Below are positions 1 through 64,000 of a stretch of 64,000 bases of DNA, piece by piece (position 1 is the first letter of the stretch; each line of letters begins with the position of its first letter). Source of the DNA: a virus. The notes under the pieces were generated by a model. The model did not search any database and was not told the DNA's origin. It saw nothing but the letters and a program-made list of their open reading frames with translations. The position numbers and the translations under genes were made by a program. Location of the stretch: IMG/VR virus record IMGVR_UViG_3300027749_000098, positions 1 to 64,000 of that record. One strand, given 5' to 3'.

Positions 1-580
1 ACTCTAATTCTTGTAGAGTTCCATCATTTTGAATTATATAATCAATATGAGGATTACTATACCATTCATATTCAGATTTATGAATATCTCTAGCTTCAGC
101 ATAAGCCACAAATACAGGTCTATCTACTGAGTCAAGAAATCCATACCATTCAGGTCTAGTTTCTTTTCTATCAATATGTATAAATTTAGCTCCAATAGAT
201 CTTAAAAAACTAATTTCATTTTTAAATCTAACGTCAGTAATAACTACATTATCATACTGTTGAATTTTTCTTTCTAGAGAATCAATCCAAATACTATCAA
301 GTAAATTGTTTCTACAAACTTCTGTACCAAAATACTGTAGTATATATCTAGGTGTTATAGGTTTATTAAATTTAAACGACCAAAAAGTATCAACAGTTTC
401 ACGAAAAACTCTAGATTCTTCGGTATCACCTTCTAATAAAGCTCTATCCCAACCAAAAATAGAAGATACAGCATCCTTTAACGAACCAGCAAAAGATAAA
501 GCAGTAAAATTATTTTCTACTAAAATATCGCCAGCAGTTCCTTTACCAGAACCAATAAAACCAAGTAATCCAATAATCAT
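1..580 (-). CDS. gp1: Deoxynucleoside monophosphate kinase (T4 gp1-like), 3' end outside the window
   Basis: This is the first 193 codons of a gene that runs off the left edge. The protein opens with a P-loop, GFIGSGKGT at residues 7-15, as in nucleotide kinases. The end of the visible part reads IIQNDGTLQELE, closely matching the C-terminal VITNDGSLEELF region of T4 gp1, so little is missing. In T4, gp1 phosphorylates dNMPs, including the modified nucleotide, to feed phage dNTP synthesis in the cytoplasm. The ATG at 580 directly precedes the P-loop strand. The gene follows two tRNA genes on the same strand and probably shares their transcript. The assignment to gp1 rests on the P-loop and the C-terminal match. 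Confidence 0.85.
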   Translation of the reverse strand, partial: MIIGLLGFIGSGKGTAGDILVENNFTALSFAGSLKDAVSSIFGWDRALLEGDTEESRVFRETVDTFWSFKFNKPITPRYILQYFGTEVCRNNLLDSIWIDSLERKIQQYDNVVITDVRFKNEISFLRSIGAKFIHIDRKETRPEWYGFLDSVDRPVFVAYAEARDIHKSEYEWYSNPHIDYIIQNDGTLQELE

Positions 581-602
581 AATATAATTCTCAATAAACA
601 TT

Positions 603-679
603 TGGTCTCCCATGACAGATTCGAACTGCCGACCTATCCGCCCCAAACGGATCGCTCTACCAGACTGAGCTAATGGGAG
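603..679 (-). tRNA. tRNA-Pro (anticodon UGG)
   Basis: A full cloverleaf can be folded on the minus strand. The 7-bp acceptor CTCCCAT/ATGGGAG is perfect. The D-stem is GCTC/GAGC, the anticodon stem is ATCCG/CGGAT with loop TTTGGGG (anticodon TGG), and the T-stem carries TTCGAAT. A discriminator A and an encoded CCA end follow (603-605). It lies 8 nt downstream of tRNA-Thr and 22 nt upstream of the dNMP kinase start. It would read proline codons CCA and related codons, which suit this AT-rich genome. Confidence 0.95.
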
Positions 680-687
680 TAATAATT

Positions 688-762
688 TGGAGCCTCTTCC
701 CAGAATCGAACTGAGATCTGAAGATTACAAGTCAACTGTAATAGCCATTATACTAAAGAGGC
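688..762 (-). tRNA. tRNA-Thr (anticodon UGU), weak anticodon stem
   Basis: The acceptor GCCTCTT/AAGAGGC is perfect and an encoded CCA follows a discriminator U. The T-arm is CTCAG-TTCGATT-CTGGG and the loop CTTGTAA gives anticodon TGT. G1-C72 and C2-G71 fit known threonyl-tRNA synthetase identity elements. The anticodon stem GTTGA/TCTTC contains two U-U mismatches. The D-arm GTATAATGGCTATTAC is the same as in E. coli tRNA-Gly(UCC), which also has discriminator U. The tRNA may therefore derive from a Gly tRNA or be partly degraded. Confidence 0.85.
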
Positions 763-783
763 AAATATTCTTGGTAAAGTACC

Positions 784-791
784 TATTTATA
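784..791 (-). promoter_or_regulatory. T4-type late promoter box upstream of the tRNA genes
   Basis: The minus strand reads TATAAATA, identical to the T4 late-promoter -10 box recognised by gp55. It lies about 20 nt upstream of tRNA-Thr. The tRNA and dNMP kinase transcript could thus also be made late. Confidence 0.5.
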
Positions 792-823
792 AAAATACTT
801 TACTGTATTTAGTCAAATTTTAC

Positions 824-878
824 AACTTTTTTAAAATTATTTCTAACTTTTTTAAAATTATTTCTAACTTTTTTATTA
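824..878. repeat. 21-bp direct repeat, about 2.6 copies
   Basis: The unit AACTTTTTTAAAATTATTTCT occurs twice in tandem at 824-844 and 845-865, followed by a partial third copy. It sits in the intergenic region between the TerD gene and the tRNAs, inside the predicted leader of the early transcript. No protein is encoded here. Confidence 0.8.
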
Positions 879-885
879 TAGAGGT

Positions 886-914
886 ATTATATATTAACAC
901 CTCTATAATGTCAA
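886..914 (-). promoter_or_regulatory. Consensus sigma-70 early promoter for the tRNA/dNMP kinase transcript
   Basis: On the minus strand TTGACA (914-909) is followed by a 17-bp spacer and TATAAT (891-886), a perfect sigma-70 consensus. A perfect 9-bp inverted repeat (877-885 with 899-907) brackets the -10 box and could be an operator. The -35 lies just after the stop codon of the TerD gene. Host polymerase should read it strongly on infection. Confidence 0.85.
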
Positions 915-921
915 GCACTTT

Positions 922-2985
922 TTACAAATTAAATAACGTAGATAAATTAGATGGTTCAATCTTACCTTTGGTATCAGCTACTGTTGTAATATGAAGATAT
1001 TCTTCATCAGAGTCGCCAGATAAAATCTCAGCCAATTTTTCAATAGTAATAACATTTTTATCCTGAGAAGCAGAAATAAGTTTTTTCATATTTTCAATTT
1101 CAGAATGAGCCGTCATACCAAAACGAACTCTGTTATTAAAATCTAACATAATAACCTCACCAGAATCTACGTCCAATACAAACGGAATATTAGAGTTAGC
1201 TGGTTGAGTTAAATCATATCTCGTATGTTCTTGTTCAATAGAAAAATACCTTGAATCCGACAAATGGAATCCAGCATATGCTAATTCGTTATCACTAAAC
1301 ACACTACCGCAAAATACGTTAATAATTGGCACAATATATTTTACGTTTTCTGGTATATTATCTAAATTAATTCTAACATACTCAGTTGCACCATTTGGAG
1401 CTGGAGCATTTGTTATATCACCACTATGAGTAATAAACTTGTTAGCTTGCATACCAAAATAAATTGTACTAGAATTCCAATCCTTATCAAAAGCAACAAC
1501 GCTTAAATCTAAATCAGTTCTAGTTTGTTCATTTTGAATCCAATGGGTAAACATATAAAGATATTTAGATCCAGATACCTTAATTTTAGATCCACGATCT
1601 AAATCAGCATTTTTAGATAAGAATGGAACAACTTTATCTTTTAATTCTGTGTCTACATTAACTTTACCAAGATATCCATATCGTTTATGTAATTCAGCAT
1701 AAATATCATACTGAATATCAGTAATAAATCTTGGATAATTAGCTTCCTCAACTATAGTGTTACCTTTAATATCAATAATTCTATATCGAGCATTTACGTT
1801 AATACCTAAAATAGAAAATAAATTATCAACCGAAGCTGTTGGTAATTTAGATTTAACTAACTTTCTAAATTTATCAAAATCATCGTTAGCAATACCATTA
1901 GAAACTGTTGTTAAGTTTTTTAATAAATATCCGCCATTAGTTTCCATTAATTTTTCGATTTTAACGAAATCTTTATTTTCAATAGCAGATTGAACTCTTG
2001 ATGCAAAAGTTCTAAATACCAATCGTTCAGTTTCAGTAGATTCAATGACACCTTCTTGTAAAAATTCATCAAGAATTTTATAATATTGTCTAGGAATTAC
2101 TTCTTCTTTAGATCCAACAGCTACTCTAGCAACAAATCCAATAGTTTTAAATTTGTTAATAAAACCTTTTTGTTGGAACAAATGGATATGTTTAAAAAAT
2201 CTAACCCAAGCTTGTCTGTTTATACCAGTAGCTTCAAATAAAGTTTCATAAGAAAAATCATTTAAAAATTTAAGTAATGCAATTCTGTGTTTCCATGTTA
2301 AAGAAATATAACTAACATCGCTAGGCAATTTAATATCATTAATAGACGAAACAGCATATCGTAAAGCATCAGCAGGTTTACATTTTAACGCAGTTAATGT
2401 ATCATATAAATCTAATCCATCATCTACTAATGCAGAAACTACGCTAATGCGAGCTTCATCGCTATAAATTCGTTGATATGTACCAATTTCACTGGCAAAT
2501 ACTTTAGCCAAACTAACTAAAACTTCTAACTGTTTTTTATCTAAAGCAACTTTAGATTTTACTAATTCCATAAACAAGTTTTTAGCTTCATTAACATAAG
2601 CCAATGAAACTGTTTTTTGTTCAGTAAAATTAACCTGAGATAATAATTTTTCCATATAAGATGGATCACACAAATCATTACCAGAAAGTTGAACCATATA
2701 ACCAAAAATTTGAACTACAAATTCACCAAAAGTAAAACTAGTTCTAGATTCCCAGTTAGTAAATAAAGGTCTGTTAAGTTTTCCAACAGTATAATCTTTT
2801 ACAATACTGTTACAGAATTTAAACGCAACATCTTCAGTGGTATGTGAAATTTCTCGTAACAAATCACGAGAAACATTAATTCCATAAGGTAAAAGTTCCA
2901 TTGCCATAGCATTAGCAATAGCCATTGAATCTTTATTGAAGTTATCGTTAGATAAAATAAAATATTTGTCACTTGAAATTTTCAT
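922..2985 (-). CDS. TerD-domain protein
   Basis: The C-terminal third carries a TerD/stress-protein domain: DLDLSVVAFDKDW, then HSGDITNAP, then INLDNIPENVKYIVPIINVF. This matches the acidic Ca-binding fold of TerD/TerE proteins. The N-terminal roughly 400 residues are helical-looking and not recognised. The ATG at 2985 is preferred over the one at 2997, because GAGGA sits 6 nt upstream of it; the product is then 687 residues. TerD proteins are linked to tellurite resistance, phage resistance and stress in bacteria, but their role in a phage is unknown. A near-consensus promoter and a leader of about 150 nt precede the gene. It could be a counter-defence or host-takeover protein, which is inference only. 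Confidence 0.7.
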   Translation of the reverse strand: MKISSDKYFILSNDNFNKDSMAIANAMAMELLPYGINVSRDLLREISHTTEDVAFKFCNSIVKDYTVGKLNRPLFTNWESRTSFTFGEFVVQIFGYMVQLSGNDLCDPSYMEKLLSQVNFTEQKTVSLAYVNEAKNLFMELVKSKVALDKKQLEVLVSLAKVFASEIGTYQRIYSDEARISVVSALVDDGLDLYDTLTALKCKPADALRYAVSSINDIKLPSDVSYISLTWKHRIALLKFLNDFSYETLFEATGINRQAWVRFFKHIHLFQQKGFINKFKTIGFVARVAVGSKEEVIPRQYYKILDEFLQEGVIESTETERLVFRTFASRVQSAIENKDFVKIEKLMETNGGYLLKNLTTVSNGIANDDFDKFRKLVKSKLPTASVDNLFSILGINVNARYRIIDIKGNTIVEEANYPRFITDIQYDIYAELHKRYGYLGKVNVDTELKDKVVPFLSKNADLDRGSKIKVSGSKYLYMFTHWIQNEQTRTDLDLSVVAFDKDWNSSTIYFGMQANKFITHSGDITNAPAPNGATEYVRINLDNIPENVKYIVPIINVFCGSVFSDNELAYAGFHLSDSRYFSIEQEHTRYDLTQPANSNIPFVLDVDSGEVIMLDFNNRVRFGMTAHSEIENMKKLISASQDKNVITIEKLAEILSGDSDEEYLHITTVADTKGKIEPSNLSTLFNL

Positions 2986-3144
2986 ATATTTCCTCATAAT
3001 AAAAAAGATTCCGAATAAGTAAAGGGATTAATTTGCAGTTATATCTTTACTAGTAGCTGGAAACCAAAAAAGGAACCTCGAAATAATTAGGGGCATTTAT
3101 ATAGTAATATCCTAATCTTAGCTGAGAACAAAAACTATACAAAC
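2986..3144 (-). other. Long 5' leader of the TerD gene
   Basis: About 150 nt separate the predicted transcription start from the TerD ATG, and no protein is encoded here. On the minus strand there are two inverted repeats, ATTAGG with CCTAAT and AGTAAAG with CTTTACT. These would form two stem-loops before the ribosome binding site. The function is unknown; leader regulation is possible. Confidence 0.4.
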
Positions 3145-3173
3145 ATTATACTATAGACTTAAAAATAAGTCAA
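3145..3173 (-). promoter_or_regulatory. Sigma-70 early promoter for the TerD gene
   Basis: TTGACT (3173-3168), a 17-bp spacer and TATAAT (3150-3145) are present on the minus strand. The 19 bp at 3169-3187, covering the upstream gene's stop codon and the -35, are identical to those at 910-928. Confidence 0.8.
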
Positions 3174-3180
3174 GCACTTT

Positions 3181-3975
3181 TTACAAAGCACCCAAATAAT
3201 TCGCTACAGCAGGTAAGTTACCTTGGAACTGATAACTACCAACATGAATACAATTAACCCATGGAGCCATCCAAACTTCAATTCCAATTTTTCTGCATTG
3301 TTGACAGAAATGATAATCTTCGCTTAATACGCGATTTGATTCTTCATCGATTTCAACATTAAAATATGAATGAATTTTACGGTCTCCACCAAAATGTTGT
3401 GTACCAACGTGATCAGGAGTATATTCGTATTGAGGAAATGCCTCTTTAAACTTACCTAAAACGTCTTTACGAATCATCATCATACCAGTTCCGATTTCAA
3501 GAACTTGTAATGGTTCAGTGACATTAAATTGTGTAGTACCAGCAACAGGATTAAACACAATATCACCACCCAAACGTTCTAATTCACCAGCTGAGATATT
3601 CGGATTCTTAATAATTGCTTTTTTAATATTATCCCATTTAATTGTTTTCTTTGGGTACGGAGCGCCAATAATATCTTTATCTAATACTAACATGGCAATA
3701 ACATCCATTGCATTAAAACCAATATCAGCATCAATAAACATCATATGAGAACAATCAGAACGTAAAAATTCATCAACTAAATAATTTCTTGCTCTCTGAA
3801 TCAAACTTTCATTAAATAAGAAAGAGAATTTAACTTCAACTCCATATTGCAATGCAGCCATTTGTAAATCTAAACAAGATTTCATATAAGCACCAAGGCA
3901 ACTACCGCCATACATTGGAGTAGCAACAAATAGTTTTTTGCCTTGTAGGTTTTCTTTTGATAATTTAATTTCCAT
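3181..3975 (-). CDS. GT-A type glycosyltransferase
   Basis: The protein (264 residues) begins KKLFVATPMYGG and carries MMFIDADIGF near residues 78-87, where DAD is the DxD-type metal/nucleotide-sugar motif of GT-A glycosyltransferases. The pattern NESLIQRARN before the DxD and 'IGAPYPKK' after it are typical of a family common in T4-like phages of aquatic bacteria. Its acceptor is not known; modified DNA or a virion protein are both possible. The ribosome binding site is weak. The stop codon lies within the conserved promoter cassette of the next gene. It is separate from the second glycosyltransferase at 14.6 kb. Confidence 0.75.
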   Translation of the reverse strand: MEIKLSKENLQGKKLFVATPMYGGSCLGAYMKSCLDLQMAALQYGVEVKFSFLFNESLIQRARNYLVDEFLRSDCSHMMFIDADIGFNAMDVIAMLVLDKDIIGAPYPKKTIKWDNIKKAIIKNPNISAGELERLGGDIVFNPVAGTTQFNVTEPLQVLEIGTGMMMIRKDVLGKFKEAFPQYEYTPDHVGTQHFGGDRKIHSYFNVEIDEESNRVLSEDYHFCQQCRKIGIEVWMAPWVNCIHVGSYQFQGNLPAVANYLGAL

Positions 3976-3999
3976 AATTTAAGTGGTCTCTTTTAGAAT

Positions 4000-4287
4000 T
4001 TAATTGTTAATTTTATTTTGCACATCTTCTGGTATTGCAAATATATGTTCACTAATCGTAGAATTGTATTTAGATGCAGCAGTTTCTCGTACTTTTTTTA
4101 TTGCTTCAGCTTCTCTATTTGGAATTAAAGGGGTTTTTGAAATATCCTCAGTGTAATGAATTTTACATGAATATTCTTGAACTTCATTAAATGCTCGAAT
4201 ATCTTCTATAAAATGCCTAAAATGTATTTTACTTAATTTCCAAATAGTAGAAATAGTTACACATGTACGACATTTACTTCTTGCCAT
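4000..4287 (-). CDS. Small hypothetical protein with N-terminal CxxC
   Basis: This 95-residue basic protein is not recognised. It starts MARSKCRTC, a single CxxC, and is rich in Lys, Glu and Ile after that. It overlaps the end of the deformylase-like gene by 14 nt and is read from the same transcript, so its expression is probably coupled. The glycosyltransferase follows 25 nt later. A nucleic-acid-binding role is possible but not shown. Confidence 0.6.
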   Translation of the reverse strand: MARSKCRTCVTISTIWKLSKIHFRHFIEDIRAFNEVQEYSCKIHYTEDISKTPLIPNREAEAIKKVRETAASKYNSTISEHIFAIPEDVQNKINN

Positions 4288-4885
4288 TTTTACCTCTCTT
4301 TTTCGTAATTATGTGACTCTTTACAAATTTCTTAATTTTTTTATTTAGAGCAGTTTCAGCTCGTTCTAGGACAAATTTAGAAACTTTAGTTTTAAAATCA
4401 ATTCCATTTAATCTATCTATTCCTTGTTGAATAATTCTTGAAGTTAAACCATCGAACCTAGTCATCTTTTCATTTCCTTCGAAATCTTGATATGAAACAA
4501 TAACTGTAGTAGGGCGTTTAACTGCAATTAATAAACCCATATTACTTAAATCAGATTCTTCTAATAAAATTTCGCCATGCGATTCAATAACAATAGGGTT
4601 AAAAAATGCAACAAAATTATCCTCAGCGCCAGCAACTAATACTTTGTGTTCTAATCCGCATTGATTTGCAGCAATTCCATATACTTTATGGAATTTACAT
4701 GTTGCAATTAACTTTGAAGCAATTTCGCTAGAATTTAATTCAGTATTGGTAAAATCGAAGTGTTTTAACTTTGTAGTTAAAACTGGATCTTTTTGATCAC
4801 ATAATTCATAACCAAGAAATTGAGGTTCAGGCACTGCTGCAGCCTGAGAAACTACATCAGCAGTATTATATATAAACTCACTCAT
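4274..4885 (-). CDS. Peptide deformylase-like protein without active-site residues
   Basis: The 203-residue protein has the order of peptide deformylase motifs. Motif 1 is GIAANQ (70-75; normally GLAAPQ). Motif 2 is ESDLS (110-114; normally EGCLS). Motif 3 is QGIDRLNG (154-161; normally HEIDHLNG). The metal ligands Cys, His and His are replaced by Asp112, Gln154 and Arg158, and the catalytic Glu by Gly155. Removal of formyl groups is therefore not expected. A lysine-rich C-terminal tail (about 183-203) is added. The surrounding fold residues (FFNPIVIE, VSYQDFEGN) are well kept, so this looks like a maintained pseudoenzyme, perhaps binding ribosomes or nascent peptides (inference). It overlaps gp46-C by 4 nt. 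Confidence 0.8.
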   Translation of the reverse strand: MSEFIYNTADVVSQAAAVPEPQFLGYELCDQKDPVLTTKLKHFDFTNTELNSSEIASKLIATCKFHKVYGIAANQCGLEHKVLVAGAEDNFVAFFNPIVIESHGEILLEESDLSNMGLLIAVKRPTTVIVSYQDFEGNEKMTRFDGLTSRIIQQGIDRLNGIDFKTKVSKFVLERAETALNKKIKKFVKSHIITKKRGKNGKK

Positions 4886-6855
4886 TGTATAACCTTCATC
4901 TTTGAAAAGTTTTTTATTTTTTCGAACTTTAATACAGTATCGAATTTATCTGATACTTGATCAGACTTATGACTAATAACAAATATATTTGTACTTTTAT
5001 CAACTGATGATAATAAATTCATAAAAACATCAGTACCCCCAGTATCAAGACTGCCGTCCATTATTTCGTCAAGAATTAATAAATTGGTATTTACTGAATT
5101 TTTTAATCTAGCTAGTTGTCTAAATGAAAATAAAATAGCTAAATCTAACCTAGTTTTTTCGCCCTCAGAAAAATTTGCATAAGTAAATTCATCTCTATGA
5201 CGCGATTTAATTACTTCTTCAAAATTTTCATTAATATTAAAATTAACAAAGAAATCTAATTGAGCCAAATACTGATTTATATATTTATTTAAAATAGGAA
5301 GATACTGTTTAATTATACGAGTTTTAATTCCTCCATCTTTTAACATAACAGAAATAAAATCATAATAACTTTTTTCATTTATATATTCTTCATATTTTTC
5401 AACATAAATATCTAATGATTCAATTAATTCTTGCAGTTTATCTGAACCATTATCAGTGGTATTTGATGAATCTTTTAGTTGATCAATTTCATTAGAAACT
5501 AGTTTTATATATTTTTGCGCAGAAACAATATTTGAATTTTTCTCTGATAAAATACTTGAATTCTTTAAAATTTTAGCGTTTATCTTGGATATAGCAACTA
5601 ATCTATCAGTAGCAACCTTTAATTCCTTAGATAATTTTTTTTCGCCATCAACTAATTCTATTAATTTAGTGCTATTTTTTTCAATAATTTCCTGTTTAAA
5701 CACAGAATTAATAGATTGACGGCATGTTGGACAATTATCATTTGAATGATAGAATGTATTATCTTTTTCTACCTTAGATATATTATCGCGCAATTTACCT
5801 TCAATTAATAATAATTTATTTTTCTTTTTTTCAACGACATCCATATCAGAAATTTCATGACCCAGTCGTTCGTTTTCAGACAATAACTCAGAGATAGTTT
5901 GCTGTAAATCTTCAACTTCAACACAAGTATTTGCAATTAATTCTTTTTTTCTAAGAATTAGTTCATCAGAAACTTGATTGGTACGTTTAATATTTTGTTT
6001 TTGAAGTTCTATTTTGTCTTTAAATAATTCAATATTAAATTTACAATCTTGAACAGTTTCTTTAATTCCAGATACTTTATCTTTAACAATAGAGTTCATG
6101 TTAGAAAAAATCTGAATATCAAGCAAATCTTCAATAACAGAGCGTCTATCTCCAGCTGATAACTGCATAAAAGGAGTATATCTAGCTGAGCCAAGAATAA
6201 CAACTTGAGTAAAAGATTTATAACTCATTTTAAGTATATATCTTTCTAATTGTTCTTGATAATCTTTTACTTTTGCGTCTTGGCGAACTAAATCACCATT
6301 ACAATAAACTTCAAAAATATTTGGTTTAATACCACGAATAATTTTATATTTGTTTGGACCAATAGAAAACTCAACTTCAGTAACCAATTCAGATTTATTA
6401 ATTGAATTTATTAAACCGCTTTTGTTAATTTTTCTAAAAGGTTTTCCATAAAGGGCAAAGGTGATTGCATCAATAAACGTTGAATTGTGTGATACCAAAC
6501 CATTAGCATAAAATTCCTTAACATCGGCAACTTGTAAATCAAAAAGATCTTCCTTAGTTTTTAAGTGTTTAATCAATTTAATTTTCACAGGACCGTTTTC
6601 TGTGAATAAAAAATCACCAACAGATAAATTTTTACTAGCAACCCAATTACAATCATTACTTAACATAAGATGATCTGGAGAAACTTTTAGGATTTCTCCA
6701 GATTCAGATTCAAGCTTTATCACATCAGATTTTTTAGCAGTTAAAGCTGCCCCTTCAATACATTTATATCCGAAACGAGTTTTTACAGAAAGCGTTCCTA
6801 TTAGATTTGGATATTTTTTATAAAATTGTACAACATCACCAACTGTAGTTTTCAT
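4882..6855 (-). CDS. gp46: gp46 recombination endonuclease large subunit, C-terminal part, with C-intein at its N-terminus
   Basis: Residues 1-124 are a C-intein: block B-like KVSPDHLML near 57-65, and the C-terminal splice motif FYANGLVSHN followed by Ser125 as the +1 nucleophile. From STFIDAITFALYGKPF onward the protein is T4 gp46 (SbcC/Rad50 ATPase): a zinc-hook CPTC near residue 375 between coiled coils, the ABC signature FSEGEKTR near 563, Walker B LLILDE near 593 and the H-loop ISHKS near 628. With gp47 it forms the nuclease that resects DNA ends for recombination-dependent replication. It lacks the P-loop, which is supplied by the separate N-half (7959-8159). Splicing would give 573 residues (T4: 560). 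The ATG overlaps the endonuclease stop as ATGA. Confidence 0.93.
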   Translation of the reverse strand: MKTTVGDVVQFYKKYPNLIGTLSVKTRFGYKCIEGAALTAKKSDVIKLESESGEILKVSPDHLMLSNDCNWVASKNLSVGDFLFTENGPVKIKLIKHLKTKEDLFDLQVADVKEFYANGLVSHNSTFIDAITFALYGKPFRKINKSGLINSINKSELVTEVEFSIGPNKYKIIRGIKPNIFEVYCNGDLVRQDAKVKDYQEQLERYILKMSYKSFTQVVILGSARYTPFMQLSAGDRRSVIEDLLDIQIFSNMNSIVKDKVSGIKETVQDCKFNIELFKDKIELQKQNIKRTNQVSDELILRKKELIANTCVEVEDLQQTISELLSENERLGHEISDMDVVEKKKNKLLLIEGKLRDNISKVEKDNTFYHSNDNCPTCRQSINSVFKQEIIEKNSTKLIELVDGEKKLSKELKVATDRLVAISKINAKILKNSSILSEKNSNIVSAQKYIKLVSNEIDQLKDSSNTTDNGSDKLQELIESLDIYVEKYEEYINEKSYYDFISVMLKDGGIKTRIIKQYLPILNKYINQYLAQLDFFVNFNINENFEEVIKSRHRDEFTYANFSEGEKTRLDLAILFSFRQLARLKNSVNTNLLILDEIMDGSLDTGGTDVFMNLLSSVDKSTNIFVISHKSDQVSDKFDTVLKFEKIKNFSKMKVIQ

Positions 6856-7907
6856 AATAAATTTTGCGTGTAAGTTTCAATAAATTGTTTATAGTCGTTT
6901 TTATTAGTCAGAATAACTGAACCAAAAGTAGATTCTTTATATTTCATTTTTTGTATATATACATCATCTGTATAGCCAGCTAATTCCACCCAAACATTAG
7001 AATTAATCAAATAAAAATCGCACCGCATTTTAGAGTTTGGATAATATTTTTCTATTATAAAATCTACACCATTTACAAACCCATTTTCAACTAACATATA
7101 GTAAAATAATATTTCATTAGAAGAACGAAGTAATTTATTTTCAACTTTCATCGAATACAAATAATTACCATGTTTACCTTTTAGTAATATTGGAGCATCA
7201 GTAGATTTAAACTCTAAAAACGTTCTTAACCAAGAATCAATATTTTCGGGTTTATCGTTAACCAACTCAAAATAATACGACTTTAAGTATTTCTTCTTAA
7301 AATTAACCATAGACAAATATAAATCAAATTCATCTAAATTTTTCAATATAAAGAGTTTTATATCCTCTAAAGAATAAAAAATTTCGCAATTTCTTGAGAT
7401 TAAATTTTCTACAAATTTTTGTCTACCAAAAATTTCTCCATATTTTTCAATAAATGTAGTTAATTTAAAAGTAGATTTTTTAGAATTTATTAGATTAAGT
7501 TCATCAACAGATTTAGAATTAAGTGTTGAATTCCATTTTTCTTGCCTATCGATCCAAATAGATAAACCTACATCATATCCATATTTCTGTATACATTTTT
7601 CTCTAGAAAAAGTTGATTGAATTTCAGAAACGCGTAAAATCGCTTCCTGAGTCGATAAACCTTTATATTCCCAGTATTCTATACATCTAGGAGAAAGACG
7701 TTTAAAACTTTCTTTAGGCTTGTTTGAATTGGTTTTAGCACCCTTTTTTTGATGTTCCAACCTCATTTCTTCAGCTTTTTCCAAATCCACGTTAAATTTA
7801 TGAATATAATATTCAACGTTAGTTGGCCTGCGAATTTTTATTTGATACTTAGCTTCTTCAATAGAATATCCTTTTTGTATCCAGGTTTCCAATTTAAACG
7901 CAGACAT
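6852..7907 (-). CDS. Free-standing homing endonuclease, PD-(D/E)XK/Vsr-like, inside fractured gp46
   Basis: The 351-residue protein lies between the two intein-bearing halves of gp46. The C-terminal third (about 250-351) has a PD-(D/E)XK/EDxHD-like pattern: NEILFYYML, then MRCDFYLI, then VWVELAG, then YIQKMKYKE and VILTNKN. The N-terminal part has repeated short helical units of the type YWEYKGLSTQEA and CIQKYGYDVG, a typical DNA-recognition arrangement in phage homing enzymes. Vsr-like nucleases in fractured split-intein genes are known from phage metagenomes. It has its own late promoter (7938-7945) and a good ribosome binding site (AGGGGTG). It probably cuts unoccupied gp46 alleles to spread the element; target and activity are inferred. 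Confidence 0.8.
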   Translation of the reverse strand: MSAFKLETWIQKGYSIEEAKYQIKIRRPTNVEYYIHKFNVDLEKAEEMRLEHQKKGAKTNSNKPKESFKRLSPRCIEYWEYKGLSTQEAILRVSEIQSTFSREKCIQKYGYDVGLSIWIDRQEKWNSTLNSKSVDELNLINSKKSTFKLTTFIEKYGEIFGRQKFVENLISRNCEIFYSLEDIKLFILKNLDEFDLYLSMVNFKKKYLKSYYFELVNDKPENIDSWLRTFLEFKSTDAPILLKGKHGNYLYSMKVENKLLRSSNEILFYYMLVENGFVNGVDFIIEKYYPNSKMRCDFYLINSNVWVELAGYTDDVYIQKMKYKESTFGSVILTNKNDYKQFIETYTQNLL

Positions 7908-7937
7908 AATTACACCCCTATTTACTTAATATAATTA

Positions 7938-7945
7938 TATTTATA
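7938..7945 (-). promoter_or_regulatory. Late promoter for the gp46 endonuclease and gp46-C
   Basis: TATAAATA on the minus strand, 31 nt upstream of the endonuclease ATG, in the 51-nt gap after the gp46 N-half. It would let the endonuclease and C-half be transcribed independently of gp47 and the N-half. Confidence 0.6.
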
Positions 7946-7958
7946 ATTTTTAAATGGT

Positions 7959-8159
7959 CTAGGAAAGAAAATCTTTAAATAATTTTTCTATTTCAGGATT
8001 ATCAAATAACACATCAATTTCTGTAGATTTATGCAGGCATTTACCTTGCCCGTTAATTCCAGTGGATAAAGTAGTTCTATCTTTATTTAATTCAATTTCA
8101 GTAAAGTTATTTCCATAGGAAAGAAAGTTTTTAAACCGGATTGTTTCAAAAATTACCAT
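7959..8159 (-). CDS. gp46: gp46 N-terminal part with short N-intein
   Basis: A 66-residue protein. Residues 1-40 are the start of gp46 (FETIRFKNFLSYGNN, then TLSTGINGQGK) and end inside the Walker A motif after its Lys40. Residues 41-66, CLHKSTEIDVLFD onward, are an N-intein beginning with the nucleophile Cys41. The partner C-intein is on 4882-6855. At 26 residues this N-intein is much shorter than that of usual split inteins and resembles the atypical split of terminase inteins. The gene overlaps the end of gp47 (TAATG), so all three are co-expressed. Without trans-splicing the P-loop would be broken and no active gp46 made. Confidence 0.92.
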   Translation of the reverse strand: MVIFETIRFKNFLSYGNNFTEIELNKDRTTLSTGINGQGKCLHKSTEIDVLFDNPEIEKLFKDFLS

Positions 8160-9223
8160 TATTCAACCGCCATTGCTTCAGTATATAAATTAGACATCAT
8201 AGTCTTCAATTTGTTTTTATCTAATTCTTGTTGATTAATACTATCAATATATTTGTAAGTAATTGTTAGCGTATCATCAGTTTCATCAACATCCTCATCA
8301 ATCTCTAAATCAACCACATCTTCTGTAATTGATACATCTATAGGGTTATTAGCATAAACCTGATCAACAAATAAATCAAACAAATATGGATTAGTTTTAG
8401 CCTTAACTTGAATCTTAACATATTTACCAATTACGTTAGATAAAAATTCTTTATCAAGATAGCTGGAATTAGTAACATCGCTAGATCCAGAATCATCATA
8501 ATCCATCTTATAGAAAATTGAATTTGGATTAAGTACAGTTTCCAATTCCCTAGTTTCTAAGTCAAAAACTCTAAAACCTTTTGGATCGGCATAATCTTGC
8601 CAAGTCATCTCATAAGGAGTCCCTATGTACTCGATATTCCCTCTCTTAGACGCGTGATGATAATGACCGGATAATACCCTTTCATAATTAGAAAACGCCT
8701 TAGCGGACAATCCATGCTCCGATAGGATACTACTTTGGTACATCTTAAAACCTTCTATTTCAAAATGCCCAACGCAAACAGTAGAAGTATCTTGTTTAAT
8801 AAAATTTAAACATTCTTGATAATTTTCTTTACAAATCCATGGAATAATAGAAATTCCACTAAGAAGTTTAGTTGGTTCTTTTACAACAGTTACATTTTTA
8901 AATTGTGTTAAGAATAACCCAGAACTACTAATACTCAATGATTCTTTATAAAAGAGGTCGTGATTTCCCAATAGCGTAGTTAATTGTATATCCAATTTAT
9001 CAAATCTAGAAAAGAAATATCTTTTTGCTTCATCAAGAGTATAATGGTTAGAATATTTACGTCTATCAAAAATATCACCTAATTGAATAACGTGTTTAAC
9101 ATTATTAGCAATTAAATAAGGAAAAAATACATCAGTATAGAATTTATCAAAAAATTCATGGAAGTGTTGACTATCCCCGCGACAACCAAAATGCGTATCA
9201 CCTAAAAATACAATTTTACTCAT
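8159..9223 (-). CDS. gp47: gp47 recombination endonuclease subunit (SbcD/Mre11-like)
   Basis: The 354-residue protein has all Mre11/SbcD phosphoesterase motifs: GDTHFG (8-13), QLGDIFDRR (47-55), LLGNHD (84-89), VGHFE and LSGHYHH. These bind two metals for 3'-5' exonuclease and endonuclease activity. It pairs with gp46, whose two halves follow directly. Length and order (55, 47, 46) agree with T4 relatives. It overlaps gp55 upstream and gp46-N downstream with TAATG junctions, indicating one operon driven by the promoter at 9926-9954. No anomaly is seen; both the metal-binding and the C-terminal capping regions are present. Confidence 0.95.
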   Translation of the reverse strand: MSKIVFLGDTHFGCRGDSQHFHEFFDKFYTDVFFPYLIANNVKHVIQLGDIFDRRKYSNHYTLDEAKRYFFSRFDKLDIQLTTLLGNHDLFYKESLSISSSGLFLTQFKNVTVVKEPTKLLSGISIIPWICKENYQECLNFIKQDTSTVCVGHFEIEGFKMYQSSILSEHGLSAKAFSNYERVLSGHYHHASKRGNIEYIGTPYEMTWQDYADPKGFRVFDLETRELETVLNPNSIFYKMDYDDSGSSDVTNSSYLDKEFLSNVIGKYVKIQVKAKTNPYLFDLFVDQVYANNPIDVSITEDVVDLEIDEDVDETDDTLTITYKYIDSINQQELDKNKLKTMMSNLYTEAMAVE

Positions 9224-9888
9224 TAATCCTCCAAGAAAGTTTCAATTCCTTTAGCTTTTTTCTTTTTCTTCGCTACAGGACTTTTAGTGCTTTTTTTGAA
9301 TTCAGTATCTTCAAATTTTTGAATAAAATCATACATATTATCATAAACTTCAATTTGTTTAATTTGACCATCACCAAGTTCCAGTAACTCAGCTTCATCA
9401 AGAATACCGAAATTTTCTGTTGCTTTATATTTTATATACTGTTGTTTTTTTTCTTTTTGAATTCTACGAACAAAACACCACCAAAGAATCTGAGTAAAAT
9501 AAGCAAAGGGATTTTTAGTTTTTGCTGAATCAAAATTTTCAAAATACATTAAACAGTTTTCAATCCCATCAGCAATCATTTCATCTTTATATGAATACCC
9601 AAAAAAATTAGGTCTACGAGCTAATCCCTCTGATAATTTAACAAAACATTCTCCAATATAATTTGGAATTCTAGGTTTAATTTTCCCTTCAGCTTTAGCA
9701 AGAGCGCAATCAGCTTTATATTTCTCTAAAGCAGCGCAAAAATCAGCATTATTAATATATTCTCGCGTGACCTTTTTTCGTTTTACTTTAGCAACAACGG
9801 GTTTTTCTTCCGGAAGATCTTCTAATAAAGAAGGTATTTCTTCAGTAAAATCTGGGACGTCAGCAAAATCAAATTTTAATTCTTTCAT
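9223..9888 (-). CDS. gp55: gp55 late-transcription sigma factor
   Basis: The central part, RRPNFFGYSYKDEMIADGIE then YFENFD and NPFAYFTQILWWCFVRRIQKEKK, matches the sigma region 2-like core of T4 gp55 (DEMIADGIE, KNPHAYITQ, FVQRIKKE). This protein directs host RNA polymerase to TATAAATA boxes, many of which are seen in this window. The ATG at 9888 is chosen over one 36 nt upstream because GGAG lies 8 nt before it; the product is 221 residues. In T4 the C-terminus (SLDFLYE) binds the gp45 sliding clamp; here it ends GIETFLED, a plausible counterpart after a Lys-rich linker. It is the first gene of the operon with gp47 and gp46. Confidence 0.92.
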   Translation of the reverse strand: MKELKFDFADVPDFTEEIPSLLEDLPEEKPVVAKVKRKKVTREYINNADFCAALEKYKADCALAKAEGKIKPRIPNYIGECFVKLSEGLARRPNFFGYSYKDEMIADGIENCLMYFENFDSAKTKNPFAYFTQILWWCFVRRIQKEKKQQYIKYKATENFGILDEAELLELGDGQIKQIEVYDNMYDFIQKFEDTEFKKSTKSPVAKKKKKAKGIETFLED

Positions 9889-9925
9889 AGCAATTACTCC
9901 ATATAGTATAAGGTATTTTAACATT

Positions 9926-9954
9926 ATTATACTATAAAAAAGCTAAAATAGCAA
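9926..9954 (-). promoter_or_regulatory. Sigma-70-like promoter for gp55-gp47-gp46
   Basis: TTGCTA (9954-9949), a 17-bp spacer and TATAAT (9931-9926) on the minus strand, about 40 nt upstream of the gp55 start. It shares the TATAGTATAAT context with the TerD promoter. Confidence 0.7.
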
Positions 9955-10040
9955 GAATTATTTCTTCTGAATGGGGAATTTGATTGAATTTTCGTCAAGA
10001 ACTATTTCTCGTTAAAATATAATAAGTTGAAAAAAAGTGC

Positions 10041-10069
10041 TTGACGAAATTAAATTTGTAGGTTACATT
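10041..10069 (+). promoter_or_regulatory. Possible early promoter reading rightward into a non-coding stretch
   Basis: TTGACG with a 17-bp spacer and TACATT on the plus strand, preceded by AAAAAAGTGC, which repeats the block upstream of the two strong early promoters at 909 and 3168. The -10 is weak; TATACT at 10069-10074 is an alternative with a long spacer. Confidence 0.45.
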
Positions 10070-10079
10070 ATACTCTAAG

Positions 10080-10169
10080 TGTTGTTTGGAACTTCGCTAA
10101 AGCTCGTTCCATAAACATTAAAGTCTCAAGATAGGATTACTGCGTAGCAGATCCTCGAAGAGGATTAAA
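10080..10169 (+). other. Structured non-coding stretch, candidate small RNA
   Basis: The region has no protein gene on either strand. On the plus strand it can fold into GGAAC...GTTCC (10089-10111), a bulged GGAT-CTGC/GCAG-ATCC stem (about 10134-10154), and ATCCTC-GAA-GAGGAT (10151-10165). The last two share ATCC and are mutually exclusive. It lies after a promoter-like motif and ends at the stop of the convergent gene. It could be a small RNA or a leaderless regulatory transcript; the hairpins could equally act on the minus strand after that gene. Confidence 0.35.
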
Positions 10170-10547
10170 CTAGTGAATACTATATCCTTCTGGCGGAATA
10201 TCTGTTTCAGCTATTATTGTTTCTTTAATTTGTTTAGCTAATGTTGATTCGGGATCTAGATATTCCAATATTGCATCAAGATAACGATATCCAAATTCAA
10301 TAGATGAATAGGAAACAAATAAAATATGATCCATTGGAATAGGTGCTTCTTGAAGAGGAAATGCTTCTAAAGGCATCCAATCAACCATAATAATTTCTTC
10401 GGTTTCATTTTCAATATCAATGGTAGGATAAAACGTTTTTGGGTATTTTATTATTACAGTATTGGATTCTTTATCTTGATAATAAAATCCAATTAAGTCT
10501 TCACCAGTTTTTAATCTAACAATTTTAATTTCAAATTTTTCGGTCAT
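10170..10547 (-). CDS. Conserved hypothetical protein next to UvsW
   Basis: The 125-residue acidic protein is not assigned. Its start, IVRLKTGEDLIGFYY, followed by a beta-rich stretch (VIIKYPKTFYPTIDI, IIMVDWMPLEAF), resembles small Sm-like beta barrels; this is a fold guess from pattern only. The C-terminal part is helical (YLDAILEYLDPESTLAKQI). It overlaps the end of uvsW by 4 nt (ATGA), so the two are translated together, and it carries a usable GGAAAC ribosome binding site. A link to recombination or RNA regulation is suggested by position alone. Confidence 0.65.
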   Translation of the reverse strand: MTEKFEIKIVRLKTGEDLIGFYYQDKESNTVIIKYPKTFYPTIDIENETEEIIMVDWMPLEAFPLQEAPIPMDHILFVSYSSIEFGYRYLDAILEYLDPESTLAKQIKETIIAETDIPPEGYSIH

Positions 10548-12049
10548 AATGTTTCCATATCCACTTTAATAATTTTATAATCAAATTTTTCTTCATTGTA
10601 AATCTTGATTCTTTCTTGGAAATGTGTTAGAGTATAATTTTGATGCTTCTTATACCGTAAATCATCAGCAAGGTCATATAATACTGCTTCATCTTTATTT
10701 TCATTTAAACGTAAAACGCGACCAATAGCTTGGAGGTTTCTTATTCTAGATTTAGAAGGGCTAGCAAATATAATATTATGTAGGTTTTTAATATTAGTTC
10801 CAGTAGACACTGTTCCAACAGAACCTATTAAAATTACATTATGTTCAGTCTCCATTGCCTTTCTAATTTCTTCTCTTTCTTCAGCCTTAATATTACCATG
10901 AATATAATATATCTTTTTATTAACAGCATGTTTTGAATTTGAAATTAAGTCATATAGTACATCTCCATGTTTTTCAACATATTGATATAATAATAACGTA
11001 TTCCCTTTTAATGATAATGATAGATTCTTAATAAATTTATTTCTACCAGCATTAGCAATTAAATATTCTAATTCTTGTTGATACTTTAAACCTTTAGATA
11101 ATTTACACGTTTCCTCGGGATATTTTAGTACGATACATTTAATGCTTAGTTTCGTAACTTGTTTGTTATCCATTAATTGTTTGGTTGTAATAACTTTTCT
11201 AACTTGACCAAATAAACTTTCTAATTGCAATGAATGTATTTTTTGTCCATTTAGAGTTCCAGTAACCCCAACTCGATAATCGGCATTAATACATTTTTGT
11301 ACAATACCAGTTAAACTATTTGCAGATGCTAAATGAGCTTCATCGCATAATACAAAATCAAATTGATCGAAATAAGTTCGACTTTTATGATTAAACAATG
11401 ATTGCCACGTGCTAATGTATAGTTGTTTGTCGGCATTTTTATCTTGACCGGCAAATATCATATGAATATGTTTATTTACATCCCATCCATTATGGCTTGA
11501 ATAATCAGCAAAATCTGATGTAAGCTGATGGCATAATGATGTGTTTGGAACCAACAGTAAACCTTTCTTTCTTTTATGTGCTAACAAATATCTAACAATA
11601 ATATAAAGGATACAACTTTTACCTGAACTTGTCGGGGATAATAACATTAAACGTTTTTCATTAAGAAAATCGAGAACGCCTTTAAATTGATAATCTCTAA
11701 CTTCAATTTTCTTTCCATTAGAATGAATATTTAATGTAGTAATAAATTTGTGCAGCTCAGTGTCCGTAACTGGGTCGTAGTTATCTTTATAATTGTGTTC
11801 TATAGTATAACCTCTATCTTTAGCGAATGCTTCTAATTGAGGGATTAAACCAATAAAAAACTCCATATCTCCATTTGGTAATATTTTTGCTAAACGAACT
11901 TTTCCATCCCAGAGTCTCGATTTAAAACTAGGCATAAATTTATATCCAGTAGCAAAGAAAGAAAAGTAATCGCTTAATTCTTGCGCAATCCCCTTATCGC
12001 ATTTAAGGATAGCATAAGTTTCATTATGTTTTTCGATTTCAATTATCAT
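10544..12049 (-). CDS. uvsW: UvsW RNA-DNA and recombination helicase
   Basis: The 501-residue superfamily 2 helicase aligns with T4 UvsW along its length. The N-terminal domain has FFATGYKFMPSFKSRLWDGK. Walker A is PTSSGKS (139-145), Walker B is DEAH (236-239; DECH in T4), motif III is TGT and motif VI is QAIGRVLR. UvsW unwinds R-loops and branch-migrates recombination intermediates, switching T4 from origin to recombination replication. AGGAAATTAAA precedes the ATG. The gene follows UvsY by 1 nt, so UvsY, UvsW and the small protein form one unit. Confidence 0.95.
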   Translation of the reverse strand: MIIEIEKHNETYAILKCDKGIAQELSDYFSFFATGYKFMPSFKSRLWDGKVRLAKILPNGDMEFFIGLIPQLEAFAKDRGYTIEHNYKDNYDPVTDTELHKFITTLNIHSNGKKIEVRDYQFKGVLDFLNEKRLMLLSPTSSGKSCILYIIVRYLLAHKRKKGLLLVPNTSLCHQLTSDFADYSSHNGWDVNKHIHMIFAGQDKNADKQLYISTWQSLFNHKSRTYFDQFDFVLCDEAHLASANSLTGIVQKCINADYRVGVTGTLNGQKIHSLQLESLFGQVRKVITTKQLMDNKQVTKLSIKCIVLKYPEETCKLSKGLKYQQELEYLIANAGRNKFIKNLSLSLKGNTLLLYQYVEKHGDVLYDLISNSKHAVNKKIYYIHGNIKAEEREEIRKAMETEHNVILIGSVGTVSTGTNIKNLHNIIFASPSKSRIRNLQAIGRVLRLNENKDEAVLYDLADDLRYKKHQNYTLTHFQERIKIYNEEKFDYKIIKVDMETL

Positions 12050-12050
12050 T

Positions 12051-12491
12051 TTAATTTCCTGCTAGGAATCTTGTATATGTCATGTATTCTCTTAATTGCC
12101 AAGTTCTGTTACCGAGCTCTTTAATTATTGCCTCACAAACATATATACATTCCTCATAGTAGGCTTTCTTTTCAAGAATTTTTATTAAAAAATCGTCAGC
12201 TTCAAGATAAGTATCAATATTACCTTTGGTGCCGATCTTTAAGTCGAACTGATCCCATCCATACTCGTCCAAGGTTTCCTTTGCAAGATTTCCTAGGTAA
12301 TACTCCCTACGAATTTTTTTCATCTTTGCATGGTCGAATTTTGCTTTCTGTGCAGCGAGTCTATGCTGAGAAAGAATCTCGACATATTTCGCATGCAAAA
12401 GAGGGGTATTTACTAATTCTTGGTGAGGTTTAGATTCGTCGATTTGACTATCTGATTTCCAATATTCTATAATTGTATCAAGTTTTATCAT
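12051..12491 (-). CDS. uvsY: UvsY recombination mediator
   Basis: The 146-residue protein is similar to T4 UvsY (137 residues) in length, charge pattern and position next to UvsW. Matching segments are KYVEILSQHRLAAQKAKFDHAKMKK near the middle and a C-terminal helical segment ending LREYMTYTRFLAGN, compared with T4 IQDMRAFEAGK. UvsY loads UvsX recombinase on gp32-covered single-stranded DNA. The ATG is 49 nt after the previous gene. No clear late promoter is seen in that gap. Identity is weaker than for UvsW and rests partly on context. Confidence 0.8.
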   Translation of the reverse strand: MIKLDTIIEYWKSDSQIDESKPHQELVNTPLLHAKYVEILSQHRLAAQKAKFDHAKMKKIRREYYLGNLAKETLDEYGWDQFDLKIGTKGNIDTYLEADDFLIKILEKKAYYEECIYVCEAIIKELGNRTWQLREYMTYTRFLAGN

Positions 12492-12540
12492 ATTAAATTC
12501 TCAAATAAACACTATAAAAATATATATAGGGTCTAATTTT

Positions 12541-13092
12541 TTACCATATTCCATCAACTATTGTTGTTAAGTTATATCGTTTAAATCTAAATGTTGCTGT
12601 GGCTGTAATAATAGTAGATGAATTTAATCTAACATCTAATGGAATGCTTGAAAGATATACTGGAAACACATCAATAAATTGAACTCGCATCTTAGGTTTA
12701 TCGTCTGCCGCTAGAGTTGTTAAAACTGCATCTGCATATTGTGGAGTATTAATAAACTCATATTGGCTATATTTAGAAAGTTTATCTAAATTTTCGTAAT
12801 CCTGAAAAGATTCTGCCTGAGTATATCCTTTTATCCAATAATAAATATTAGCCCAAGATTTTAATTCTTCATCAACAAGAAATGTAACTTCTAGATCTTC
12901 ATATTCCATTTTATCACCTGGAACACCCATATCCCTAAATGGAGATAATTGAACGGTACTTTGAGAGTTAACTCCTGGAATATTAACAGCTTGGCAAAAA
13001 AATTGCATTGCCGGTAATCTTGGTATAGAAAATAAAAATTTAGCAGACTGCAATAAATTGGTGTTACATATATTTGTATCGTTAAGTGCCAT
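12541..13092 (-). CDS. Tail-tube-fold virion protein
   Basis: The 183-residue protein has the pattern of a tail-tube family: SAKFLFSIPRLPAMQFF, then VNIPGVNSQ, then DKMEYEDLEVTFLVDE, and a C-terminal FPVYLSSIPLD then ATATFRFKRYN, comparable to gp19/gp54-type beta-barrels ('LDW...VTF.Y'). It is not gp19 itself, which lies at 20771. Size is near T4 gp3 (tail terminator), but the sequence does not allow that name. AAGGA precedes the ATG and a TATAAATA box lies 30 nt upstream, so it is expressed late, unlike the neighbouring recombination genes. Confidence 0.75.
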   Translation of the reverse strand: MALNDTNICNTNLLQSAKFLFSIPRLPAMQFFCQAVNIPGVNSQSTVQLSPFRDMGVPGDKMEYEDLEVTFLVDEELKSWANIYYWIKGYTQAESFQDYENLDKLSKYSQYEFINTPQYADAVLTTLAADDKPKMRVQFIDVFPVYLSSIPLDVRLNSSTIITATATFRFKRYNLTTIVDGIW

Positions 13093-13121
13093 GTAAGTCC
13101 TTGTTTATATAGGTTTTACTA

Positions 13122-13129
13122 TATTTATA
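13122..13129 (-). promoter_or_regulatory. Late promoter for the tube-fold protein
   Basis: TATAAATA on the minus strand, 30 nt before the ATG at 13092, in the divergent region shared with the plus-strand TET island. Confidence 0.65.
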
Positions 13130-13150
13130 AATTCTAAATACAAATAATGC

Positions 13151-13179
13151 TTTACTTTTTTTAATTAATGTAGTACAAT
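13151..13179 (+). promoter_or_regulatory. Sigma-70-like promoter for the TET/glycosyltransferase island
   Basis: TTTACT, a 17-bp spacer and TACAAT on the plus strand, ending 30 nt before the dioxygenase ATG. The upstream ATGC resembles the AGTGC that precedes other early -35 boxes here. Confidence 0.6.
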
Positions 13180-13209
13180 ATAAGTGTAATCTTTAAAATA
13201 GGGGGATAA

Positions 13210-14592
13210 ATGGTAAAAATTGTAGTGTTGAAACCAGAAGAGGTAACGTCAAGACCTGATTTGGTTGGTAAATGGCTAGATGAAAGTCATTATAAAATAT
13301 TAGTTGAAGAAGATTTGGATGTATATCTTCCTCCAGATTGCGCAGAGTTTGCTGCCGAAGAAAACTGCGATCATAATATGGAATGTAATTCTTGTACAAA
13401 AGGCTTGTCAGAAAAAAATATCGTATTTAAATTTCGTAAAAACTTTTTTACTAAAGAAGAAGCTGATGCTGCTTATGCAGGTTTACGAGATGCAGCTGTT
13501 GAAACTCAAAATAGAGGAATGGCTGGTGGTCCAAGAACTGCTACATGCGCAGGAAGAGAATGGGTTACTGATGAACAATTTGATTTATTAGAATTCTTTG
13601 CACATAAAAATTCGACTTCAGTATTTGGCGGATATACGCCAAAGGCAGATGTTGATTTAATACGAGCTAAGTATAAAAATCTTAAATCTGATGATAGTCG
13701 TGGTGTCGTCTGGTTGACTGAGCAAATCAGAGCCGAACAATTTGTATTTAATGATTTTATTGATAAATTATGCACCTTAACTATTGATGAAGCAAAAGCT
13801 GAAGCTCAACGAGTATTAGATAAATTGATTAGTAAAACGACTTATGCTAATGTCGTAAATTCTGGTATTGCTGGGTGGTATGATAGATATCCTAGGATCC
13901 CTTTTGGTAGACCAACTACATATACGAGAGATAACCTAGAAAAGTTTGCTAAATCATATCCATTCTTACAATCTTTAGCTAAAGGTTTTAAAGATATGCT
14001 GCCATGGCGTTATGGTAATCAAAAACGTGCTGCAGAATCGATCGATCAAAGATTTGTTGTACCGGATACTCCATTTACGACAATTACAGTAAATAAAAAC
14101 TTTCGAACCGCTGGCCATTACGATCCAGCTAATATGGAAGATGGATTCGCTAATCTATGTGTAATGTCAAATAATGATCAATATGAGGGATGTTATTTGG
14201 TATTTCCTGAAATAGGTTATGCTGTTGATATTAGACCTACTGATTTATTGTTAGTAAATAATCAAGCTGGGTTACATGGTAATACTGAATTAAAACTAAA
14301 AGATCCAGATGCAGAAAGAATTAGTATGATTGCGTTTTTCCATGAAGGTATGTTAACGCTTGGTACTTATGATTACGAGAATACTCGCAGAGAATTTATT
14401 GATAGCCGTAGATTAAATCCAAATCATCCAGACCAAAGATATCGTTGGAATGGTATTACTCCTGGATTATGGGAATCAGATGAATGGATTGATTACTTGT
14501 TAGCTCAACCGCAAGGCAAAGGTTGGTTAGAATCCTATCACAAAGATTTGTATGACCGTAGATTCGGTAATAGTTTAGATAACTTTTTTTAA
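13210..14592 (+). CDS. TET/JBP-family 2-oxoglutarate/Fe(II) dioxygenase (DNA pyrimidine hydroxylase)
   Basis: The 460-residue protein contains the TET/JBP double-stranded beta helix in residues about 285-380. TTITVNKNFRTAGHYD gives the iron ligands His303 and Asp305, followed by YEGCYLVFPEIGYAVDIR and the third ligand His356 in GLHGNTEL; Arg370 (AERISMIAFF) would bind 2-oxoglutarate. J-binding proteins show the same order (TVNR-FRTA-H-D, YEGGY, H-NTE). Such enzymes hydroxylate thymine or 5-methylcytosine in DNA. The N-terminal 280 residues include Cys-rich CDHNMECNSC (57-66), possibly metal-binding. The ATG follows AGGGGG at 4 nt. The C-terminus NSLDNFF resembles a sliding-clamp peptide. Substrate choice, T or mC, cannot be decided here. 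Confidence 0.85.
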   Translation: MVKIVVLKPEEVTSRPDLVGKWLDESHYKILVEEDLDVYLPPDCAEFAAEENCDHNMECNSCTKGLSEKNIVFKFRKNFFTKEEADAAYAGLRDAAVETQNRGMAGGPRTATCAGREWVTDEQFDLLEFFAHKNSTSVFGGYTPKADVDLIRAKYKNLKSDDSRGVVWLTEQIRAEQFVFNDFIDKLCTLTIDEAKAEAQRVLDKLISKTTYANVVNSGIAGWYDRYPRIPFGRPTTYTRDNLEKFAKSYPFLQSLAKGFKDMLPWRYGNQKRAAESIDQRFVVPDTPFTTITVNKNFRTAGHYDPANMEDGFANLCVMSNNDQYEGCYLVFPEIGYAVDIRPTDLLLVNNQAGLHGNTELKLKDPDAERISMIAFFHEGMLTLGTYDYENTRREFIDSRRLNPNHPDQRYRWNGITPGLWESDEWIDYLLAQPQGKGWLESYHKDLYDRRFGNSLDNFF

Positions 14593-14600
14593 GGTAGATT

Positions 14601-15410
14601 ATGAAATTGAATATTGCAATTCCTTCGTATAAACGATCTGATACGCTTAGAGATAAAACTTTAAGTGTATTGGAAAAATATAATGTAGATCCAAATACAG
14701 TAACAATCTTTGTTGCTAATGATGCCGAAAAGACTGCATACGAAACATCATTAAAAGATAACATTTATAACAAAAATATTGTTGTGGGTGTTGTTGGTAT
14801 GGGACCAATTAGAAACTTTATTAGAAATTATTATGATGAGGGGGAATTTGTTGTAAATTTTGATGATGATTTATCGAGTATTATGCGCAAAGCTCCTGCT
14901 GATGAAAAGAAAATGGAGCCAATTGAAGATATCCATAAAGAAGTATTTGAGCCAATGTATAATATTATGCAGGAGAACGAAAATAAGCTCTGTGGTGTCT
15001 ATGCAGCGTCGAATGCTTTTTTTATGAGTTATACCCCTAAGACTGGTTTATATTACTGCATTGGGTCGTTGTGGGGCTGCATTAACGATAAACATCAAGA
15101 TCGTATGGTTCAATTATGCGATAAAGAAGATTTTGAGCGAACTCTTCAACATTATGTTCTTGATGGTTCAGTTTCGCGATTAGACAATATTACTGTTATA
15201 TCCAAATATTATACTGAAGATGGAGGAATGCAAGTTGAACGAACTCTTGAACGTATTGATAAAAGTGCTGACGATTTAGTTCGTAGATTTCCAGATTTAT
15301 GTACAAAATACGTCCGTGAAACTACAGGTCACGCTGAATTACGCTTACGGGATACTAGTGGAGGTAAATATCAAAAATCCACTTCTTTTGATTTAGATAG
15401 TTTTTTCTAA
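14601..15410 (+). CDS. TET-associated-type glycosyltransferase (DNA base glycosylation)
   Basis: The 269-residue protein starts MKLNIAIPSYKRSDTLRDKT, the opening of a GT-A glycosyltransferase, and has FVVNFDDDLSS with DDD at 88-90 as the DxD site. It lies 8 nt after the TET/JBP gene and ends at a terminator, so the two make an exclusive operon. This matches the TAGT family, proposed to glycosylate hydroxymethyl bases produced by phage TET/JBP enzymes. Sugar donor and base are unknown. The C-terminus FDLDSFF repeats the L-D-x-F-F ending of the dioxygenase. The result would be hypermodified DNA resisting host restriction (inference). Confidence 0.75.
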   Translation: MKLNIAIPSYKRSDTLRDKTLSVLEKYNVDPNTVTIFVANDAEKTAYETSLKDNIYNKNIVVGVVGMGPIRNFIRNYYDEGEFVVNFDDDLSSIMRKAPADEKKMEPIEDIHKEVFEPMYNIMQENENKLCGVYAASNAFFMSYTPKTGLYYCIGSLWGCINDKHQDRMVQLCDKEDFERTLQHYVLDGSVSRLDNITVISKYYTEDGGMQVERTLERIDKSADDLVRRFPDLCTKYVRETTGHAELRLRDTSGGKYQKSTSFDLDSFF

Positions 15411-15422
15411 ACTTCCAAATAG

Positions 15423-15449
15423 AAAAAGGGAGCCGAAGCTCCCTTTTTT
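15423..15449. terminator. Bidirectional intrinsic terminator between the TET island and gp23
   Basis: GGGAGC-CGAA-GCTCCC (15428-15443) is followed by six T on the plus strand and preceded by five A. On the minus strand the loop is the very stable C(UUCG)G followed by TTTTT. It therefore ends both the convergent glycosyltransferase and major capsid transcripts. Confidence 0.93.
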
Positions 15450-15466
15450 GTTTCATCCATGAAACA
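15449..15466. repeat. Perfect 8-bp inverted repeat beside the terminator
   Basis: TGTTTCAT and ATGAAACA separated by CC. On the minus strand it forms a second hairpin between the gp23 stop and the terminator stem, perhaps protecting the capsid mRNA 3' end. Confidence 0.65.
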
Positions 15467-15474
15467 CAACTAAA

Positions 15475-16812
15475 TTACATTAAGTTTTTCACAGCAAAGA
15501 TTCTGTAATAGTTGTTGCTACGTGGAGTAATTGCACCCAAGCCTTGGTTTGTACCTTCAGCGAATGGATTTGCTACTAAACCGTAACGAGTTTTGAAGCC
15601 GATTTTTGGTTGGAAAGTACCTGGATCAACTGCACGAACCATTTGTAAAGGAACGTATGGGCAGTAGAATAAACCAGAGTCATAAGGGCTTGTGCCTTTA
15701 TAACCAACTGTACATAATTCAACGTTTTGATATGAACCACCGAAGTAAGGATCGATATAAACTTTGATACGACCATGTAACAAACCAGCATATGTATTAC
15801 CAGTATCATCAACTTGTAAATCAGCTGATAATGCAGGAGTATATTGTAATACACCAGCCATTGCTAGAGCAGAAGCAACGTCAGAAGAAACGATTAAGAT
15901 GTTACCTTTTCCTCTACGAGTTGTTTTAGCGATTTGATTAGCTTCTCTTTCGATATGATAAATCAAACCTTTAAATCTTTCAACTGACCAACGACCATTT
16001 GAGTCTGTATCTAAGTCGAATACGCCTGGAGTAACTGTACCGAATTGAGCACCAGCTTTAGCTACTGTATAGATTGTACGAATTACTTCGCGGTTCATCT
16101 CAGCAAGAATTTCTGTAGATAAAACGTTTGATAATTCAGTTTCAGCATCTAAACCATGGATTGCTTTTAAATCTTGAGCCATTTCTAAGCTGTATTCAGC
16201 TTTTAATGCACGAGTTTTAGCAGAAACAGTAACTTTTTCAATTGAAATTGACATTTCACCGAATACAGTACCATTACCATCGCCTAATACTTCGCCAGCA
16301 GCAGTTGACATGCCAGTACCAGTATCAAATACTGAACTGCCATTTGGACCAGAAGTACCAACTGCTGAATTAGATGTACCTGAAGCTCCAGAAGTACCAA
16401 TAATACCTGAGAAGATAGTATTAGCTTCATTGTAGAATGCTTCAGTTCCGCCACCAGAAGTGCTACCATTTGATTGAGCTGCGCCTTGAGCGCCATAACG
16501 TGAACGTAAAGCAAAGATTAATCCAGTAGGACCAGTCATTGGTTGAACGCCAGCTACGTCATAAGCAATCAAATTAGGTAAAGCACGACGTACTAAACTG
16601 ATTAAGATTGGATCGAAGTTAGAAATACCGCCAGTTGTATTAGTTGGTGTTCCTTCCATCAATGTTTCGCGATCTGAATCCATCGCTGCTTGTTGATTTT
16701 CCAATACAATTGCAGTAACTGCTTTTTTGTATGGATCAGTAATTTTTGCTAATTCTGGATGATCCAGAACTGGACTCCATTTATTTTGCAATTCTTCGTT
16801 TAATAAAGCCAT
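15475..16812 (-). CDS. gp23: gp23 major capsid protein precursor
   Basis: The 445-residue HK97-fold protein carries the T4 gp23 hallmark LVRRALPNLIAYDVAGVQPMTGPTG, then FALRSRYG. It is shorter than T4 gp23 (521). TLME-GTPT gives a probable prohead protease cleavage after Glu53, at the same place relative to VRRAxPN as in T4 and with the same L-M-E/G pattern as in gp21. Mature protein would start at Gly54. It forms hexamers of the icosahedral head. The order 23-22-21-20 is as in T4. A Ser/Gly-rich loop (about 110-170) is probably surface-exposed. The gene ends at a strong terminator. Confidence 0.96.
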   Translation of the reverse strand: MALLNEELQNKWSPVLDHPELAKITDPYKKAVTAIVLENQQAAMDSDRETLMEGTPTNTTGGISNFDPILISLVRRALPNLIAYDVAGVQPMTGPTGLIFALRSRYGAQGAAQSNGSTSGGGTEAFYNEANTIFSGIIGTSGASGTSNSAVGTSGPNGSSVFDTGTGMSTAAGEVLGDGNGTVFGEMSISIEKVTVSAKTRALKAEYSLEMAQDLKAIHGLDAETELSNVLSTEILAEMNREVIRTIYTVAKAGAQFGTVTPGVFDLDTDSNGRWSVERFKGLIYHIEREANQIAKTTRRGKGNILIVSSDVASALAMAGVLQYTPALSADLQVDDTGNTYAGLLHGRIKVYIDPYFGGSYQNVELCTVGYKGTSPYDSGLFYCPYVPLQMVRAVDPGTFQPKIGFKTRYGLVANPFAEGTNQGLGAITPRSNNYYRIFAVKNLM

Positions 16813-16839
16813 TTAGATAAACTCCTTAAATTTTTATTT

Positions 16840-17916
16840 TTATTTTAAAATTGTTTGTGAAATACGTGAAGCATAAGCAGCGATTGTTGGATCAACTCTT
16901 TTTGCTGGTTTTACTTCTTCATTTAAGTCAATAACGTCATTTAAAGATTCGATAGAAGCTGGTTTAACGGTAGATGCTGAGAAATAAGATTCTTTAATAT
17001 CTTCCATTTGTGTAACAAAATCATTTTCGCTTACAAATTCTACGCTCTCTGCGATAGTTTTAATTTTTTCAGCTTGAGATAATGTTAATCCTTCACATAC
17101 TGCGTGAAGAGCTTCAACTTTCTTTTGTTCTGACAATTTTTGTTTCAAGTTAATGTTTTTATTCATTTCTTCATTAACTTGTTTTTCTAATGCCTCTACT
17201 TTAGAAGCTAATTCTTCTACTACATCGAATTTTTCTTCAGGAATATCGATATAGTGTTCTTCGAATACGGTTTTTAAAGACTCAATAAAGCCTTCTGCAA
17301 TTTCAGTTCTTAAACCTGATTCAACTGCTAATTTATTTTCTTCCATCCACGATTCAGTAACGTAATCTAAATATTCGTCAACTTTATCAGTGAAATCTTC
17401 TTTCATATCTTCATAAGCTTCTTCGAATTGCGCAACATAATGCGCTTCTAATTCTTCAGCTAATTCACCAACTTTAGATTTAACAGCAGCTTCAAAAATA
17501 GCAGATGCTTTACGTTTAAAACTTTCTGATAAGTTTTCGCCAGCCATTAATGCTGCGATATCTTCGTTTACTTCTTCTTCATCTTCGTCTGGTTCGCCTT
17601 CTTCATTAACACCTTTTTTAGGATGAAGATTTACTTTTGTATCAACTTTAGAAGCAGCTTCAGCTGGTTGTGGAGCTAATTTTTTCATTGGTTCAGCGCC
17701 AACAGGTGGTGTTTGTCCTGGAGGAGTTGCTGTTGGAGCTTCTACATCTACTTTTTCCCACTCAGCATTTCCAGTATCATTAGCTGTAGTTTTATTAGCT
17801 GTGTCATGCAATTTTTGACCTTGACCAAATGAATCTTGTTTTGCATCTTTGTCTTTTCTGTTGCCGTTTAGGATATCCATTGCAGCTTCAGAAAGATTTA
17901 AATTTTTTTGTGACAT
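16840..17916 (-). CDS. gp22: gp22 prohead scaffold protein
   Basis: The acidic, helix-rich protein of 358 residues sits between gp23 and gp21 as in T4. Residues about 120-290 are Glu/Lys-rich coiled coil (LAEELEAHYVAQFEEAYEDMKED, then VEELASKVEALEKQVNEE), typical of a scaffold that is later degraded by gp21. The N-terminal 110 residues are Pro/Thr/Ala-rich. The ATG at 17916 is chosen, with AGGAG 7 nt upstream; the TTG immediately before it is not used. A TATAAATA late promoter lies about 32 nt upstream. Identity is by composition and position rather than strong sequence match. Confidence 0.85.
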   Translation of the reverse strand: MSQKNLNLSEAAMDILNGNRKDKDAKQDSFGQGQKLHDTANKTTANDTGNAEWEKVDVEAPTATPPGQTPPVGAEPMKKLAPQPAEAASKVDTKVNLHPKKGVNEEGEPDEDEEEVNEDIAALMAGENLSESFKRKASAIFEAAVKSKVGELAEELEAHYVAQFEEAYEDMKEDFTDKVDEYLDYVTESWMEENKLAVESGLRTEIAEGFIESLKTVFEEHYIDIPEEKFDVVEELASKVEALEKQVNEEMNKNINLKQKLSEQKKVEALHAVCEGLTLSQAEKIKTIAESVEFVSENDFVTQMEDIKESYFSASTVKPASIESLNDVIDLNEEVKPAKRVDPTIAAYASRISQTILK

Positions 17917-17947
17917 CAAATATCTCCTATTAGATTTTTATAATAAT

Positions 17948-17955
17948 TATTTATA
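17948..17955 (-). promoter_or_regulatory. Late promoter for gp22-gp23
   Basis: TATAAATA on the minus strand in the 55-nt gap between gp21 and gp22, 32 nt before the gp22 start codon. Confidence 0.65.
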
Positions 17956-17971
17956 TAAATTAAATTTTGTA

Positions 17972-18613
17972 TTAAAGTTTTCTTAAAAAGTTTTCGAAGA
18001 TTTTAAGAGCCATCGGTTCAACTTCTTTAGCTGTAAGTTTTCTTAAAGTATCTCTTGATTCTTCAAGATATTGTTCAACCCAACCTTTACCTTCAATAAA
18101 CATCCATTCTTTTCCTTCCATTAAACCTTCAACATAGCAATCTTTACCTGATGGATCCAATACAATATCAACTGTTACTAAGCGAAAATCTGGTTGGACG
18201 TATTTAATTCCATTAGATTCTTTGATTGAGCCTAATCCTCTTGTTGATACTCCAAAATTTACGCCAGCATCAATAAATGATTTTACGATATTTCCATTAG
18301 GAGTATCTAAAACTTTAGCTTCACCATAGCAACGATGATCATCAAAATCCAATTTAGTAATAAGGTGAGATACTTTATCTGGGTTAATTTGCGGTCCTTC
18401 TGGGTGAGACAATTCACCTAAAGATCTACGAGTATCAATATAATCTCTTTTATATCTTGTTACTTCAGGTAGCATATGCTCTTTTACATAAACTCTACCA
18501 TTTCTGTTTTGTTCATTACAATGAATGAAATAACCTTTAATAGTATGATTCTTTTTACCGTTAGCTTCTTCTACAAGAACTTCTGTTTCGGTAAACTCAT
18601 TTAACAATTTCAT
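17972..18613 (-). CDS. gp21: gp21 prohead core protein and maturation protease
   Basis: This 213-residue serine protease is of the T4 gp21/herpes assemblin type. GELSHPEGPQINPDKVSHL holds catalytic His70, GVSTRGLGS holds the nucleophile Ser123, and VTVDIVLDPSG supplies an Asp near 149. It cleaves scaffold and capsid proteins after Glu in L-x-E sites inside the prohead. Its own GLME-GKEW at 163-170 is a likely self-cleavage site and matches the predicted gp23 site. Length agrees with T4 (212). It follows the small core gene by 16 nt. Confidence 0.95.
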   Translation of the reverse strand: MKLLNEFTETEVLVEEANGKKNHTIKGYFIHCNEQNRNGRVYVKEHMLPEVTRYKRDYIDTRRSLGELSHPEGPQINPDKVSHLITKLDFDDHRCYGEAKVLDTPNGNIVKSFIDAGVNFGVSTRGLGSIKESNGIKYVQPDFRLVTVDIVLDPSGKDCYVEGLMEGKEWMFIEGKGWVEQYLEESRDTLRKLTAKEVEPMALKIFENFLRKL

Positions 18614-18629
18614 CGTTTGTTAACTCCTG

Positions 18630-19031
18630 TTATTGACCAGATTCTTCCGATAAATCTGTTGATTGTAATTGAGCAGCCTGTTCCAAAATTTCCAAGAAAC
18701 TTTTATCTGAAACGTGTAATTGTTCTGCTAATTCTTCATTATTGTTGATGAAATTTAAAATTACATCAGCGCATTCTTTATTTATATTTAACTCCGACTG
18801 GTCGTCAAATATAATAACTCCTATATCATCATTCTCTGATATTTGTGTTAACTTTTCTAAAACTGATTCTGTTGTATTAGAAAAGCTAGAACCGTCCAAA
18901 GGAACAGTGATAAATTGATCTAGATGTTCAGAATGATATAATGCAACTTGTTGCCCATTAGGGAATCTCTGAATATACGTTCTTTTTAGAATTAATACTT
19001 GAGGTAAATCTTTATGTACTTTTTTAGTCAT
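18630..19031 (-). CDS. Small protein at the prohead core (gp67/gp68) position
   Basis: The 133-residue acidic protein lies between portal gp20 and protease gp21, where T4 has the prohead core proteins gp67 and gp68. Its N-terminal half is beta-like (ILKRTYIQRFPNGQQVALYHSEHLDQFITVP) and the C-terminal half is acidic helix (NNNEELAEQLHVSDKSFLEILEQAAQ). No sequence match to gp67 or gp68 can be claimed. It overlaps the end of gp20 by 8 nt, indicating coupling. A prohead core or assembly role is inferred from position. Confidence 0.7.
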   Translation of the reverse strand: MTKKVHKDLPQVLILKRTYIQRFPNGQQVALYHSEHLDQFITVPLDGSSFSNTTESVLEKLTQISENDDIGVIIFDDQSELNINKECADVILNFINNNEELAEQLHVSDKSFLEILEQAAQLQSTDLSEESGQ

Positions 19032-20727
19032 AGTATGGATTCTTTGCTGATTTATCTAAAGGTTGTTTATTTGATTTTTTATTTCCTGTAGCAGGTTTAC
19101 CTACAGACGGATCTTGATCATTTGCATCTTGATCATTAGGCACCCCATCTCCATCTGGATCAGCATTAGGATCTTCTCCAGGTGCTCCAGGAGCTTGACC
19201 AGAATCTCCGCCTAATCCAGCCATTGGGTCGTTCATTAACTTTGGATCCGGATATACTTCATCTTTAATTTCTTGTGCAATTTGTTTTTGCATTTCTTCA
19301 ATTTCATCGTCATCCATTTTAAGGATATTTTTCTGAATCCATTCTTGCGAATAATAAACACCTTTATATGGATCAACAACTGCTAATAAATTTAATCTAT
19401 TTTGTAATAACTCTGCGTCTTTCATTTCAGCATAATTATTATCTCTAATAAATTCATAATCAAAATCTTGTTTATATACATCAAATTCATCATCAGTGCA
19501 AATACCTTTTAATTGGCATTGAACTTTTAATGCTTGATCAAATAAATCTGAAAATTTATTTCTTAATCTTTGTATAAATTTATCAAACTTGATTTCATCA
19601 CGAGAAATTACTTGATTGGTACCAACGTCAAATGCGCTATCTGGTTGAACTAACCTAGAGAAAGGAACATTAAGTGCTTTATATAATTTTTTCTCGAAAT
19701 ATTCTACCATTGACATATCATCAAATGCAGCAGATGATGGTAATGTAGTAATTTCTGTTGATTTATTGTCAGAGCGTCTAGGCAACCAGAAATCATCCAT
19801 CATAGAAAGGAATCTTCTATCATCTCTAATTTCGCCTGTTGTAGCGTCATAAACAACTTTATTTTTATATTTGGTCATAATATCTTTAAGATATTGTTCT
19901 GCCTTCATTTTAGGTAGATTACCAACATCAATATAAAAAATACGTCTTTCTGGAGCTCTTGATACTTTGTAAATTATGCTAGCATCCTCGATCATTCTTA
20001 ATTGATTTAGAGGTTTAATGCATTTATGTAAGTTACTTAATATAATTGATCGTTTTGCGTCTAACAAACCTGATGTGACGCAAATCATAGCGTCTGGGGC
20101 AATTCTTAATCCGGAATTTGTTAAATTAGATTTTGTTGATATAGTGTCAGAATAGATATAATATTCAACATAACCAGCAACAATATCATAACCAGTAGCC
20201 TGATCTTTTACTTTTCTAATTTCGCGAATTTTTGTAATTTTTCTTGGATCTGTGTATCTTAATTCTTGAATACCTGCATTTGGATTTGCTTTATCAAGAA
20301 TAATATTATAATACATTCTTCCGTCAACATAATATCTTCTAAAGATATCTTGACCCAATTGTTTAAAATTCAAAAGAGTCAAGATATTATCAAATTCGTC
20401 TTCAATAGCTTTTTTTATTTTGGGTGCAACTTTTAGATTATCTAATTTTAATTTTACAATAACTCCATCTTCATTGATAATTGCTTCATTGATTATATCA
20501 TCAACAGCGCTTTCAATTTCTGGCTGCATAGCCATTTCGCGATATCGAGTAATTAACTCAACATCATTTTTATAATTTGAATCTAAATCAATAGTAGTAC
20601 CATAATGAGCTGCTGCAGTTATGGTAACTGCACCATCATCTAGTACTGGAGCTGAAAAAGAAGGTAGCACTTCCTGTGCTGGTGTATCTTTCCCTATTTT
20701 AAAACCGAATAATGAAAATTTAGCCAA
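19024..20727 (-). CDS. gp20: gp20 portal vertex protein
   Basis: The 567-residue protein matches T4 gp20: ITRYREMAMQPEIESAVDDIINEAI near residues 60-84, FRRYYVDGRMYYNIILDK, LRYTDPRKI, IYKVSRAPERRIFYIDVGNLP and VVYDATTGEI. It forms the dodecameric DNA-packaging portal. There is no in-frame ATG near the start; translation appears to begin at TTG 20727, with AAGG 9 nt upstream and a TAA just before. The C-terminal 70 residues are Pro/Gly/Asp-rich with DPNADPDGDGVPNDQDAND, a calcium-binding-like repeat unlike T4 gp20. Confidence 0.95.
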   Translation of the reverse strand: MAKFSLFGFKIGKDTPAQEVLPSFSAPVLDDGAVTITAAAHYGTTIDLDSNYKNDVELITRYREMAMQPEIESAVDDIINEAIINEDGVIVKLKLDNLKVAPKIKKAIEDEFDNILTLLNFKQLGQDIFRRYYVDGRMYYNIILDKANPNAGIQELRYTDPRKITKIREIRKVKDQATGYDIVAGYVEYYIYSDTISTKSNLTNSGLRIAPDAMICVTSGLLDAKRSIILSNLHKCIKPLNQLRMIEDASIIYKVSRAPERRIFYIDVGNLPKMKAEQYLKDIMTKYKNKVVYDATTGEIRDDRRFLSMMDDFWLPRRSDNKSTEITTLPSSAAFDDMSMVEYFEKKLYKALNVPFSRLVQPDSAFDVGTNQVISRDEIKFDKFIQRLRNKFSDLFDQALKVQCQLKGICTDDEFDVYKQDFDYEFIRDNNYAEMKDAELLQNRLNLLAVVDPYKGVYYSQEWIQKNILKMDDDEIEEMQKQIAQEIKDEVYPDPKLMNDPMAGLGGDSGQAPGAPGEDPNADPDGDGVPNDQDANDQDPSVGKPATGNKKSNKQPLDKSAKNPYYD

Positions 20728-20770
20728 AATAAATTACCTTTTTTAAATATTAATAGTATATTCTTATATA

Positions 20771-21310
20771 TTAGGTTACTGATTTAGCTGACCAATATTG
20801 ATAAGAGAATGTTACTCCAAATTCTTCTATTCTGTCATTTGAACCCCAGTCAAGAGAAATTGGGTCAACTGTGTTAGGGAACATACCAACAAATTTATAT
20901 TCTTTGATTGGTGCGCCAGTTTTACTATATTGTGTTACTGTAGCATCGCAGCAATATAGTAATGAATTAATTGCTCCAGCAGCACGAATGTTTTGCGAAT
21001 GACTGTTTAATTTATCTGACCAAGTTTCGAATGCATTTCTGATCGTAAAATCTTCGTCATTAATAATTGTAATACTCCAATCCGGAAATTGTCTATCACC
21101 AGCAAATTTTACTTGACGACCGAAATAAAATTGTGAAGCAACACCAACTATAGATGGTGGTAACGTAGTTGCATGAGCCATAAATGTTAATTTTTGAGAT
21201 GCAACAGGTGAACTCGCAATAGTTGGAAATGTTAATGCAACTGAAAATAAATTCGGTCTAGCACCATCACCAATCATTGCTGATCTAAATTCTGCAATAT
21301 TGAACGCCAT
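20771..21310 (-). CDS. gp19: gp19 tail tube protein
   Basis: The 179-residue protein aligns with T4 gp19 (163). ARPNLFSVALTF near the start matches ARPNLFQVEI. Then come HATTLPPSIVG, FYFGRQVKFAGDRQFPDWSITIINDEDF (T4: RKINVAGDRTFDDWTVTVMNDE) and the end FPNTVDPISLDWGSNDRIEEFGVTFSYQYW. It stacks as hexamers around the tape measure to form the inner tail tube. It sits between sheath gp18 and portal gp20 as in T4 and has its own late promoter. Confidence 0.96.
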   Translation of the reverse strand: MAFNIAEFRSAMIGDGARPNLFSVALTFPTIASSPVASQKLTFMAHATTLPPSIVGVASQFYFGRQVKFAGDRQFPDWSITIINDEDFTIRNAFETWSDKLNSHSQNIRAAGAINSLLYCCDATVTQYSKTGAPIKEYKFVGMFPNTVDPISLDWGSNDRIEEFGVTFSYQYWSAKSVT

Positions 21311-21353
21311 GTTCGGATACTCCTTGATAAAAAATCGTAAATATTCTTTTAAT

Positions 21354-21361
21354 TATTTATA
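21354..21361 (-). promoter_or_regulatory. Late promoter for gp19
   Basis: TATAAATA on the minus strand, 44 nt before the gp19 ATG, in the 95-nt gap after gp18. Confidence 0.65.
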
Positions 21362-21405
21362 ATGGTGGGTGACGAAGAAATTAACGTCACCCACTATCTT
21401 GTTAT

Positions 21406-23526
21406 TTAAAATTTACCAGCAATCTCAGTAAAGTCAACGCCAGTACGAACTGCTACGAAATTTAATTGTATAAAGTTAATTGATCTGGATGGTTTGATAT
21501 AGATATCACCAATAAATCTATTTGTATCAATAACTTCTGCAGTATTATTTGTTTCATCGCATATTACTTTAAAGTCATAAATACCTCTACGACCTTTTAC
21601 ATCTCTTAAGAATGGTTCAACCATAGATATAAATTGAGCTCTTGTAAACGCGTCATTGAATTCAAATAAAGAGTATTTTGCAGCAATTGCAATAGATTTT
21701 TCAAGAACAATAAACAATCTACGAACATTAATACGATCGAATGCAGATGGTTTCATTTGCATTGTTTTATCGCCATAAAGAACAATACCTTCTCCTGGGA
21801 ATGAAACAACTGGATTAATACCATTTTTATATAACTCATCTCTTTGAGCTTTTGTTGGGTTAAATGATAATTTAATAGCATTTAAAATTTGCCCGCGATT
21901 AAAGCCTGCAGGAGAGAACCATGGATCTCTAATACTATCAGTTCTAGCGCATAAACCAGCAATATCACCATTTAATGGGACATAACGATATTTGTTGTTA
22001 TATTTATCGAATTGATATTTCCATCCAGAATCAAATACTGAATATGAAGTTGATGGAGTTAAACTTTGTCTATAGTCAATAATCTTATCAACATTAATTG
22101 CATCAACAGCATCAGTTCTTGTCGGAGAAATGAAAGCTACGCAATCTTTTCTTGCATTTACAATATCTAAACAATGATTAGCAATAGTTGCATTTGCCTC
22201 TCCAGTAAACAATAAAGAAATATCAACTTCATCTGGATCAGAAAATAAATCATATGATGTTTGAATATCTGCAAGTGATGGAGCGTTATCTGTTCCACCT
22301 TTTAATCTTACTGAATAATTATTTACTGAATCATATTCTAATCCAGAAGAAGTAGGTGTTCCCCAATTTGATGTTCCAGTTAAATGATCAGCAACATAAA
22401 TGTATTTAGAACCGTTAAATACTTTAGTTACATAATAATTTGGAGCTCCATCATCTGTTACTGCATCTTCAGCTGTAGATACATGAGCAAATTTTTCTAT
22501 TGGAGTATTTCTTTCTCCTGAAAACTTACCATCAGAATCGACAACAATTATATGGATTTCATCATTAGCAACATTTTTTCTTTCTCCATAGATAGAAGTT
22601 CCTGGAGCAGAATCAAAATCAGCCGCATATGCCCAACTTGTTGTTGTGGTTGCATTATATTTTGTGTTAACTGCGGTATTTGTTAATGTTAACTGTGAAG
22701 TTGTTGAAGTTACTGCACCAATACTTGCAACTGTATATGTAGTTCCGCTTATTGTTATTAAATCGCCAGATGACAAAAATGTATTTGCATAACCTGTATT
22801 TAAAGTTACTGCTGCATTACCTAATACAGTATTCGCAGTTAAACCCATTTTTTTAAATGAGTGTGCAGAAGAACAAACAGAAACAGTTAATGAATTACCA
22901 AATGCTCCAGGATAACGACCATAAAACGCGCCAAATTGATGTTTAGATCCTGCTGCAAAATGAACTTCGTAATCTTCTTCGTTTGCAATACTTACATTAG
23001 TGTTATATGTAGGTAATACAACTGGTCTGTTGGTTGAATCACCAACTAAATTCGCGACAACATGTACAGTATTCCCGCTAACTGTATTTGCTGTCAAAGA
23101 AAAAATATTTCCAGCGGAATTAGTTATTTTAAAAACGTCTCCGCTATGTAAATAGTCAGCAACATCATCATTAAATACAACTGTTGTACTATTATTTGTA
23201 GTAGAAGCAGTTAAATTACTTAAATCGATAAAATCCGAAATTGCTGTAGCATTAAACGTATTTGCATTATCAATAGCTCTAACTAATCTAAGATTATTTG
23301 TATACGCTAAAAAGTTAGCAGCAGAAAAGAATGACGTATAGTTTGTATTGTTTGGTTTACCAAAATTTGCAGCTAATCTGTTTTCAGAATCAACTAATGT
23401 TCTGATACCTGCTGGTCCCCAGCTAAATTGTCCGGCAAATGCTCCAACTGAAGAACCGACGCCTGGAACGACATTGGTTAAATCAATTTCTGATACATTT
23501 ACTCCAGGTGATAATTGAAACCCCAT
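21406..23526 (-). CDS. gp18: gp18 contractile tail sheath protein
   Basis: The 706-residue protein begins GFQLSPGVNVSEIDLTNVVP and continues VGAFAGQFSWGPAG, the standard opening of phage sheath proteins. The C-terminal domain (INVRRLFIVLEKSIAIAAKYSLFEFND, then MVEPFLRDVKGRRGIYDFKVICDETNNT, then IYIKPSRSINFIQLNFVAVRTG) is the conserved sheath core that makes the extended-arm contacts. The middle (about 110-330) is a variable Thr/Asn-rich insertion exposed on the outside. It contracts to drive the tube through the host envelope. A late promoter lies 48 nt upstream. Confidence 0.96.
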   Translation of the reverse strand: MGFQLSPGVNVSEIDLTNVVPGVGSSVGAFAGQFSWGPAGIRTLVDSENRLAANFGKPNNTNYTSFFSAANFLAYTNNLRLVRAIDNANTFNATAISDFIDLSNLTASTTNNSTTVVFNDDVADYLHSGDVFKITNSAGNIFSLTANTVSGNTVHVVANLVGDSTNRPVVLPTYNTNVSIANEEDYEVHFAAGSKHQFGAFYGRYPGAFGNSLTVSVCSSAHSFKKMGLTANTVLGNAAVTLNTGYANTFLSSGDLITISGTTYTVASIGAVTSTTSQLTLTNTAVNTKYNATTTTSWAYAADFDSAPGTSIYGERKNVANDEIHIIVVDSDGKFSGERNTPIEKFAHVSTAEDAVTDDGAPNYYVTKVFNGSKYIYVADHLTGTSNWGTPTSSGLEYDSVNNYSVRLKGGTDNAPSLADIQTSYDLFSDPDEVDISLLFTGEANATIANHCLDIVNARKDCVAFISPTRTDAVDAINVDKIIDYRQSLTPSTSYSVFDSGWKYQFDKYNNKYRYVPLNGDIAGLCARTDSIRDPWFSPAGFNRGQILNAIKLSFNPTKAQRDELYKNGINPVVSFPGEGIVLYGDKTMQMKPSAFDRINVRRLFIVLEKSIAIAAKYSLFEFNDAFTRAQFISMVEPFLRDVKGRRGIYDFKVICDETNNTAEVIDTNRFIGDIYIKPSRSINFIQLNFVAVRTGVDFTEIAGKF

Positions 23527-23573
23527 AAATTGTACTCCTTGTTATAAAAATAGAAAATCAGTTTTCATAGAGT

Positions 23574-23581
23574 TATTTATA
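23574..23581 (-). promoter_or_regulatory. Late promoter for gp18
   Basis: TATAAATA on the minus strand, 48 nt before the gp18 ATG, between gp18 and the terminase C-half. Confidence 0.65.
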
Positions 23582-23598
23582 ATATTTTGCGTTTATGT

Positions 23599-24828
23599 TT
23601 ACCAATAACTTTCAACTGGTTGTACAACTTCCCATAAATCTCCATCTTCTAACGTAAATCTATCCATTAATGGATTACTAAATTGCGGCATAGGTGGAAC
23701 ATCAATATCATCTTCTTTAATATAATTATTTTCTATTTGTAATCTTTTGCGAATATCAGTAGATGATAATTCTATAAATAATTTTTGAGTTGATAACCAA
23801 GCAAAAATAACTAAAGTCATCGCTAAATCATCATTTGCTCCTTCTTCAGCTGCAAATGAATTATTTGTTGCAATAAATCTAGTTAATTCGTATATTGTTT
23901 CGCTGGAATTAATTCGTAATTTATCAGTTTCAATTAAAGTCTTTAAAGTAGTACAACCAACACGTTTTACTAATGGACTCATATTAACGCCATTTTGTGT
24001 GGCTTTACCGTTCTCGCTTATTTGTTGAGCTTTTTTGTTTCCTGCATAAACTTTTAATACATTTTCATATTCTAAATCTTGAAATAAAGTATCAGCTACT
24101 GTTGGATTATTGTTTACTTCAATTAATACATATGCATTGTTATAATATTCTCCAGCCATTTTAATAATATCTGGAAATAACATTGGATGTAATTGATTAT
24201 TTCTATATGTAGCTACTTGTGTGTATGGAATTGTTGATACATCAAAAATAGAAAATGCAGCAAAATCCAAGTTTTTCCCTTCTGAGACGTCAACAGTCAT
24301 TGCATAGATATGATCTTTATCTATTTGTTTTTTAGTTTCATCATCAAATGATTCTTTAACCGGAGGGATAAATACATCCATTTCATTTGGAATTGTTATT
24401 CCAGCAAATATTTCATCATCTGTATCTAATGGATCTACTGCAACAAGAGTTTGTAATTTTGAACCATCGATTAATGTATTTGTAGATCCTAAAAATTCGC
24501 AATTATGCGATAAAATTCCATTAGTATAATAACATTTATCGTTTCCCGCATCTATGACATCAAAAACTTCTTCTAATTCAAAATTTTCAGAAATAAAATC
24601 AATTTTAGAAAATCCATGAATAGTCTCTATAAAATCTAAATCAGATAATTCGCTAATTTCTTTATAACCATCAAGAGTTTTTATTTTATGATCTATAGTA
24701 CAATCAAGAAAACAGTTATTTTGTGTTATAATCTGAACGGTTCGTTTTTTATGTAATTTATTTACACCTCTAAACTTTTCCCATCCATTTATAGTTTTTA
24801 TTTTATATTTTGTATTTTTCCCAAACAT
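23599..24828 (-). CDS. gp17: gp17 large terminase, C-terminal part (nuclease domain) with C-intein at its N-terminus
   Basis: Residues 1-109 are a C-intein: MFGKNTKYKIKTINGWEKF at the start, block-like TIDHKIKTLDGYKEI, and the end CYYTNGILSHN followed by Cys110 as +1 nucleophile. From CEFLGSTNTLI the protein is the terminase linker and RNase H-type nuclease: TVDVSEG (Asp180), LIEVNNN (Glu237) and GANDDLAMTLVIFAW (Asp333/334), matching T4 gp17 LDCSEG, IELNSTG and YHDDLVMS. Trans-splicing with 25447-26355 would give 571 residues (T4: 610). The C-intein resembles that of the atypically split terminase intein AceL-TerL. The ATG lies 26 nt inside the upstream HNH gene. Confidence 0.93.
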   Translation of the reverse strand: MFGKNTKYKIKTINGWEKFRGVNKLHKKRTVQIITQNNCFLDCTIDHKIKTLDGYKEISELSDLDFIETIHGFSKIDFISENFELEEVFDVIDAGNDKCYYTNGILSHNCEFLGSTNTLIDGSKLQTLVAVDPLDTDDEIFAGITIPNEMDVFIPPVKESFDDETKKQIDKDHIYAMTVDVSEGKNLDFAAFSIFDVSTIPYTQVATYRNNQLHPMLFPDIIKMAGEYYNNAYVLIEVNNNPTVADTLFQDLEYENVLKVYAGNKKAQQISENGKATQNGVNMSPLVKRVGCTTLKTLIETDKLRINSSETIYELTRFIATNNSFAAEEGANDDLAMTLVIFAWLSTQKLFIELSSTDIRKRLQIENNYIKEDDIDVPPMPQFSNPLMDRFTLEDGDLWEVVQPVESYW

Positions 24829-25399
24829 GTTTCCAACTTTTTTTGGTTAATAATCGCATTAAAGCTGCTGGAGTTAATTCATAAGTATTTGCATAAAACT
24901 TAGAAAAACTCCATTCATATGAATCAACTCTACCGTTTCTTTGTGTTATTCCTTCTGACTCTAATTTTGGTCTACTAAAATATAATTCTAATATTTCTAT
25001 AACTTGGTTTTCTTTTAATTTTGCTTTAGAATTTAATTCCCCAGTGCTATTTTTAGAACGTTTTATTTTTAAATCTTCGGAAACAAATATTTTTTTACCT
25101 TTATTCCATGGAATAGTTCCTTTTTTTACTCCTCCAATTCCAGGTCTTTTAATTCCTTTTTGTATATTAGAAATTTGTTCTGTTGACATATCCATACGTT
25201 TCATTATCATGGCGCAAGCTCCGAATTCCTCTTGCGCTTGATGAATATTAAAATGCTCGCATATTGATACGCATTTCAAATTGGTAATATCATTATTATT
25301 CCTATTACCGTCTATATGGTGTATTTCATATGTTCTTCCTTCATAATCTTTTGGAATACTACCATAATGCTCTTCCCATATTTTTCTATGTTTTGACAT
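24803..25399 (-). CDS. HNH homing endonuclease inside fractured terminase gene
   Basis: The 198-residue protein has an N-terminal HNH core, RTYEIHHIDGNRNNNDITNL at about 22-41, continuing to a downstream EHFNIH. It is followed by a NUMOD3-like segment (GGVKKGTIPWNKGKKI) and a helical C-terminal part (LTPAALMRLLTKKSWKHVW) likely to bind DNA. It sits between the two intein-bearing terminase halves, so it probably spreads this element by cutting intein-free terminase genes. It has its own late promoter and overlaps the C-half by 26 nt. It belongs to a different nuclease family from the enzyme inside gp46. Confidence 0.9.
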   Translation of the reverse strand: MSKHRKIWEEHYGSIPKDYEGRTYEIHHIDGNRNNNDITNLKCVSICEHFNIHQAQEEFGACAMIMKRMDMSTEQISNIQKGIKRPGIGGVKKGTIPWNKGKKIFVSEDLKIKRSKNSTGELNSKAKLKENQVIEILELYFSRPKLESEGITQRNGRVDSYEWSFSKFYANTYELTPAALMRLLTKKSWKHVWEKYKI

Positions 25400-25425
25400 A
25401 AATATGCTCCTATTATAAATATAAT

Positions 25426-25433
25426 TATTTATA
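25426..25433 (-). promoter_or_regulatory. Late promoter for the HNH gene and gp17-C
   Basis: TATAAATA on the minus strand, 27 nt before the HNH ATG, in the 47-nt gap after the terminase N-half. It occupies the same relative place as the box at 7938 in the gp46 locus. Confidence 0.65.
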
Positions 25434-25446
25434 ATATTATGAATTC

Positions 25447-26355
25447 TTAGGAATTCATAAGCGAATGTAATTTACGCATTGTAATTTTTTGTTCATTACC
25501 AAATTCATCCTGTATTTCAACTATTGTATCCCCAGTAACGCATGCAAATTCTTGGTTAAACTGACGAGCAGAGGTATTTCTAATCGTAGTTTCTTTCCAT
25601 AATTCGTCGCGTCCTGGAACTCTAGACCAATGAATATCAACAGCTTTATAATCGCTCTTTTTACTTACCGCATCCATCCACATTTTATAGTATAAATTCA
25701 TACCACGAGGAGTAGATACAATAATAATTTTTGTTGTTTTACCTGATGAAATTACAGGATATGTTGAAGTAAAGAATTCTTCGGCTAAGTTATTATGAAC
25801 GTGAGCAAATTCGTCCATAAATACAAGGTTAAACGATCCACCACGAACAGAACTAGCAGCAGTAGAAGCCGCTAACATTTTTGATCCATTTTCTAGTTCA
25901 ATACTGCCTTTGTTCCATATAACAATACCTTGTTGTAACCACATAGGTAAATTTTCATAGGCTAATTGATATCGAGATAGAATCTCAACAGCTAACGATT
26001 TTTTATTAGCTGTTATAGCAATATTATAATTTTCAGTAAATAATGATAACCACAAAAGATAACCAACAGATGTTGTGGTTTTACCTGATTGTCGACCAAT
26101 CCTTACAATAGAAAATCTATTTTCGTGAAATGCTTGAACCATTTCTTCTTGATAATCATGCATATCAAAATAGACAAGACCTTCATCAAGATTAATAATT
26201 TTTACATAATTACGAATAAAATATATTGGATCGTTAACGCACTTTCTAAGTTCATCTGCTTGGTGTTGATCATATTCCCAATTTTCAATACCAGCTCTTC
26301 TTAGATTAGGGTTATCTCTATAATATAATTTATTGCTACCCTCAAAATCAATCAT
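25447..26355 (-). CDS. gp17: gp17 large terminase, N-terminal part (ATPase) with short N-intein
   Basis: Residues 1-271 form the packaging ATPase: Walker A GRQSGKTT (87-94), Walker B NLVFMDE (176-182) and coupling motif STPRG (214-218), as in T4 gp17. Residues 272-302, CVTGDTIVEIQDEFG onward, are a 31-residue N-intein starting with Cys272 right after NQEFA. In T4 the same point (QFRQEHTAAFEG) is the ATPase-nuclease junction. The protein stops inside the intein, and its C-intein partner is encoded at 23599-24828. Without splicing, ATPase and nuclease remain separate polypeptides. It follows small terminase gp16 by 3 nt. Confidence 0.93.
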   Translation of the reverse strand: MIDFEGSNKLYYRDNPNLRRAGIENWEYDQHQADELRKCVNDPIYFIRNYVKIINLDEGLVYFDMHDYQEEMVQAFHENRFSIVRIGRQSGKTTTSVGYLLWLSLFTENYNIAITANKKSLAVEILSRYQLAYENLPMWLQQGIVIWNKGSIELENGSKMLAASTAASSVRGGSFNLVFMDEFAHVHNNLAEEFFTSTYPVISSGKTTKIIIVSTPRGMNLYYKMWMDAVSKKSDYKAVDIHWSRVPGRDELWKETTIRNTSARQFNQEFACVTGDTIVEIQDEFGNEQKITMRKLHSLMNS

Positions 26356-26358
26356 ATA

Positions 26359-26796
26359 TTATTCTTCTTTTGGTTCATTTTTAATAGATCTTATTAAATC
26401 TTTAGTTGACCCAACAAAAACTGCATTTTTAATATTTTGCGTAACAGTTTCTTTTTTCCCTGTAATATCGCGCATTTTCTTTTGAACTTCAAGTAATTCT
26501 TTTGATGCATCAACAACCGTTTTTATCATATTACCAGCAACTTCAAAATCTCTAGCTTTTTCTGATTGCCTAGCAATAGCCAACATATCATCAATAGCTT
26601 CAGTTCCTTTTGAAATTAAAATATCAATACTTTCTCTAGTTCTTTCATAATCAGTTTTTAGGTCATGATCTAATAAAGTAGATAAATCATGAGTTGATTG
26701 TTCTGCAGGTAAAAATTCTGCAAATTCAGTTTCTTCTTCAATCACCAATGGAGGAACATTAAATAATTCCTCCATTGTTTTATTAAATTTTGTCAT
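26359..26796 (-). CDS. gp16: gp16 small terminase subunit
   Basis: The 145-residue protein lies directly before gp17 and has the central helical hairpin of T4 gp16: DYERTRESIDILISKGTEAIDDMLAIARQSEKARDFEVAGNMIKTVVDASKELLEVQKKM. That segment builds the oligomeric ring. The N- and C-termini are short and charged (SIKNEPKEE). It regulates gp17 and selects concatemeric DNA for packaging. No clear Shine-Dalgarno is seen, but the 3-nt gap after gp15 suggests coupled translation. Size is close to T4 gp16 (164). Confidence 0.92.
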   Translation of the reverse strand: MTKFNKTMEELFNVPPLVIEEETEFAEFLPAEQSTHDLSTLLDHDLKTDYERTRESIDILISKGTEAIDDMLAIARQSEKARDFEVAGNMIKTVVDASKELLEVQKKMRDITGKKETVTQNIKNAVFVGSTKDLIRSIKNEPKEE

Positions 26797-26799
26797 AAT

Positions 26800-27762
26800 T
26801 TATAGTGTATTATCTATGTAAGTTGTATTCGAAGTCCATGGACCGACAGGTGGATATACATTTGGAACAGGAACAACAGATGCTACATATGCTAATCCAT
26901 TATCAGGTAATTGTCCTATAGTATATTGGGCTGTATTGAATGTAGTTGTAATTAATGAATTGTTTGCAAATGTACCAATAATATTTGTTAAAGTTAATAT
27001 CTTTGTTCTTTCGTTCCAATCATAAACAGTGCCTCTTGCAGATGCAGTATCATATGAATACCCTTGATAAACTGGTTCTCCGTGTTTGAATGTTCCAGTT
27101 CCAGAAGTTAATACAAATGCAAATATTGAACTTGGGATGTATACATTTGTGTTTGCCATCAAAATTGGTACGCGAGCAATTGGAGGTTGATAGATAAAAC
27201 TTCTTGCTGTAAAAGTTAAAGTCCTAAACACAGATCGAACTGGGGAATCAAATGATCCAGTTGCGTCTTGTTCTTCTGATTCTCCATTAAATGTTACTGG
27301 TATATTTTTTATTATTCCTGCTTCCGGAACCATTGCGATTCTCATATTATAATCCGGATTAAAGTGCGTTAAAATATATTCCATTATTTGATTTGCATCT
27401 TCAACATTTCTGGTATATAAAATTAATTCAAAATTAAAGTTATATGGGATTGGCGATTTTACGAACATATCGCCGGAAGAACTACATCCAGTTAACATAA
27501 CTGCAGAATTTAATTTACGATTAACATCTATTTCCATTGATGTCAATCCATATTCAATACGGGGTAACGTTATTTGAACTTTTTCGTGTGGAATATCTAG
27601 TCTTTTTACATATTTTTCTTTGTCACCATAAATTATTGGGACAATAATACGCTCTACTTCAATTCCATTTTCATCAAATTTAACGAATGGAATATCTTTA
27701 AATAAACTAGCAAAAGATACTGTTGTTTTTCTTATTGCTTGAAATCTATATGCTGCACTCAT
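26800..27762 (-). CDS. gp15: gp15 tail terminator / sheath stabiliser
   Basis: Residues 1-195 match T4 gp15: SFASLFKDIPFVKF, IIVPIIYGDKEKYVKRL, ITLPRIEYGLTSMEIDV, LILYTRNVEDANQIMEYILTHFNPDYN and RTLTFTARSFIYQPP. gp15 caps the tail and joins it to the neck. The C-terminal 110 residues are an added module, GTGTFKHGEPVYQGYSYDTA then LTLTNIIGTF, which also occurs in the next gene product (gp14) and in gp8, so it looks like a shuffled virion-surface domain. T4 gp15 is 272 residues, against 320 here. Confidence 0.92.
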   Translation of the reverse strand: MSAAYRFQAIRKTTVSFASLFKDIPFVKFDENGIEVERIIVPIIYGDKEKYVKRLDIPHEKVQITLPRIEYGLTSMEIDVNRKLNSAVMLTGCSSSGDMFVKSPIPYNFNFELILYTRNVEDANQIMEYILTHFNPDYNMRIAMVPEAGIIKNIPVTFNGESEEQDATGSFDSPVRSVFRTLTFTARSFIYQPPIARVPILMANTNVYIPSSIFAFVLTSGTGTFKHGEPVYQGYSYDTASARGTVYDWNERTKILTLTNIIGTFANNSLITTTFNTAQYTIGQLPDNGLAYVASVVPVPNVYPPVGPWTSNTTYIDNTL

Positions 27763-27774
27763 ATTTGTTATGCC

Positions 27775-28641
27775 TTAATATTTTAAACTGCCGTAATTAT
27801 CAGATACATCAACAAAACTTGATACTTCAGCTAAAAGCGGTAAATTATCAAATTGAGTTTGGTGTATTTTATCATCAACCGAAGTTAATAAATATACTGA
27901 ATTACTTGTTGCGCCGACAATATTAACAGGAGAAGTATTTGAAAATTCTCCATTAATATTCATTATAGTTAATATTGTATTTGCAGCATCCCATTCTGCA
28001 ACTTCAGCGTATGCAGTATGATTATTTGCACTGCCTTGGTAAATAGTTTCCCCAACAACAAAATCTCCAGTTCCATCTTGAACATCAAGAATTGTTTTAT
28101 ATGATTCAAGCAATTCAATAGAGTCAATAGATTCGATGCCAGTATCCAAACTTTCATCATTATATTTGAACGGTTCAAGAGATAACTCATAGTAAAACGG
28201 TCTTATTCTTCCTAAAGTATATAAATCTTTAGAAGTATTAACAAATTTAATTTCAAATAATTCGCCAGAATCTTTAAAAAATGGAATAAAAATTAAATTA
28301 CCTTCTTTTGGAACCGCAAACTGATTTCCAGTTCTTTTCATAAATTCTTTAAATGAAAACTGAATTTTTGTTTGATTTCTAACTTCTAATCCAAATTTTG
28401 AAAAAAAGTCTTGTTCATCTCCATAATCCATTGTATTGACTAGATACATATCCATTTTAAATGCTTCATTAAAATGCTTTAAAGGATCGTCTCCATAGAC
28501 TAGATCTCGTCCTTCAACGTTTGAATTTGGAATATAGTAACCACTGAAGCCTTGAATGTTTATCGCCTCGTTGTAGAGATCCTCGATTAAATTTATCTCG
28601 ACAGCAGGTTTACCGTAATTCTGGAAATATTTACTTGGCAT
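27775..28641 (-). CDS. gp14: gp14 neck protein
   Basis: The protein (288 residues) matches T4 gp14 in FSGYYIPNSNVEGRDLVYGDDPL, then MDYGDEQDFFSKFGLEVRNQ (T4: [20 protein letters not shown]), FAVPKEGNLIFIPF and LFEIKFVN. With gp13 it forms the neck that seals the filled head. After residue about 190 a module GTGDFVVGETIYQGSANNHTAY then LTIMNINGEFSN follows, homologous to the C-terminal module of gp15. Gene order 13-14-15-16-17 is as in T4. Confidence 0.93.
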   Translation of the reverse strand: MPSKYFQNYGKPAVEINLIEDLYNEAINIQGFSGYYIPNSNVEGRDLVYGDDPLKHFNEAFKMDMYLVNTMDYGDEQDFFSKFGLEVRNQTKIQFSFKEFMKRTGNQFAVPKEGNLIFIPFFKDSGELFEIKFVNTSKDLYTLGRIRPFYYELSLEPFKYNDESLDTGIESIDSIELLESYKTILDVQDGTGDFVVGETIYQGSANNHTAYAEVAEWDAANTILTIMNINGEFSNTSPVNIVGATSNSVYLLTSVDDKIHQTQFDNLPLLAEVSSFVDVSDNYGSLKY

Positions 28642-28646
28642 AATAA

Positions 28647-29393
28647 TTATCCAACTAAAAATTGAACTGGTAATTCGTATCTATCTTGCATTTCAGTTTC
28701 TAGTCTTTGTATATCTGCAAATGCTTCATCATATGTTTCTTTACCATTTAATGTCAATCCACCTGGAAGTTGTATTCCTCCAAATTTTTTCATATTATCT
28801 CCCCATTGACGTTTAAACAGCGCAGTAACATATTCCTTCAACCAGCGGTCATTATATACACTTTCAAAAGTTTCTGGATCGATTGCTTTATAACCTTCGG
28901 CAACTACCATAGAACCAACTGGTATCTGTGATGAACCCCATCCCCAATCTACATATAATCTACCAGTATGACGTTGAAATCTAATTGGAACTTCTCCAGT
29001 AAACATTTCGCTTAAATTTTGAAGATGTTGCATTGTAATAGAGAAATTGGTATAAGATGTTGATGTAAAATCATACAATTCATGTAAACGCAATTGATAT
29101 CTTAAATCAAACATATTATTTTTAGTAATAGTTTCATTTAAAGCAAAGATTTTAGTAATACCTAAAATTCCTGGATCGATATTAAAATATTTTTGATCTA
29201 CATCTTCTTGCGTTATAACATGTTTCCAATAGAAAGATTCAGTTGCATCAAAATGATAATCTTGATAGAATTGAATTGCATCATCAATTCTATCTTCTAA
29301 TTGGTCGTCATCAACATTGATTGTAATGACTGGAGCGCCTAATCTTCTTAATGCATAATCTTTTAATTCGTCTCTTGATGTAACTTGAGCCAT
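28647..29393 (-). CDS. gp13: gp13 neck protein
   Basis: The 248-residue protein has the gp13 family pattern: SRDELKDYALRRLGAPVITINVDDDQLEDRIDDAIQFYQDYH near the start, NIDPGILGITKIFAL, and DRWLKEYVTALFKRQWGDNMKKFGGIQLPGGLTLNG. It binds the portal with gp14 to close the head after packaging. T4 gp13 is somewhat longer (309). It is the first gene of the neck/terminase block and has a late promoter 33 nt upstream. Confidence 0.93.
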   Translation of the reverse strand: MAQVTSRDELKDYALRRLGAPVITINVDDDQLEDRIDDAIQFYQDYHFDATESFYWKHVITQEDVDQKYFNIDPGILGITKIFALNETITKNNMFDLRYQLRLHELYDFTSTSYTNFSITMQHLQNLSEMFTGEVPIRFQRHTGRLYVDWGWGSSQIPVGSMVVAEGYKAIDPETFESVYNDRWLKEYVTALFKRQWGDNMKKFGGIQLPGGLTLNGKETYDEAFADIQRLETEMQDRYELPVQFLVG

Positions 29394-29404
29394 GTTGAAA
29401 TCCC

Positions 29405-29485
29405 TTTAATATAAACTTTATTATCTATTTATAAGAAAGGGATTAGAATTATTTATTGGTGCGTTGAAAAAATATTATTTATTAA
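29405..29485. repeat. Intergenic direct repeat, copy 1 (with late promoter)
   Basis: About 81 bp, nearly identical to 31053-31132 with a few substitutions and a one-base indel. It includes the box TATAAATA (29426-29433, minus strand) upstream of gp13. The two copies flank the FN3 tail gene, which suggests a duplication. Confidence 0.88.
29426..29433 (-). promoter_or_regulatory. Late promoter for gp13 and downstream neck genes
   Basis: TATAAATA on the minus strand, 33 nt before the gp13 ATG, inside repeat copy 1. Confidence 0.65.
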
Positions 29486-29544
29486 TAATATATACAAGTA
29501 AAAGCAGTTTTTAAAATAAAACTGCCTAAATATTGTTCACTCAT
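29482..29544 (-). pseudogene. Remnant 5' end of an MSEQYLG-type tail gene
   Basis: The minus strand from 29544 reads MSEQYLGSFILKTAFTCIYY then TAA. This is a 20-codon copy of the first codons of the adjacent FN3 gene (MSEQYLGGFISKTAPT), diverging and running into repeat copy 1. It begins right after that gene's stop. It is best explained as the truncated start of a duplicated gene. Confidence 0.75.
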
Positions 29545-29546
29545 TA

Positions 29547-31013
29547 TTAAATCGTTAACGCAAATGTAAATGAATGAGAAGTTCCATTTACAACAAAATT
29601 TAAACTCCACGTATATGTTCCAGGGTCATTAATTGTTACGTATGTTGATGGAGTTTGTATTATCGGTAAGAAAGCGAGATAAAACAGTAATTGCCCTGAC
29701 GCATTCGCATACATATATGTTCCATCTGCAGAACCGTTATATGTCGCGCTACTCACACCTGAAAGTATAACACTTGGCGCATTAGATACGGTACTATAGT
29801 CGTCGGCAAACATTCTAAAAGTATGTGTATGAGAAGGAGAAGATGTTACATTTATATATGCTGGAACTTTAGCAAAAGGAGATACTCCGCCGACAACAAT
29901 ATCTACGCTATTATACCAGTTTCCATTTGTAGCCGCTGTACTACTTACACTATAAGTTGCTGATCCATAATTTACAATAGAGAAGCTATTCGGAGTTGTG
30001 TCTGCAGTTGTTGTAGATACAGAATTTGATGTGCTTGATGCTGTACTACTTCCTACACTGTTTGTTGCTTTTACTGTAAATGTATATGCAGTTGAATATA
30101 ATAACCCAGAAACAGTAATAGAACCAGAATCAGCTTGATTTATTGTTCCAGTTAAATTTCCAGGAGAACTAGTTGCGGTATAACTTGTAATTGCAGCACC
30201 TCCATTATTTGCTGGAGCAGTAAATGGCACTGTTGCTGTAAACCCTCCACCATACGCAGTTGCTGTTGAACTAACTGTTACTGTACCGATAGTTGGTGCG
30301 CCTGGAACGGTAATAGCAGTTGCTGTTACAGAATTTGATGCGCTCGATGCTGTACTAGATCCGGCGCTGTTTGTTGCTTTTACTGTAAATGTATATGCCT
30401 GCGATGCAGTTAATCCAGAAACAGTAATAGAACCAGAATCAGCTTGATTTATTGTTCCAGTTAAATTTCCAGGAGAACTAGTTGCGGTATAACTTGTAAT
30501 TGCAGCACCTCCATTTACTGCTGGAGCAGTAAATGGAACTGTTGCTGTAGTATATGATATTGTAGCTGTTCCAATAGTTGGGGCATTGGGTACAGTATAT
30601 GCTGTTACAGAATTTGATGCGCTCGATGCTGCACTACTTCCTACACTATTTGTTGCTTTTACTGTAAATGTATATGCTTGCGATGCAGTTAATCCAGAAA
30701 CAGTAATAGAACCAGAAGAAGCTTGATTTATTGTTCCAGTTAAATTTCCAGGAGAACTAGTTGCGGTATAACTTGTAATTGCAGCACCTCCATTTACTGC
30801 TGGAGCAGTAAATGGAACTGTTGCTGTAGTTCCATTAGAATTTAATGAAACAGTTCCTATAATCGGAGCATTTGGTGCATTTATTGCTACTGGCCAACTC
30901 CCTGCTGTTTTATATTGCGACATTTGCGTCATCGTCCAAATACCCTGTGCCGAATTCGCTTGTACAGTAGGAGCAGTTTTTGAAATAAACCCGCCTAAAT
31001 ATTGTTCACTCAT
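29547..31013 (-). CDS. Tail-tip protein with three fibronectin type III-like repeats
   Basis: The 488-residue protein starts MSEQYLGGFISKTAPTVQ then GIWTMTQM, a short virion-attachment-like motif shared with the gene at 31609. Residues about 48-330 are three near-identical FN3-like domains (PNAPTIGT, ITSYTATSSPGN, SGSITVSGLTASQAYTFTVKATN). The C-terminal 150 residues are a different beta domain (FSIVNYGSATYSVSS onward). FN3 domains are common on phage surfaces and may bind sugars. The gene is flanked by two copies of an 81-bp intergenic repeat and followed by a truncated copy of its own start, so it lies in a rearranging region. Confidence 0.8.
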   Translation of the reverse strand: MSEQYLGGFISKTAPTVQANSAQGIWTMTQMSQYKTAGSWPVAINAPNAPIIGTVSLNSNGTTATVPFTAPAVNGGAAITSYTATSSPGNLTGTINQASSGSITVSGLTASQAYTFTVKATNSVGSSAASSASNSVTAYTVPNAPTIGTATISYTTATVPFTAPAVNGGAAITSYTATSSPGNLTGTINQADSGSITVSGLTASQAYTFTVKATNSAGSSTASSASNSVTATAITVPGAPTIGTVTVSSTATAYGGGFTATVPFTAPANNGGAAITSYTATSSPGNLTGTINQADSGSITVSGLLYSTAYTFTVKATNSVGSSTASSTSNSVSTTTADTTPNSFSIVNYGSATYSVSSTAATNGNWYNSVDIVVGGVSPFAKVPAYINVTSSPSHTHTFRMFADDYSTVSNAPSVILSGVSSATYNGSADGTYMYANASGQLLFYLAFLPIIQTPSTYVTINDPGTYTWSLNFVVNGTSHSFTFALTI

Positions 31014-31052
31014 TATAAAATCTCCTGCAATACTGTAATCATTTGTAACCTC

Positions 31053-31132
31053 TTTAATATAAATTTATTATCTATTTATAAGAAAGGGATTAGAATTATT
31101 TATTGATGCGTTGAAAAAATATTATTTATTAA
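31053..31132. repeat. Intergenic direct repeat, copy 2 (with late promoter)
   Basis: The partner of 29405-29485. The rest of the 176-nt gap (31014-31189) encodes nothing visible. Confidence 0.88.
31073..31080 (-). promoter_or_regulatory. Late promoter for the FN3 tail protein
   Basis: TATAAATA on the minus strand, 60 nt before the ATG at 31013, inside repeat copy 2. Confidence 0.6.
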
Positions 31133-31189
31133 TTGGGTTAATTTTATCCCAATAGCCTAGCTCAAAGATTTTTATAGTAATTAGACCAA

Positions 31190-31594
31190 TTATGTTTGTT
31201 TAATCCAAGATACAGAAGGTTCGTCCCAATAATACAGCCCATCTTGTGGATAAGGTATAGGCGGTTGCCATGACATTGTGTTAATATCACCTATCCATGA
31301 TGGATAAGGTTTTCTAGCCTGATGCTCTGCTTGTTTATCTGCGTTAAATTCAATCTCTGATAATATAGCAACTACTCCTGTTAAACTAGTATCTGCATCA
31401 TCGTTGCATATTCCATAATACAGTGGCATTTCAGCATAAGATCCGTCGGTATTTGTATCTATTGGGTAAATTGATTCATTTGCAAAGACAAATTGAAATC
31501 CCGTTACATCTGGAAGGGTAGGTCCGGTACGCATTGGTGCTTCTGTGCAAAGTATTTTTGTACCTGCGTCAATATTTGTTAATTGTATGTACAT
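31190..31594 (-). CDS. Hypothetical tail-associated protein with PYPSW...WDE motif
   Basis: The 134-residue protein has a C-terminal pattern ARKPYPSWIGDINTMSWQPPIPYP then DGLYYWDEPSVSWI. This Trp/Pro-rich motif recurs in hypothetical proteins beside tail-fibre genes of aquatic T4-like phages. The N-terminal part (TGFQFVFANESIYPIDTNTDGSYAEMPLYYGICNDD) is not recognised. It lies between two tail-tip genes on the same strand and may be a fibre chaperone or accessory protein. The function is not shown. Confidence 0.6.
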   Translation of the reverse strand: MYIQLTNIDAGTKILCTEAPMRTGPTLPDVTGFQFVFANESIYPIDTNTDGSYAEMPLYYGICNDDADTSLTGVVAILSEIEFNADKQAEHQARKPYPSWIGDINTMSWQPPIPYPQDGLYYWDEPSVSWIKQT

Positions 31595-31608
31595 AATTTT
31601 TTCCTGTT

Positions 31609-32361
31609 TTAAACTGGTATCCTGCGGACGGCTCTGACATATAGGTTGCTGGACTTAGAGAAACCGCCTTGCCCGCCATCGACGAAACCACTTCCCAACG
31701 CGTAACCGCCACTAAATCCATCAAGTTCATTAGACATCCAATAGTATGTGTATGTGTATGTTGCAAATGCTTCCGTTCCACCAGTTTTAAACGCAACAAC
31801 ACTCGTTTGAGCGGGTGCGTTACTGGTATAATTAGTGCTAACAGGCTCTGGAGATACTGCGTTAGGATTTGACCCTGTGGTAGTTATATTTGTATCCGTA
31901 CTCGGTTTTAAGAAATAATACAGCACTTCTAATTCATTTTGAGCTGGTAAATACCAATCTGTGTAGCCGTTTAACCCCCCCCCGCTATTTAAATTATTAC
32001 AAAACGCAGCCGCTTGGTATGACGCGCCTAACGCAGCCAATGTCGCAGTGTTTGTCGGTCCATTAATAGTAGAAAATACTCCAGTTACTGTTGAAGGTCC
32101 CCATGTTCTACTTGAGTTTTCGCCCGATGCTTTAGGAGCAACAATCAAATAATACTGTGTCCCAGATACATTAATTTTACCCCCAATAAAACCACCGCCA
32201 TAGGGTGCGCCAATATTAGGGAAAACAGGACCTATGCTGGGCCACAGCGTTTGACCAACTGCTTGGAGTTGTTGACGCATAGTCCACATGCCCGTTGCGC
32301 TAGAGCCTGACGTTACTAGTGCTGTCGCTGACAGCACGCCGCCTTTATATCGCATTGACAT
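31609..32361 (-). CDS. Lectin-like (DUF1566/Lcl C-terminal domain) tail-tip protein with G9 tract
   Basis: Residues 1-45, MSMRYKGGVLSATALVTS then GMWTMRQQLQAVGQTLWPS, share the 'GG..S...WTM.Q' attachment motif with the FN3 protein. The rest is a DUF1566-type C-lectin-like domain: GYTDWYLPAQNELEVLYYFL, then YYWMSNELDG, then ARAFASGFV-type positions here reading ALGSGFVDGG, ending LYVRAVRRIPV. Such domains bind carbohydrates, so this may be the receptor-binding tip. Codons for SGGGLNG contain a run of nine G (31975-31983 on the complement), a likely slippage site that would frameshift the protein. Confidence 0.8.
   Translation of the reverse strand: MSMRYKGGVLSATALVTSGSSATGMWTMRQQLQAVGQTLWPSIGPVFPNIGAPYGGGFIGGKINVSGTQYYLIVAPKASGENSSRTWGPSTVTGVFSTINGPTNTATLAALGASYQAAAFCNNLNSGGGLNGYTDWYLPAQNELEVLYYFLKPSTDTNITTTGSNPNAVSPEPVSTNYTSNAPAQTSVVAFKTGGTEAFATYTYTYYWMSNELDGFSGGYALGSGFVDGGQGGFSKSSNLYVRAVRRIPV
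31975..31983 (-). repeat. G9 homopolymer inside the lectin-like gene
   Basis: Nine consecutive G on the coding strand encode Gly-Gly-Gly. It is exceptional in this AT-rich genome and sits upstream of the conserved lectin core, so gain or loss of one base would truncate the domain. Confidence 0.8.
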
Positions 32362-32373
32362 AGAAAATTCCTA

Positions 32374-32748
32374 TTAAGAAATTGCTTCGTAGCTTGCAAC
32401 AAGTTCAATTGCATTACTTGTTCCTGATGTTGCAACGACTGATTGCGTTTCAGTAACATAAAAAGCAGTAGTTTTATCAGTAATAATTAATGACGCATTA
32501 GCAGGAACTGAAATTTGATATGCTAATCTATAATTAGTTCCTGTTCCGCCTGTTGCGCTATTAACAGCAAGAGTAATTGAAGTTGGATTTGCTGATACAT
32601 TACAAGCAGTAATATTTCCAACTTTATATACCGTTCCAGAAGCTGGAGTTAATGATGTCCAAGTAGTTGCAGTATTGGCGCTACTACATATTAAATATGT
32701 TGTATTGCCGTATATACTCTGAACAGCTGTTATATTTGGGTTTGCCAT
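32374..32748 (-). CDS. Small beta-rich virion protein
   Basis: The 124-residue protein starts MANPNITAVQSIYGNTTYLICSS and has YKVGNITACNVSANPTSITLAVNSA, then ISVPANASLIITDKTTAFYVTETQSV. This layout (a beta sandwich with LVVITKDTSIYL-like strand) is common among small structural proteins in aquatic myoviruses. It probably decorates the tail or fibre, as it lies between the large fibre and the lectin-like gene. No enzyme motif is visible. An AATAAATA sequence near 32776 is only a partial late-promoter match. Confidence 0.7.
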   Translation of the reverse strand: MANPNITAVQSIYGNTTYLICSSANTATTWTSLTPASGTVYKVGNITACNVSANPTSITLAVNSATGGTGTNYRLAYQISVPANASLIITDKTTAFYVTETQSVVATSGTSNAIELVASYEAIS

Positions 32749-32783
32749 AATTGTCCTTTAATTTATATAATATACGATATTTA

Positions 32784-35700
32784 TTAGAATCCCATAACCA
32801 TAGCAAGAGCTATAGCTTTACCACCCGTAAAAGTTGGAGCTGGGGCAGCTGATACCCATGTACCATTATTACTTGTTAAAATATTACCAGTGGTTCCAGG
32901 AGCAACTGTCTGAAGCGTAGAAGTTCCATTTCCTAATATAACATTATTTGCAGTTAATGTTGTAGCTCCAGTTCCGCCGTTGCCTACAGGTAAAGTTCCA
33001 GTAACATTTGTTGTTAGCGAACAATATGTAGTTGAGGTTGACCCAGTTCCGCCGTTGCCTACAGGTAAAGTTCCAGTAACATTTGTTGTTAGCGAACAAT
33101 ATGTGGTTGAGGTTGATCCAGTTCCGCCATTGCCTACAGGTAAAGTTCCAGTAACATTTGTTGTTAGCGAACAATATGTGGTTGAGGTTGATCCAGTTCC
33201 GCCATTGCCTACAGGTAAAGTTCCAGTAACGCCAGTGCTTAATGGTAAATTTGTACAATTAGCAAGATGCCCTTGATATGGACTTCCTATATATGCTCCA
33301 ACAAGAGTAGGATTAGTTGCAAATACTAATTTTCCTGTTCCGGTTTCGTCTGAAATTATACCAGCTAAATCGGAACTCGTTGATTGATTAAATTGCGCTA
33401 AAGTTCCAGTTGTTCTTGCAACAGTAGAATCTACAGCTATAGTTGCTGCAGAACCGCCAATATAATTAGTTCCAGTAGACCATAATAATCCAGTTCCATT
33501 TGATAGCGCATTTAAATTATTACCCAATGTAATACCGGAAATGGTATTTGCAGCTAATTTTGTAACTGTAATAGATCCATTTGCTATTGCTTGAGTAGTA
33601 ATAGCGTTGTTTGCTATTGCTTGAGTAGTAATAGCGTTGTTTGCTATTGCTTGAGTAGTAATAGCGTTGTTTGCTATCGTTTGTGCAGTAATAGCATTAT
33701 TTGCAATTAATTGTGTAGTAATAGAATTATTTGCTATTGATGCTGCCCCTATTGCTCCCGCAGACATCATAGAAGAAGTTATAACGCCAGTATCGCCAGT
33801 AGAAATTAATGCTCCAGTATTAGCAGAAAAAGTTAGCGTTCCCCCAGCAATTGCGCTTGGTTTAATAGTAGTTGTTCCGCTAGTTGAACCATTTAATAAA
33901 ATGGTTTTTCCAGTTGCTAACGCAAGGTTTTCTGAACTAGTCCACGCACCAGTAATATTATACCAAGTAAAAGTTTTATCTGTAGAGCCTTTTATGGTAA
34001 TACCACCACCTGAGGCTGTGTTATCAGTTGCACCACCTACAGAGCCGAAAAACGCTCCAACTAATGCATTATTAATATCAGCTGTAATTTGCGTTGGAGA
34101 ATCAACAGATAAAATAACTGCACTAGGTCCTGGAGATCCAGTTCCGCTAAGTTTACTGATAAGCATTCCAGGAATCATGCCGCTGCTAGATGAAACGGTT
34201 AAGACTCCACTCGAAGTAGAAATTGCTGTCATTTGCGTATTTGCAATTGCTACAACACTACCAAGAGTAAAATTTTTGTCATCAACATTTACTTCATTAG
34301 AATTAATAGTTGTCGTTGTTCCATTAACGATTAAGTTAGAAGAAACAATTAAATCTCCAGATAGAGATAAACTAGTTCCTGTTGCAGCACCGATATTTGG
34401 AGTAATTAATAGAGGAGAATTTGCAAAGACTAGAGAACCAGTTCCAGTTTCATCGCTAATAACTCCGGCAAGTTGCGAACTAGTTGTTGATGCAAAATAT
34501 CCAAGATTACTAGTATTTCTTGCAACAGTAGAATCTACAGCTATAGTTGCAGCAGAACCACCGGTATAATTAGTTCCAGTAGACCATATTAACCCAGCTC
34601 CATTTGATAGAGCATTTAAATTACTACCAAGATAAACGCCTGATATAGTATTTGCAGCCAATTTATTCGTTGCAATAGAAGCAGTATCGCTAATATGAAT
34701 GTTGGAAATTGTAGTATTGGCAATCATATTTGCTGATACTGTTCCAACACTTCCAGTCACAACAGCTGTTCCTGATTGGTTAGGAAATACAATTATATTA
34801 GTTCCGCCTGTTTCAGTTACTTGTAATGTTACACCATTTGCGCTGTTTATATTATTAGCTAATCCTAAATTAACAATACCTCTAATTGTAGTATTAGAAG
34901 AACCTAATGCAATATTAGTTGTTCCAATTGTTACTGAAGTATTTGCTAATTTAGCGTTACTAATAGAGCCAGCCAACATAGCATTAGTAACAGTACCTGT
35001 ATCACCAGTAGATATTAACGCTCCAGTATTAGCAGAAAGAGTTAAGGTTCCGCTAGCATTAGAACTGGCTTGTAATATTGTATTTCCACTTGTCGACCCA
35101 AGATAACTAATACTTGATACATTTGCAAGAGTAGTGTATACTGAACCTAAACTTAAAATTGACGAACCAATCGTTACTGTATTATTAGATAATTTATCAC
35201 TGGTAATAGAGCCAGCCAATTTAGAATTACTAATAGAGCCAGCCAACATAGCATTAGTAACAGTACCTGTATCACCAGTAGATATTAACGCTCCAGTATT
35301 AGCAGAAAGAGTTAAAGTTCCACCAGCAATTGCACTAGGTTGAACAGTAGTTGTTCCTGATGCAGAACCATTTAATAGAATAGTTTTTCCAGTTGCTAAT
35401 GCTAGATTTTCTGAACTAGTCCAAGCACCAGTTGCATTATACCAGTTAAAAGTTTTATCCCCTGTTCCTGTAGTGCTTTTTACAGTAATACCACCACCAT
35501 TAGCTGTAAAGTCAGTTGCAGCACCAACAGAACCAGTAAACTGCCCAGCACCAAGGTTATTTACACTAAGTGTCAATTGAGTTGGTGAATCAATTGACAA
35601 AATAATTGCTCCTACTCCTGGAGTTCCTGTTCCAGTTGATTTAGAAACAGACATACCTGGAATCATACTTGTAGTTGTTGTACCAGATACAGTTACTACT

Positions 35701-38300
35701 GAATTTGAAGTTCCTAATGCATTAAATGAGATTGTTCCTAATACTGGAACATTGCCTAATGTTATATTTTTATCATCAATAGATAAAGTATTTGTATTAA
35801 AGGTTGTAGTTGATCCATTTACAACTAAATTTCCTGCAACTGTTACATCACTACCAAATGAAGTTGCATTGGAGAATTTAGTATTAATATATGAATATAA
35901 GAATGTATTTGCGCCATCTAATTCATTTTGTGTTGTTATTTTATTAAATATTGATGGATTATCTACATCTCTTAGTTGCCATTGTTTTCCTGAATTATAC
36001 CATCTTAATATTGCGTTAGCTGCTCCGCCGCCATTAGATCTATTTACAATAATATCTGTATTTGGTGAAGATGGGCTGCCTGTGCTATATAAGAAAATAT
36101 ATTCATTAGAGTCTGATATTGTGGAACCGTAGTTGGTAAATTTACCAAGAACATCTAAATTTTGTACGATAACCGTATTTGATGTTATTAATGGAATAAA
36201 CGCAACAGTATTAGAATTTCCTGCAAATTTAACGAAAGTAGAATTAACGTATGTACGAGTATTTGCATCTAATGCTATAATACTTTGATTCGTATTGGCT
36301 AAATCAGTATAAATTGCTGTATTAGCGGTATCTAAATCTTTTTGTGATATTATTGAATAAGTAAGTCCGTCATAATTTTTAATTTTTGCATTTGTGGTAT
36401 TAAATAATATACTAGAATTTACTCTTAATCCATCAGTAAATACATTAGAACTAGAAATTGTTTGATCAGATTTTATTGATCCATTAGCATTAATTCCCGA
36501 AGAATTGATGAAATTTACAGTATTACTAAATTGAATGTTTCCAGAAACAGCAGTTACTCCAGAAAGAGTTGTATTGCTGCTTGATAATGCTAATGCAGAA
36601 ACGATATTATTATTAAATGTAGTTACACCAGAAACAACAGTTGTACCAGAAACAGCAGTATTTCCAGAAATGGTTGTAGTTCCAGAAAGATTTGTATTTC
36701 CGCTAGAATTTAAATTTACTGTTGATGATACGTTATTGCTAAACGCAGTTACGCCAGTTACAGTAGTTGTACCAGAAAGATTCGTATTTCCACTAGAATT
36801 TAGATTTACTGTTGATGATACATTATTATTAAATGTAGTTGTTCCGGAAACAGTAGTCGCACCAGAAACAGTAGTTGTACCAGAAAGATTTGTATTTCCG
36901 CTAGAATTTAAATTTACTGTTGACGATACATTATTGTTAAACGCAGTTAAACCTGATACAGTAGTATTTCCAGTTACAGTGGTTGTACCAGAAACAGCAG
37001 TATTTCCAGAAATGGTTGTAGTTCCAGAAAGATTTGTATTTCCACTAGAATTTAAATTTACTGTTGATGATATGTTATTGTTAAACGCAGTTACGCCAGT
37101 TACAGTAGTCGCACCTGAAACGCTTGTATTTCCAGAAATAGTAGTCGCACCAGAAATAGTAGTTGTTCCGGTTACAGTGGTTGTACCAGAAAGATTCGTA
37201 TTTCCACTAGAATTTAGATTTACTGTTGATGATATGTTATTGTTAAACGCAGTTACGCCAGTTACAGTTGTATTCCCAGAAACAGTGGTTGTACCAGAAA
37301 GATTTGTATTTCCACTAGAGTTTAAATTTGCTGTTGACGATACATTATTATTAAACGCAGTTAAACCTAATACAGTTGTATTTCCAGAAACGGTTGTATT
37401 TCCGCTTATAGAATTATTTCCGGAAATATTTGTAATTCCAGATAAACTAGTTTTTCCAATAGAGGAAGTATTTCCGGTAAATAATGTATCTCCAGAAACG
37501 GTTGTATTTCCGCTTATAGAATTATTTCCAGAAATATTTGTAATTCCAGAAATAACCATGTTTCCAGATAAACTAGTTTTTCCTATAGAAGAAGTATTTC
37601 CAGTAAATAATGTATCCCCTAAAACAGTTGTATTTCCTGTAGATTTTATAATACCAGATAATTCAGTTCTATTTGTAGAGTATAAATTACCATTAACTGT
37701 TGCGTTACCATTAATTAATGTTTGTCCAGTAATGTAATTAGTACCAGAAATAGTAGTTTCGCCCGCAAGAGTAGTATTACCGGAAAAAACTGATTTACCA
37801 GTTTCAAATAAATCGCCAGTAAATATAACAGGACCATTTACAACTTCAACTTTACCTGTAAATGAAGTATTACCGATTACTGTTGTATTTCCGGTAATAG
37901 AAACATTACTACGCAAATCCGTAGAATTTAATACTGTAAGTTTGGTATTTACTGTCGCAAGAGAAGTAAATAAATTAGCAGAAGAAATAGTTGTATTACA
38001 TCTGATTGCTCCTGCAGTCAAAATACTTGTATTTCCTGCATTTACTACCATTGTATTATACAAATACGATGGGCTGCGAACCTCAAAAAACGTTCCGGTT
38101 GGACCAGATATTGATACATTTCCACCAAATACCGCAGAATTACTTACATATAAGCCGGTATTTGGAGAATTTAAATATATCGTCCCGCTATTTTTATAGA
38201 AATCTTCATAAAGAAGATTATTTATGCTACTCGCCATTTGATTTGTTGTTATCATCCAATGGGAGAATGTATTTGAATATGTAATCTGAGATATCGCCAC
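32784..38300 (-). CDS. Large repeat-rich tail fibre protein
   Basis: The 1838-residue fibre has four zones. Residues about 1-100 look like an attachment head. About 100-590 is a dense repeat of short units (SGNTTVSG, NLNSSGNTNLSGTTT) expected to form a trimeric beta-helical shaft. Two copies of a 160-residue domain (VDDKN-TLG, then MIPGM-SK, then TFNWYN-TGAWTSSENLALATGK) lie near 840-1000 and 1330-1490. The end holds six AIANNAITTQ-type repeats (about 1518-1577) and four VGNGGTGSTSTTYCSLTTN repeats (about 1690-1780) before a short tip. It has a late promoter and is probably the main host-binding fibre. The complementary strand is open over long stretches because of codon bias only. Confidence 0.88.
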   Translation of the reverse strand: MAISQITYSNTFSHWMITTNQMASSINNLLYEDFYKNSGTIYLNSPNTGLYVSNSAVFGGNVSISGPTGTFFEVRSPSYLYNTMVVNAGNTSILTAGAIRCNTTISSANLFTSLATVNTKLTVLNSTDLRSNVSITGNTTVIGNTSFTGKVEVVNGPVIFTGDLFETGKSVFSGNTTLAGETTISGTNYITGQTLINGNATVNGNLYSTNRTELSGIIKSTGNTTVLGDTLFTGNTSSIGKTSLSGNMVISGITNISGNNSISGNTTVSGDTLFTGNTSSIGKTSLSGITNISGNNSISGNTTVSGNTTVLGLTAFNNNVSSTANLNSSGNTNLSGTTTVSGNTTVTGVTAFNNNISSTVNLNSSGNTNLSGTTTVTGTTTISGATTISGNTSVSGATTVTGVTAFNNNISSTVNLNSSGNTNLSGTTTISGNTAVSGTTTVTGNTTVSGLTAFNNNVSSTVNLNSSGNTNLSGTTTVSGATTVSGTTTFNNNVSSTVNLNSSGNTNLSGTTTVTGVTAFSNNVSSTVNLNSSGNTNLSGTTTISGNTAVSGTTVVSGVTTFNNNIVSALALSSSNTTLSGVTAVSGNIQFSNTVNFINSSGINANGSIKSDQTISSSNVFTDGLRVNSSILFNTTNAKIKNYDGLTYSIISQKDLDTANTAIYTDLANTNQSIIALDANTRTYVNSTFVKFAGNSNTVAFIPLITSNTVIVQNLDVLGKFTNYGSTISDSNEYIFLYSTGSPSSPNTDIIVNRSNGGGAANAILRWYNSGKQWQLRDVDNPSIFNKITTQNELDGANTFLYSYINTKFSNATSFGSDVTVAGNLVVNGSTTTFNTNTLSIDDKNITLGNVPVLGTISFNALGTSNSVVTVSGTTTTSMIPGMSVSKSTGTGTPGVGAIILSIDSPTQLTLSVNNLGAGQFTGSVGAATDFTANGGGITVKSTTGTGDKTFNWYNATGAWTSSENLALATGKTILLNGSASGTTTVQPSAIAGGTLTLSANTGALISTGDTGTVTNAMLAGSISNSKLAGSITSDKLSNNTVTIGSSILSLGSVYTTLANVSSISYLGSTSGNTILQASSNASGTLTLSANTGALISTGDTGTVTNAMLAGSISNAKLANTSVTIGTTNIALGSSNTTIRGIVNLGLANNINSANGVTLQVTETGGTNIIVFPNQSGTAVVTGSVGTVSANMIANTTISNIHISDTASIATNKLAANTISGVYLGSNLNALSNGAGLIWSTGTNYTGGSAATIAVDSTVARNTSNLGYFASTTSSQLAGVISDETGTGSLVFANSPLLITPNIGAATGTSLSLSGDLIVSSNLIVNGTTTTINSNEVNVDDKNFTLGSVVAIANTQMTAISTSSGVLTVSSSSGMIPGMLISKLSGTGSPGPSAVILSVDSPTQITADINNALVGAFFGSVGGATDNTASGGGITIKGSTDKTFTWYNITGAWTSSENLALATGKTILLNGSTSGTTTIKPSAIAGGTLTFSANTGALISTGDTGVITSSMMSAGAIGAASIANNSITTQLIANNAITAQTIANNAITTQAIANNAITTQAIANNAITTQAIANGSITVTKLAANTISGITLGNNLNALSNGTGLLWSTGTNYIGGSAATIAVDSTVARTTGTLAQFNQSTSSDLAGIISDETGTGKLVFATNPTLVGAYIGSPYQGHLANCTNLPLSTGVTGTLPVGNGGTGSTSTTYCSLTTNVTGTLPVGNGGTGSTSTTYCSLTTNVTGTLPVGNGGTGSTSTTYCSLTTNVTGTLPVGNGGTGATTLTANNVILGNGTSTLQTVAPGTTGNILTSNNGTWVSAAPAPTFTGGKAIALAMVMGF
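32971..33238. repeat. 75-bp tandem repeat in the fibre gene, about 3.5 copies
   Basis: Units start at 32971, 33046, 33121 and 33196 and encode 25-residue VGNGGTGSTSTTYCSLTTN repeats near the C-terminus. Copies are nearly identical, so copy number may vary. Confidence 0.92.
33581..33740. repeat. 30-bp tandem repeat in the fibre gene
   Basis: Three exact 30-bp units (33581-33670) plus degenerate copies, encoding AIANNAITTQ decapeptides. Confidence 0.92.
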
Positions 38301-38334
38301 TTGTAATTCCCTTTAGGTAAAAATTTTACAACTA

Positions 38335-38342
38335 TATTTATA
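38335..38342 (-). promoter_or_regulatory. Late promoter for the large fibre
   Basis: TATAAATA on the minus strand, 35 nt before the fibre ATG. Confidence 0.65.
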
Positions 38343-38344
38343 AA

Positions 38345-38578
38345 TCATTTAGAATTTATAAATTGTAGTAAAATATCTTTAATATCTTTAATGTCTGATT
38401 TTAATTCTTTTATTTCGGTTTTAACATTATTAAGATCGGTTTCCATAGTATTTATTAACATATTTTTTCTTCTATTTGCTTTATACTCTTCCAACGCGAA
38501 TTTATCTGAATTTAATACAGCTTTTGAGGCTGGATCTTTAACCCAGCCTGGAGCATCTTTAATTTTTATTGTATCCAT
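38345..38578 (-). CDS. Small coiled-coil protein upstream of the fibre
   Basis: The 77-residue protein starts MDTIKIKDAPGWVKDPASKAVLNSD, then runs as a charged helix (METDLNNVKTEIKELKSDIKDIKDILLQF) with heptad pattern. Similar small proteins with an 'APGxVRD...AVLN' start lie in the tail region of other T4-like aquatic phages. The ATG overlaps the previous stop (TAATG). It may be a baseplate or fibre adaptor. The function is unknown. Confidence 0.7.
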   Translation of the reverse strand: MDTIKIKDAPGWVKDPASKAVLNSDKFALEEYKANRRKNMLINTMETDLNNVKTEIKELKSDIKDIKDILLQFINSK

Positions 38579-40065
38579 TATACTGTTGCAATAACTCTTA
38601 AATTTTTAATAAGTGGGACTCTGGATGGTTCATCTGAATAAAATACAACTTTAATTGCTAACTGGTTAAATGAATTATAATTTACGCCATTAGCTCCAAC
38701 ATATTCAATATTTAATTGTTCGTACGATTCTTCCGCGTAATCTACTGATATTAAAGCTGGAACTGCGTTTGATTTTTTTGGTAATCTATACCATGGAGAA
38801 TCTTTAAATTCTATACTATAATCATATCTATTTAATATTCTATAAAAAATTTCAATATTTGTTCCGCTTGGTTTGTTTACATCAATATATACTGATATTC
38901 CATTAGCATCAAATTCATCATTTAGTGTGATTGCTTTTGTTGCGTATTTTGCATGAGCAGTACCTTCTGTTGCGGACAATTCAGAATTTGATATAGCTAT
39001 ATCATACGGATCAATCAAATTCTTAGTTAAGCAAATACCAGTTGCATTTAAATCTACTATAGGGGTTAAATTTGAATCTGTATTTGTTAGGGTTATCGTA
39101 AATGGTAATGTTTCTGTATTAGTTAATCTAGAATGCGTTTGTAGATTTACATTACTATTTGGTAGAATTGATAATGTTGAAGGGTTTTCAGTGTAAAAAT
39201 CATTAACTGTAGTTGTGCAACTACTAATATACGCAACATTACTAACTTCCATTGTCGATGTAGTTAAATTTATCAAATCATAATCGAATCTTTTTGGTTT
39301 AGTTGTTGGTTCATTATCAATAGTATTAAGATATAAATTTTTAGAACCTAATTCAAATACAGCTTGGTATATTATAAAACATAAATCTTTATTTGGATCA
39401 ATTACCCACGATTCGCCTTGCCCAGAATATATATAATCACCCAAATATGGATTAGTTACAATAGTTCCTGAATCAATATTACCCGCTCCGTTTTCTGCAA
39501 TAAAAACAGTATGGTTAGATGAATTTGTTTTTAATGTAAAACAATAGTATCCAGGAGAAAGATATACTGGAAATTTAAATTTAAAATCGCATTTTGATAC
39601 TTGATCAGTGGCATCTACTGATGCTTTCCATTTATAGTTGATCGCGAAGTTAGAAGTAAATGTTGCTTTCCCTAATGGCAACACATCTCCTGGGTATCCA
39701 TTTACTAATGGGCGTAATTCTAAAGTTATTGGAGAATCTGCGCCAAGATTCTCCATAAATACAGAAATTGATGACACAAACATACCTTTTTTATAATCAT
39801 CTTTACTAATTAAAAATGTTTGGCCGACGTAATCGTTAACTTTAGATTTTGATTGCGATTTATCATGATCAACAGAATATACTAAATCGAATTCTCTATC
39901 AAATACAGATAACTCCCAATTAGAATTAATTATTTGTTCTGCCCAAAATTCCACTTCTTCGTTATAATATTTTTTTTCCCCTGCTATTTTTCTTTTTTTT
40001 ATATATGTCGAAGTATTGAATTTTTTATCAACATACGCTGTAACTTCTGATTTATTTAATGCCAT
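38578..40065 (-). CDS. Virion structural protein next to the DUF4815 protein
   Basis: The 495-residue protein is mostly beta. Recognisable segments are YVGQTFLISKDDYKKGMFVSSISVFM, ITLELRPLVNGYPGDVLPLGKATF and FPVYLSPGYYCFTLKTNSSNHTVFIAENGAG, which look like a carbohydrate-binding-type jelly roll shared with other large baseplate or fibre proteins. It follows the DUF4815 gene by 9 nt on the same transcript and probably assembles with it at the baseplate periphery. No exact family name is assigned. Confidence 0.65.
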   Translation of the reverse strand: MALNKSEVTAYVDKKFNTSTYIKKRKIAGEKKYYNEEVEFWAEQIINSNWELSVFDREFDLVYSVDHDKSQSKSKVNDYVGQTFLISKDDYKKGMFVSSISVFMENLGADSPITLELRPLVNGYPGDVLPLGKATFTSNFAINYKWKASVDATDQVSKCDFKFKFPVYLSPGYYCFTLKTNSSNHTVFIAENGAGNIDSGTIVTNPYLGDYIYSGQGESWVIDPNKDLCFIIYQAVFELGSKNLYLNTIDNEPTTKPKRFDYDLINLTTSTMEVSNVAYISSCTTTVNDFYTENPSTLSILPNSNVNLQTHSRLTNTETLPFTITLTNTDSNLTPIVDLNATGICLTKNLIDPYDIAISNSELSATEGTAHAKYATKAITLNDEFDANGISVYIDVNKPSGTNIEIFYRILNRYDYSIEFKDSPWYRLPKKSNAVPALISVDYAEESYEQLNIEYVGANGVNYNSFNQLAIKVVFYSDEPSRVPLIKNLRVIATV

Positions 40066-40074
40066 AAAAAACCC

Positions 40075-43000
40075 TTATTTTAAATATGTAAACGAATTTA
40101 GGATATCAGTATAACGATCGAGTTGCGCTTGTTCTTGCCCAATTGTTAGGTATGTTGGCGAACCATAAACAGGATCTTTACTTTTCATAGTATTAATGAA
40201 TTTAGTTAAATCGTCAACAACTTTTTGGTACACCTCAATATTATACGCATTCATTAATGCATCTGCTCCAGTATCCCCAGAGAATACATAATCAGGGGGA
40301 GTTGGGTAACTATCCGTTAATACTTTATGAACTGCTTGTAAAGTTAACGCATCTCTATTATATGGGACTTCTTGTTTTGTACTAGACGATGAATAGGTAA
40401 ATGGATCATTACCTATCACATCGTAATTATCATTTCTATATGTAGTTGATGTTGTTGACGAATAAATACTTTCATTAACAGCAATTGATGCTGAATCCAT
40501 ATTAAAATAAAATCCATTTACTTTAACTAAAACTTCTACGTCCATACGAGGGCCAACGCCACCATTAGCGCCTTCGCCAGCTTTCTTTTTGGTATTTTCT
40601 GAAATTATAATTCCATATCTTATTCTTGTTTGGCCTCCTTCCGTATAAGTTTTATTAAAATTTCCACCTAAAACTGTTGCAGATACAGCTGGATCGATTG
40701 TTCCTTTTCCTCCCCAATTTAACTGAGTGTTAACGTTTTTAGCGCTCAGTACCGATACGTTAAAATGATTCATGCTACAAATTGTGGTTGAATCTTTTGG
40801 ACCTAAATAACCGTAAAGTTCAGCTACAGCTGGTAAATATCCTGGACTATCATTATTAGTCCCATGATGATAACAACGAAGAGATGCAGTTATTTTTAAC
40901 ACAACATAAGAGCTAGCAGCTTCTACAATTGTTACAGTATGAACTGGATCAGTTCCGGTTTTATCTGAATAATCTATCCACCCTTCAGTTGCATTAACGT
41001 TTGCGCCATAACTAGTTACAGAAGGAGTGAATGTAGCTCCACTATTAATAAGCGCGTCATATGATTTAGAATATGTAGTAATTGCAAATACTTTAGTAGT
41101 CCATTTATATTTATCATTAATTAATGGAATCTTACCGTTTGCGGTAAAAGTAGTAGATAAATCTGCAGCTGCTGACCAAACAGCATTATATGAAACTCCT
41201 TGCGTATCAGATCCGGATAAAGGAGCTCCTGCCATTGTTATTTTCTGAGCTTCTAAATAGTTGCTAGCAGTAAAACTGACACTAGATAATCCGGATATTG
41301 TTCCTCCAGTTTCAGTATTATCTGAAGACATTGTTACTTTGATAGTATCTCCAGCTTTCGGAGCTCCATTTAATGTTATGTTAAAAATAACATTTTTAAC
41401 TCCATTAAAATTATTTTGTGTATGATTTGTTCCTGCATAAGATACTGTTACTTCGGGATATACATATGCAGCTGGAGGCGGCGCGACTGCATCGCTTTTT
41501 GATGTATCAAAAAGTTTAATAAGAGGACTAATTTGAGAGTTAAGATATGGTCCTCCTTCAAGTAGGCTTGTTATAATTTTAAAGGTGCTATAATAAGGCG
41601 CACTCGATTTATCAGTATTATGATTTTCTATAGCAGTAAATTTAATTGGTTCTACATTTCTTCCATCAGATCCAATAGTAAAACTGCCATTAACTGCATT
41701 TGAAAAACGAGATTCAGATGTAGATGCCATACTTTGATATCTATAATACATCTTAGTTCCGGTGGTTATAAGAGTTGTTTGAACGTAAAATGAAACTGAC
41801 TGGCCTTCATTTATCTGATCTACATCTGAAGTAACTACGAAAGTTGGTACTGAAACCGATGGAGTTCTAGATGAATCGGTTACTGTATCGTCGCACGTTA
41901 TTAGTGGATTTCCAGAAGCGCCACTATTATCATATATTGAAATCCTAAATAATTCATTTCCTTCTGTCAATGAATCTGCAATAGCGGTAATAGTAAAAGT
42001 TCCTTTATTACTGCTATTGATTACAATTGGACCTGTAGTGCTAATAAAATCTGCGCTTGATGTTGCTGGAGATCCTCTTCCGGTAATAACCCAATATAAC
42101 GTTTTTCCGCTAGCATTGGAAGTTTCAATAGTATATTCTACAGCAATACCATCTTCATTAACTGCATTTCCTCTTAATGTTTGATAAATGAAATTAACAG
42201 ATACTGGTTTTGGAGCTGGTGGATCTGGAGGAGGAGCTGGAGCCGTTGTTCCTTTATCTGTATTTTTCATAGGAACTATAGTTGATATGCTATTAAATTG
42301 TGTATCAGCAGAAGAACCGGTTAATGTTACATTATAATCAACTGTAGCTTGATGATATAATACTGGATCCGTTGTTCCTCTTACGGTAACGGTTTTCATA
42401 TGATTCCAAGTATTTGGAGTAAATAATAATGAAGTACCAATAACAGAAGTTAACCCATTATCGGAAACTTTATAAATTTCACCGCCGCCAGCTGTTTTGC
42501 TCGAAGTTATAGCTACAGTAACGTTATTTGCAGGAGCTTTACTTAAAGATACACCAATAATTTGCATCGTTCCTTCTGAAGTGGTTGTTCTTGGAGAATT
42601 AAGAACAACGCCAGTGCTTGCTTTTATTTCTGCATTAGGATGAACAACAATTTCTGGATCAGGAAATAATAATGCAGGACCAACTACAACCGGAATTGAT
42701 GTAGATGATATAGACCAATTAGGATTAGAAGCTGATGCAGTGGTTACGGTAACGGTAGTCGATCCTTGCGCAACGCCATATATCCAATATTTAAATTGCA
42801 GCAATTGCTGATCAGATTTATTGATTACACGAGTTTTTCCGGAAAATTGATCAGAATATTCATAATCTTCGTATGTTGAGTGAGATATTACTGCACAATT
42901 TGTATTTGCAACTGTAGCAGTAAATGTTAATGGATATGTAGTAGTGGAATCTGTCCACCAGCCAATTTCATGACCGCCGCCGTAATTAACAGTAAAAAAT

Positions 43001-46000
43001 GATTGTCCTCCGACATTTGATGTTGTTATTGGAGAAACTGTTATAAATGGGCTTTGCTCTGCAGCAGGCCCAACTTTTGGGTCGTATTTTTTATATGGAA
43101 CTAAATGTGTAGATGTAGTAGCTTTTATTGGAGTTTTTGATAACCAAGATCTCAATGGAATAGCTGTTCCACCATAATTATAACGTTCATCCGCAGAAGT
43201 TCCATAGAATTCAATATGAGTTGGTAGATTATTATCTCCTTTTTTTCCATCACTTAATATTGGTTGTTCGCCTAAATCATAAGTTATTGTAATATCTTGC
43301 GAAACATTATAATTTGCAGCTGTAAACGTTAGTGTAGTTTTATTTGCTGATATTGAGGATCCACCTGAAATATCTTCTGATGCATTAAGCAACCAAGAAA
43401 CAGTTACATCCGCTGTTGGTTGTATATTTAACCATACTGGAATTGTAATAGATTTCGATCTTATTGTTGTATATTCTTCAGAATAACTAAACACCATATA
43501 ATCTGTACTTACCGGAACAACAATCATAGGAGTTTGGTTTGGTAAAGATTGCGTTGTTATAGCGCCAGATTTAGAAAGATATGGTAATCTGATTGACTCA
43601 ACAACAGTTTTGTAATATGACGTTTTTGAATAAAACGTTGCATGTGAAACTGCTATTGCATTTTGTAAATCGTAATGCGGAGTATCGCATATTGTTATAA
43701 CTAATTCACCAACATCAAAACTTTCGAGAACTGAAGATTTATTCGGTAATCGTAATATTCCAGAACATTGACCAGCTTTATTTGAATATAGGTTTGTTGC
43801 TTTAATTGGTACTGTCGATGCACTAATACTTGCAGCATTAGCATGCGTTCCAGTTACCACGACATTAAGTTGTTCGCCTAATGGATAACCTATTCCATGA
43901 TTAGATAAAGTGGCAGTATCAATAACTCCACCAACTACAGATAAATTTAAAACTGCGGCTGTAGCTGCTGCAGTTGTTATGCTTGCAGTTACGCTACCTG
44001 ATGTATAGCCTGCACCTGGATCTAATATTTTAACTGACGTAACCACTCCCATTGGATTTTCATCTGGAGTTACATAAGCATTAACTAAACGCGCATTAAC
44101 ATATATAAACATACGCGATAATGGAGCTAACCCGTGAGCGTTAAATTTAATTTCAACCGATCTAGTTTTTGGTGTAATACTTGTAGCTAATACTGCTACT
44201 TCTGTACTTTTTGTTATTTGTCTACCAGTTGTTACTTTATAATTTACGTTATTGTAATTAACTGTAACTCCTGGATTTGCAGTTTCCTGTACATCATATG
44301 GATGTGTTGCATAGATTGAATTCCATGAATCGTATAATAATCCAGGAATTTCAGATGCATTCATAAGAGCAGCTGTATTTTCATCTATATTTTCAACTGT
44401 TTCACCAATTTGTTCAGTCCACACAGATCTTTGTGGGTCTAAATATAGATCTCCTTGATATGATATACAATCAAATTGATTTATTTTAACATGACCAGTT
44501 GCTTGATTCTGTGTTATAATAGGCAATTCAGTATAATTAAAAGAAATTAAATTATCTTTATTAATTAAAGAAGATTCCCCAACATCAAATGACCCTGTAA
44601 CAGTGTAATTTCTTGATATAAATGATGGGCGAGCAACATTATTTTCTAAATCTAAAGAAATATTTTTATTATTTTCGCCTAAATCTAACACATTAAAATT
44701 AGTAAACGAATCAACAATAAATCCATTTTTTAATCTAGTTCCAAATTCATCTATAATATTTGTACTTAATGCCGCTTTTTCTACCAAATTTAACGAAGTA
44801 TAATATTCAACGTTTTGTAATCTAGTATCTAAATCTCCAATATCGTCCATTGTATATCTGCGATGTTTTGAATATTTAATCTTTATAGATTGTAAATCAG
44901 CAGAATACGGATCGAATTGAATTGTTGCAATTGTCATTGCATCAACTAAATCTTTTGGAGGAATATAATTTTTATATGACGATACTCCATTTAACCAAGA
45001 TAACTTTCTATCTTTAGTTAAAATTAATTTGTCTATTCTACCGAGATAATATGACATAGAATATATCATATTTGTATTTGTCGTTGATGATGGTATTTTA
45101 TAGGTATCAAATATAAAAGTATCTGGATTACTTAAATCTTTTCTACGAGGTCTAAAATCAATATAATCTTTTAATGAATATATTGTATTATTAATAGTTT
45201 CTATTGGTATTTTATTATATGTAACAGGATACGAATCGAATGCAATATATTCTCCGTTTGTTGAGTGTGAGTAATAATCAAATATAACAAAAACTATTCC
45301 TGCTGCTGCTGGTGTTCTTGCAGTTACAGTACCAAAATCGTACATGTATTCAGTTTGGCCATTATTTAATTTATATTGTGTAGTTACATCTTGTAGCAAA
45401 TTCCAATTTTCTCCAGATGGATCTGGAATATTTGCCAAATTTACTACTTTAGATGACGAAAATAATCTATTTCCATATTTAACTACTGAATTATTACCAT
45501 ATGTTACGGAAGAACTCCATTCTCCATCGTATGTTACAGAAGGATTTGTAGTTTTAAAAACGCCACTAAATTGAGTAATATCGGAATACCCGATACCAGT
45601 TGGATATGTAGAAGTTGTTACTTTTGCTACTTGCCCTTTATGTAAAGTTTTGGTTTTCTTTTCAGCTTGCGTATATACTAATGAATATTTAACATCAATT
45701 TGACCTGTATATCCATTATTAAATGTAAATACAGCTTGATTATTATTAGTTACTTGTTTTATTTCAATAGTAACATCAGCTAAATCGACAACTTGTCCAA
45801 TTTTATATGGACCGCTTTCATTTTTAGTTATAACTATAAAATTTTGGTTTTTGTCTTCGGTCGGTAATGACGCGGAAAGACCTGTTGGAAATTGATTTTT
45901 TATTGCACCAGAAGAAATAGTTGCATTATTTGACGAAACTGTTGTTGTAGTAAATAAGTCTAGCGTTGTACGAATACTATTAATTTCAGAAACGTTTGGA

Positions 46001-47664
46001 TATGCCAATTTAAATAATAATCTATCAAAAGTTGGATCTATTACTGTTGTTTGTCCTGCTGAATTTAACGTAGTATTTGCAGAAAATCCAGTAGAATTTG
46101 AAATTGACGCTATAGATTGTACATCTACCATTTTTTGTTGCGGTACCGATACATTATATAAGAATGCTGTATAATTATTTTTATCTACATAATCTATATT
46201 TCTAATATACCCATATCCTAATATACTATTGGTTGCCGAAGTTGATCCTTTTGGTATATTATGTAATGCAATTTTAGATCCAACAGCAGGAATAGGTAAA
46301 CTACCAGATACATCGTTTATTCTAATACTATTCCCGTAATATGTATTCGTAGTTATGTCTTCAGAACTATCAATTTCTCTTGCTTTATTTAAACTTATAT
46401 TTGTTGGAAATGATGCATTAAACGGATATCCGAATACATAAGCTTTTCCAGATGAAATGCTACAATTTAATTTTGTTTCATCATGACTAAAATTAGAATT
46501 ATTAAATGCAATTTTAAATGGAGAAACAATAAAATTTCCTGCATGATCATACATTTGTTTAGCTAAAACGTCTTGTAATCCACCAAGAATCGGGTCAGTA
46601 TTATCAGAAATAACTATACCGTTTTTTATTCTTATTAATTCTATAAATTTGGTTGATGTTATGGTTGTTTGGTCGAACGTTCCATTAATTAATGGTTTTG
46701 AAACTAAATTTAAATAGATTTTATATCTATCTGCACCTGGAGCTGTATAGTTATATGCGCCTTGAGATGGATCGAGTAATGACGTGTCATCAATATAATC
46801 TATAATTGTTTCTTGAACTTCAAATCCAATAATACAAGAAGGTTGTTGCGTTTTACTATTTGGAACAATTGATTGAGGTAAAGATTTAACAAATGTATTA
46901 TTTGTAAAATATACTCCGGAATCAACATTTACTTCCAATACAACTCTTGATGCATATTTTGTAATTCTTAACGGGACATTATTATAATCTTTTTGTAATT
47001 GCTTATTAACAGAAAATATTGAATTATATCCAACTTCGGTTACAATATAACTTATTGAAAAATTATCAATGGCTGCTGTTATCTCATCACCAACTTCTAT
47101 AACCGAAGTTGGTATTGTAAATTGCGTTGAATTTATTTGACCTGAACAATTATTAATAATTTGAGATTGGTCTGCATTTAATGTAGCTGAATAATATTGT
47201 ATTTGAGTTAAAATTGATGCATCATTTAAATAGATATACGCTTCGTCTTTTGTTGTAAAAATATATAAAGTTTCTCCAGATATATAATTTTGTACTCCAT
47301 TAATTACTGATTTTACATTTATATAATAATTTAGAATATCTGCATAACTAATCAAACCTACACATTTTGATGTTTGTCCAACAACATATCTTCCAGTAAA
47401 TTCCGTAATATCTGTAGAAATAGTTCCTGTATTCTGAAGATCTAATGATTTTACGTTCGAGTCAAGAGTATATTTTCCGCCGCTTACATTTGATCCATCA
47501 GATAAAACAAATTTACCAAATTTCCCAATTTGATCTTGTAATATTGATTGGGCTTGCGTCAATTCTCTTGCTTGAACTGCCACTCCAGGTTTAAATAAAA
47601 TTCTATGAAAATTTTTATCTTCGTTAAAATCATCATAGTATGGTTGTGTATTAAAATTTAGCAT
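40075..47664 (-). CDS. Giant DUF4815 baseplate/tail protein with Ig/Calx-beta modules
   Basis: The 2529-residue protein begins FNTQPYYDDFNEDKNFHRILFKPGVAVQARELTQAQSILQDQIGKFG, the DUF4815 signature of T4-like baseplate-periphery proteins. A GxGY-type module (DPGAGYTSGSVTASI, then NHGIGYPLGEQL) lies near 1210-1270. Beta-sandwich repeats follow near 1400, 1700, 1825, 1940 and 2070: 'ADVTVSW...LTFTAANY', a Calx-beta-like 'VNEDGIAVEYTIET', and 'INEGQSVSFYVQT'. The C-terminal 400 residues are not recognised. It occupies the gp9/gp10 region of the T4 order. A role as a wedge pin or fibre base is inferred. It is the longest gene in the window. Confidence 0.8.
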   Translation of the reverse strand: MLNFNTQPYYDDFNEDKNFHRILFKPGVAVQARELTQAQSILQDQIGKFGKFVLSDGSNVSGGKYTLDSNVKSLDLQNTGTISTDITEFTGRYVVGQTSKCVGLISYADILNYYINVKSVINGVQNYISGETLYIFTTKDEAYIYLNDASILTQIQYYSATLNADQSQIINNCSGQINSTQFTIPTSVIEVGDEITAAIDNFSISYIVTEVGYNSIFSVNKQLQKDYNNVPLRITKYASRVVLEVNVDSGVYFTNNTFVKSLPQSIVPNSKTQQPSCIIGFEVQETIIDYIDDTSLLDPSQGAYNYTAPGADRYKIYLNLVSKPLINGTFDQTTITSTKFIELIRIKNGIVISDNTDPILGGLQDVLAKQMYDHAGNFIVSPFKIAFNNSNFSHDETKLNCSISSGKAYVFGYPFNASFPTNISLNKAREIDSSEDITTNTYYGNSIRINDVSGSLPIPAVGSKIALHNIPKGSTSATNSILGYGYIRNIDYVDKNNYTAFLYNVSVPQQKMVDVQSIASISNSTGFSANTTLNSAGQTTVIDPTFDRLLFKLAYPNVSEINSIRTTLDLFTTTTVSSNNATISSGAIKNQFPTGLSASLPTEDKNQNFIVITKNESGPYKIGQVVDLADVTIEIKQVTNNNQAVFTFNNGYTGQIDVKYSLVYTQAEKKTKTLHKGQVAKVTTSTYPTGIGYSDITQFSGVFKTTNPSVTYDGEWSSSVTYGNNSVVKYGNRLFSSSKVVNLANIPDPSGENWNLLQDVTTQYKLNNGQTEYMYDFGTVTARTPAAAGIVFVIFDYYSHSTNGEYIAFDSYPVTYNKIPIETINNTIYSLKDYIDFRPRRKDLSNPDTFIFDTYKIPSSTTNTNMIYSMSYYLGRIDKLILTKDRKLSWLNGVSSYKNYIPPKDLVDAMTIATIQFDPYSADLQSIKIKYSKHRRYTMDDIGDLDTRLQNVEYYTSLNLVEKAALSTNIIDEFGTRLKNGFIVDSFTNFNVLDLGENNKNISLDLENNVARPSFISRNYTVTGSFDVGESSLINKDNLISFNYTELPIITQNQATGHVKINQFDCISYQGDLYLDPQRSVWTEQIGETVENIDENTAALMNASEIPGLLYDSWNSIYATHPYDVQETANPGVTVNYNNVNYKVTTGRQITKSTEVAVLATSITPKTRSVEIKFNAHGLAPLSRMFIYVNARLVNAYVTPDENPMGVVTSVKILDPGAGYTSGSVTASITTAAATAAVLNLSVVGGVIDTATLSNHGIGYPLGEQLNVVVTGTHANAASISASTVPIKATNLYSNKAGQCSGILRLPNKSSVLESFDVGELVITICDTPHYDLQNAIAVSHATFYSKTSYYKTVVESIRLPYLSKSGAITTQSLPNQTPMIVVPVSTDYMVFSYSEEYTTIRSKSITIPVWLNIQPTADVTVSWLLNASEDISGGSSISANKTTLTFTAANYNVSQDITITYDLGEQPILSDGKKGDNNLPTHIEFYGTSADERYNYGGTAIPLRSWLSKTPIKATTSTHLVPYKKYDPKVGPAAEQSPFITVSPITTSNVGGQSFFTVNYGGGHEIGWWTDSTTTYPLTFTATVANTNCAVISHSTYEDYEYSDQFSGKTRVINKSDQQLLQFKYWIYGVAQGSTTVTVTTASASNPNWSISSTSIPVVVGPALLFPDPEIVVHPNAEIKASTGVVLNSPRTTTSEGTMQIIGVSLSKAPANNVTVAITSSKTAGGGEIYKVSDNGLTSVIGTSLLFTPNTWNHMKTVTVRGTTDPVLYHQATVDYNVTLTGSSADTQFNSISTIVPMKNTDKGTTAPAPPPDPPAPKPVSVNFIYQTLRGNAVNEDGIAVEYTIETSNASGKTLYWVITGRGSPATSSADFISTTGPIVINSSNKGTFTITAIADSLTEGNELFRISIYDNSGASGNPLITCDDTVTDSSRTPSVSVPTFVVTSDVDQINEGQSVSFYVQTTLITTGTKMYYRYQSMASTSESRFSNAVNGSFTIGSDGRNVEPIKFTAIENHNTDKSSAPYYSTFKIITSLLEGGPYLNSQISPLIKLFDTSKSDAVAPPPAAYVYPEVTVSYAGTNHTQNNFNGVKNVIFNITLNGAPKAGDTIKVTMSSDNTETGGTISGLSSVSFTASNYLEAQKITMAGAPLSGSDTQGVSYNAVWSAAADLSTTFTANGKIPLINDKYKWTTKVFAITTYSKSYDALINSGATFTPSVTSYGANVNATEGWIDYSDKTGTDPVHTVTIVEAASSYVVLKITASLRCYHHGTNNDSPGYLPAVAELYGYLGPKDSTTICSMNHFNVSVLSAKNVNTQLNWGGKGTIDPAVSATVLGGNFNKTYTEGGQTRIRYGIIISENTKKKAGEGANGGVGPRMDVEVLVKVNGFYFNMDSASIAVNESIYSSTTSTTYRNDNYDVIGNDPFTYSSSSTKQEVPYNRDALTLQAVHKVLTDSYPTPPDYVFSGDTGADALMNAYNIEVYQKVVDDLTKFINTMKSKDPVYGSPTYLTIGQEQAQLDRYTDILNSFTYLK

Positions 47665-47677
47665 GTTTTTTTAAACC

Positions 47678-49048
47678 TTAATAATTAAGTGTTAATCTAA
47701 ATTGTTCTAATCCAGAGGAAGTTCTTTGTATTTTTGCTCTATTTTCTATATAGATAATATTTCCGGAAAAAGGTATCATTTGTTCTATAAATTCTTGTAA
47801 TAATACTCTAGATGTATTAGAATTACTGCCATATATACCTTGATATAACGTTACAGTTCCTTGAGTATTTATAAGGTATAATACATTGTTTTTTGAATCA
47901 AAATTTAAAACTGTTCCAGAAAACGTTGGATTCTCAGCTGAACCTTGATATACAAATTCATCTTGTTGGTAAGTTCCAGAACCTTGTGAAACTGTTATGT
48001 CATGAGTAGCTTTATATATTGTTGAATTGGCAAAAACTGCTTGCGAGTTAATTAATATTTCGGGGTTTGTTATTAACCCTATTTGTCTGTAATCAATATC
48101 ACTCGGTAATGTCCCAGTTTCAGTTCCATTAAATTCTGCAGTAACCATAACATTTTTACAACCAAGTTCATTTAATAAATTATGTCCATGGCCACCTATT
48201 GGTGATGGTTCTGCTATTAATTGCGCTCCAGTTCCAGAATAGCCAATATTCGGAATAATAGATGCAGCAGCATATGTATATCCAGTTCCATTATTAGTCA
48301 TTATTATATCAGTTACAGTATTTGATCTAATAATTGCTTTTGCTGTAGCCCCAGTTCCATCTCCAGAAATATTTATTGTAGTTGACGTATTATATCCTTC
48401 ATCATTAGTATATCCAGTTCCTCCATTATATACGTTAATAACTGAAACTTCTCCAGCTCCAATTGAATTCGCTTGTATTGATTTTCTATGCGTATCAACC
48501 GGTAATGGGATCCAATTCTCGTCAAAAAATTTTAATTTAGAACCTGAATCTATTGTATACAGATATTTCCATTTATAACCATCTCCTGTATCAATAATAT
48601 TATCTATAAAATTTGTTGTAAAATCAATTATTGGTTGTTTTTGTGTTAATGAACCAGTAGAACTATTATTTGCGGTTCCATTTGATAGGCATTTGAATAT
48701 TTGATCATATGAATTTCGTACATAATAATCAATATTCGCGCTTGATGTTGATGAATATTGCTTATATATTGTATTTTGTTTCCAATCTATTCTTTTTATT
48801 ACAGGGCAAATATCATTTGTATTAATCTTTTTTAATGCTATTAAATTTTTAACCACACTTTTCAAATAATAATCGGAATTGCTTGGATTAGGCGGATTTA
48901 ATTCATCTGGCCATGGATCTACTTTTGCAATAAAACAATATAAGTTTAAAAACTCATCTCCGGAGTTTTTAAATATTAAATTTGGAGAATAGAAATATTT
49001 AAGTATTTCTTCCGAGAAACCAGAATAAGGGATTAAACCTTTAGCCAT
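47678..49048 (-). CDS. gp8: gp8 baseplate wedge protein
   Basis: The 456-residue protein matches T4 gp8 at its landmarks: a beginning with FYSPNLIF and FIAKVDPWPDELNPPNPS, then PVIKRIDWKQNT, GDGYKWKYLYTI, DYRQIGLITNPEI and the end SGNIIYIENRAKIQRTSSGLEQFRLTLNY (T4: FRQISIITNP, GEMIYMENRPPI). Two insertions make it longer than T4 gp8 (334): a GxGY module (YNGGTGYTND, NNGTGYTYA, about 205-265) and a GSGTYQQDEFVYQG module (about 350-415) also seen in gp14 and gp15. gp8 dimers brace the wedge. Confidence 0.88.
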   Translation of the reverse strand: MAKGLIPYSGFSEEILKYFYSPNLIFKNSGDEFLNLYCFIAKVDPWPDELNPPNPSNSDYYLKSVVKNLIALKKINTNDICPVIKRIDWKQNTIYKQYSSTSSANIDYYVRNSYDQIFKCLSNGTANNSSTGSLTQKQPIIDFTTNFIDNIIDTGDGYKWKYLYTIDSGSKLKFFDENWIPLPVDTHRKSIQANSIGAGEVSVINVYNGGTGYTNDEGYNTSTTINISGDGTGATAKAIIRSNTVTDIIMTNNGTGYTYAAASIIPNIGYSGTGAQLIAEPSPIGGHGHNLLNELGCKNVMVTAEFNGTETGTLPSDIDYRQIGLITNPEILINSQAVFANSTIYKATHDITVSQGSGTYQQDEFVYQGSAENPTFSGTVLNFDSKNNVLYLINTQGTVTLYQGIYGSNSNTSRVLLQEFIEQMIPFSGNIIYIENRAKIQRTSSGLEQFRLTLNY

Positions 49049-49050
49049 AT

Positions 49051-51756
49051 TTACACCGATTTATAAATTGTAATATTATTTGATGTTAAATTTTTAATTA
49101 ACGTGACATTTGCTGTATTCGTTTGTAATCCACTTTCGTTTAAGTTGTTTGCAAAATATAATATATTATTAATATGATTAATAATATAATTATTTACATT
49201 ATTATTTGCAAGTATCACATAATCTCCAATAGAAACAAATGTATTTACCGAATATTTAGTATCTGCATAATTATCATTAGTTATAATTAATGTGTTGGAA
49301 CGTGTATAACCATTATAAACGTTTGGATATTTATATTGAGTATAATCCTGTAATTCTATCGTATTATTAGAAGAATAAACTTTAGCTATAGTTGAATAGA
49401 TATTTAAATTTGTATCCCCAACAATATAAATTTTATCATTAGCTGAAAGTATTGAACTTATGTTTACTGTATTTGCCAGACCAAGGTGAATTGTATTCGA
49501 GAAATACGAATTACTATTTTCTATTATATATGAATTTGCATTAATTAAAATATTTCCATTATTTAATTTTGTATTTGCATATACATTAAATGCAGAATTA
49601 GATTTTATCAAATGTCTTGATATAAGGTGTGTTCCAATTGGGTGTAATAAATTATCGATTGTAGTTTTATATGCATCATTATCTTTTTCTGATGCCAAAA
49701 TATATGTATACGAATTATAGGTATTATCTTGTAATATAGAATGCGCTGAAAGTTGTCCATCAGAATTAAGATATTTTCCCGCATCTTCTATTAATCCGTT
49801 TAGGAATTTTGCAGTAGCTACTGCAGAACCATCACCAAACGTTTTAATCCCATTTTTATATTTTGTAGTTGTATAATCTTTTTGTAAAGTTAAAATAGAT
49901 ATTTCGCTTTTGGCTTCCGTATCATAAACTGTAAACGTTTTTTCTGAATCTATATTATTTAAATAGTTATAAATTCTAACAGAAAATAACTGATAATTTG
50001 TTATAGGATCAAAATACAAAGAAGTTACAGAATCAATATTACCGAGATAAGTTGGTGAAGATTTAATTCCTTGATAGATTATAGTTTTTCCGCCAACTAT
50101 ATTTTCTATGTTAGTTCCCGTAACAACTATATCTTGAATTCTTAATGATACGTTTGGAGTGTATGCATAATCTTCGCCATTTTCGCTCAAAGTTATTTTT
50201 GTTATAGCTCCAATTTTATCAGTTTCTAATGAATATTCAGCTCCAGTTCCTAATATAGAAGGAATAATAAATTCGGCATTAGCTCCATATATGGAATTAG
50301 CAGTAACAATTGGCAAATTTAAATTATTATACCCCATTCCGCCAATAGTATATGGATTATTCGTGTCTTGATAATATTCGACAGAAGTTATTGATCCAGC
50401 TGAGTTTACAGAATTGATTCTTGCAAAAGCGAAATTACCGTCACCTCCAGTAATGTTTATTTTGTCGCTTGTTGTGTATCCTATTCCAGGAGAAACTATT
50501 TCTATTGGAGCAAGTATTCCCAACTCTTCTAAATGTTGAGGATATTTATTTATTGTATTTGCGGCAAAAATTGAATTGATATTTAAAATTGGTTGTTGTT
50601 CGTACCCGCCGCCGCCATTTCTTACTGTAATAGCAGTTATAGGAAACGTTTCAAAACTAGTAAAAGATAAAAAGTTTTTAAATTGTGTATTTGCATTTGC
50701 GGGTTTAGAAAAATTTAATGTTGTATTACCAATTGGTACAAACAAATTATCTTCAATACAATTATCACAAATATATGCAGCATCAGCAATATTACTAGAG
50801 TCAACTAATGAAATTATGCAATTAGCAACTAAATCCGTTGCCCCATCATCTTTAATTACGTCGATAGTTGAATTTGGTGACAACCTATAACCATATCCAC
50901 CATTTGTGACAATAACATTTAATATTTGCCCTGTTGTTACTTCAGATACATATGCGCTTGCTCCAATTGGATTTTCTATATCTTCGGTAAACCCGCCAGT
51001 AATTACAACTGGATCGTTTACTTTATAATATTTTCCTCTTCTATTTGGAGTTATAGTAATATTAGAAAGAGATCCTATAATTTTTGATGTCAATAATTCA
51101 GCGCCCAAAGGCGGAGTTTTACCATATTTAACATATTTTCCATTTAAAAAATATACGTCTTTATTATCATAATCTAATATTCTAATATTTTCTCCTGACG
51201 CAAATACTCTTTGTATATTAGATACATATATTTGTATAAATTTTCCGTTAATTTTACTTTTTTCAATAATAGCAATCGATTTAGATAGTTCTCCAAATAT
51301 TTTAAAATTATCGATATTCAAAAAATTTGCATTTAAAGATTTAATTTTTACGGATTTTGGAACAATCCATTTACCATCGCTGGGTTTTAATACATATTGG
51401 CCAGTTTCATAAATATCAATATTTGTATTATATAATGCTTTAAATAGAAATTTAAATGAATCTGGAATACCTTTTGATTTATATAATTCTTTTATAATTT
51501 TTATTAATTTTACTTTATCTGCAGCAATAGTATCGATATCTGGAAAATAAGGAAGAAAATCTTCTGCATAATATGCATAAAATTCTTTAAACCCAGAATC
51601 AATATCTAATTTATCTCCAAACCCATAAATATCATATGTATCATCAAACCATTGATAATATGCAGAGAAAAAATCAATAAATCGCGAATATGCTGGGTCA
51701 TCTCGAATAAACGCAGGAAGTTTGTACTCAAAAAGTGATGTATATTTAGTAGACAT
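49051..51756 (-). CDS. Baseplate wedge protein at gp7 position
   Basis: The 901-residue protein lies between gp6 and gp8, as gp7 does in T4 (1032 residues). The N-terminus has DPAYSRFIDFFSAYYQWFDDT, then KVKLIKIIKELYKSKGIPDSFKFLFKALYN and YVLKPSDGKWI, a conserved start in this family in aquatic phages. The rest contains several GxGY-type beta units (NGGYGYRLSPNS, NGGGGYEQQP, SPGIGYTTSDK, GGMGYNN). Sequence similarity to T4 gp7 itself cannot be shown by eye; the name rests on synteny. It overlaps neither neighbour but is spaced by 0-2 nt. Confidence 0.75.
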   Translation of the reverse strand: MSTKYTSLFEYKLPAFIRDDPAYSRFIDFFSAYYQWFDDTYDIYGFGDKLDIDSGFKEFYAYYAEDFLPYFPDIDTIAADKVKLIKIIKELYKSKGIPDSFKFLFKALYNTNIDIYETGQYVLKPSDGKWIVPKSVKIKSLNANFLNIDNFKIFGELSKSIAIIEKSKINGKFIQIYVSNIQRVFASGENIRILDYDNKDVYFLNGKYVKYGKTPPLGAELLTSKIIGSLSNITITPNRRGKYYKVNDPVVITGGFTEDIENPIGASAYVSEVTTGQILNVIVTNGGYGYRLSPNSTIDVIKDDGATDLVANCIISLVDSSNIADAAYICDNCIEDNLFVPIGNTTLNFSKPANANTQFKNFLSFTSFETFPITAITVRNGGGGYEQQPILNINSIFAANTINKYPQHLEELGILAPIEIVSPGIGYTTSDKINITGGDGNFAFARINSVNSAGSITSVEYYQDTNNPYTIGGMGYNNLNLPIVTANSIYGANAEFIIPSILGTGAEYSLETDKIGAITKITLSENGEDYAYTPNVSLRIQDIVVTGTNIENIVGGKTIIYQGIKSSPTYLGNIDSVTSLYFDPITNYQLFSVRIYNYLNNIDSEKTFTVYDTEAKSEISILTLQKDYTTTKYKNGIKTFGDGSAVATAKFLNGLIEDAGKYLNSDGQLSAHSILQDNTYNSYTYILASEKDNDAYKTTIDNLLHPIGTHLISRHLIKSNSAFNVYANTKLNNGNILINANSYIIENSNSYFSNTIHLGLANTVNISSILSANDKIYIVGDTNLNIYSTIAKVYSSNNTIELQDYTQYKYPNVYNGYTRSNTLIITNDNYADTKYSVNTFVSIGDYVILANNNVNNYIINHINNILYFANNLNESGLQTNTANVTLIKNLTSNNITIYKSV

Positions 51757-53799
51757 TTAAATTTTCGGTTTTACGTTAATTGTTATTGCCGAGTCATCCA
51801 TAATATCTAATGTTAATATTTTATCTTTAACTGAAGAAAATATTGTGGATTCAGGAATTACTGTCACAGAGAACTGCCCTAATAGATTATTTATATAAAA
51901 TGGAGTAAAATTATTTAATGTAACTATTCCATCAGTATAATTTATTGTTCCGAGATTAGTTTGTAATATAGTTTTTATATTATTAATATAGTAATAACTT
52001 CTTAATTGGGCTATATTTCCAGTTAAAACAGGAACAGCAATTGCACCTGAACCTCCTCCTCCGGTAATTACTGCGACTGCCTGTGTATAATTTAATCCTG
52101 CGTTTGTTATATTAATTGCAGTTATTACACCATTTGTAACATCAGCAGTTGCGACAGCGCCAGTTCCATCACCAAAAATATTTACTGTTGGTATTGACGA
52201 ATATGCAGATCCGCCGCTAATAAGTTGAATAGATTCTAATGTATTGTAAATTGAGGGCGATTCTTCTATTTTTGCATTTGTATAACGAATGTTTGTTGTT
52301 AAATCAACATAATCAAAATAATCGCTATCTAACGAGCCTTTTTTTATTACAGATTCAAATTTAAATGTATAAGAATTAACTGCGCTAAATATTGGATTAA
52401 ACTTTTTTTGTAAAAATACGGATGATTCACTTGTTATGATTGCAGTATCAATTTCTTTTATTGCAGTTATTAAATCCGGTAAAATAAATACAGAATCAAA
52501 AGTATTTAATGTTTTATTACAAAAATTTAAAATACCTAATTTTAATAAACTTGTTAACTGAACTGTGTCGAAAATTGATCTATTTTTATCAAAATATACA
52601 TTAGTTGATATTTTTAAAAATGTATAATTAACATCAACTATTTCTGGGGTTATAGTGACAACACTAAACGGTTTAATATATTCGTTAATTAATCTATATT
52701 TTTGTGATGCAGATAAATTATACCCTCCATTTGGTTTAATACATATAAATGTTTTACCATATTGAGGCGGATTCATATCTTCTCCACCCCAAACATTGAC
52801 TGCTTGAATTGGTATAATTGAATTATCTCTTTTTAGTAATTCCAAATAATCAGATTTAGTTACAGCTCTATTTTGTGATGCATATGCTTTTGGTGCTGAA
52901 AATTTTATTGATTGAACAGATTCTTTTTCTTGTCCTCCAGTTGCTACATCAACAAACTCTATCGAAGTATTAGAGTATGTTCCAATTTTATCCATTAACG
53001 TAAATTTATATGCACCATTTGGTGCCATACCAGCTGTAGATAAATATTCAATAGTAATAACATTACCATTAGATAATGCTTTTCCTAATACGCCATCTCC
53101 GAAATAAAATTGAAAAGAACCGTCTAACCCTTCTTGTAAAAAATATACCATAGAATCGGAATTTAATATTAAATGATTCGATGCCAATTCAAATTTATTA
53201 AATACCGTGGATTGGCTACTATCATAAACAAGAATAGATATTGTTGTTGTGTCAACATCTGAATCTGGTATGGTAAACATACTTTCTGGGTTTTGTAATG
53301 TGTTAACATTAAATGTATATCTAACTGGTTGCCCTTGATATAGCGGAACACTTGAAAATTTCGCTACTCCATCTGTTACAGCAACAGAAAATGATTCTAG
53401 TGTAACAAAGGGGTAATTAGTATTATCAATAGCTTGTGAATAAAACTTAGTATATTTTGGCATATCAATTCTAGAAGCTGCTGTTCCTCCAAATGTTATA
53501 TCCACTAAAGCTTTAGAAGCTCGTTTAGATGATGGGGTATAATTTAATAATTTTGCATGCGATACAGCTGAACTTCTTTTTACCGCAGTATCTAAAAACG
53601 CTTCATTAGCCACCATATTAAGATAATATGCATTGTAGTGCGTATTATATGCTAATATATCTAAAATAATGGAAATTACTGAACTATCAAAGTTATAATC
53701 ATTAAATTTATCTTGTTTCTGTAAATATTGTTTTAAATTGTTTTTGATTTCATCGAAATCTAATTCCGCAATATTAACTGATGAATTGGCACTAGCCAT
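51757..53799 (-). CDS. gp6: gp6 baseplate wedge protein (baseplate J-like)
   Basis: The 680-residue protein has the gp6/baseplate-J start: DFDEIKNNLKQYLQKQDKFNDYNFDSSVISIILDILAYNTHYNAYYLNMVANEAFLDTAVKRSSAVSHAKLLNYTP. The centre (DGSFQFYFGDGVLGKAL, then ENRAVTKSDY-like QNRAVTKSDYLELL) is also conserved. gp6 forms the iris ring that triggers sheath contraction. A GxGY module (GGSAYSSIPTVNIFGDGTG, then NAGLNYTQAVAVITGGGG) is inserted near 525-590. Neighbouring genes 25 and 7/8 fit T4. A one-mismatch late box, GATAAATA, lies at 53827-53834. Confidence 0.95.
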   Translation of the reverse strand: MASANSSVNIAELDFDEIKNNLKQYLQKQDKFNDYNFDSSVISIILDILAYNTHYNAYYLNMVANEAFLDTAVKRSSAVSHAKLLNYTPSSKRASKALVDITFGGTAASRIDMPKYTKFYSQAIDNTNYPFVTLESFSVAVTDGVAKFSSVPLYQGQPVRYTFNVNTLQNPESMFTIPDSDVDTTTISILVYDSSQSTVFNKFELASNHLILNSDSMVYFLQEGLDGSFQFYFGDGVLGKALSNGNVITIEYLSTAGMAPNGAYKFTLMDKIGTYSNTSIEFVDVATGGQEKESVQSIKFSAPKAYASQNRAVTKSDYLELLKRDNSIIPIQAVNVWGGEDMNPPQYGKTFICIKPNGGYNLSASQKYRLINEYIKPFSVVTITPEIVDVNYTFLKISTNVYFDKNRSIFDTVQLTSLLKLGILNFCNKTLNTFDSVFILPDLITAIKEIDTAIITSESSVFLQKKFNPIFSAVNSYTFKFESVIKKGSLDSDYFDYVDLTTNIRYTNAKIEESPSIYNTLESIQLISGGSAYSSIPTVNIFGDGTGAVATADVTNGVITAINITNAGLNYTQAVAVITGGGGSGAIAVPVLTGNIAQLRSYYYINNIKTILQTNLGTINYTDGIVTLNNFTPFYINNLLGQFSVTVIPESTIFSSVKDKILTLDIMDDSAITINVKPKI

Positions 53800-53829
53800 T
53801 ATTATCCCCTAAATCTTTTTATTAAATAT

Positions 53830-54231
53830 TTATCTAAGTCTAGATAAAATAAATTCTGCTGTGTATGGTTCAATTAAATTTTCAATATAAAACGTTATCG
53901 TTACTTGATATGCGTTATAATCATATAGTGCATCAACAACCACCGACCGCAACCCAACTCGTTTATCAAAATTTTTAATTGCAAATTCTATCTCTTTTGA
54001 TAATACAGAAGAAGCTATCGGACTCATTGGTTCAAATAATAATTTTCGAATATTTGAACCGTAATTTGGTTGAAATGGTTTCTCGAAATAATTTGTTAAT
54101 AATAAATTTTTTAATGCTCTAGCAACAGCTAGTTCTCCAGTAGAAAGCATTAAATCTCTTTTTGCTGGATGCGGTCTAAATGTTAAATCTAAATCGGAAT
54201 ATCCGCTAAAATCTTTTGTTAATTTATCCAT
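53830..54231 (-). CDS. gp25: gp25 baseplate wedge protein
   Basis: The 133-residue protein is of the gp25/GPW lysozyme-like family: DLTFRPHPAKRDLMLSTGELAVARALKNLLLTNYFEKPFQPNYGSNIRKLLFEPM, then IEFAIKNFDKRVGL. In T4, gp25 is the core of the wedge and contacts the sheath; it has no enzymatic activity. Length equals T4 gp25 (132). It lies between gp6 and gp5 with a 1-nt gap after gp5. Confidence 0.96.
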   Translation of the reverse strand: MDKLTKDFSGYSDLDLTFRPHPAKRDLMLSTGELAVARALKNLLLTNYFEKPFQPNYGSNIRKLLFEPMSPIASSVLSKEIEFAIKNFDKRVGLRSVVVDALYDYNAYQVTITFYIENLIEPYTAEFILSRLR

Positions 54232-54232
54232 A

Positions 54233-55264
54233 TTAGTTTAAGTTTATTGGTTTACCTTTAATATTAGTCGCACCACCGCTTGTTTGGGAAATAGTTCCAG
54301 ATACATCTGTAGTCATATCCCCTTTAACGTTTGTGGTCATATTTCCTTTTACTTCTGTAGTCATATTTCCTTTTACTTTAATATTATAATTTCCATCTAT
54401 AGTAAGATTGGAATCTCCAATAATGTAAACTTTATTCGTTCCTTCTATAGTCACAGTGCAATCACCGGAAATTGAAACTCGATCATCATTCAATACAACA
54501 GTATATTTATCTTTAACGACCTTATCGACCTGTGACCCATCTGGACGCATCTCAGAGTAAGTTCCTGATCTATGGTAGGTATGTATTCTCTCGTGCCCAA
54601 ACGTATCGTCAAGCTCAAAATAATGTCCTGATTCAGTGCTTATAACTTGGTTATATGGATATTTTGCTTTATATGCAGATTCAGGTTCTTTCCATAATTT
54701 AGAATTTTCTGGTCCTTTTGCTTCTTTTAATGAATCATTTTTTACTTTAATAATAGTTTTATCAATTTCTTCATTTCTAGACAACCTACTTGTTGTTGGT
54801 TGGTCTAGCCTATATGGATATGCCGGAGCTTTATCTTGCTCAGTAATTTTTACGCCACCTTTATCTGGATATTCAACAGATTTAACTTTTCTTGGTGAAC
54901 TTGCTAATTGATTATCATCTCTCGGATCGTTAAATCCTTTTTCTTTATTTGGGGTATCTTCTGGTATTCCGTGAAACATACCCATTATTATTGGAAATTG
55001 CGTAGCATTTCCATCCATAAAAAACCCCATTACAAAATCACCTTCTTTTAAGGTTGACGGGGTTGACGACGAACCATTAACTGAAAATAATGGCTGAGCC
55101 CAAGGCAATGATTCTGTTGATATAACAGTTTTTTCGTCAGAATGTAACCCTTTAATTCTTACTCTACAGCGACCAAGATTAAGAGGATCCATTCTATCTT
55201 CTACAACTCCAATCCACCAAACAAATCCATTATGACCTATAAAATTATTTCTTTTTGCACTCAT
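54233..55264 (-). CDS. gp5: gp5 baseplate hub spike protein lacking the lysozyme domain
   Basis: The N-terminal OB-fold matches T4 gp5 (FVWWIGVVEDRMDPLNLGRCRVRIKGLHSD, then ESLPWAQPL, then GDFVMGFFMDG). The C-terminal part matches the gp5 beta-helix (ESGHYFELDDTFGHERIHTYHRSGTYSEMRPDG, then repeats VKGNMTTEVKGNMTTNVKGDM). The central T4-lysozyme domain of T4 gp5 is absent: 343 residues here against 575. The start ATG at 55264 is chosen because it lies 2 nt after the previous stop codon and begins MSAKRNNFIGHNG; an upstream in-frame start would overlap that gene. It forms the puncturing needle. Confidence 0.93.
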   Translation of the reverse strand: MSAKRNNFIGHNGFVWWIGVVEDRMDPLNLGRCRVRIKGLHSDEKTVISTESLPWAQPLFSVNGSSSTPSTLKEGDFVMGFFMDGNATQFPIIMGMFHGIPEDTPNKEKGFNDPRDDNQLASSPRKVKSVEYPDKGGVKITEQDKAPAYPYRLDQPTTSRLSRNEEIDKTIIKVKNDSLKEAKGPENSKLWKEPESAYKAKYPYNQVISTESGHYFELDDTFGHERIHTYHRSGTYSEMRPDGSQVDKVVKDKYTVVLNDDRVSISGDCTVTIEGTNKVYIIGDSNLTIDGNYNIKVKGNMTTEVKGNMTTNVKGDMTTDVSGTISQTSGGATNIKGKPINLN

Positions 55265-55265
55265 A

Positions 55266-56618
55266 TTATCGTACGCCTTTCCAGCCTGGATCAGAATTAT
55301 TGAAACTACCATAATCATTTGGATACGAATCTTTACATAACTCTAACACAGTTATAAATCTATCTTCTTGGTTTATAATATGTCTAACTGCAGTAATTAA
55401 ATAGTTTCCGGAATAAAATGGATCAGATTTTTTTTCTTTACTTTCTGGATTATTATAACTTATTTCCGGTTTATCAAAAGAAACAACTTTTCCAATAGTT
55501 AATTCTATATCTCCAGGAACAACAATTTTTATTCTATTAGACCACATAAGAGATAATTGCGCAGTTCTAATTGATGTAGTTTCTTCTGGTTTATGTTCGT
55601 GAACTTGTATTCCTTTACTTTTAATATATTTATTTTCGCTTTGTCCAGTGGTTGAAATACAAAATTTAACTACTCCATGAGTTTTTGTTAAGGTATCATC
55701 TTTTCTATTAGTTGCTGTAGTCGGAATTTTCTTTTTATCTAATTGTTCAACTTTTTTGTAATATTCATCGTAATCATACGTGCTTTCCCCAAACTTCAAT
55801 CTTAAGGGATCAATAGTTATAGTTTTATTTGCCAATGCTCCGCTTTTAACTGCTGATAGTGAATCAAATGCATTAACATGTTCATATCCAAGAACATTAA
55901 CAAATTCTTTTGATTTATCATAAGCCAAATCGTTATCTTGTATTAAATTTTTCTCTTCATATTTGTATGTTCTAAATGGTTCTTCTTTGTATAAGTTTAA
56001 TACAGATCTAAAATTAAACCCTTCTTTATCTTCATAAAACAAATAAAACGCACCTTCATTTTTAGCTTGATCTGCTTTTGCAATTGTAGTTAACCAATTA
56101 ATTGCTTGAAGCGGTTTTAAATTTGGAACTACTTTACTAACAATACCAGTAGTTTCATCCAAATTTTTCATATATTTGTCATTTATTTTTAAATACGTTT
56201 TTGTTATATCTTTTATAATATCTAATATTTTAACGTCAGTATAAGATTTAGAAACTTTATATTGTTCATTTAGTATTGCTTCTTCTGAACAAAAATGTAA
56301 AACAAAATTTTCATTAGATGTTTTCGTTTGTGTTCTATTACTATGCGTATAAATCCTTAAGTTTTTTTCTAAAGGTTTATTTAATCCAGGTTTATCAATA
56401 GATAAAATTAATACTTCTTGTCCTTGAAATTTAAACATTTGGATAATACCAACGGAATCATTAATAACTAATGCTCCGCTAACAAAATTTGAAAATATAT
56501 CTTCAAAATAATTTAATTCAACCACAATATCTTTTACATCTATTGGGTCTCCATCTTGCCCAACAATTTTACAAGAATTAACTAATACATCTTGTGTATG
56601 TAAAATACCATCAGCCAT
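55266..56618 (-). CDS. Baseplate hub protein, gp27-like
   Basis: The 450-residue protein lies directly before gp5, where a gp27-type hub protein is expected, and has the layout of the gp27/late-control-D family. A tube-like domain (DIVVELNYFEDIFSNFVSGALVINDSVG, residues 26-55) is followed by a middle domain (LKPLQAINWLTTIAKAD, then FYLFYEDKEGFNFRSV) and a second tube-like domain near the end (GNYLITAVRHIINQEDRFITVLEL). gp27 trimers join the spike to the tail tube. Direct identity with T4 gp27 cannot be seen by eye. It overlaps gp53 by 8 nt. Confidence 0.75.
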   Translation of the reverse strand: MADGILHTQDVLVNSCKIVGQDGDPIDVKDIVVELNYFEDIFSNFVSGALVINDSVGIIQMFKFQGQEVLILSIDKPGLNKPLEKNLRIYTHSNRTQTKTSNENFVLHFCSEEAILNEQYKVSKSYTDVKILDIIKDITKTYLKINDKYMKNLDETTGIVSKVVPNLKPLQAINWLTTIAKADQAKNEGAFYLFYEDKEGFNFRSVLNLYKEEPFRTYKYEEKNLIQDNDLAYDKSKEFVNVLGYEHVNAFDSLSAVKSGALANKTITIDPLRLKFGESTYDYDEYYKKVEQLDKKKIPTTATNRKDDTLTKTHGVVKFCISTTGQSENKYIKSKGIQVHEHKPEETTSIRTAQLSLMWSNRIKIVVPGDIELTIGKVVSFDKPEISYNNPESKEKKSDPFYSGNYLITAVRHIINQEDRFITVLELCKDSYPNDYGSFNNSDPGWKGVR

Positions 56619-57735
56619 AATAAGTTCCCATTAAAATTTGCAATTCTCTTTCAATTTGCGGTACATATTCTTTTTTTATTAATTTAATTTGACGTTTTCT
56701 TTCGTTAATCTCAGATTCATATTGAAAAATCGTAATTTTTTCTTTAGTTGTTGTTACTGAAATATCAGGCGAATCAACTACATTATCTACATAATTAAAT
56801 ATTGCGGTATCGTATGTATCATTAAATGATTTTTCATCAATATAAATTGTAGTTGTCGTTGACGTATCTGTTAGTAAATCAGTCGATACAATTAATGATC
56901 TATATGTAAATGGAGCAGGATTTTCAGTTACTGATGCATACTCAACACCATTTGTGTATGTTTTCCAAAACTCGCCATCCGCAAATGTTACATGATTATT
57001 TGCATTATCTAAATTATCTTGTGTGCAAATATAAATTGTATCATTATGCTGCACAACATCTTGTTTATAATAATCTGCATTTCTGTCCCAAGTTCCTTTC
57101 CAATAAACACCATTAGGTATAATTTCCCAGTATTTTTTATCTAAATCTTCTAAAAATACTTTTGCTTGATGAGTATTTGCACAAATAAATGCTGTATTTG
57201 AAATTACAATTGCATCACCTGGATTATAAGTAGTAACAATATCAATATCATCAGAACTACCTTCTATAACTGAATATGTTATTCCTGTATTTGCGTTATA
57301 TATGTATTCTATATAACCATCGCTACTATAAGTTACTACAGCTTCATTTTTTTCCGAAAAAAGTTGTCCATTAATACTAACAAATTCATCATTAGTCCAT
57401 TCTCCTCTCCAATTACATCTAGCCCATTGATTAATACTATTTGCATGAAGTTCGTATTTTTCTTCAATATATTGATTAAATATTTGATAATCCATAGCAA
57501 AATCAAAAAATGGATCAACAATATCATTTGCAAGCATAACTATCCAATGTCTTTCTGGATCCCCATAATATTTTGATGCAATAATTTCTGGGGTATCTCC
57601 TTCTTGCAAATCATATGGATAATAAATTGATAATTTACTTGAATACTTATCTCTAACAAACGTTCTGGATATAATATCTGTAACCAATTTATTGTTAATA
57701 ATAGTTTTTGGATATTTGGAAAAGAATGAAGCCAT
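56611..57735 (-). CDS. gp53: gp53 baseplate wedge protein
   Basis: The 374-residue protein carries the gp53 LysM-like core: YYPYDLQEGDTPEIIASKYYGDPERHWIVMLANDIVDPFFDFAMDYQIFNQYI (about 38-91). In T4 (196 residues) gp53 joins neighbouring wedges around the hub. Here an insertion of about 170 residues carries two WRGEW/YWKGTW-type segments (ARCNWRGEWTNDEF, PNGVYWKGTWDRNADYYKQDVV), which are carbohydrate-binding-like units. The C-terminus returns to the gp53 end ESEINERKRQIKLIKKEYV. It follows gp48 by 2 nt. Confidence 0.92.
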   Translation of the reverse strand: MASFFSKYPKTIINNKLVTDIISRTFVRDKYSSKLSIYYPYDLQEGDTPEIIASKYYGDPERHWIVMLANDIVDPFFDFAMDYQIFNQYIEEKYELHANSINQWARCNWRGEWTNDEFVSINGQLFSEKNEAVVTYSSDGYIEYIYNANTGITYSVIEGSSDDIDIVTTYNPGDAIVISNTAFICANTHQAKVFLEDLDKKYWEIIPNGVYWKGTWDRNADYYKQDVVQHNDTIYICTQDNLDNANNHVTFADGEFWKTYTNGVEYASVTENPAPFTYRSLIVSTDLLTDTSTTTTIYIDEKSFNDTYDTAIFNYVDNVVDSPDISVTTTKEKITIFQYESEINERKRQIKLIKKEYVPQIERELQILMGTYYG

Positions 57736-57737
57736 AT

Positions 57738-59105
57738 TTAATATCCTTGATGTTCTATTTTTTCTTTTGTCATAATTTCTGTTTCTTTAAATTGTAATGT
57801 AAGCCTTGTTTTTACTGGCATTCCATCTTCATATGTAACCCAACCGACTTCGGGTGCATAATCAACCATAATTGTTTCTAATACACAAGGAGCAAATTTG
57901 TGTAAATTTTCATTACGTTTTCCAAGATGCATATATTCAATTTGAAATACTGAAGGAATATCAAAATATCTACCGCCTCCTCCATGGAGATCCGGAGCAG
58001 CATTTAACCTAAATGATTTTATTATATCACGAACAGTTTTAGATTCAGCTGCAGTTTTAGGCGTAAACGTAAAATCAAATTGAAATCTTCTAAAATCCAT
58101 TTGTGTAAAAATAACTTCCATTTGAGGGTTAATTGCATACCCTTTATTTTTTAAAAGATATTGCGAAACTGCAGTTCCATTATTTACGATACCTGCTGAC
58201 CCCAAACCTTTTCCGGCAGCTTCTAACATTAATGGATTATCAACATCTTTTATAGTTTTTATCGCATCGGGCAAACTTCCATTTTTACCTGCTGCAGCTA
58301 ATCCGTCATATAAAGAGCTTAAATTTTTACCAAAATCTGCTCGTTCTCTATAACCTTCGGCTGCTCCACCTGCGGCACCCATTGCATCTGTTAAACTGAT
58401 GTCATTATATGATGCATGTTGAGATAAAGATACTGTATCTGGCATATACAAATTTATATATCCAGTTGGTTTCATAACTGGAGAAGAAAATTTAGGATTA
58501 CCTGAATTTGTAGAAAACCCTGATGCAGCAGCTGAACCGCTAACTGATTTTAATGGATCATTAATAAAGTTTTTTATAGAGTCCCATGTCCCAGAAGCTG
58601 CAGCCATTGGATCTTTTAAGAAACTTGATACTCCAGGAATTGACGTTGCTGTATCAGATAATATCGATAGGGAAGCAAGACCACTAAGAGTCCCTCCAAC
58701 AGTTCCAGAGGATAAAGATCCGCTAATAATGCTTTTAGCTCCAGCTACAACCCCAACAATAGAAGCTGCACTAGCAGCAGCTTGGTTAGCTGCAGATAAT
58801 GCTTGATTAGCAACAGTAGCTGCAGTTTTTACTGCTGACGTTACTCCAGATACAGCTGAGGTTGCAGTTGTCGCAGCAGAATTCATTGTTGTTTGCACAT
58901 TAGATATCATTGAAGTTGGATTAGACATCACTGATGATGGTGCACTACTTGATTGACTTCCATATGTAGATTTTGTTGGGGACAGCACAGAAAATGTTAT
59001 AAAATGACCTTTTCTTGATGACCCTAAATCATGCGGGTATGTCATAACTGACGAGCTTCCATCGCCAGCATATAAATCTTTTAAAGGGGAATTTGGATCT
59101 GCCAT
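57738..59105 (-). CDS. gp48: gp48 baseplate tail-tube-cap protein
   Basis: The 455-residue protein has a Ser/Ala-rich, low-complexity first half (about 50-180) and a tube-like C-terminal half: EVIFTQMDFRRFQFDFTFTPKTAAESKTVRDIIKSFR, then RYFDIPSVFQIEYMHLG, then FAPCVLETIMVDYAPEVGWVTYEDGMPVKTRLTLQFKE. T4 gp48 shows the same order (FTWDLTPRSTEDLMAI, then FGPCQIQSIRFDKTPNG). It is the first ring of the tail-tube platform on the hub. A TATAAATA box lies 35 nt upstream. Confidence 0.88.
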   Translation of the reverse strand: MADPNSPLKDLYAGDGSSSVMTYPHDLGSSRKGHFITFSVLSPTKSTYGSQSSSAPSSVMSNPTSMISNVQTTMNSAATTATSAVSGVTSAVKTAATVANQALSAANQAAASAASIVGVVAGAKSIISGSLSSGTVGGTLSGLASLSILSDTATSIPGVSSFLKDPMAAASGTWDSIKNFINDPLKSVSGSAAASGFSTNSGNPKFSSPVMKPTGYINLYMPDTVSLSQHASYNDISLTDAMGAAGGAAEGYRERADFGKNLSSLYDGLAAAGKNGSLPDAIKTIKDVDNPLMLEAAGKGLGSAGIVNNGTAVSQYLLKNKGYAINPQMEVIFTQMDFRRFQFDFTFTPKTAAESKTVRDIIKSFRLNAAPDLHGGGGRYFDIPSVFQIEYMHLGKRNENLHKFAPCVLETIMVDYAPEVGWVTYEDGMPVKTRLTLQFKETEIMTKEKIEHQGY

Positions 59106-59139
59106 ATATTTATTTCTTTTTGTTGGTTTAACTAAATAC

Positions 59140-59147
59140 TATTTATA
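59140..59147 (-). promoter_or_regulatory. Late promoter for the gp48-gp53-hub operon
   Basis: TATAAATA on the minus strand, in the 57-nt divergent gap between gp48 and gp4. No perfect box is seen for the plus-strand genes. Confidence 0.6.
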
Positions 59148-59162
59148 TTAATAATTTAGATT

Positions 59163-59618
59163 ATGTCAAAAATAATGAGTAGATATCCAAAACCAAGAAA
59201 ATGGGTTCCAAAAAATAAAGAGAAGTATAAAGGAGATTGGGATAATATTATATCAAGATCTTCATGGGAATTACGAGTTTTTAAATGGATGGATGATAAT
59301 CCATCAGTATTGGAATGGGCATCAGAAGAATGTGTTATTCCATATAAATCTCCAGTAGACAATAAATTACATAGATATTTTCCTGATATATGGGCAAAAG
59401 TAAAAGGAGTTGATGGCAGAATTAAAACATATTTGTTGGAAATTAAACCGGAATATCAAGCAGTTGCTCCTGAAATTAAAAAACGAATAACTAAACAATA
59501 TATAACAGAAGTATGTACCTATGCAATAAACCAAGCTAAATGGAAAGCAGCAAGAGAATATTGTATGGATAGAAAATGGGAATTTAAAGTTCTAACAGAA
59601 AAGGATTTATTTAAATAA
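59163..59618 (+). CDS. gp4: gp4 head completion protein (PD-(D/E)XK-like)
   Basis: The 151-residue protein matches T4 gp4: KWVPKNKEKYKGDWDNIISRSSWELRVFKWMDDNP, then EWASEECVIPYKSPVDNKLHRYFPDIW, then TYLLEIKPEYQ. The D (FPD) and E-x-K (EIK) form a PD-(D/E)XK nuclease core, consistent with trimming of packaged DNA ends at the head portal. The final part (NQAKWKAAREYCMDRKWEFKVLTEKDLF) is also typical. It starts the rightward structural operon. The start codon has only a poor Shine-Dalgarno; a second ATG 15 nt downstream is possible. Confidence 0.93.
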   Translation: MSKIMSRYPKPRKWVPKNKEKYKGDWDNIISRSSWELRVFKWMDDNPSVLEWASEECVIPYKSPVDNKLHRYFPDIWAKVKGVDGRIKTYLLEIKPEYQAVAPEIKKRITKQYITEVCTYAINQAKWKAAREYCMDRKWEFKVLTEKDLFK

Positions 59619-59619
59619 A

Positions 59620-60243
59620 ATGAATATTAACAAATCGCCTGGACCTGCTGAACCGTTAGATCCAAAGTTTCATTTTAAATTTACATTAAGATCTACATTT
59701 GATGCAATTGAATGGTTTAAAACTAAAATAAAAGAATTAAAAACTCCAACGGTAGAACAAAGAGTAGAAGAAAAAGATTTATTAAAGCCTGGAACTAATA
59801 AAGCTGATAAATTTGAAGTTGGTAAAATGTATTTGTTTCATTACGATCCAAAAGGAAGAAAAAGTTTACCATATTATGACACGTTTCCATTAATATTATT
59901 AACTGGTATACATAAAGGCGGATTTACCGGATTAAATTTACATTATTTACCTCCAGAACAGAGATTAGTTTTATTAAGTAATTTAACACAAAAATCAGTT
60001 TATTTAGATGGAAAATTAGAAAGATTAAATATTAAGTATGAGAATTTAAAAGGAGTTCAAGAATTTGCATTTTTTGAACCGTGTTTTAAACAATATTTAA
60101 AATCTAATATAAGATCGGAAATTAAATTAATTCCGCCAGAAGATTGGGCTTTTGCTGCTTCGTTACCAATAGAAGCTTTTGTTAAAAAATCAAAACAACA
60201 AGTGTGGAAAGAATCGATGGCTACACAAGATATGACACTTTAA
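59620..60243 (+). CDS. Possible gp2-like DNA end protector
   Basis: The 207-residue protein directly follows gp4, which neighbours gene 2 in T4. It carries KFEVGKMYLFHYDPKGRKSLPYYDTFPLILL then GGFTGLNLHYLPPEQRLVLLSNL, a family conserved in T4-like phages of aquatic bacteria and usually annotated there as gp2 or structural. In T4, gp2 sits on the DNA end and blocks RecBCD. I cannot confirm gp2 from sequence alone; it may be another head-completion protein. No catalytic residues stand out. Confidence 0.5.
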   Translation: MNINKSPGPAEPLDPKFHFKFTLRSTFDAIEWFKTKIKELKTPTVEQRVEEKDLLKPGTNKADKFEVGKMYLFHYDPKGRKSLPYYDTFPLILLTGIHKGGFTGLNLHYLPPEQRLVLLSNLTQKSVYLDGKLERLNIKYENLKGVQEFAFFEPCFKQYLKSNIRSEIKLIPPEDWAFAASLPIEAFVKKSKQQVWKESMATQDMTL

Positions 60244-60255
60244 AAAGGAATAACA

Positions 60256-61047
60256 ATGTCATTTTTATCAGATACATTATCAGACTTATCGTCATTATTT
60301 AATGGTGGTGGACCACAAACAAAAGATGACAAATACCAAAATGCATTAAGAGAATTATTAGCATATGATGTTGGTAGAACAGCATATTTTGATGTGTTTA
60401 TACCACTAAGAGCTGATGGAACAGCATCAGCAAAATATTTTTGTCACTCTGCGGAACTTCCTGGAGAATCTACTGCTACTGTATCTCAAAAAATATATGG
60501 AGTAACGGAAAAGTTTTCAGTAATGACTGGATATAATGATATAACATTATCATTTTACACTTATGGGTCAGAAGTTGAAAATATTAGAAAAATGTTTCTA
60601 AGTTGGATTACGTTTATAACTGGAAGAAGTGAATCATTTAAAGGTAGCGGAAGTACGACATATAATGTTAAATACAAAAGCGAATACACTAAAGATATAG
60701 TAATAACTCAATATGCTATAGATGGAAAACCATTATTAAAAGTAAAATTATTTAGCGCGTTTCCAGTTGCAATAAATCAAGTTCCGCTTGATTGGTCAGC
60801 TCAAAATCAAGCTCAATCTCTTAATGTAACTTTTGCATATACAGAATACGAATATGAATTTTTATCTGTTAATTCAAATGGAGCATATTCCAGAGGACCA
60901 TTAGGAGAATTATTTGGAACAGCAATACAAACAGCAGGAATAGTAAATTCAATAACAGGAGCATTTAAAAGCGGAAATCCATTAGCAGCAACATCTACGT
61001 TATCAAATTTTAGATTATCATCACCAGAACCATATCAAAGAAAATAG
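60256..61047 (+). CDS. gp54: gp54 baseplate tail-tube initiator
   Basis: The 263-residue protein is of the tail-tube fold: YFDVFIPLRADGTASAKYFCHSAELPG, then KIYGVTEKFSVMTGYNDITLSFYTYGSEVENIRKMFLSWITF, then FSAFPVAINQVPLDWSAQNQAQSLNVTFAYTEYEY. This matches the gp54/gp19 scheme (T4 gp54: FGGCIPVAVSSPELSYEDNNTITTFNVTFAYR). In T4, gp48 and gp54 form the platform on which tube and sheath polymerise. AAGGA lies just upstream of the ATG. The N- and C-termini are Ser/Gly-rich. Confidence 0.85.
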   Translation: MSFLSDTLSDLSSLFNGGGPQTKDDKYQNALRELLAYDVGRTAYFDVFIPLRADGTASAKYFCHSAELPGESTATVSQKIYGVTEKFSVMTGYNDITLSFYTYGSEVENIRKMFLSWITFITGRSESFKGSGSTTYNVKYKSEYTKDIVITQYAIDGKPLLKVKLFSAFPVAINQVPLDWSAQNQAQSLNVTFAYTEYEYEFLSVNSNGAYSRGPLGELFGTAIQTAGIVNSITGAFKSGNPLAATSTLSNFRLSSPEPYQRK

Positions 61048-61059
61048 GATTGAAAAATA

Positions 61060-61782
61060 ATGAATGTATTACCACAAATTGACACCCCAACATATACTGT
61101 TAAATTACCTATATCTGAATTAACGGTAAAATATAGACCATACAAAGTAAAAGAACAAAAAATTCTGAGTATGGCAAAAGAATCTGAGGAAAAAAATACA
61201 TTAGTAGAAGCTATATTACAAGTAGCACAAAATTGTATGATTGACCCAATAGATGTTAGAGAATTACCTATTACCGATGTTGAGTATTTTTATTATACAT
61301 TAAGAGCAAGATCTGAATCAGAAGTTTTAGAATTAAGATATAAATGCGAAAACGTCCATGAAGATAAAGTTTGTGGAACAATTATGGATTATGATTTAAA
61401 TTTATTAACTGAATTAGAAGTAATTAAAAGCGATATTTCTCCAATTATTGAAGTTACAGATAAAGTTGGATTAAAGATGCGCCATTCAAGATTTGAACTT
61501 GATACTATAGGCGATAAAATTCCTACTCCAGATGAAATTTTAGAAATTATTGCAAGAAATGTTGAATTTATTTATGATGAAAATTCAGCATATAGCGGTC
61601 AAGATGTGCCGATTGCGAATATTATTAATTGGATAGGCGAATTACCGCCAGAAAAATATATTAAAATTGAGGAGTTTTTACAAAATGAACCTAAAATAGT
61701 TAAAAAATTAGATATAACTTGTAAAAAATGCGGGTTTGATCACCATATTGAAGTGAGAGATATTTTTGATTTTTTTATCTAA
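61060..61782 (+). CDS. gp26: gp26 baseplate hub assembly protein (zero-frame product)
   Basis: The 240-residue protein belongs to the T4 gp26 family (T4_baseplate): YTVKLPISELTVKYRPYKVKEQKILSMAKES at the start, VAQNCMIDPIDVRELPITDVEYFYYTLRARSESEV, a Cys pair CENVHEDKVC near 106-115 and a second ITCKKCGFDHHIEV near the end, together a likely zinc ribbon. It acts in hub assembly. The last codons, GAT TTT TTT ATC TAA, form a T7 slippery site, after which the -1 frame is open for 64 codons, so a longer fusion product is likely. Confidence 0.85.
   Translation: MNVLPQIDTPTYTVKLPISELTVKYRPYKVKEQKILSMAKESEEKNTLVEAILQVAQNCMIDPIDVRELPITDVEYFYYTLRARSESEVLELRYKCENVHEDKVCGTIMDYDLNLLTELEVIKSDISPIIEVTDKVGLKMRHSRFELDTIGDKIPTPDEILEIIARNVEFIYDENSAYSGQDVPIANIINWIGELPPEKYIKIEEFLQNEPKIVKKLDITCKKCGFDHHIEVRDIFDFFI
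61770..61776 (+). promoter_or_regulatory. Probable -1 ribosomal frameshift site (T TTT TTT)
   Basis: Seven T in phase T-TTT-TTT lie just before the gp26 stop at 61780. Slipping by -1 reads TTT TTT TAT CTA ATT and stays open to the TAA at 61971. This mirrors G/GT tail chaperone frameshifts of other long-tailed phages. Confidence 0.7.
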
Positions 61783-61973
61783 TTCTTGGTAATGTTAATC
61801 TTTCAACATATTATAAAACAAACTTTTCTTTAATGCAGCACCATAAGTATAGTTTACATGAGTTGGAAGAAATGATCCCTTGGGAAAGGGAAATTTATAT
61901 TGGTTTATTGGTGCAGTATTTAAAAGAAAAAGAAGAGAAACGTAAACAACAAGAAGCTAACAGGAATATTTAA
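61776..61973 (+). CDS. T-like tail assembly chaperone extension (-1 frame of gp26), or separate 46-codon gene
   Basis: The -1 frame downstream of the slippery site encodes YLILGNVNLSTYYKTNFSL then MQHHKYSLHELEEMIPWEREIYIGLL and VQYLKEKEEKRKQQEANRNI. The 'YS..ELEEMIPWERE.Y..LL' core is typical of T-domains of tail assembly chaperones located right before tape-measure genes. A free start at ATG 61833 is possible, but the sequence before it (AACTTTTCTTTA) has no Shine-Dalgarno. The stop overlaps the next start (TAATG). It probably binds the tape-measure protein during tail assembly. Confidence 0.75.
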   Translation, partial: YLILGNVNLSTYYKTNFSLMQHHKYSLHELEEMIPWEREIYIGLLVQYLKEKEEKRKQQEANRNI

Positions 61974-64000
61974 TGGCAGACAATACCAATGATAAAAAAT
62001 CGTCTTGGATAGAAGATAGACTTAAACAAAATTTATCTTCTGCAGCTCAACTTGGTTCGCAAGTTGGAGCTAAAGCCCAAGAAATTAAACAAGATTACAA
62101 GAAATTTGGAAAAGAAGCTAGCGAACTTCCAGGACAGTTATCAAGAAATAGAGCAGATAGAGAAGCAATATTAGCAAGAGAAAGTAAATCTAATGCATTA
62201 ACGGAAAGCCAAAAAGAGCAATTAAAAAATATTTCAAATGCTGGAGATGCACAAAAATTTGTTGATGCTTCTATATTGGGCAATGAAAATGGAGATTATG
62301 GAGCAGGACAAAGCGTATATAATGATTCTATAAAAAGCGCAGGAAAAGCGTGGCTTGGATTTGGCGAAGATGTTGCTGTAGCAGCTCTAGGTGGACCAGC
62401 AATAGGTGCTGCAGCTAAAATTGGAACTAAATTAGGCGGCGCAGCAATTAAAGGTGGATCTTCTGTATTTAAAGGGGCAGCAGAAGCTATAGGATCAAAA
62501 CTACCTTCTTTAAAAAGTGTTAGTAATGTATTTAAAAGTGAAGCAGATATTGCCGCAGAAGCAAAGGTAGCCGAAAAAGCAAGAAGAGAAGCAGCAAGAG
62601 AAGCAAAACGAGAAGAAATACGTGGAAATGCAACACGTTCAAAAAATTCAACTTTTGATTCTAATGCTGAATCTGCAGCAAAAAATGAAGCTGCAGCAGC
62701 AGAAGCAAAGGTAGCTGAAAAAGCAGCAGCTAAAGAAAAAAACGCGGATCCATGGACTGGAGAAACCGTAAACCAAAAAATGTCAAAACCTTTAAAACTA
62801 GATAGAATAGATACTGCACCTAAAAAAAGTATGATACCAAAAGCACTTTTAGGAGCTGCTGCTTTAGATGCAGGTTATGGTATCTATAAAGATCCAGAAG
62901 GTGCTTGGAATACTGCTAAAGAATTCGGTAACGATCTTGTTCACACTGGAATACATGGAGTCGCATCATTAACAGATGACCCAGAAGCAAATGAAAAAAA
63001 CTGGAATGAAGCATGGGACGGAACAAATTTAGGAGATTTGGGAGACGCGGCTTCGACTGCAGCATCAGTAGCTACCGGAGCATATGTTGGTTCTCAAGGA
63101 AATCCATTTAGAGGAGCAGCATCAGGAATTGTTGGTGGGATAGGCGGATTATTTGCTGCAAATAGATCTTCTGAAGCTACATTAAGTTCAATGCCATCAG
63201 GCGGAGATTCTGGAATGACTGGTGAATCGCATTTTGGTAGCGATGATATGTCAGGAAAAAGTGCTGTTGAGATATTAAATAAAATTTATGGCGTAATGTC
63301 CAGATTATACGATACTACTTTAACTATTTCCAGAGATACAGCAGCATTAGTTCGTGGTGCATCTTCTCAAGATGCAGCTAGAGATGCATCAACTGTAAAT
63401 CTAATGGCAAGACAGAATGAAGGCGGATCATCTCCAATGTTTTATGGTGGAGGCGAAGGCGGCGGAAGCGAAGGTGGTGGAGGCGAAGGTAAAAAAGATA
63501 AAGAAAAAGGTAAAGGATTTTTCTCTAGTTTAATGGATAAAATTCCTAAAAAAGGAATAGCAGGAACAGCATTATCAGCTATTAGTGGTGCTGGAAATAA
63601 ACTTGCTAAGGCTGCAAAATTTCTTGGAGGTAATAAAGGAAAAATTGCTGCTGGACTAGGAGCAGGAGCTATGCTTGTTTCTAAAGATTTGGACGAAGAA
63701 TTAGAGGGACAAGGTATAACTGATCCATATGCAAAAGAAGCGATTAAAGCTAAAATGATGTCTGAATCTGGCGGCAAAGGTGGATCAGAAGGAAATTGGA
63801 CTAAAACTTCCAATTCAAGAATTAGAGAAAAAATGCCGCAATTAGCTCATATGAGCGACCAAGAATTAAATGACCTTAAATCTCAAGGAAATGAAGTATT
63901 TTTAGATAAAGCATATGAGAAATATGGTGGATTTAAATATCGCGGTAGAGGCTTAACTCAATTAACTGGAAAGGCAAATTATGAAGCTGCAGATAAAGCA
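61973..64000 (+). CDS. Tape-measure-like tail protein with GH19 lysozyme domain, 3' end outside the window
   Basis: The visible 676 codons are open to the window edge. Residues 1-590 are Ala/Gly/Lys-rich and helical (AAEAKVAEKARREAAREAKR), with small hydrophobic Gly/Ala segments such as FGEDVAVAALGGPAIGAAAK, as in tape-measure or hub proteins. A Gly/Glu linker (GGGEGGGSEGGGGEG) lies near 487-502. From about 600 a GH19 chitinase/lysozyme domain starts: AKMMSESGGKGG with the probable catalytic Glu, then KYGGFKYRGRGLTQLTGKANYE. It could cut peptidoglycan during infection, replacing the lysozyme domain missing from gp5. Position after gp26 and the T-like extension fits a tape measure (gp29 place). 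Confidence 0.8.
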   Translation, partial: MADNTNDKKSSWIEDRLKQNLSSAAQLGSQVGAKAQEIKQDYKKFGKEASELPGQLSRNRADREAILARESKSNALTESQKEQLKNISNAGDAQKFVDASILGNENGDYGAGQSVYNDSIKSAGKAWLGFGEDVAVAALGGPAIGAAAKIGTKLGGAAIKGGSSVFKGAAEAIGSKLPSLKSVSNVFKSEADIAAEAKVAEKARREAAREAKREEIRGNATRSKNSTFDSNAESAAKNEAAAAEAKVAEKAAAKEKNADPWTGETVNQKMSKPLKLDRIDTAPKKSMIPKALLGAAALDAGYGIYKDPEGAWNTAKEFGNDLVHTGIHGVASLTDDPEANEKNWNEAWDGTNLGDLGDAASTAASVATGAYVGSQGNPFRGAASGIVGGIGGLFAANRSSEATLSSMPSGGDSGMTGESHFGSDDMSGKSAVEILNKIYGVMSRLYDTTLTISRDTAALVRGASSQDAARDASTVNLMARQNEGGSSPMFYGGGEGGGSEGGGGEGKKDKEKGKGFFSSLMDKIPKKGIAGTALSAISGAGNKLAKAAKFLGGNKGKIAAGLGAGAMLVSKDLDEELEGQGITDPYAKEAIKAKMMSESGGKGGSEGNWTKTSNSRIREKMPQLAHMSDQELNDLKSQGNEVFLDKAYEKYGGFKYRGRGLTQLTGKANYEAADKA

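Follow-up and report, generated by a model that had tools for sequence, protein, structure and literature searches.

The DNA analysed here (the window, 64,000 nucleotides) is part of a 71,420-base virus record, and on the minus strand it can be read as the late region of a T4-like phage that has not been cultured. The genes on this strand run from a DUF4815 protein through a 495-aa protein, a 77-aa protein, a long fibre-type protein, a three-gene cassette and a gene with FN3 domains to gp13, after which a gp14-like head closure protein is encoded. The main genes are as follows.

Upstream end of the late gene order, minus strand: DUF4815 protein of 2529 aa, assigned by domain match, with a presumed baseplate role.
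32784-38300, minus strand: long fibre-type protein of 1838 aa with a conserved start, at the edge of a variable stretch.
32374-32748, minus strand: cassette gene 1, 124 aa, 71% identical to a gene in locus L125.
31609-32361, minus strand: cassette gene 2, a 250-aa adhesin-type protein with a similar N-terminal anchor and an Lcl_C domain (PF07603), found by domain search.
31190-31594, minus strand: cassette gene 3, the 134-aa MYIQLTNIDA (MYIQ) gene, phrog_7759, with 51 loci.
29547-31013, minus strand: FN3 tail-type protein of 488 aa, composed of an N-terminal anchor, three fn3 domains (Pfam fn3, E 1.5e-23, three stretches) and a C-terminal part.
28647-29393, minus strand: gp13-like neck protein (head-tail adaptor Ad2; phrog_211, E 8.4e-40; 79 related loci), native owner of the promoter block described below.

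A tblastn search with gp13 gave matches in 2329 named phage records, every one below 60% identity. The FN3 protein (tblastn) and the region as a whole (megablast) had no match among the named records, from which records very near the window may be absent.

The three FN3 repeats, each of 231 nt, occupy 30012-30830 and are 88-96% identical. Both other contigs of this phage stop inside 30012-30830, and the number of repeats may vary. Single-sequence structure prediction of the C-terminal part gave an unusable model (mean pLDDT 32). The N-terminal anchor occurs on other protein bodies, namely an RCC1 protein in L091 (52%) and an Lcl-type protein in L125 (55%), and also in L112 (57%); the anchor search, with a query of 51 aa, returned two loci.

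The FN3 gene lies between two copies of one intergenic block, designated A and B, and each copy is adjoined by the remnant of a gene.

31122-31175, minus strand: vestige of a 124-aa gene, reading IKIFELGY joined to WDKINPINK and a stop (IKIFELGYWDKINPINK), compared with 15 intact copies, 52 sequences scanned.
31040-31133, minus strand: copy B of the block, upstream of the FN3 gene (local alignment, blastn, repeat search).
31073-31080, minus strand: TATAAATA, late-promoter-like site of copy B (motif scan).
31047-31091, minus strand: weakened inverted repeat of copy B (dG -8.2; 66 of 1000 shuffles as stable).
31013-31042, minus strand: nine-codon ORF MITVLQEIL, read from the start-codon position of copy B and overlapping the FN3 start (TAATG).
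29482-29544, minus strand: 20-codon vestige MSEQYLGSFILKTAFTCIYY followed by a stop, a decayed FN3 gene start (54 of 61 columns identical).
29391-29486, minus strand: copy A of the block, ending with the gp13 start codon (local alignment, blastn, repeat search).
29426-29433, minus strand: TATAAATA, late-promoter-like site of gp13 (motif scan; same position in relatives).
29399-29444, minus strand: inverted repeat with TATAAATA in its 5' arm and the gp13 Shine-Dalgarno (AAAGGG) in its 3' arm (dG -14.4; 2 of 1000 shuffles as stable).

An earlier note on this DNA had described near-identical repeats at 29405-29485 and 31053-31132; these are real and extend slightly further. Local alignment of A with B covers 96 columns, 90 of them identical, with four mismatches and two single-base gaps; blastn returned 92 columns at 94.6% and a repeat search 73 nt at 97%. 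With up to three mismatches permitted, a 25-nt piece of the block was found at exactly two places in the window, against a mean of 0.00 in 100 shuffled sequences. Both copies end with a start codon, and copy B begins inside the last codons of a vestigial gene.

The 20-codon remnant of the MSEQYLG start, which the same note had placed between the FN3 stop and the first repeat, was confirmed. Alignment with the start of the FN3 gene spans 61 columns, and a repeat search reported 57 nt at 89%. At the doubled start the FN3 gene has MSEQYLGGFISKTAPT and the vestige MSEQYLGSFILKTAFT; over the first 16 codons there are five base differences in three codons, all three of which change the amino acid. 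Because L091 carries GGFISKTAPTV like the FN3 gene, we regard the vestige as the decayed copy.

The other vestige, absent from the earlier note, lies between the MYIQ gene and copy B and is an internally deleted remnant of a 124-aa gene. Both ends are kept and the middle is gone, with the join at GGnTATT, a motif common to both ends in L102. Copy B opens with the last four codons of this remnant (ATTAATAAATAA). Intact versions of this gene begin MKTFELGYFG or MKTAELGYFG, end GYWDKVNKINK or similar, and follow the MYIQ gene in many phages. The intact end was present in all 15 of the MYIQ loci compared, out of 51, and in 31 of the 52 sequences scanned; among the matches listed there are also loci with another gene next after MYIQ (e.g., L094, L096, L100, L105 and L136).

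The cassette aligns with L125 over 1,624 columns at 67.8% identity. L125 belongs to a 53-kb record that carries an adaptor of the SU10 type (PF24175) and lacks a gp13 match, and among the 12 MYIQ-bearing records tested (of 51), which may be fragments, a gp13 match was found in one (L099) and in none of the other 11. Because of these two observations, the three-gene cassette probably crosses phage groups. A DGR target, a possibility prompted by the Lcl_C domain, was considered and rejected: a search for reverse transcriptase (PF00078) was negative in the phage's own record (0 of 1), which may be a fragment, and positive in 3 of 14 controls.

Comparison with relatives indicates to which gene the block belongs. 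Scanning IMG/VR with a 22-base core of the block returned nine contigs: seven are gp13 loci of this clade (L004, L005, L007 and L014-L017), one is a twin of the copy B side and one (L146) is unrelated. At the four core columns that differ between A and B, four aligned relatives agree with A in 4, 4, 3 and 2 of the four and with B in one. Since the core is found at gp13 loci and the relatives mostly agree with A, the block belongs to gp13 as its promoter region, instead of being a general spacer in an array of tail genes, and copy B is the changed copy. We also considered the core as a widespread mobile element and rejected this, eight of the nine contigs being from this clade and the ninth an unrelated stretch.

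Across the window and 41 of the 79 gp13 loci, TATAAATA stands 34-42 nt before gp13 in 14 of 42 sequences. It is absent where the fibre gene runs directly into gp13 (L013, L018 and L039) and present where genes intervene (the window, L007, L008, L014 and L016). There are exceptions to this link: L026-L031 carry small genes ahead of gp13 but lack the promoter there. The motif shows no enrichment across the window (17 sites against 20.8 expected), yet 10 of the 15 on the minus strand precede an ORF start by 27-60 nt, so that the earlier description of a late promoter in both repeats is a fair reading by position and by the T4 consensus.

We analysed the inverted repeat in eight distinct promoter sequences, leaving out the gp13 promoter of L037, and judged each predicted fold against 1000 shuffles. 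A hairpin forms in six of the eight, and in four of these at most 10 shuffles were as stable: copy A, L015 (-15.6; 0 shuffles), L016 (-12.4; 4) and L014 (-11.8; 10). The hairpins of L005 (-8.0; 54) and copy B are marginal, and none was found at the gp13 promoters of L006 (-5.0; 419) and L010 (-5.3; 405), two of the seven distinct gp13 promoters. Elsewhere in the window, eight other TATAAATA sites just before ORFs gave a lowest z of -1.85 (28 of 500 shuffles). The hairpin may not be unique to gp13, because TATAAATA at 784-791 (minus strand), upstream of a putative tRNA-like stretch, also lies in a fold of -9.8 (within 768-818). At 25399-25440 (minus strand) the TATAAATA of an endonuclease-like ORF also lies within an inverted repeat, beside AGGAG, with a fold that is not significant (66 of 500 shuffles).

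Covariation was assessed in six of the eight promoter sequences, with L006 and L010 excluded. In these, 89.6% of cells pair and three pairs are changed on both sides, C-G to U-A twice and U-A to A-U once. Controls with a slid partner reached at most 54.7% pairing and at most one double change. Among 500 shuffles, 16 reached the observed paired share, 15 the double changes, 8 the score and 90 the further pair types.

The arrangement of signals within the hairpin is shared as well. TATAAATA lies inside the 5' arm in A, B, L005, L014, L015 and L016; L006 and L010, lacking the hairpin, do not share this placement. The 3' arm holds a Shine-Dalgarno, AAAGGG in A, L005 and L014, AAAAGGA in L016 and ATAGGA in L015, 6-10 nt before the gp13 start codon. 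Fold prediction suggests that an RNA with an assumed start 4 nt past TATAAATA would miss the 5' arm and leave the hairpin unfolded. In copy B the ribosome site of the FN3 gene lies beyond the hairpin, behind the nine-codon ORF, so that the 3' arm does not hold it. The 3' arm of copy B is altered and its fold weaker, as if the hairpin were no longer needed.

The endonuclease-like ORF mentioned above belongs to a stretch (23599-26355, minus strand) in which the terminase large subunit is apparently split, and which we take to be possibly a fractured gene with a split intein and an endonuclease. Here, 25447-26355 presumably ends in an intein-N-like stretch, 24803-25399 reads as HNH endonuclease-like, and 23599-24828 would begin with an intein-C-like end (NGILSHNC) and continue as terminase. 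We presume a possible second fractured gene at 4882-7907 (minus strand), where a gp46-like ORF (4882-6855) starts with what we take to be an intein-C-like end (NGLVSHN) and is preceded by an ORF, presumably endonuclease-like, at 6852-7907.

The genes found between the fibre gene and gp13 differ among relatives whose gp13 is 89-95% identical. Within nine sequences including the window, differing cargo was identified in L007, L008, L014, L016 and L027 and none in L013, L018 and L039; L007 carries three 2OG oxygenases, and L014 a sulfotransferase, a methyltransferase, a kinase-type protein and an RCC1 protein. In L013 (5289-9917) the fibre gene abutting gp13 ends in a Peptidase_S74 chaperone domain. 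The fibre gene of the window ends in GGKAIALAMVMGF before the cassette. Similar scars occur in two further loci, there lacking the late-promoter block. L104 (3935-3994) has a stop-bearing vestigial 3' end of the 124-aa MKTFELG gene between two FN3-type genes (60 nt, 88% to the intact end), and in L101 (2880-5288) an adhesin-type gene is flanked by two MYIQLTNIDA genes that are 94% identical over 300 nt.

The duplication itself was surveyed in the window and the same 41 gp13 loci, with 71 to 10,607 bases of upstream DNA. A second copy of the block was found in the window only (1 of 42 sequences, many with little upstream DNA; L004, from the same phage, breaks off within the FN3 gene). Short repeats in L032 (24-43 nt) and in L024 and L025 (30 nt at 86.7%) do not represent a second promoter block, and the self-matches of L015-L017 are inverted. 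Relatives with other cargo between the same two repeats were accordingly not seen, and a scan for variants that had lost or gained one copy, using an exact 33-base pattern, matched the two twin contigs only. Because the duplication is seen in this phage only and no single-copy variant was found, the evidence comes from a single event. The earlier proposal of an array of tail-tip genes swapped by recombination thus stands in part: the variable cluster, the anchor on other bodies, the vestigial ends in the window and L104 and the doubling in L101 agree with it, whereas swapping as such was not seen. For want of other cargo between the repeats and of variants in copy number, swapping is a likely history and not a demonstrated process.

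Taken together, the best reading is that the FN3 gene was gained by recombination at the late control block of gp13, to which we assign a probability of about 0.6. We infer recombination as the cause and the order of events as follows. The block would control gp13 late in infection, through a T4-type late promoter within an inverted repeat. Read-through RNA from genes upstream would fold so that the ribosome site of gp13 is hidden, and RNA started at the promoter would lack the 5' arm. A tail gene made of the anchor and FN3 domains would then have entered between the adhesin-type cassette and gp13 through recombination at the block, leaving copy B before the new gene and copy A before gp13. 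In this way the FN3 gene would have become a late unit of its own, and the promoter of gp13 would not have been taken. The MSEQYLG scrap may be the start of a second gene of the anchor family, lost through a deletion up to copy A, and the MKTFELG scrap a cassette gene deleted across the short shared GGnTATT. Running in reverse, recombination between the two direct repeats could also remove the gene cleanly. The left edge of copy B continues from the MKTFELG remnant and the right edge of copy A meets gp13 as in relatives; the simplest ancestor is therefore a single block between the cassette and gp13, two copies of which would later have enclosed the FN3 gene and the MSEQYLG scrap. On the left flank this argument rests on 12 AT-rich bases.

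The main rival is a tandem duplication of the promoter and gene start, by slippage or unequal crossing-over, followed by decay and involving no exchange between phages. The block and the MSEQYLG start would have been doubled together and most of one unit lost. That the block and the gene start are doubled in the same order is what such an event would leave, and neighbouring genes are doubled in the arrays of L101 and L104. We nevertheless consider it rather unlikely: the block core is otherwise linked to gp13 and not to MSEQYLG genes, and among the 79 gp13 loci, many of which reach little upstream, the SEQYLG start is found only in L004, from this same phage, so the FN3 gene probably came from outside.

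A different concern is that the FN3 repeats led an assembler to fuse two strains, such that A and B would not flank one real gene. IMG/VR contigs match each flank: L004 covers copy A, the vestige and the 3' part of the FN3 gene, and L084/L092 copy B and its 5' part. Because both twin contigs stop inside the 231-nt repeats, the window alone spans the whole unit, and the link between the two sides is seen there only. Each side, however, is 100% identical to the window in a separate data set (1,158 and 692 bases were compared), the two share an overlap of 122 bases within the FN3 gene, and the FN3 copies differ by 4-12%, which would aid discrimination by the assembler; an assembly error is thus very improbable. 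For the hairpin alone, and compatibly with gain of the FN3 gene at the block, the inverted repeat may act in DNA, as a recombination-prone palindrome or a protein site. Pair changes on both sides are expected of a DNA palindrome too, and hiding the ribosome site of gp13, a late gene in a late operon, from read-through has no obvious benefit. Against this, the 3' arm holds the Shine-Dalgarno and the promoter's own RNA would lack the 5' arm, as described for T4 gene e and I-TevI in PMC3014915 and PMC2988022. We regard action in DNA as possible, though the less likely alternative for the hairpin.

The locus resembles several known systems. PeSLs (promoter early stem-loops), reportedly described in T4-type phages by Arbiol in 2010 and Comeau in 2014, are said to combine a promoter and a stem-loop, to occur between genes in multiple copies and to have been proposed to promote gene shuffling. 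PeSLs of T4-type phages are cited in PMC4503421 and PMC3950731. The block likewise pairs a promoter with a stem-loop (here dG -14.4), lies between genes and is present more than once; unlike PeSLs it has a late-type promoter, TATAAATA, which the stem-loop encloses, it is present in only two copies and its cargo is a structural gene. As the promoter is of the late and not the early type, we do not consider the block a member of the PeSLs. With regard to exchange of the PeSL kind, two block copies are present in one genome, and no exchange at the block was seen between relatives.

Late-promoter hairpins that hide a ribosome site are described for gene e, I-TevI and segB of T4 and mobE of Aeh1 (PMC3014915, PMC2988022). 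The likeness lies in a promoter placed so that late RNA misses the 5' part while the 3' part holds the ribosome site. Those hairpins, however, silence genes on early transcripts, whereas here the gene codes for a neck protein and belongs to a late operon, and a second gene has acquired a duplicate of the region. The position matches the host recognition cluster of pelagimyophages, a hypervariable island between the VrlC gene and the neck gene gp14 that holds tail fibres and varied cargo (PMC7029224). Both are structural regions of hypervariable content between fibre or baseplate genes and a neck gene; the distance from the fibre gene to gp13 is ~9 kb here, compared with a mean of 44.6 kb there, and a late-promoter search is described in that paper as having failed in those phages, whereas TATAAATA is recognisable here. 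The cargo in relatives of our phage includes 2OG oxygenases, a sulfotransferase and RCC1 proteins. By analogy, then, the case is like PeSLs in its layout, like T4 late hairpins in its design and like the pelagimyophage cluster in its place. Within the literature searched, no published title on a duplicated late-promoter hairpin at gp13 was found.

Turnover of tail adhesins sets the host range of phages, and its intermediates are rarely caught. Here a single locus retains a duplicated control region together with scraps of two lost genes, and the late promoter inside an inverted repeat, conserved before gp13 in relatives, offers a testable handle. We raise, as a speculative proposal, that the promoter-hairpin of gp13 might be a late counterpart of PeSLs, a portable block of homology at which adhesin genes dock before the neck gene, with newcomers gaining a late promoter and gp13 insulated from read-through. 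If true, this would carry the PeSL concept beyond early genes to late structural ones.

Follow-up and report, generated by a model that had tools for sequence, protein, structure and literature searches.

The gp26 homologue near the end of the analyzed window very likely undergoes a programmed -1 frameshift that yields a gp26-gp51 fusion, a putative tail assembly chaperone. The initial annotation had proposed such a shift from gp26 into a T-like extension before the tape measure gene, and -1 frameshifting is now strongly favored because of the comparative evidence, namely the slip site itself, coding that starts at its Phe-Phe pair, the absence of an internal ATG start in some relatives, and the fused protein of T4. 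The window, by which we mean the whole 64,000-nt stretch of DNA that was analyzed, makes up most of a 71.4 kb virus record, carries T4-type structural genes, and has a GC content of 31.6%; a megablast search of 24 kb of it against the phage collection gave no DNA match.

Overall organization of the gp26-gp51 locus

All genes of the locus lie on the + strand. A tail tube protein gene (60256–61047; phrog_45, E = 9e-26; PF23849, E = 2e-7) is followed by the gp26 homologue (61060–61782), which encodes the short form, a putative TAC-N of 240 residues with the C-terminus ...RDIFDFFI. The protein matches PF12322 (T4_baseplate) over profile positions 2–218 of 219 (E = 6e-44, 150.7 bits against a cutoff of 24.5), as well as phrog_150 (T4 gp26; E = 1e-45). 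Downstream of gp51, a gene in the tape-measure position starts at 61973 and runs past the window end at 64000; it is preceded by AGGAA at 61962–61966, and its start overlaps the gp51 stop (TAATG). Searches with family profiles returned no firm tape-measure match for this gene, and its syntenic counterpart in HTVC008M is annotated as a putative tail tape measure.

Read in the gp26 frame, the 3' end of the gene is GAT TTT TTT ATC TAA, with the stop at 61780–61782. It contains the slippery heptamer T_TTT_TTT (61770–61776), phased as a tandem -1 slip requires, and the heptamer does lie, as first reported, four codons before the gp26 stop if the stop is counted. A TGA (61767–61769) closes the -1 frame just 5' of the T run, so that this frame opens at 61770 and remains open until the TAA at 61971–61973. 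A -1 shift can therefore join the two frames only within 61770–61782, a stretch of 13 bases with the heptamer inside it. The -1 frame extension, a gp51 homologue and putative TAC-C, spans 61776–61973. It comprises 65 codons after the second Phe, plus the stop, and not the 64 originally given, although the frame is open as described and the predicted fusion length of 304 residues is correct (239 + 65).

In the mechanism we propose, a minority of the ribosomes translating gp26 would slip back by one base with Phe-tRNAs on the two TTT codons of the heptamer. The slipped tRNAs would re-pair on TTT TTT, the gp26 stop would be missed, and 65 residues would be added to give a gp26-gp51 protein of about 304 residues; the 240-residue gp26 would remain the abundant product. 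On the model of lambda gpG/gpGT, gp26 would be the short (TAC-N) and the fusion the long (TAC-NC) tail assembly chaperone, with gp26 coating the tape measure protein and the extension recruiting tail tube subunits. The comparisons described below show the layout of the locus, the deep conservation of its slip site, the coding nature of the -1 frame from that site onward, and the homology to the fused gp51 of T4, whereas the slip itself and its efficiency we infer.

Conservation of the slip site

The comparison drew on about 350 loci of viral contigs and isolates, 343 of them usable. The gp51 reading frame is -1 relative to gp26 in 342 of the 343, and an in-phase T_TTT_TTN is present in all 342 of these (N = C in 249, T in 54, A in 37, and G in 2), in nearly every case 0–2 codons before the gp26 stop; the loci are related by descent, and these counts are not independent events. 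The slip site and the open -1 frame are thus kept in relatives, as the initial annotation had asked to be checked, although the T7 form itself occurs in only the 54 and T6C is the commonest. The codon before TTT TTN ends in T in 270 of 270 unique loci, where codon usage within each gene would give 171, and the residue that it encodes varies between Ser, Asn, Asp, Ala, and Thr. Elsewhere in the same genes, the T_TTT_TTN form is used in 32 of 553 Phe-Phe or Phe-Leu pairs. The same slip site is found in isolates of the Kyanoviridae, several Straboviridae, and the Pootjesviridae, and in Sinorhizobium phage phiM7. A candidate exception with gp51 in frame 0 (L050) was rejected, as a frame change in the contig interrupts its gp26 ORF further upstream and its T6C site is intact.

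The window ORFs, 20,193 codons in all, contain 13 instances of in-phase T6N, and only two of 50 ORFs have one among their last few codons, gp26 and an ORF ending at 15410. The latter, with an in-phase TTTTTTC and a 35-codon open frame, was dismissed as a second case, as a terminator-like hairpin follows and no such extension was seen.

Several loci depart from this arrangement. In Stenotrophomonas phage IME-SM1 (L033, around 3170–3260), the slip site has five T and gp51 is in the +1 frame, which may be due to a sequencing error in the homopolymer or to another mode of decoding. A gp51-like -1 frame follows gp26 without T6 in Kuttervirus, Klebsiella phage Croc, and Vibrio phages K444 and YC (L032, L354, L355, and L356), where gp26 ends in ATT TTC ATT TAA, CTT TTT GCG TAA, or GCT TTC ATG TAA; these ends suggest slippage on a single Phe codon and not a tandem slip.

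Coding sequence begins at the slip site

The -1 frame product matches phrog_634 (gp51) over profile positions 58–120 of 121 (E = 1.2e-27). The extension, likened at the outset to T-domains, belongs to the known gp51 family. Part of the product additionally aligns with the C-terminal end of phrog_150, a hint that the two parts form one protein in some phages. When the -1 frame proteins are aligned, conservation begins exactly at the invariant slippery FF and continues as FFRLxLxHDNLxNYYKTNFSLMQHHKYSLTELExMIPWER, and the residues 5' of the FF are unrelated among loci. Differences among relatives in the region from the gp26 stop to the ATG at 61833 number 6897, 3818, and 13698 at -1 frame codon positions 1, 2, and 3, respectively; judged by this pattern, the "intergenic" stretch evolves as -1 frame coding sequence.

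Comparison with T4 and other tail assembly chaperones

The proteins of T4 provide a natural counterpart to the proposed fusion. Both T4 proteins, gp26 and gp51, align to PF12322 over almost the entire profile and are homologues of the gp26 described here, but only gp51 continues into an extension, which is the same C-terminal extension as that found in the -1 frame. By this homology, T4 gp51 is a hard-wired long form in which a gp26-like domain is joined in frame to the extension. Unlike the arrangement here, the short and long forms of T4 are two separate, divergently oriented genes, with no frameshifting. Frameshifting is reportedly kept in several T4-like groups, and genes 26 and 51 are said to serve in T4. 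A comparison between the slip-site phages and T4 is a natural experiment that bears on why frameshifting is used by tailed phages to fix the ratio of short to long form.

The identification of tail assembly chaperones in T4-like phages goes back to Vladimirov, Gautam & Davidson (Virology 2022), as cited in PMC10885494 and PMC12846349. PRFect (PMC10885494) cites that work for T4-like phages in which the short and the fused long chaperone each have a gene of their own and no frameshifting is used, and PMC12846349 cites it for poly-T slippery sequences in the TAC-N genes of T4-like phages. As represented in these citations, the 2022 report overtakes two statements of the initial annotation, that frameshifting is not established for T4-type gp26 and that this locus may reveal the missing T4-type equivalent; both reflect the state of knowledge in a 2016 review (PMC5009743), where T4 is still given as the exception. 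The gene pair is the same (gp26/gp51 families), as is the use of poly-T slippery sites to the extent that the 2022 work is cited for them, and the frameshift here is very probably a well-supported new example of a mechanism already described in T4-like phages. This contig differs from its T4-like relatives in having T7 where most have T6C, in its weak upstream Shine-Dalgarno (SD)-like element, and in belonging to a lineage without a DNA match in the phage collection. The comparative set extends the T4-like case with a large number of loci that share an invariant slip site.

The arrangement resembles lambda gpG/gpGT in that a short protein and its -1 frameshifted C-terminal extension are encoded between the tail tube gene and the tape-measure position; however, the protein family is unrelated (PF12322), and the poly-T site lies at the very end of the short gene. 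The TAC frameshift of the Vandenendeviridae and Andersonviridae (GTTTTT, PMC12846349) likewise involves a -1 slip at a run of T close to the end of TAC-N and a -1 frame that is open through an "intergenic" stretch, but in other phage families and with another slippery motif.

Gene order, the pairing of a short with a long form, and the 2022 assignment lead us to infer the chaperone role of gp26 and of gp26-gp51. An AlphaFold2 model of gp26 has a mean pLDDT of 89, and the PDB match of highest probability among those listed for the predicted fold is the HK97 tail assembly chaperone 2ob9, a weak match (probability 0.66, E = 0.57, TM-score 0.21 on the query) that is only suggestive as a pointer to a TAC role. 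Profile searches of PDB sequences gave no match with gp26 and chance-level matches only with gp51.

Elements around the slip site

An upstream SD-like element is expected of bacterial -1 frameshift stimulators, and the placement of such an element upstream of a slip site is known from dnaX. Most relatives have GGAGGG or a similar SD-like sequence 8–10 nt upstream of the slip site. The duplex energy is -4 kcal/mol or lower at 8 nt in 83% of relatives, and at the best offset the mean is -6.3 kcal/mol. The element sits in conserved EGL codons and is therefore partly protein-driven. Against a null in which synonymous codons were resampled, its mean best energy is -6.76 kcal/mol compared with -5.27 kcal/mol, a difference whose standard error is optimistic owing to phylogenetic non-independence; by this comparison of sequences, the element is stronger than the protein sequence requires.

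In this phage, GAAGTGAGAG stands where relatives have the GGAGGG motif. A search for a strong SD-like sequence about 10 nt upstream, as in dnaX-like stimulation, found none, the best candidate being a weak GAAGTGA (61750–61756) 13 nt upstream of the slip site with an energy of -4.1 kcal/mol. Downstream, we found no hairpin more stable than in shuffled sequences (z = -0.08 for 74 nt and -0.33 in a second computation). The weakness of both usual stimulators here speaks against the proposed frameshift, as do the poor TAC fold match and the lack of a tape-measure family match for the downstream gene. Among relatives, the 70 nt after the slip site have a mean z of -1.24, and about 35% of the 233 loci fall below -2. 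Unusually stable RNA just downstream of the slip site, unlike in this phage, was observed in P-SSM2 (L027), L012, L253, and others.

The upstream SD-like element and its weakness here are the only part of these observations that may be new. A broader proposal, which we regard as possible but short of probable, is that a conserved SD-like element 8–10 nt 5' of T_TTT_TTN, selected beyond the protein sequence, sets -1 frameshifting across phages of the gp26/gp51 type, that it has been lost in some lineages, including this one, which would have T7 alone, and that relatives of the Ackermannviridae type slip on a single Phe codon. If true, this would mean that the frameshift rate, and hence the ratio of short to long chaperone, is tuned lineage by lineage.

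Alternative explanations

Annotators commonly call gp51 in relatives as a separate small gene, and most relatives have an ATG at the position corresponding to 61833–61835 here, from which a 46-residue protein could be made, possibly by translational coupling to gp26, with the T run being incidental. We consider this very unlikely. The initial annotation was right that this ATG lacks a ribosome-binding site: no SD-like sequence precedes it (TATAAAACAAACTTTTCTTTA), in contrast to the gene at 61973 with its AGGAA. Conservation of the protein starts about 20 codons upstream of the ATG, at the slip site, and the phase of T6N is invariant. Among 334 loci, 73 lack a start codon (ATG, GTG, or TTG) at the position of the ATG; the closest distinct relative, L003, which has a 92% identical gp26 and the same T7 run, has GTA there. 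Seven of 246 unique loci have no ATG, GTG, or TTG within 25 codons after the FF. In T4, moreover, the extension is covalently joined to the gp26-like domain. A separate gp51 start at 61833 was accordingly rejected, on the conservation pattern and the GTA in L003. In some relatives an ATG directly follows the gp26 stop, from which those phages may additionally make a separate gp51.

Slippage by RNA polymerase on the T run, giving mRNAs one base longer or shorter from which the fusion is translated, is slightly less credible still. Transcriptional slippage is known on long A or T runs, and a 7-base homopolymer is present here; however, in 288 of 342 relatives the run is six T followed by C, A, or G, which is short for polymerase slippage, and an additional SD-like element at a fixed upstream distance would act on ribosomes only. 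That the overlap arose by chance, by sequencing error, or by gene decay has a negligible probability. A homopolymer at a frame junction is a classic site of error and the genome is AT-rich, but the junction recurs in hundreds of contigs that were assembled independently, as well as in isolates from several phage families, and this conservation refutes the explanation. Under -1 frameshifting, the annotation would be corrected: the 46-residue "gp51", together with the seeming gap that precedes it, would form the C-terminal end of a frameshifted tail assembly chaperone.

Split genes elsewhere in the window

Two genes on the - strand of the window are split. A gp46-like recombination ATPase (4882–8159) is divided at its P-loop: the N-terminal half (7959–8159) has at its end an apparent short intein start (GQGK|CLHKSTEIDVL...), the C-terminal half (4882–6855) opens with the end of an intein (...VSHN|STFIDAI), and between them lies an endonuclease-like ORF (6852–7907). 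The locus resembles a split-intein "fractured gene". The terminase large subunit (23599–26355) is split likewise, into an N-terminal half at 25447–26355 (...FNQEFA|CVTGDTIVEI...) and a C-terminal half at 23599–24828 (...GILSHN|CEFLGSTNT), with an HNH-like ORF (24803–25399) between the two.
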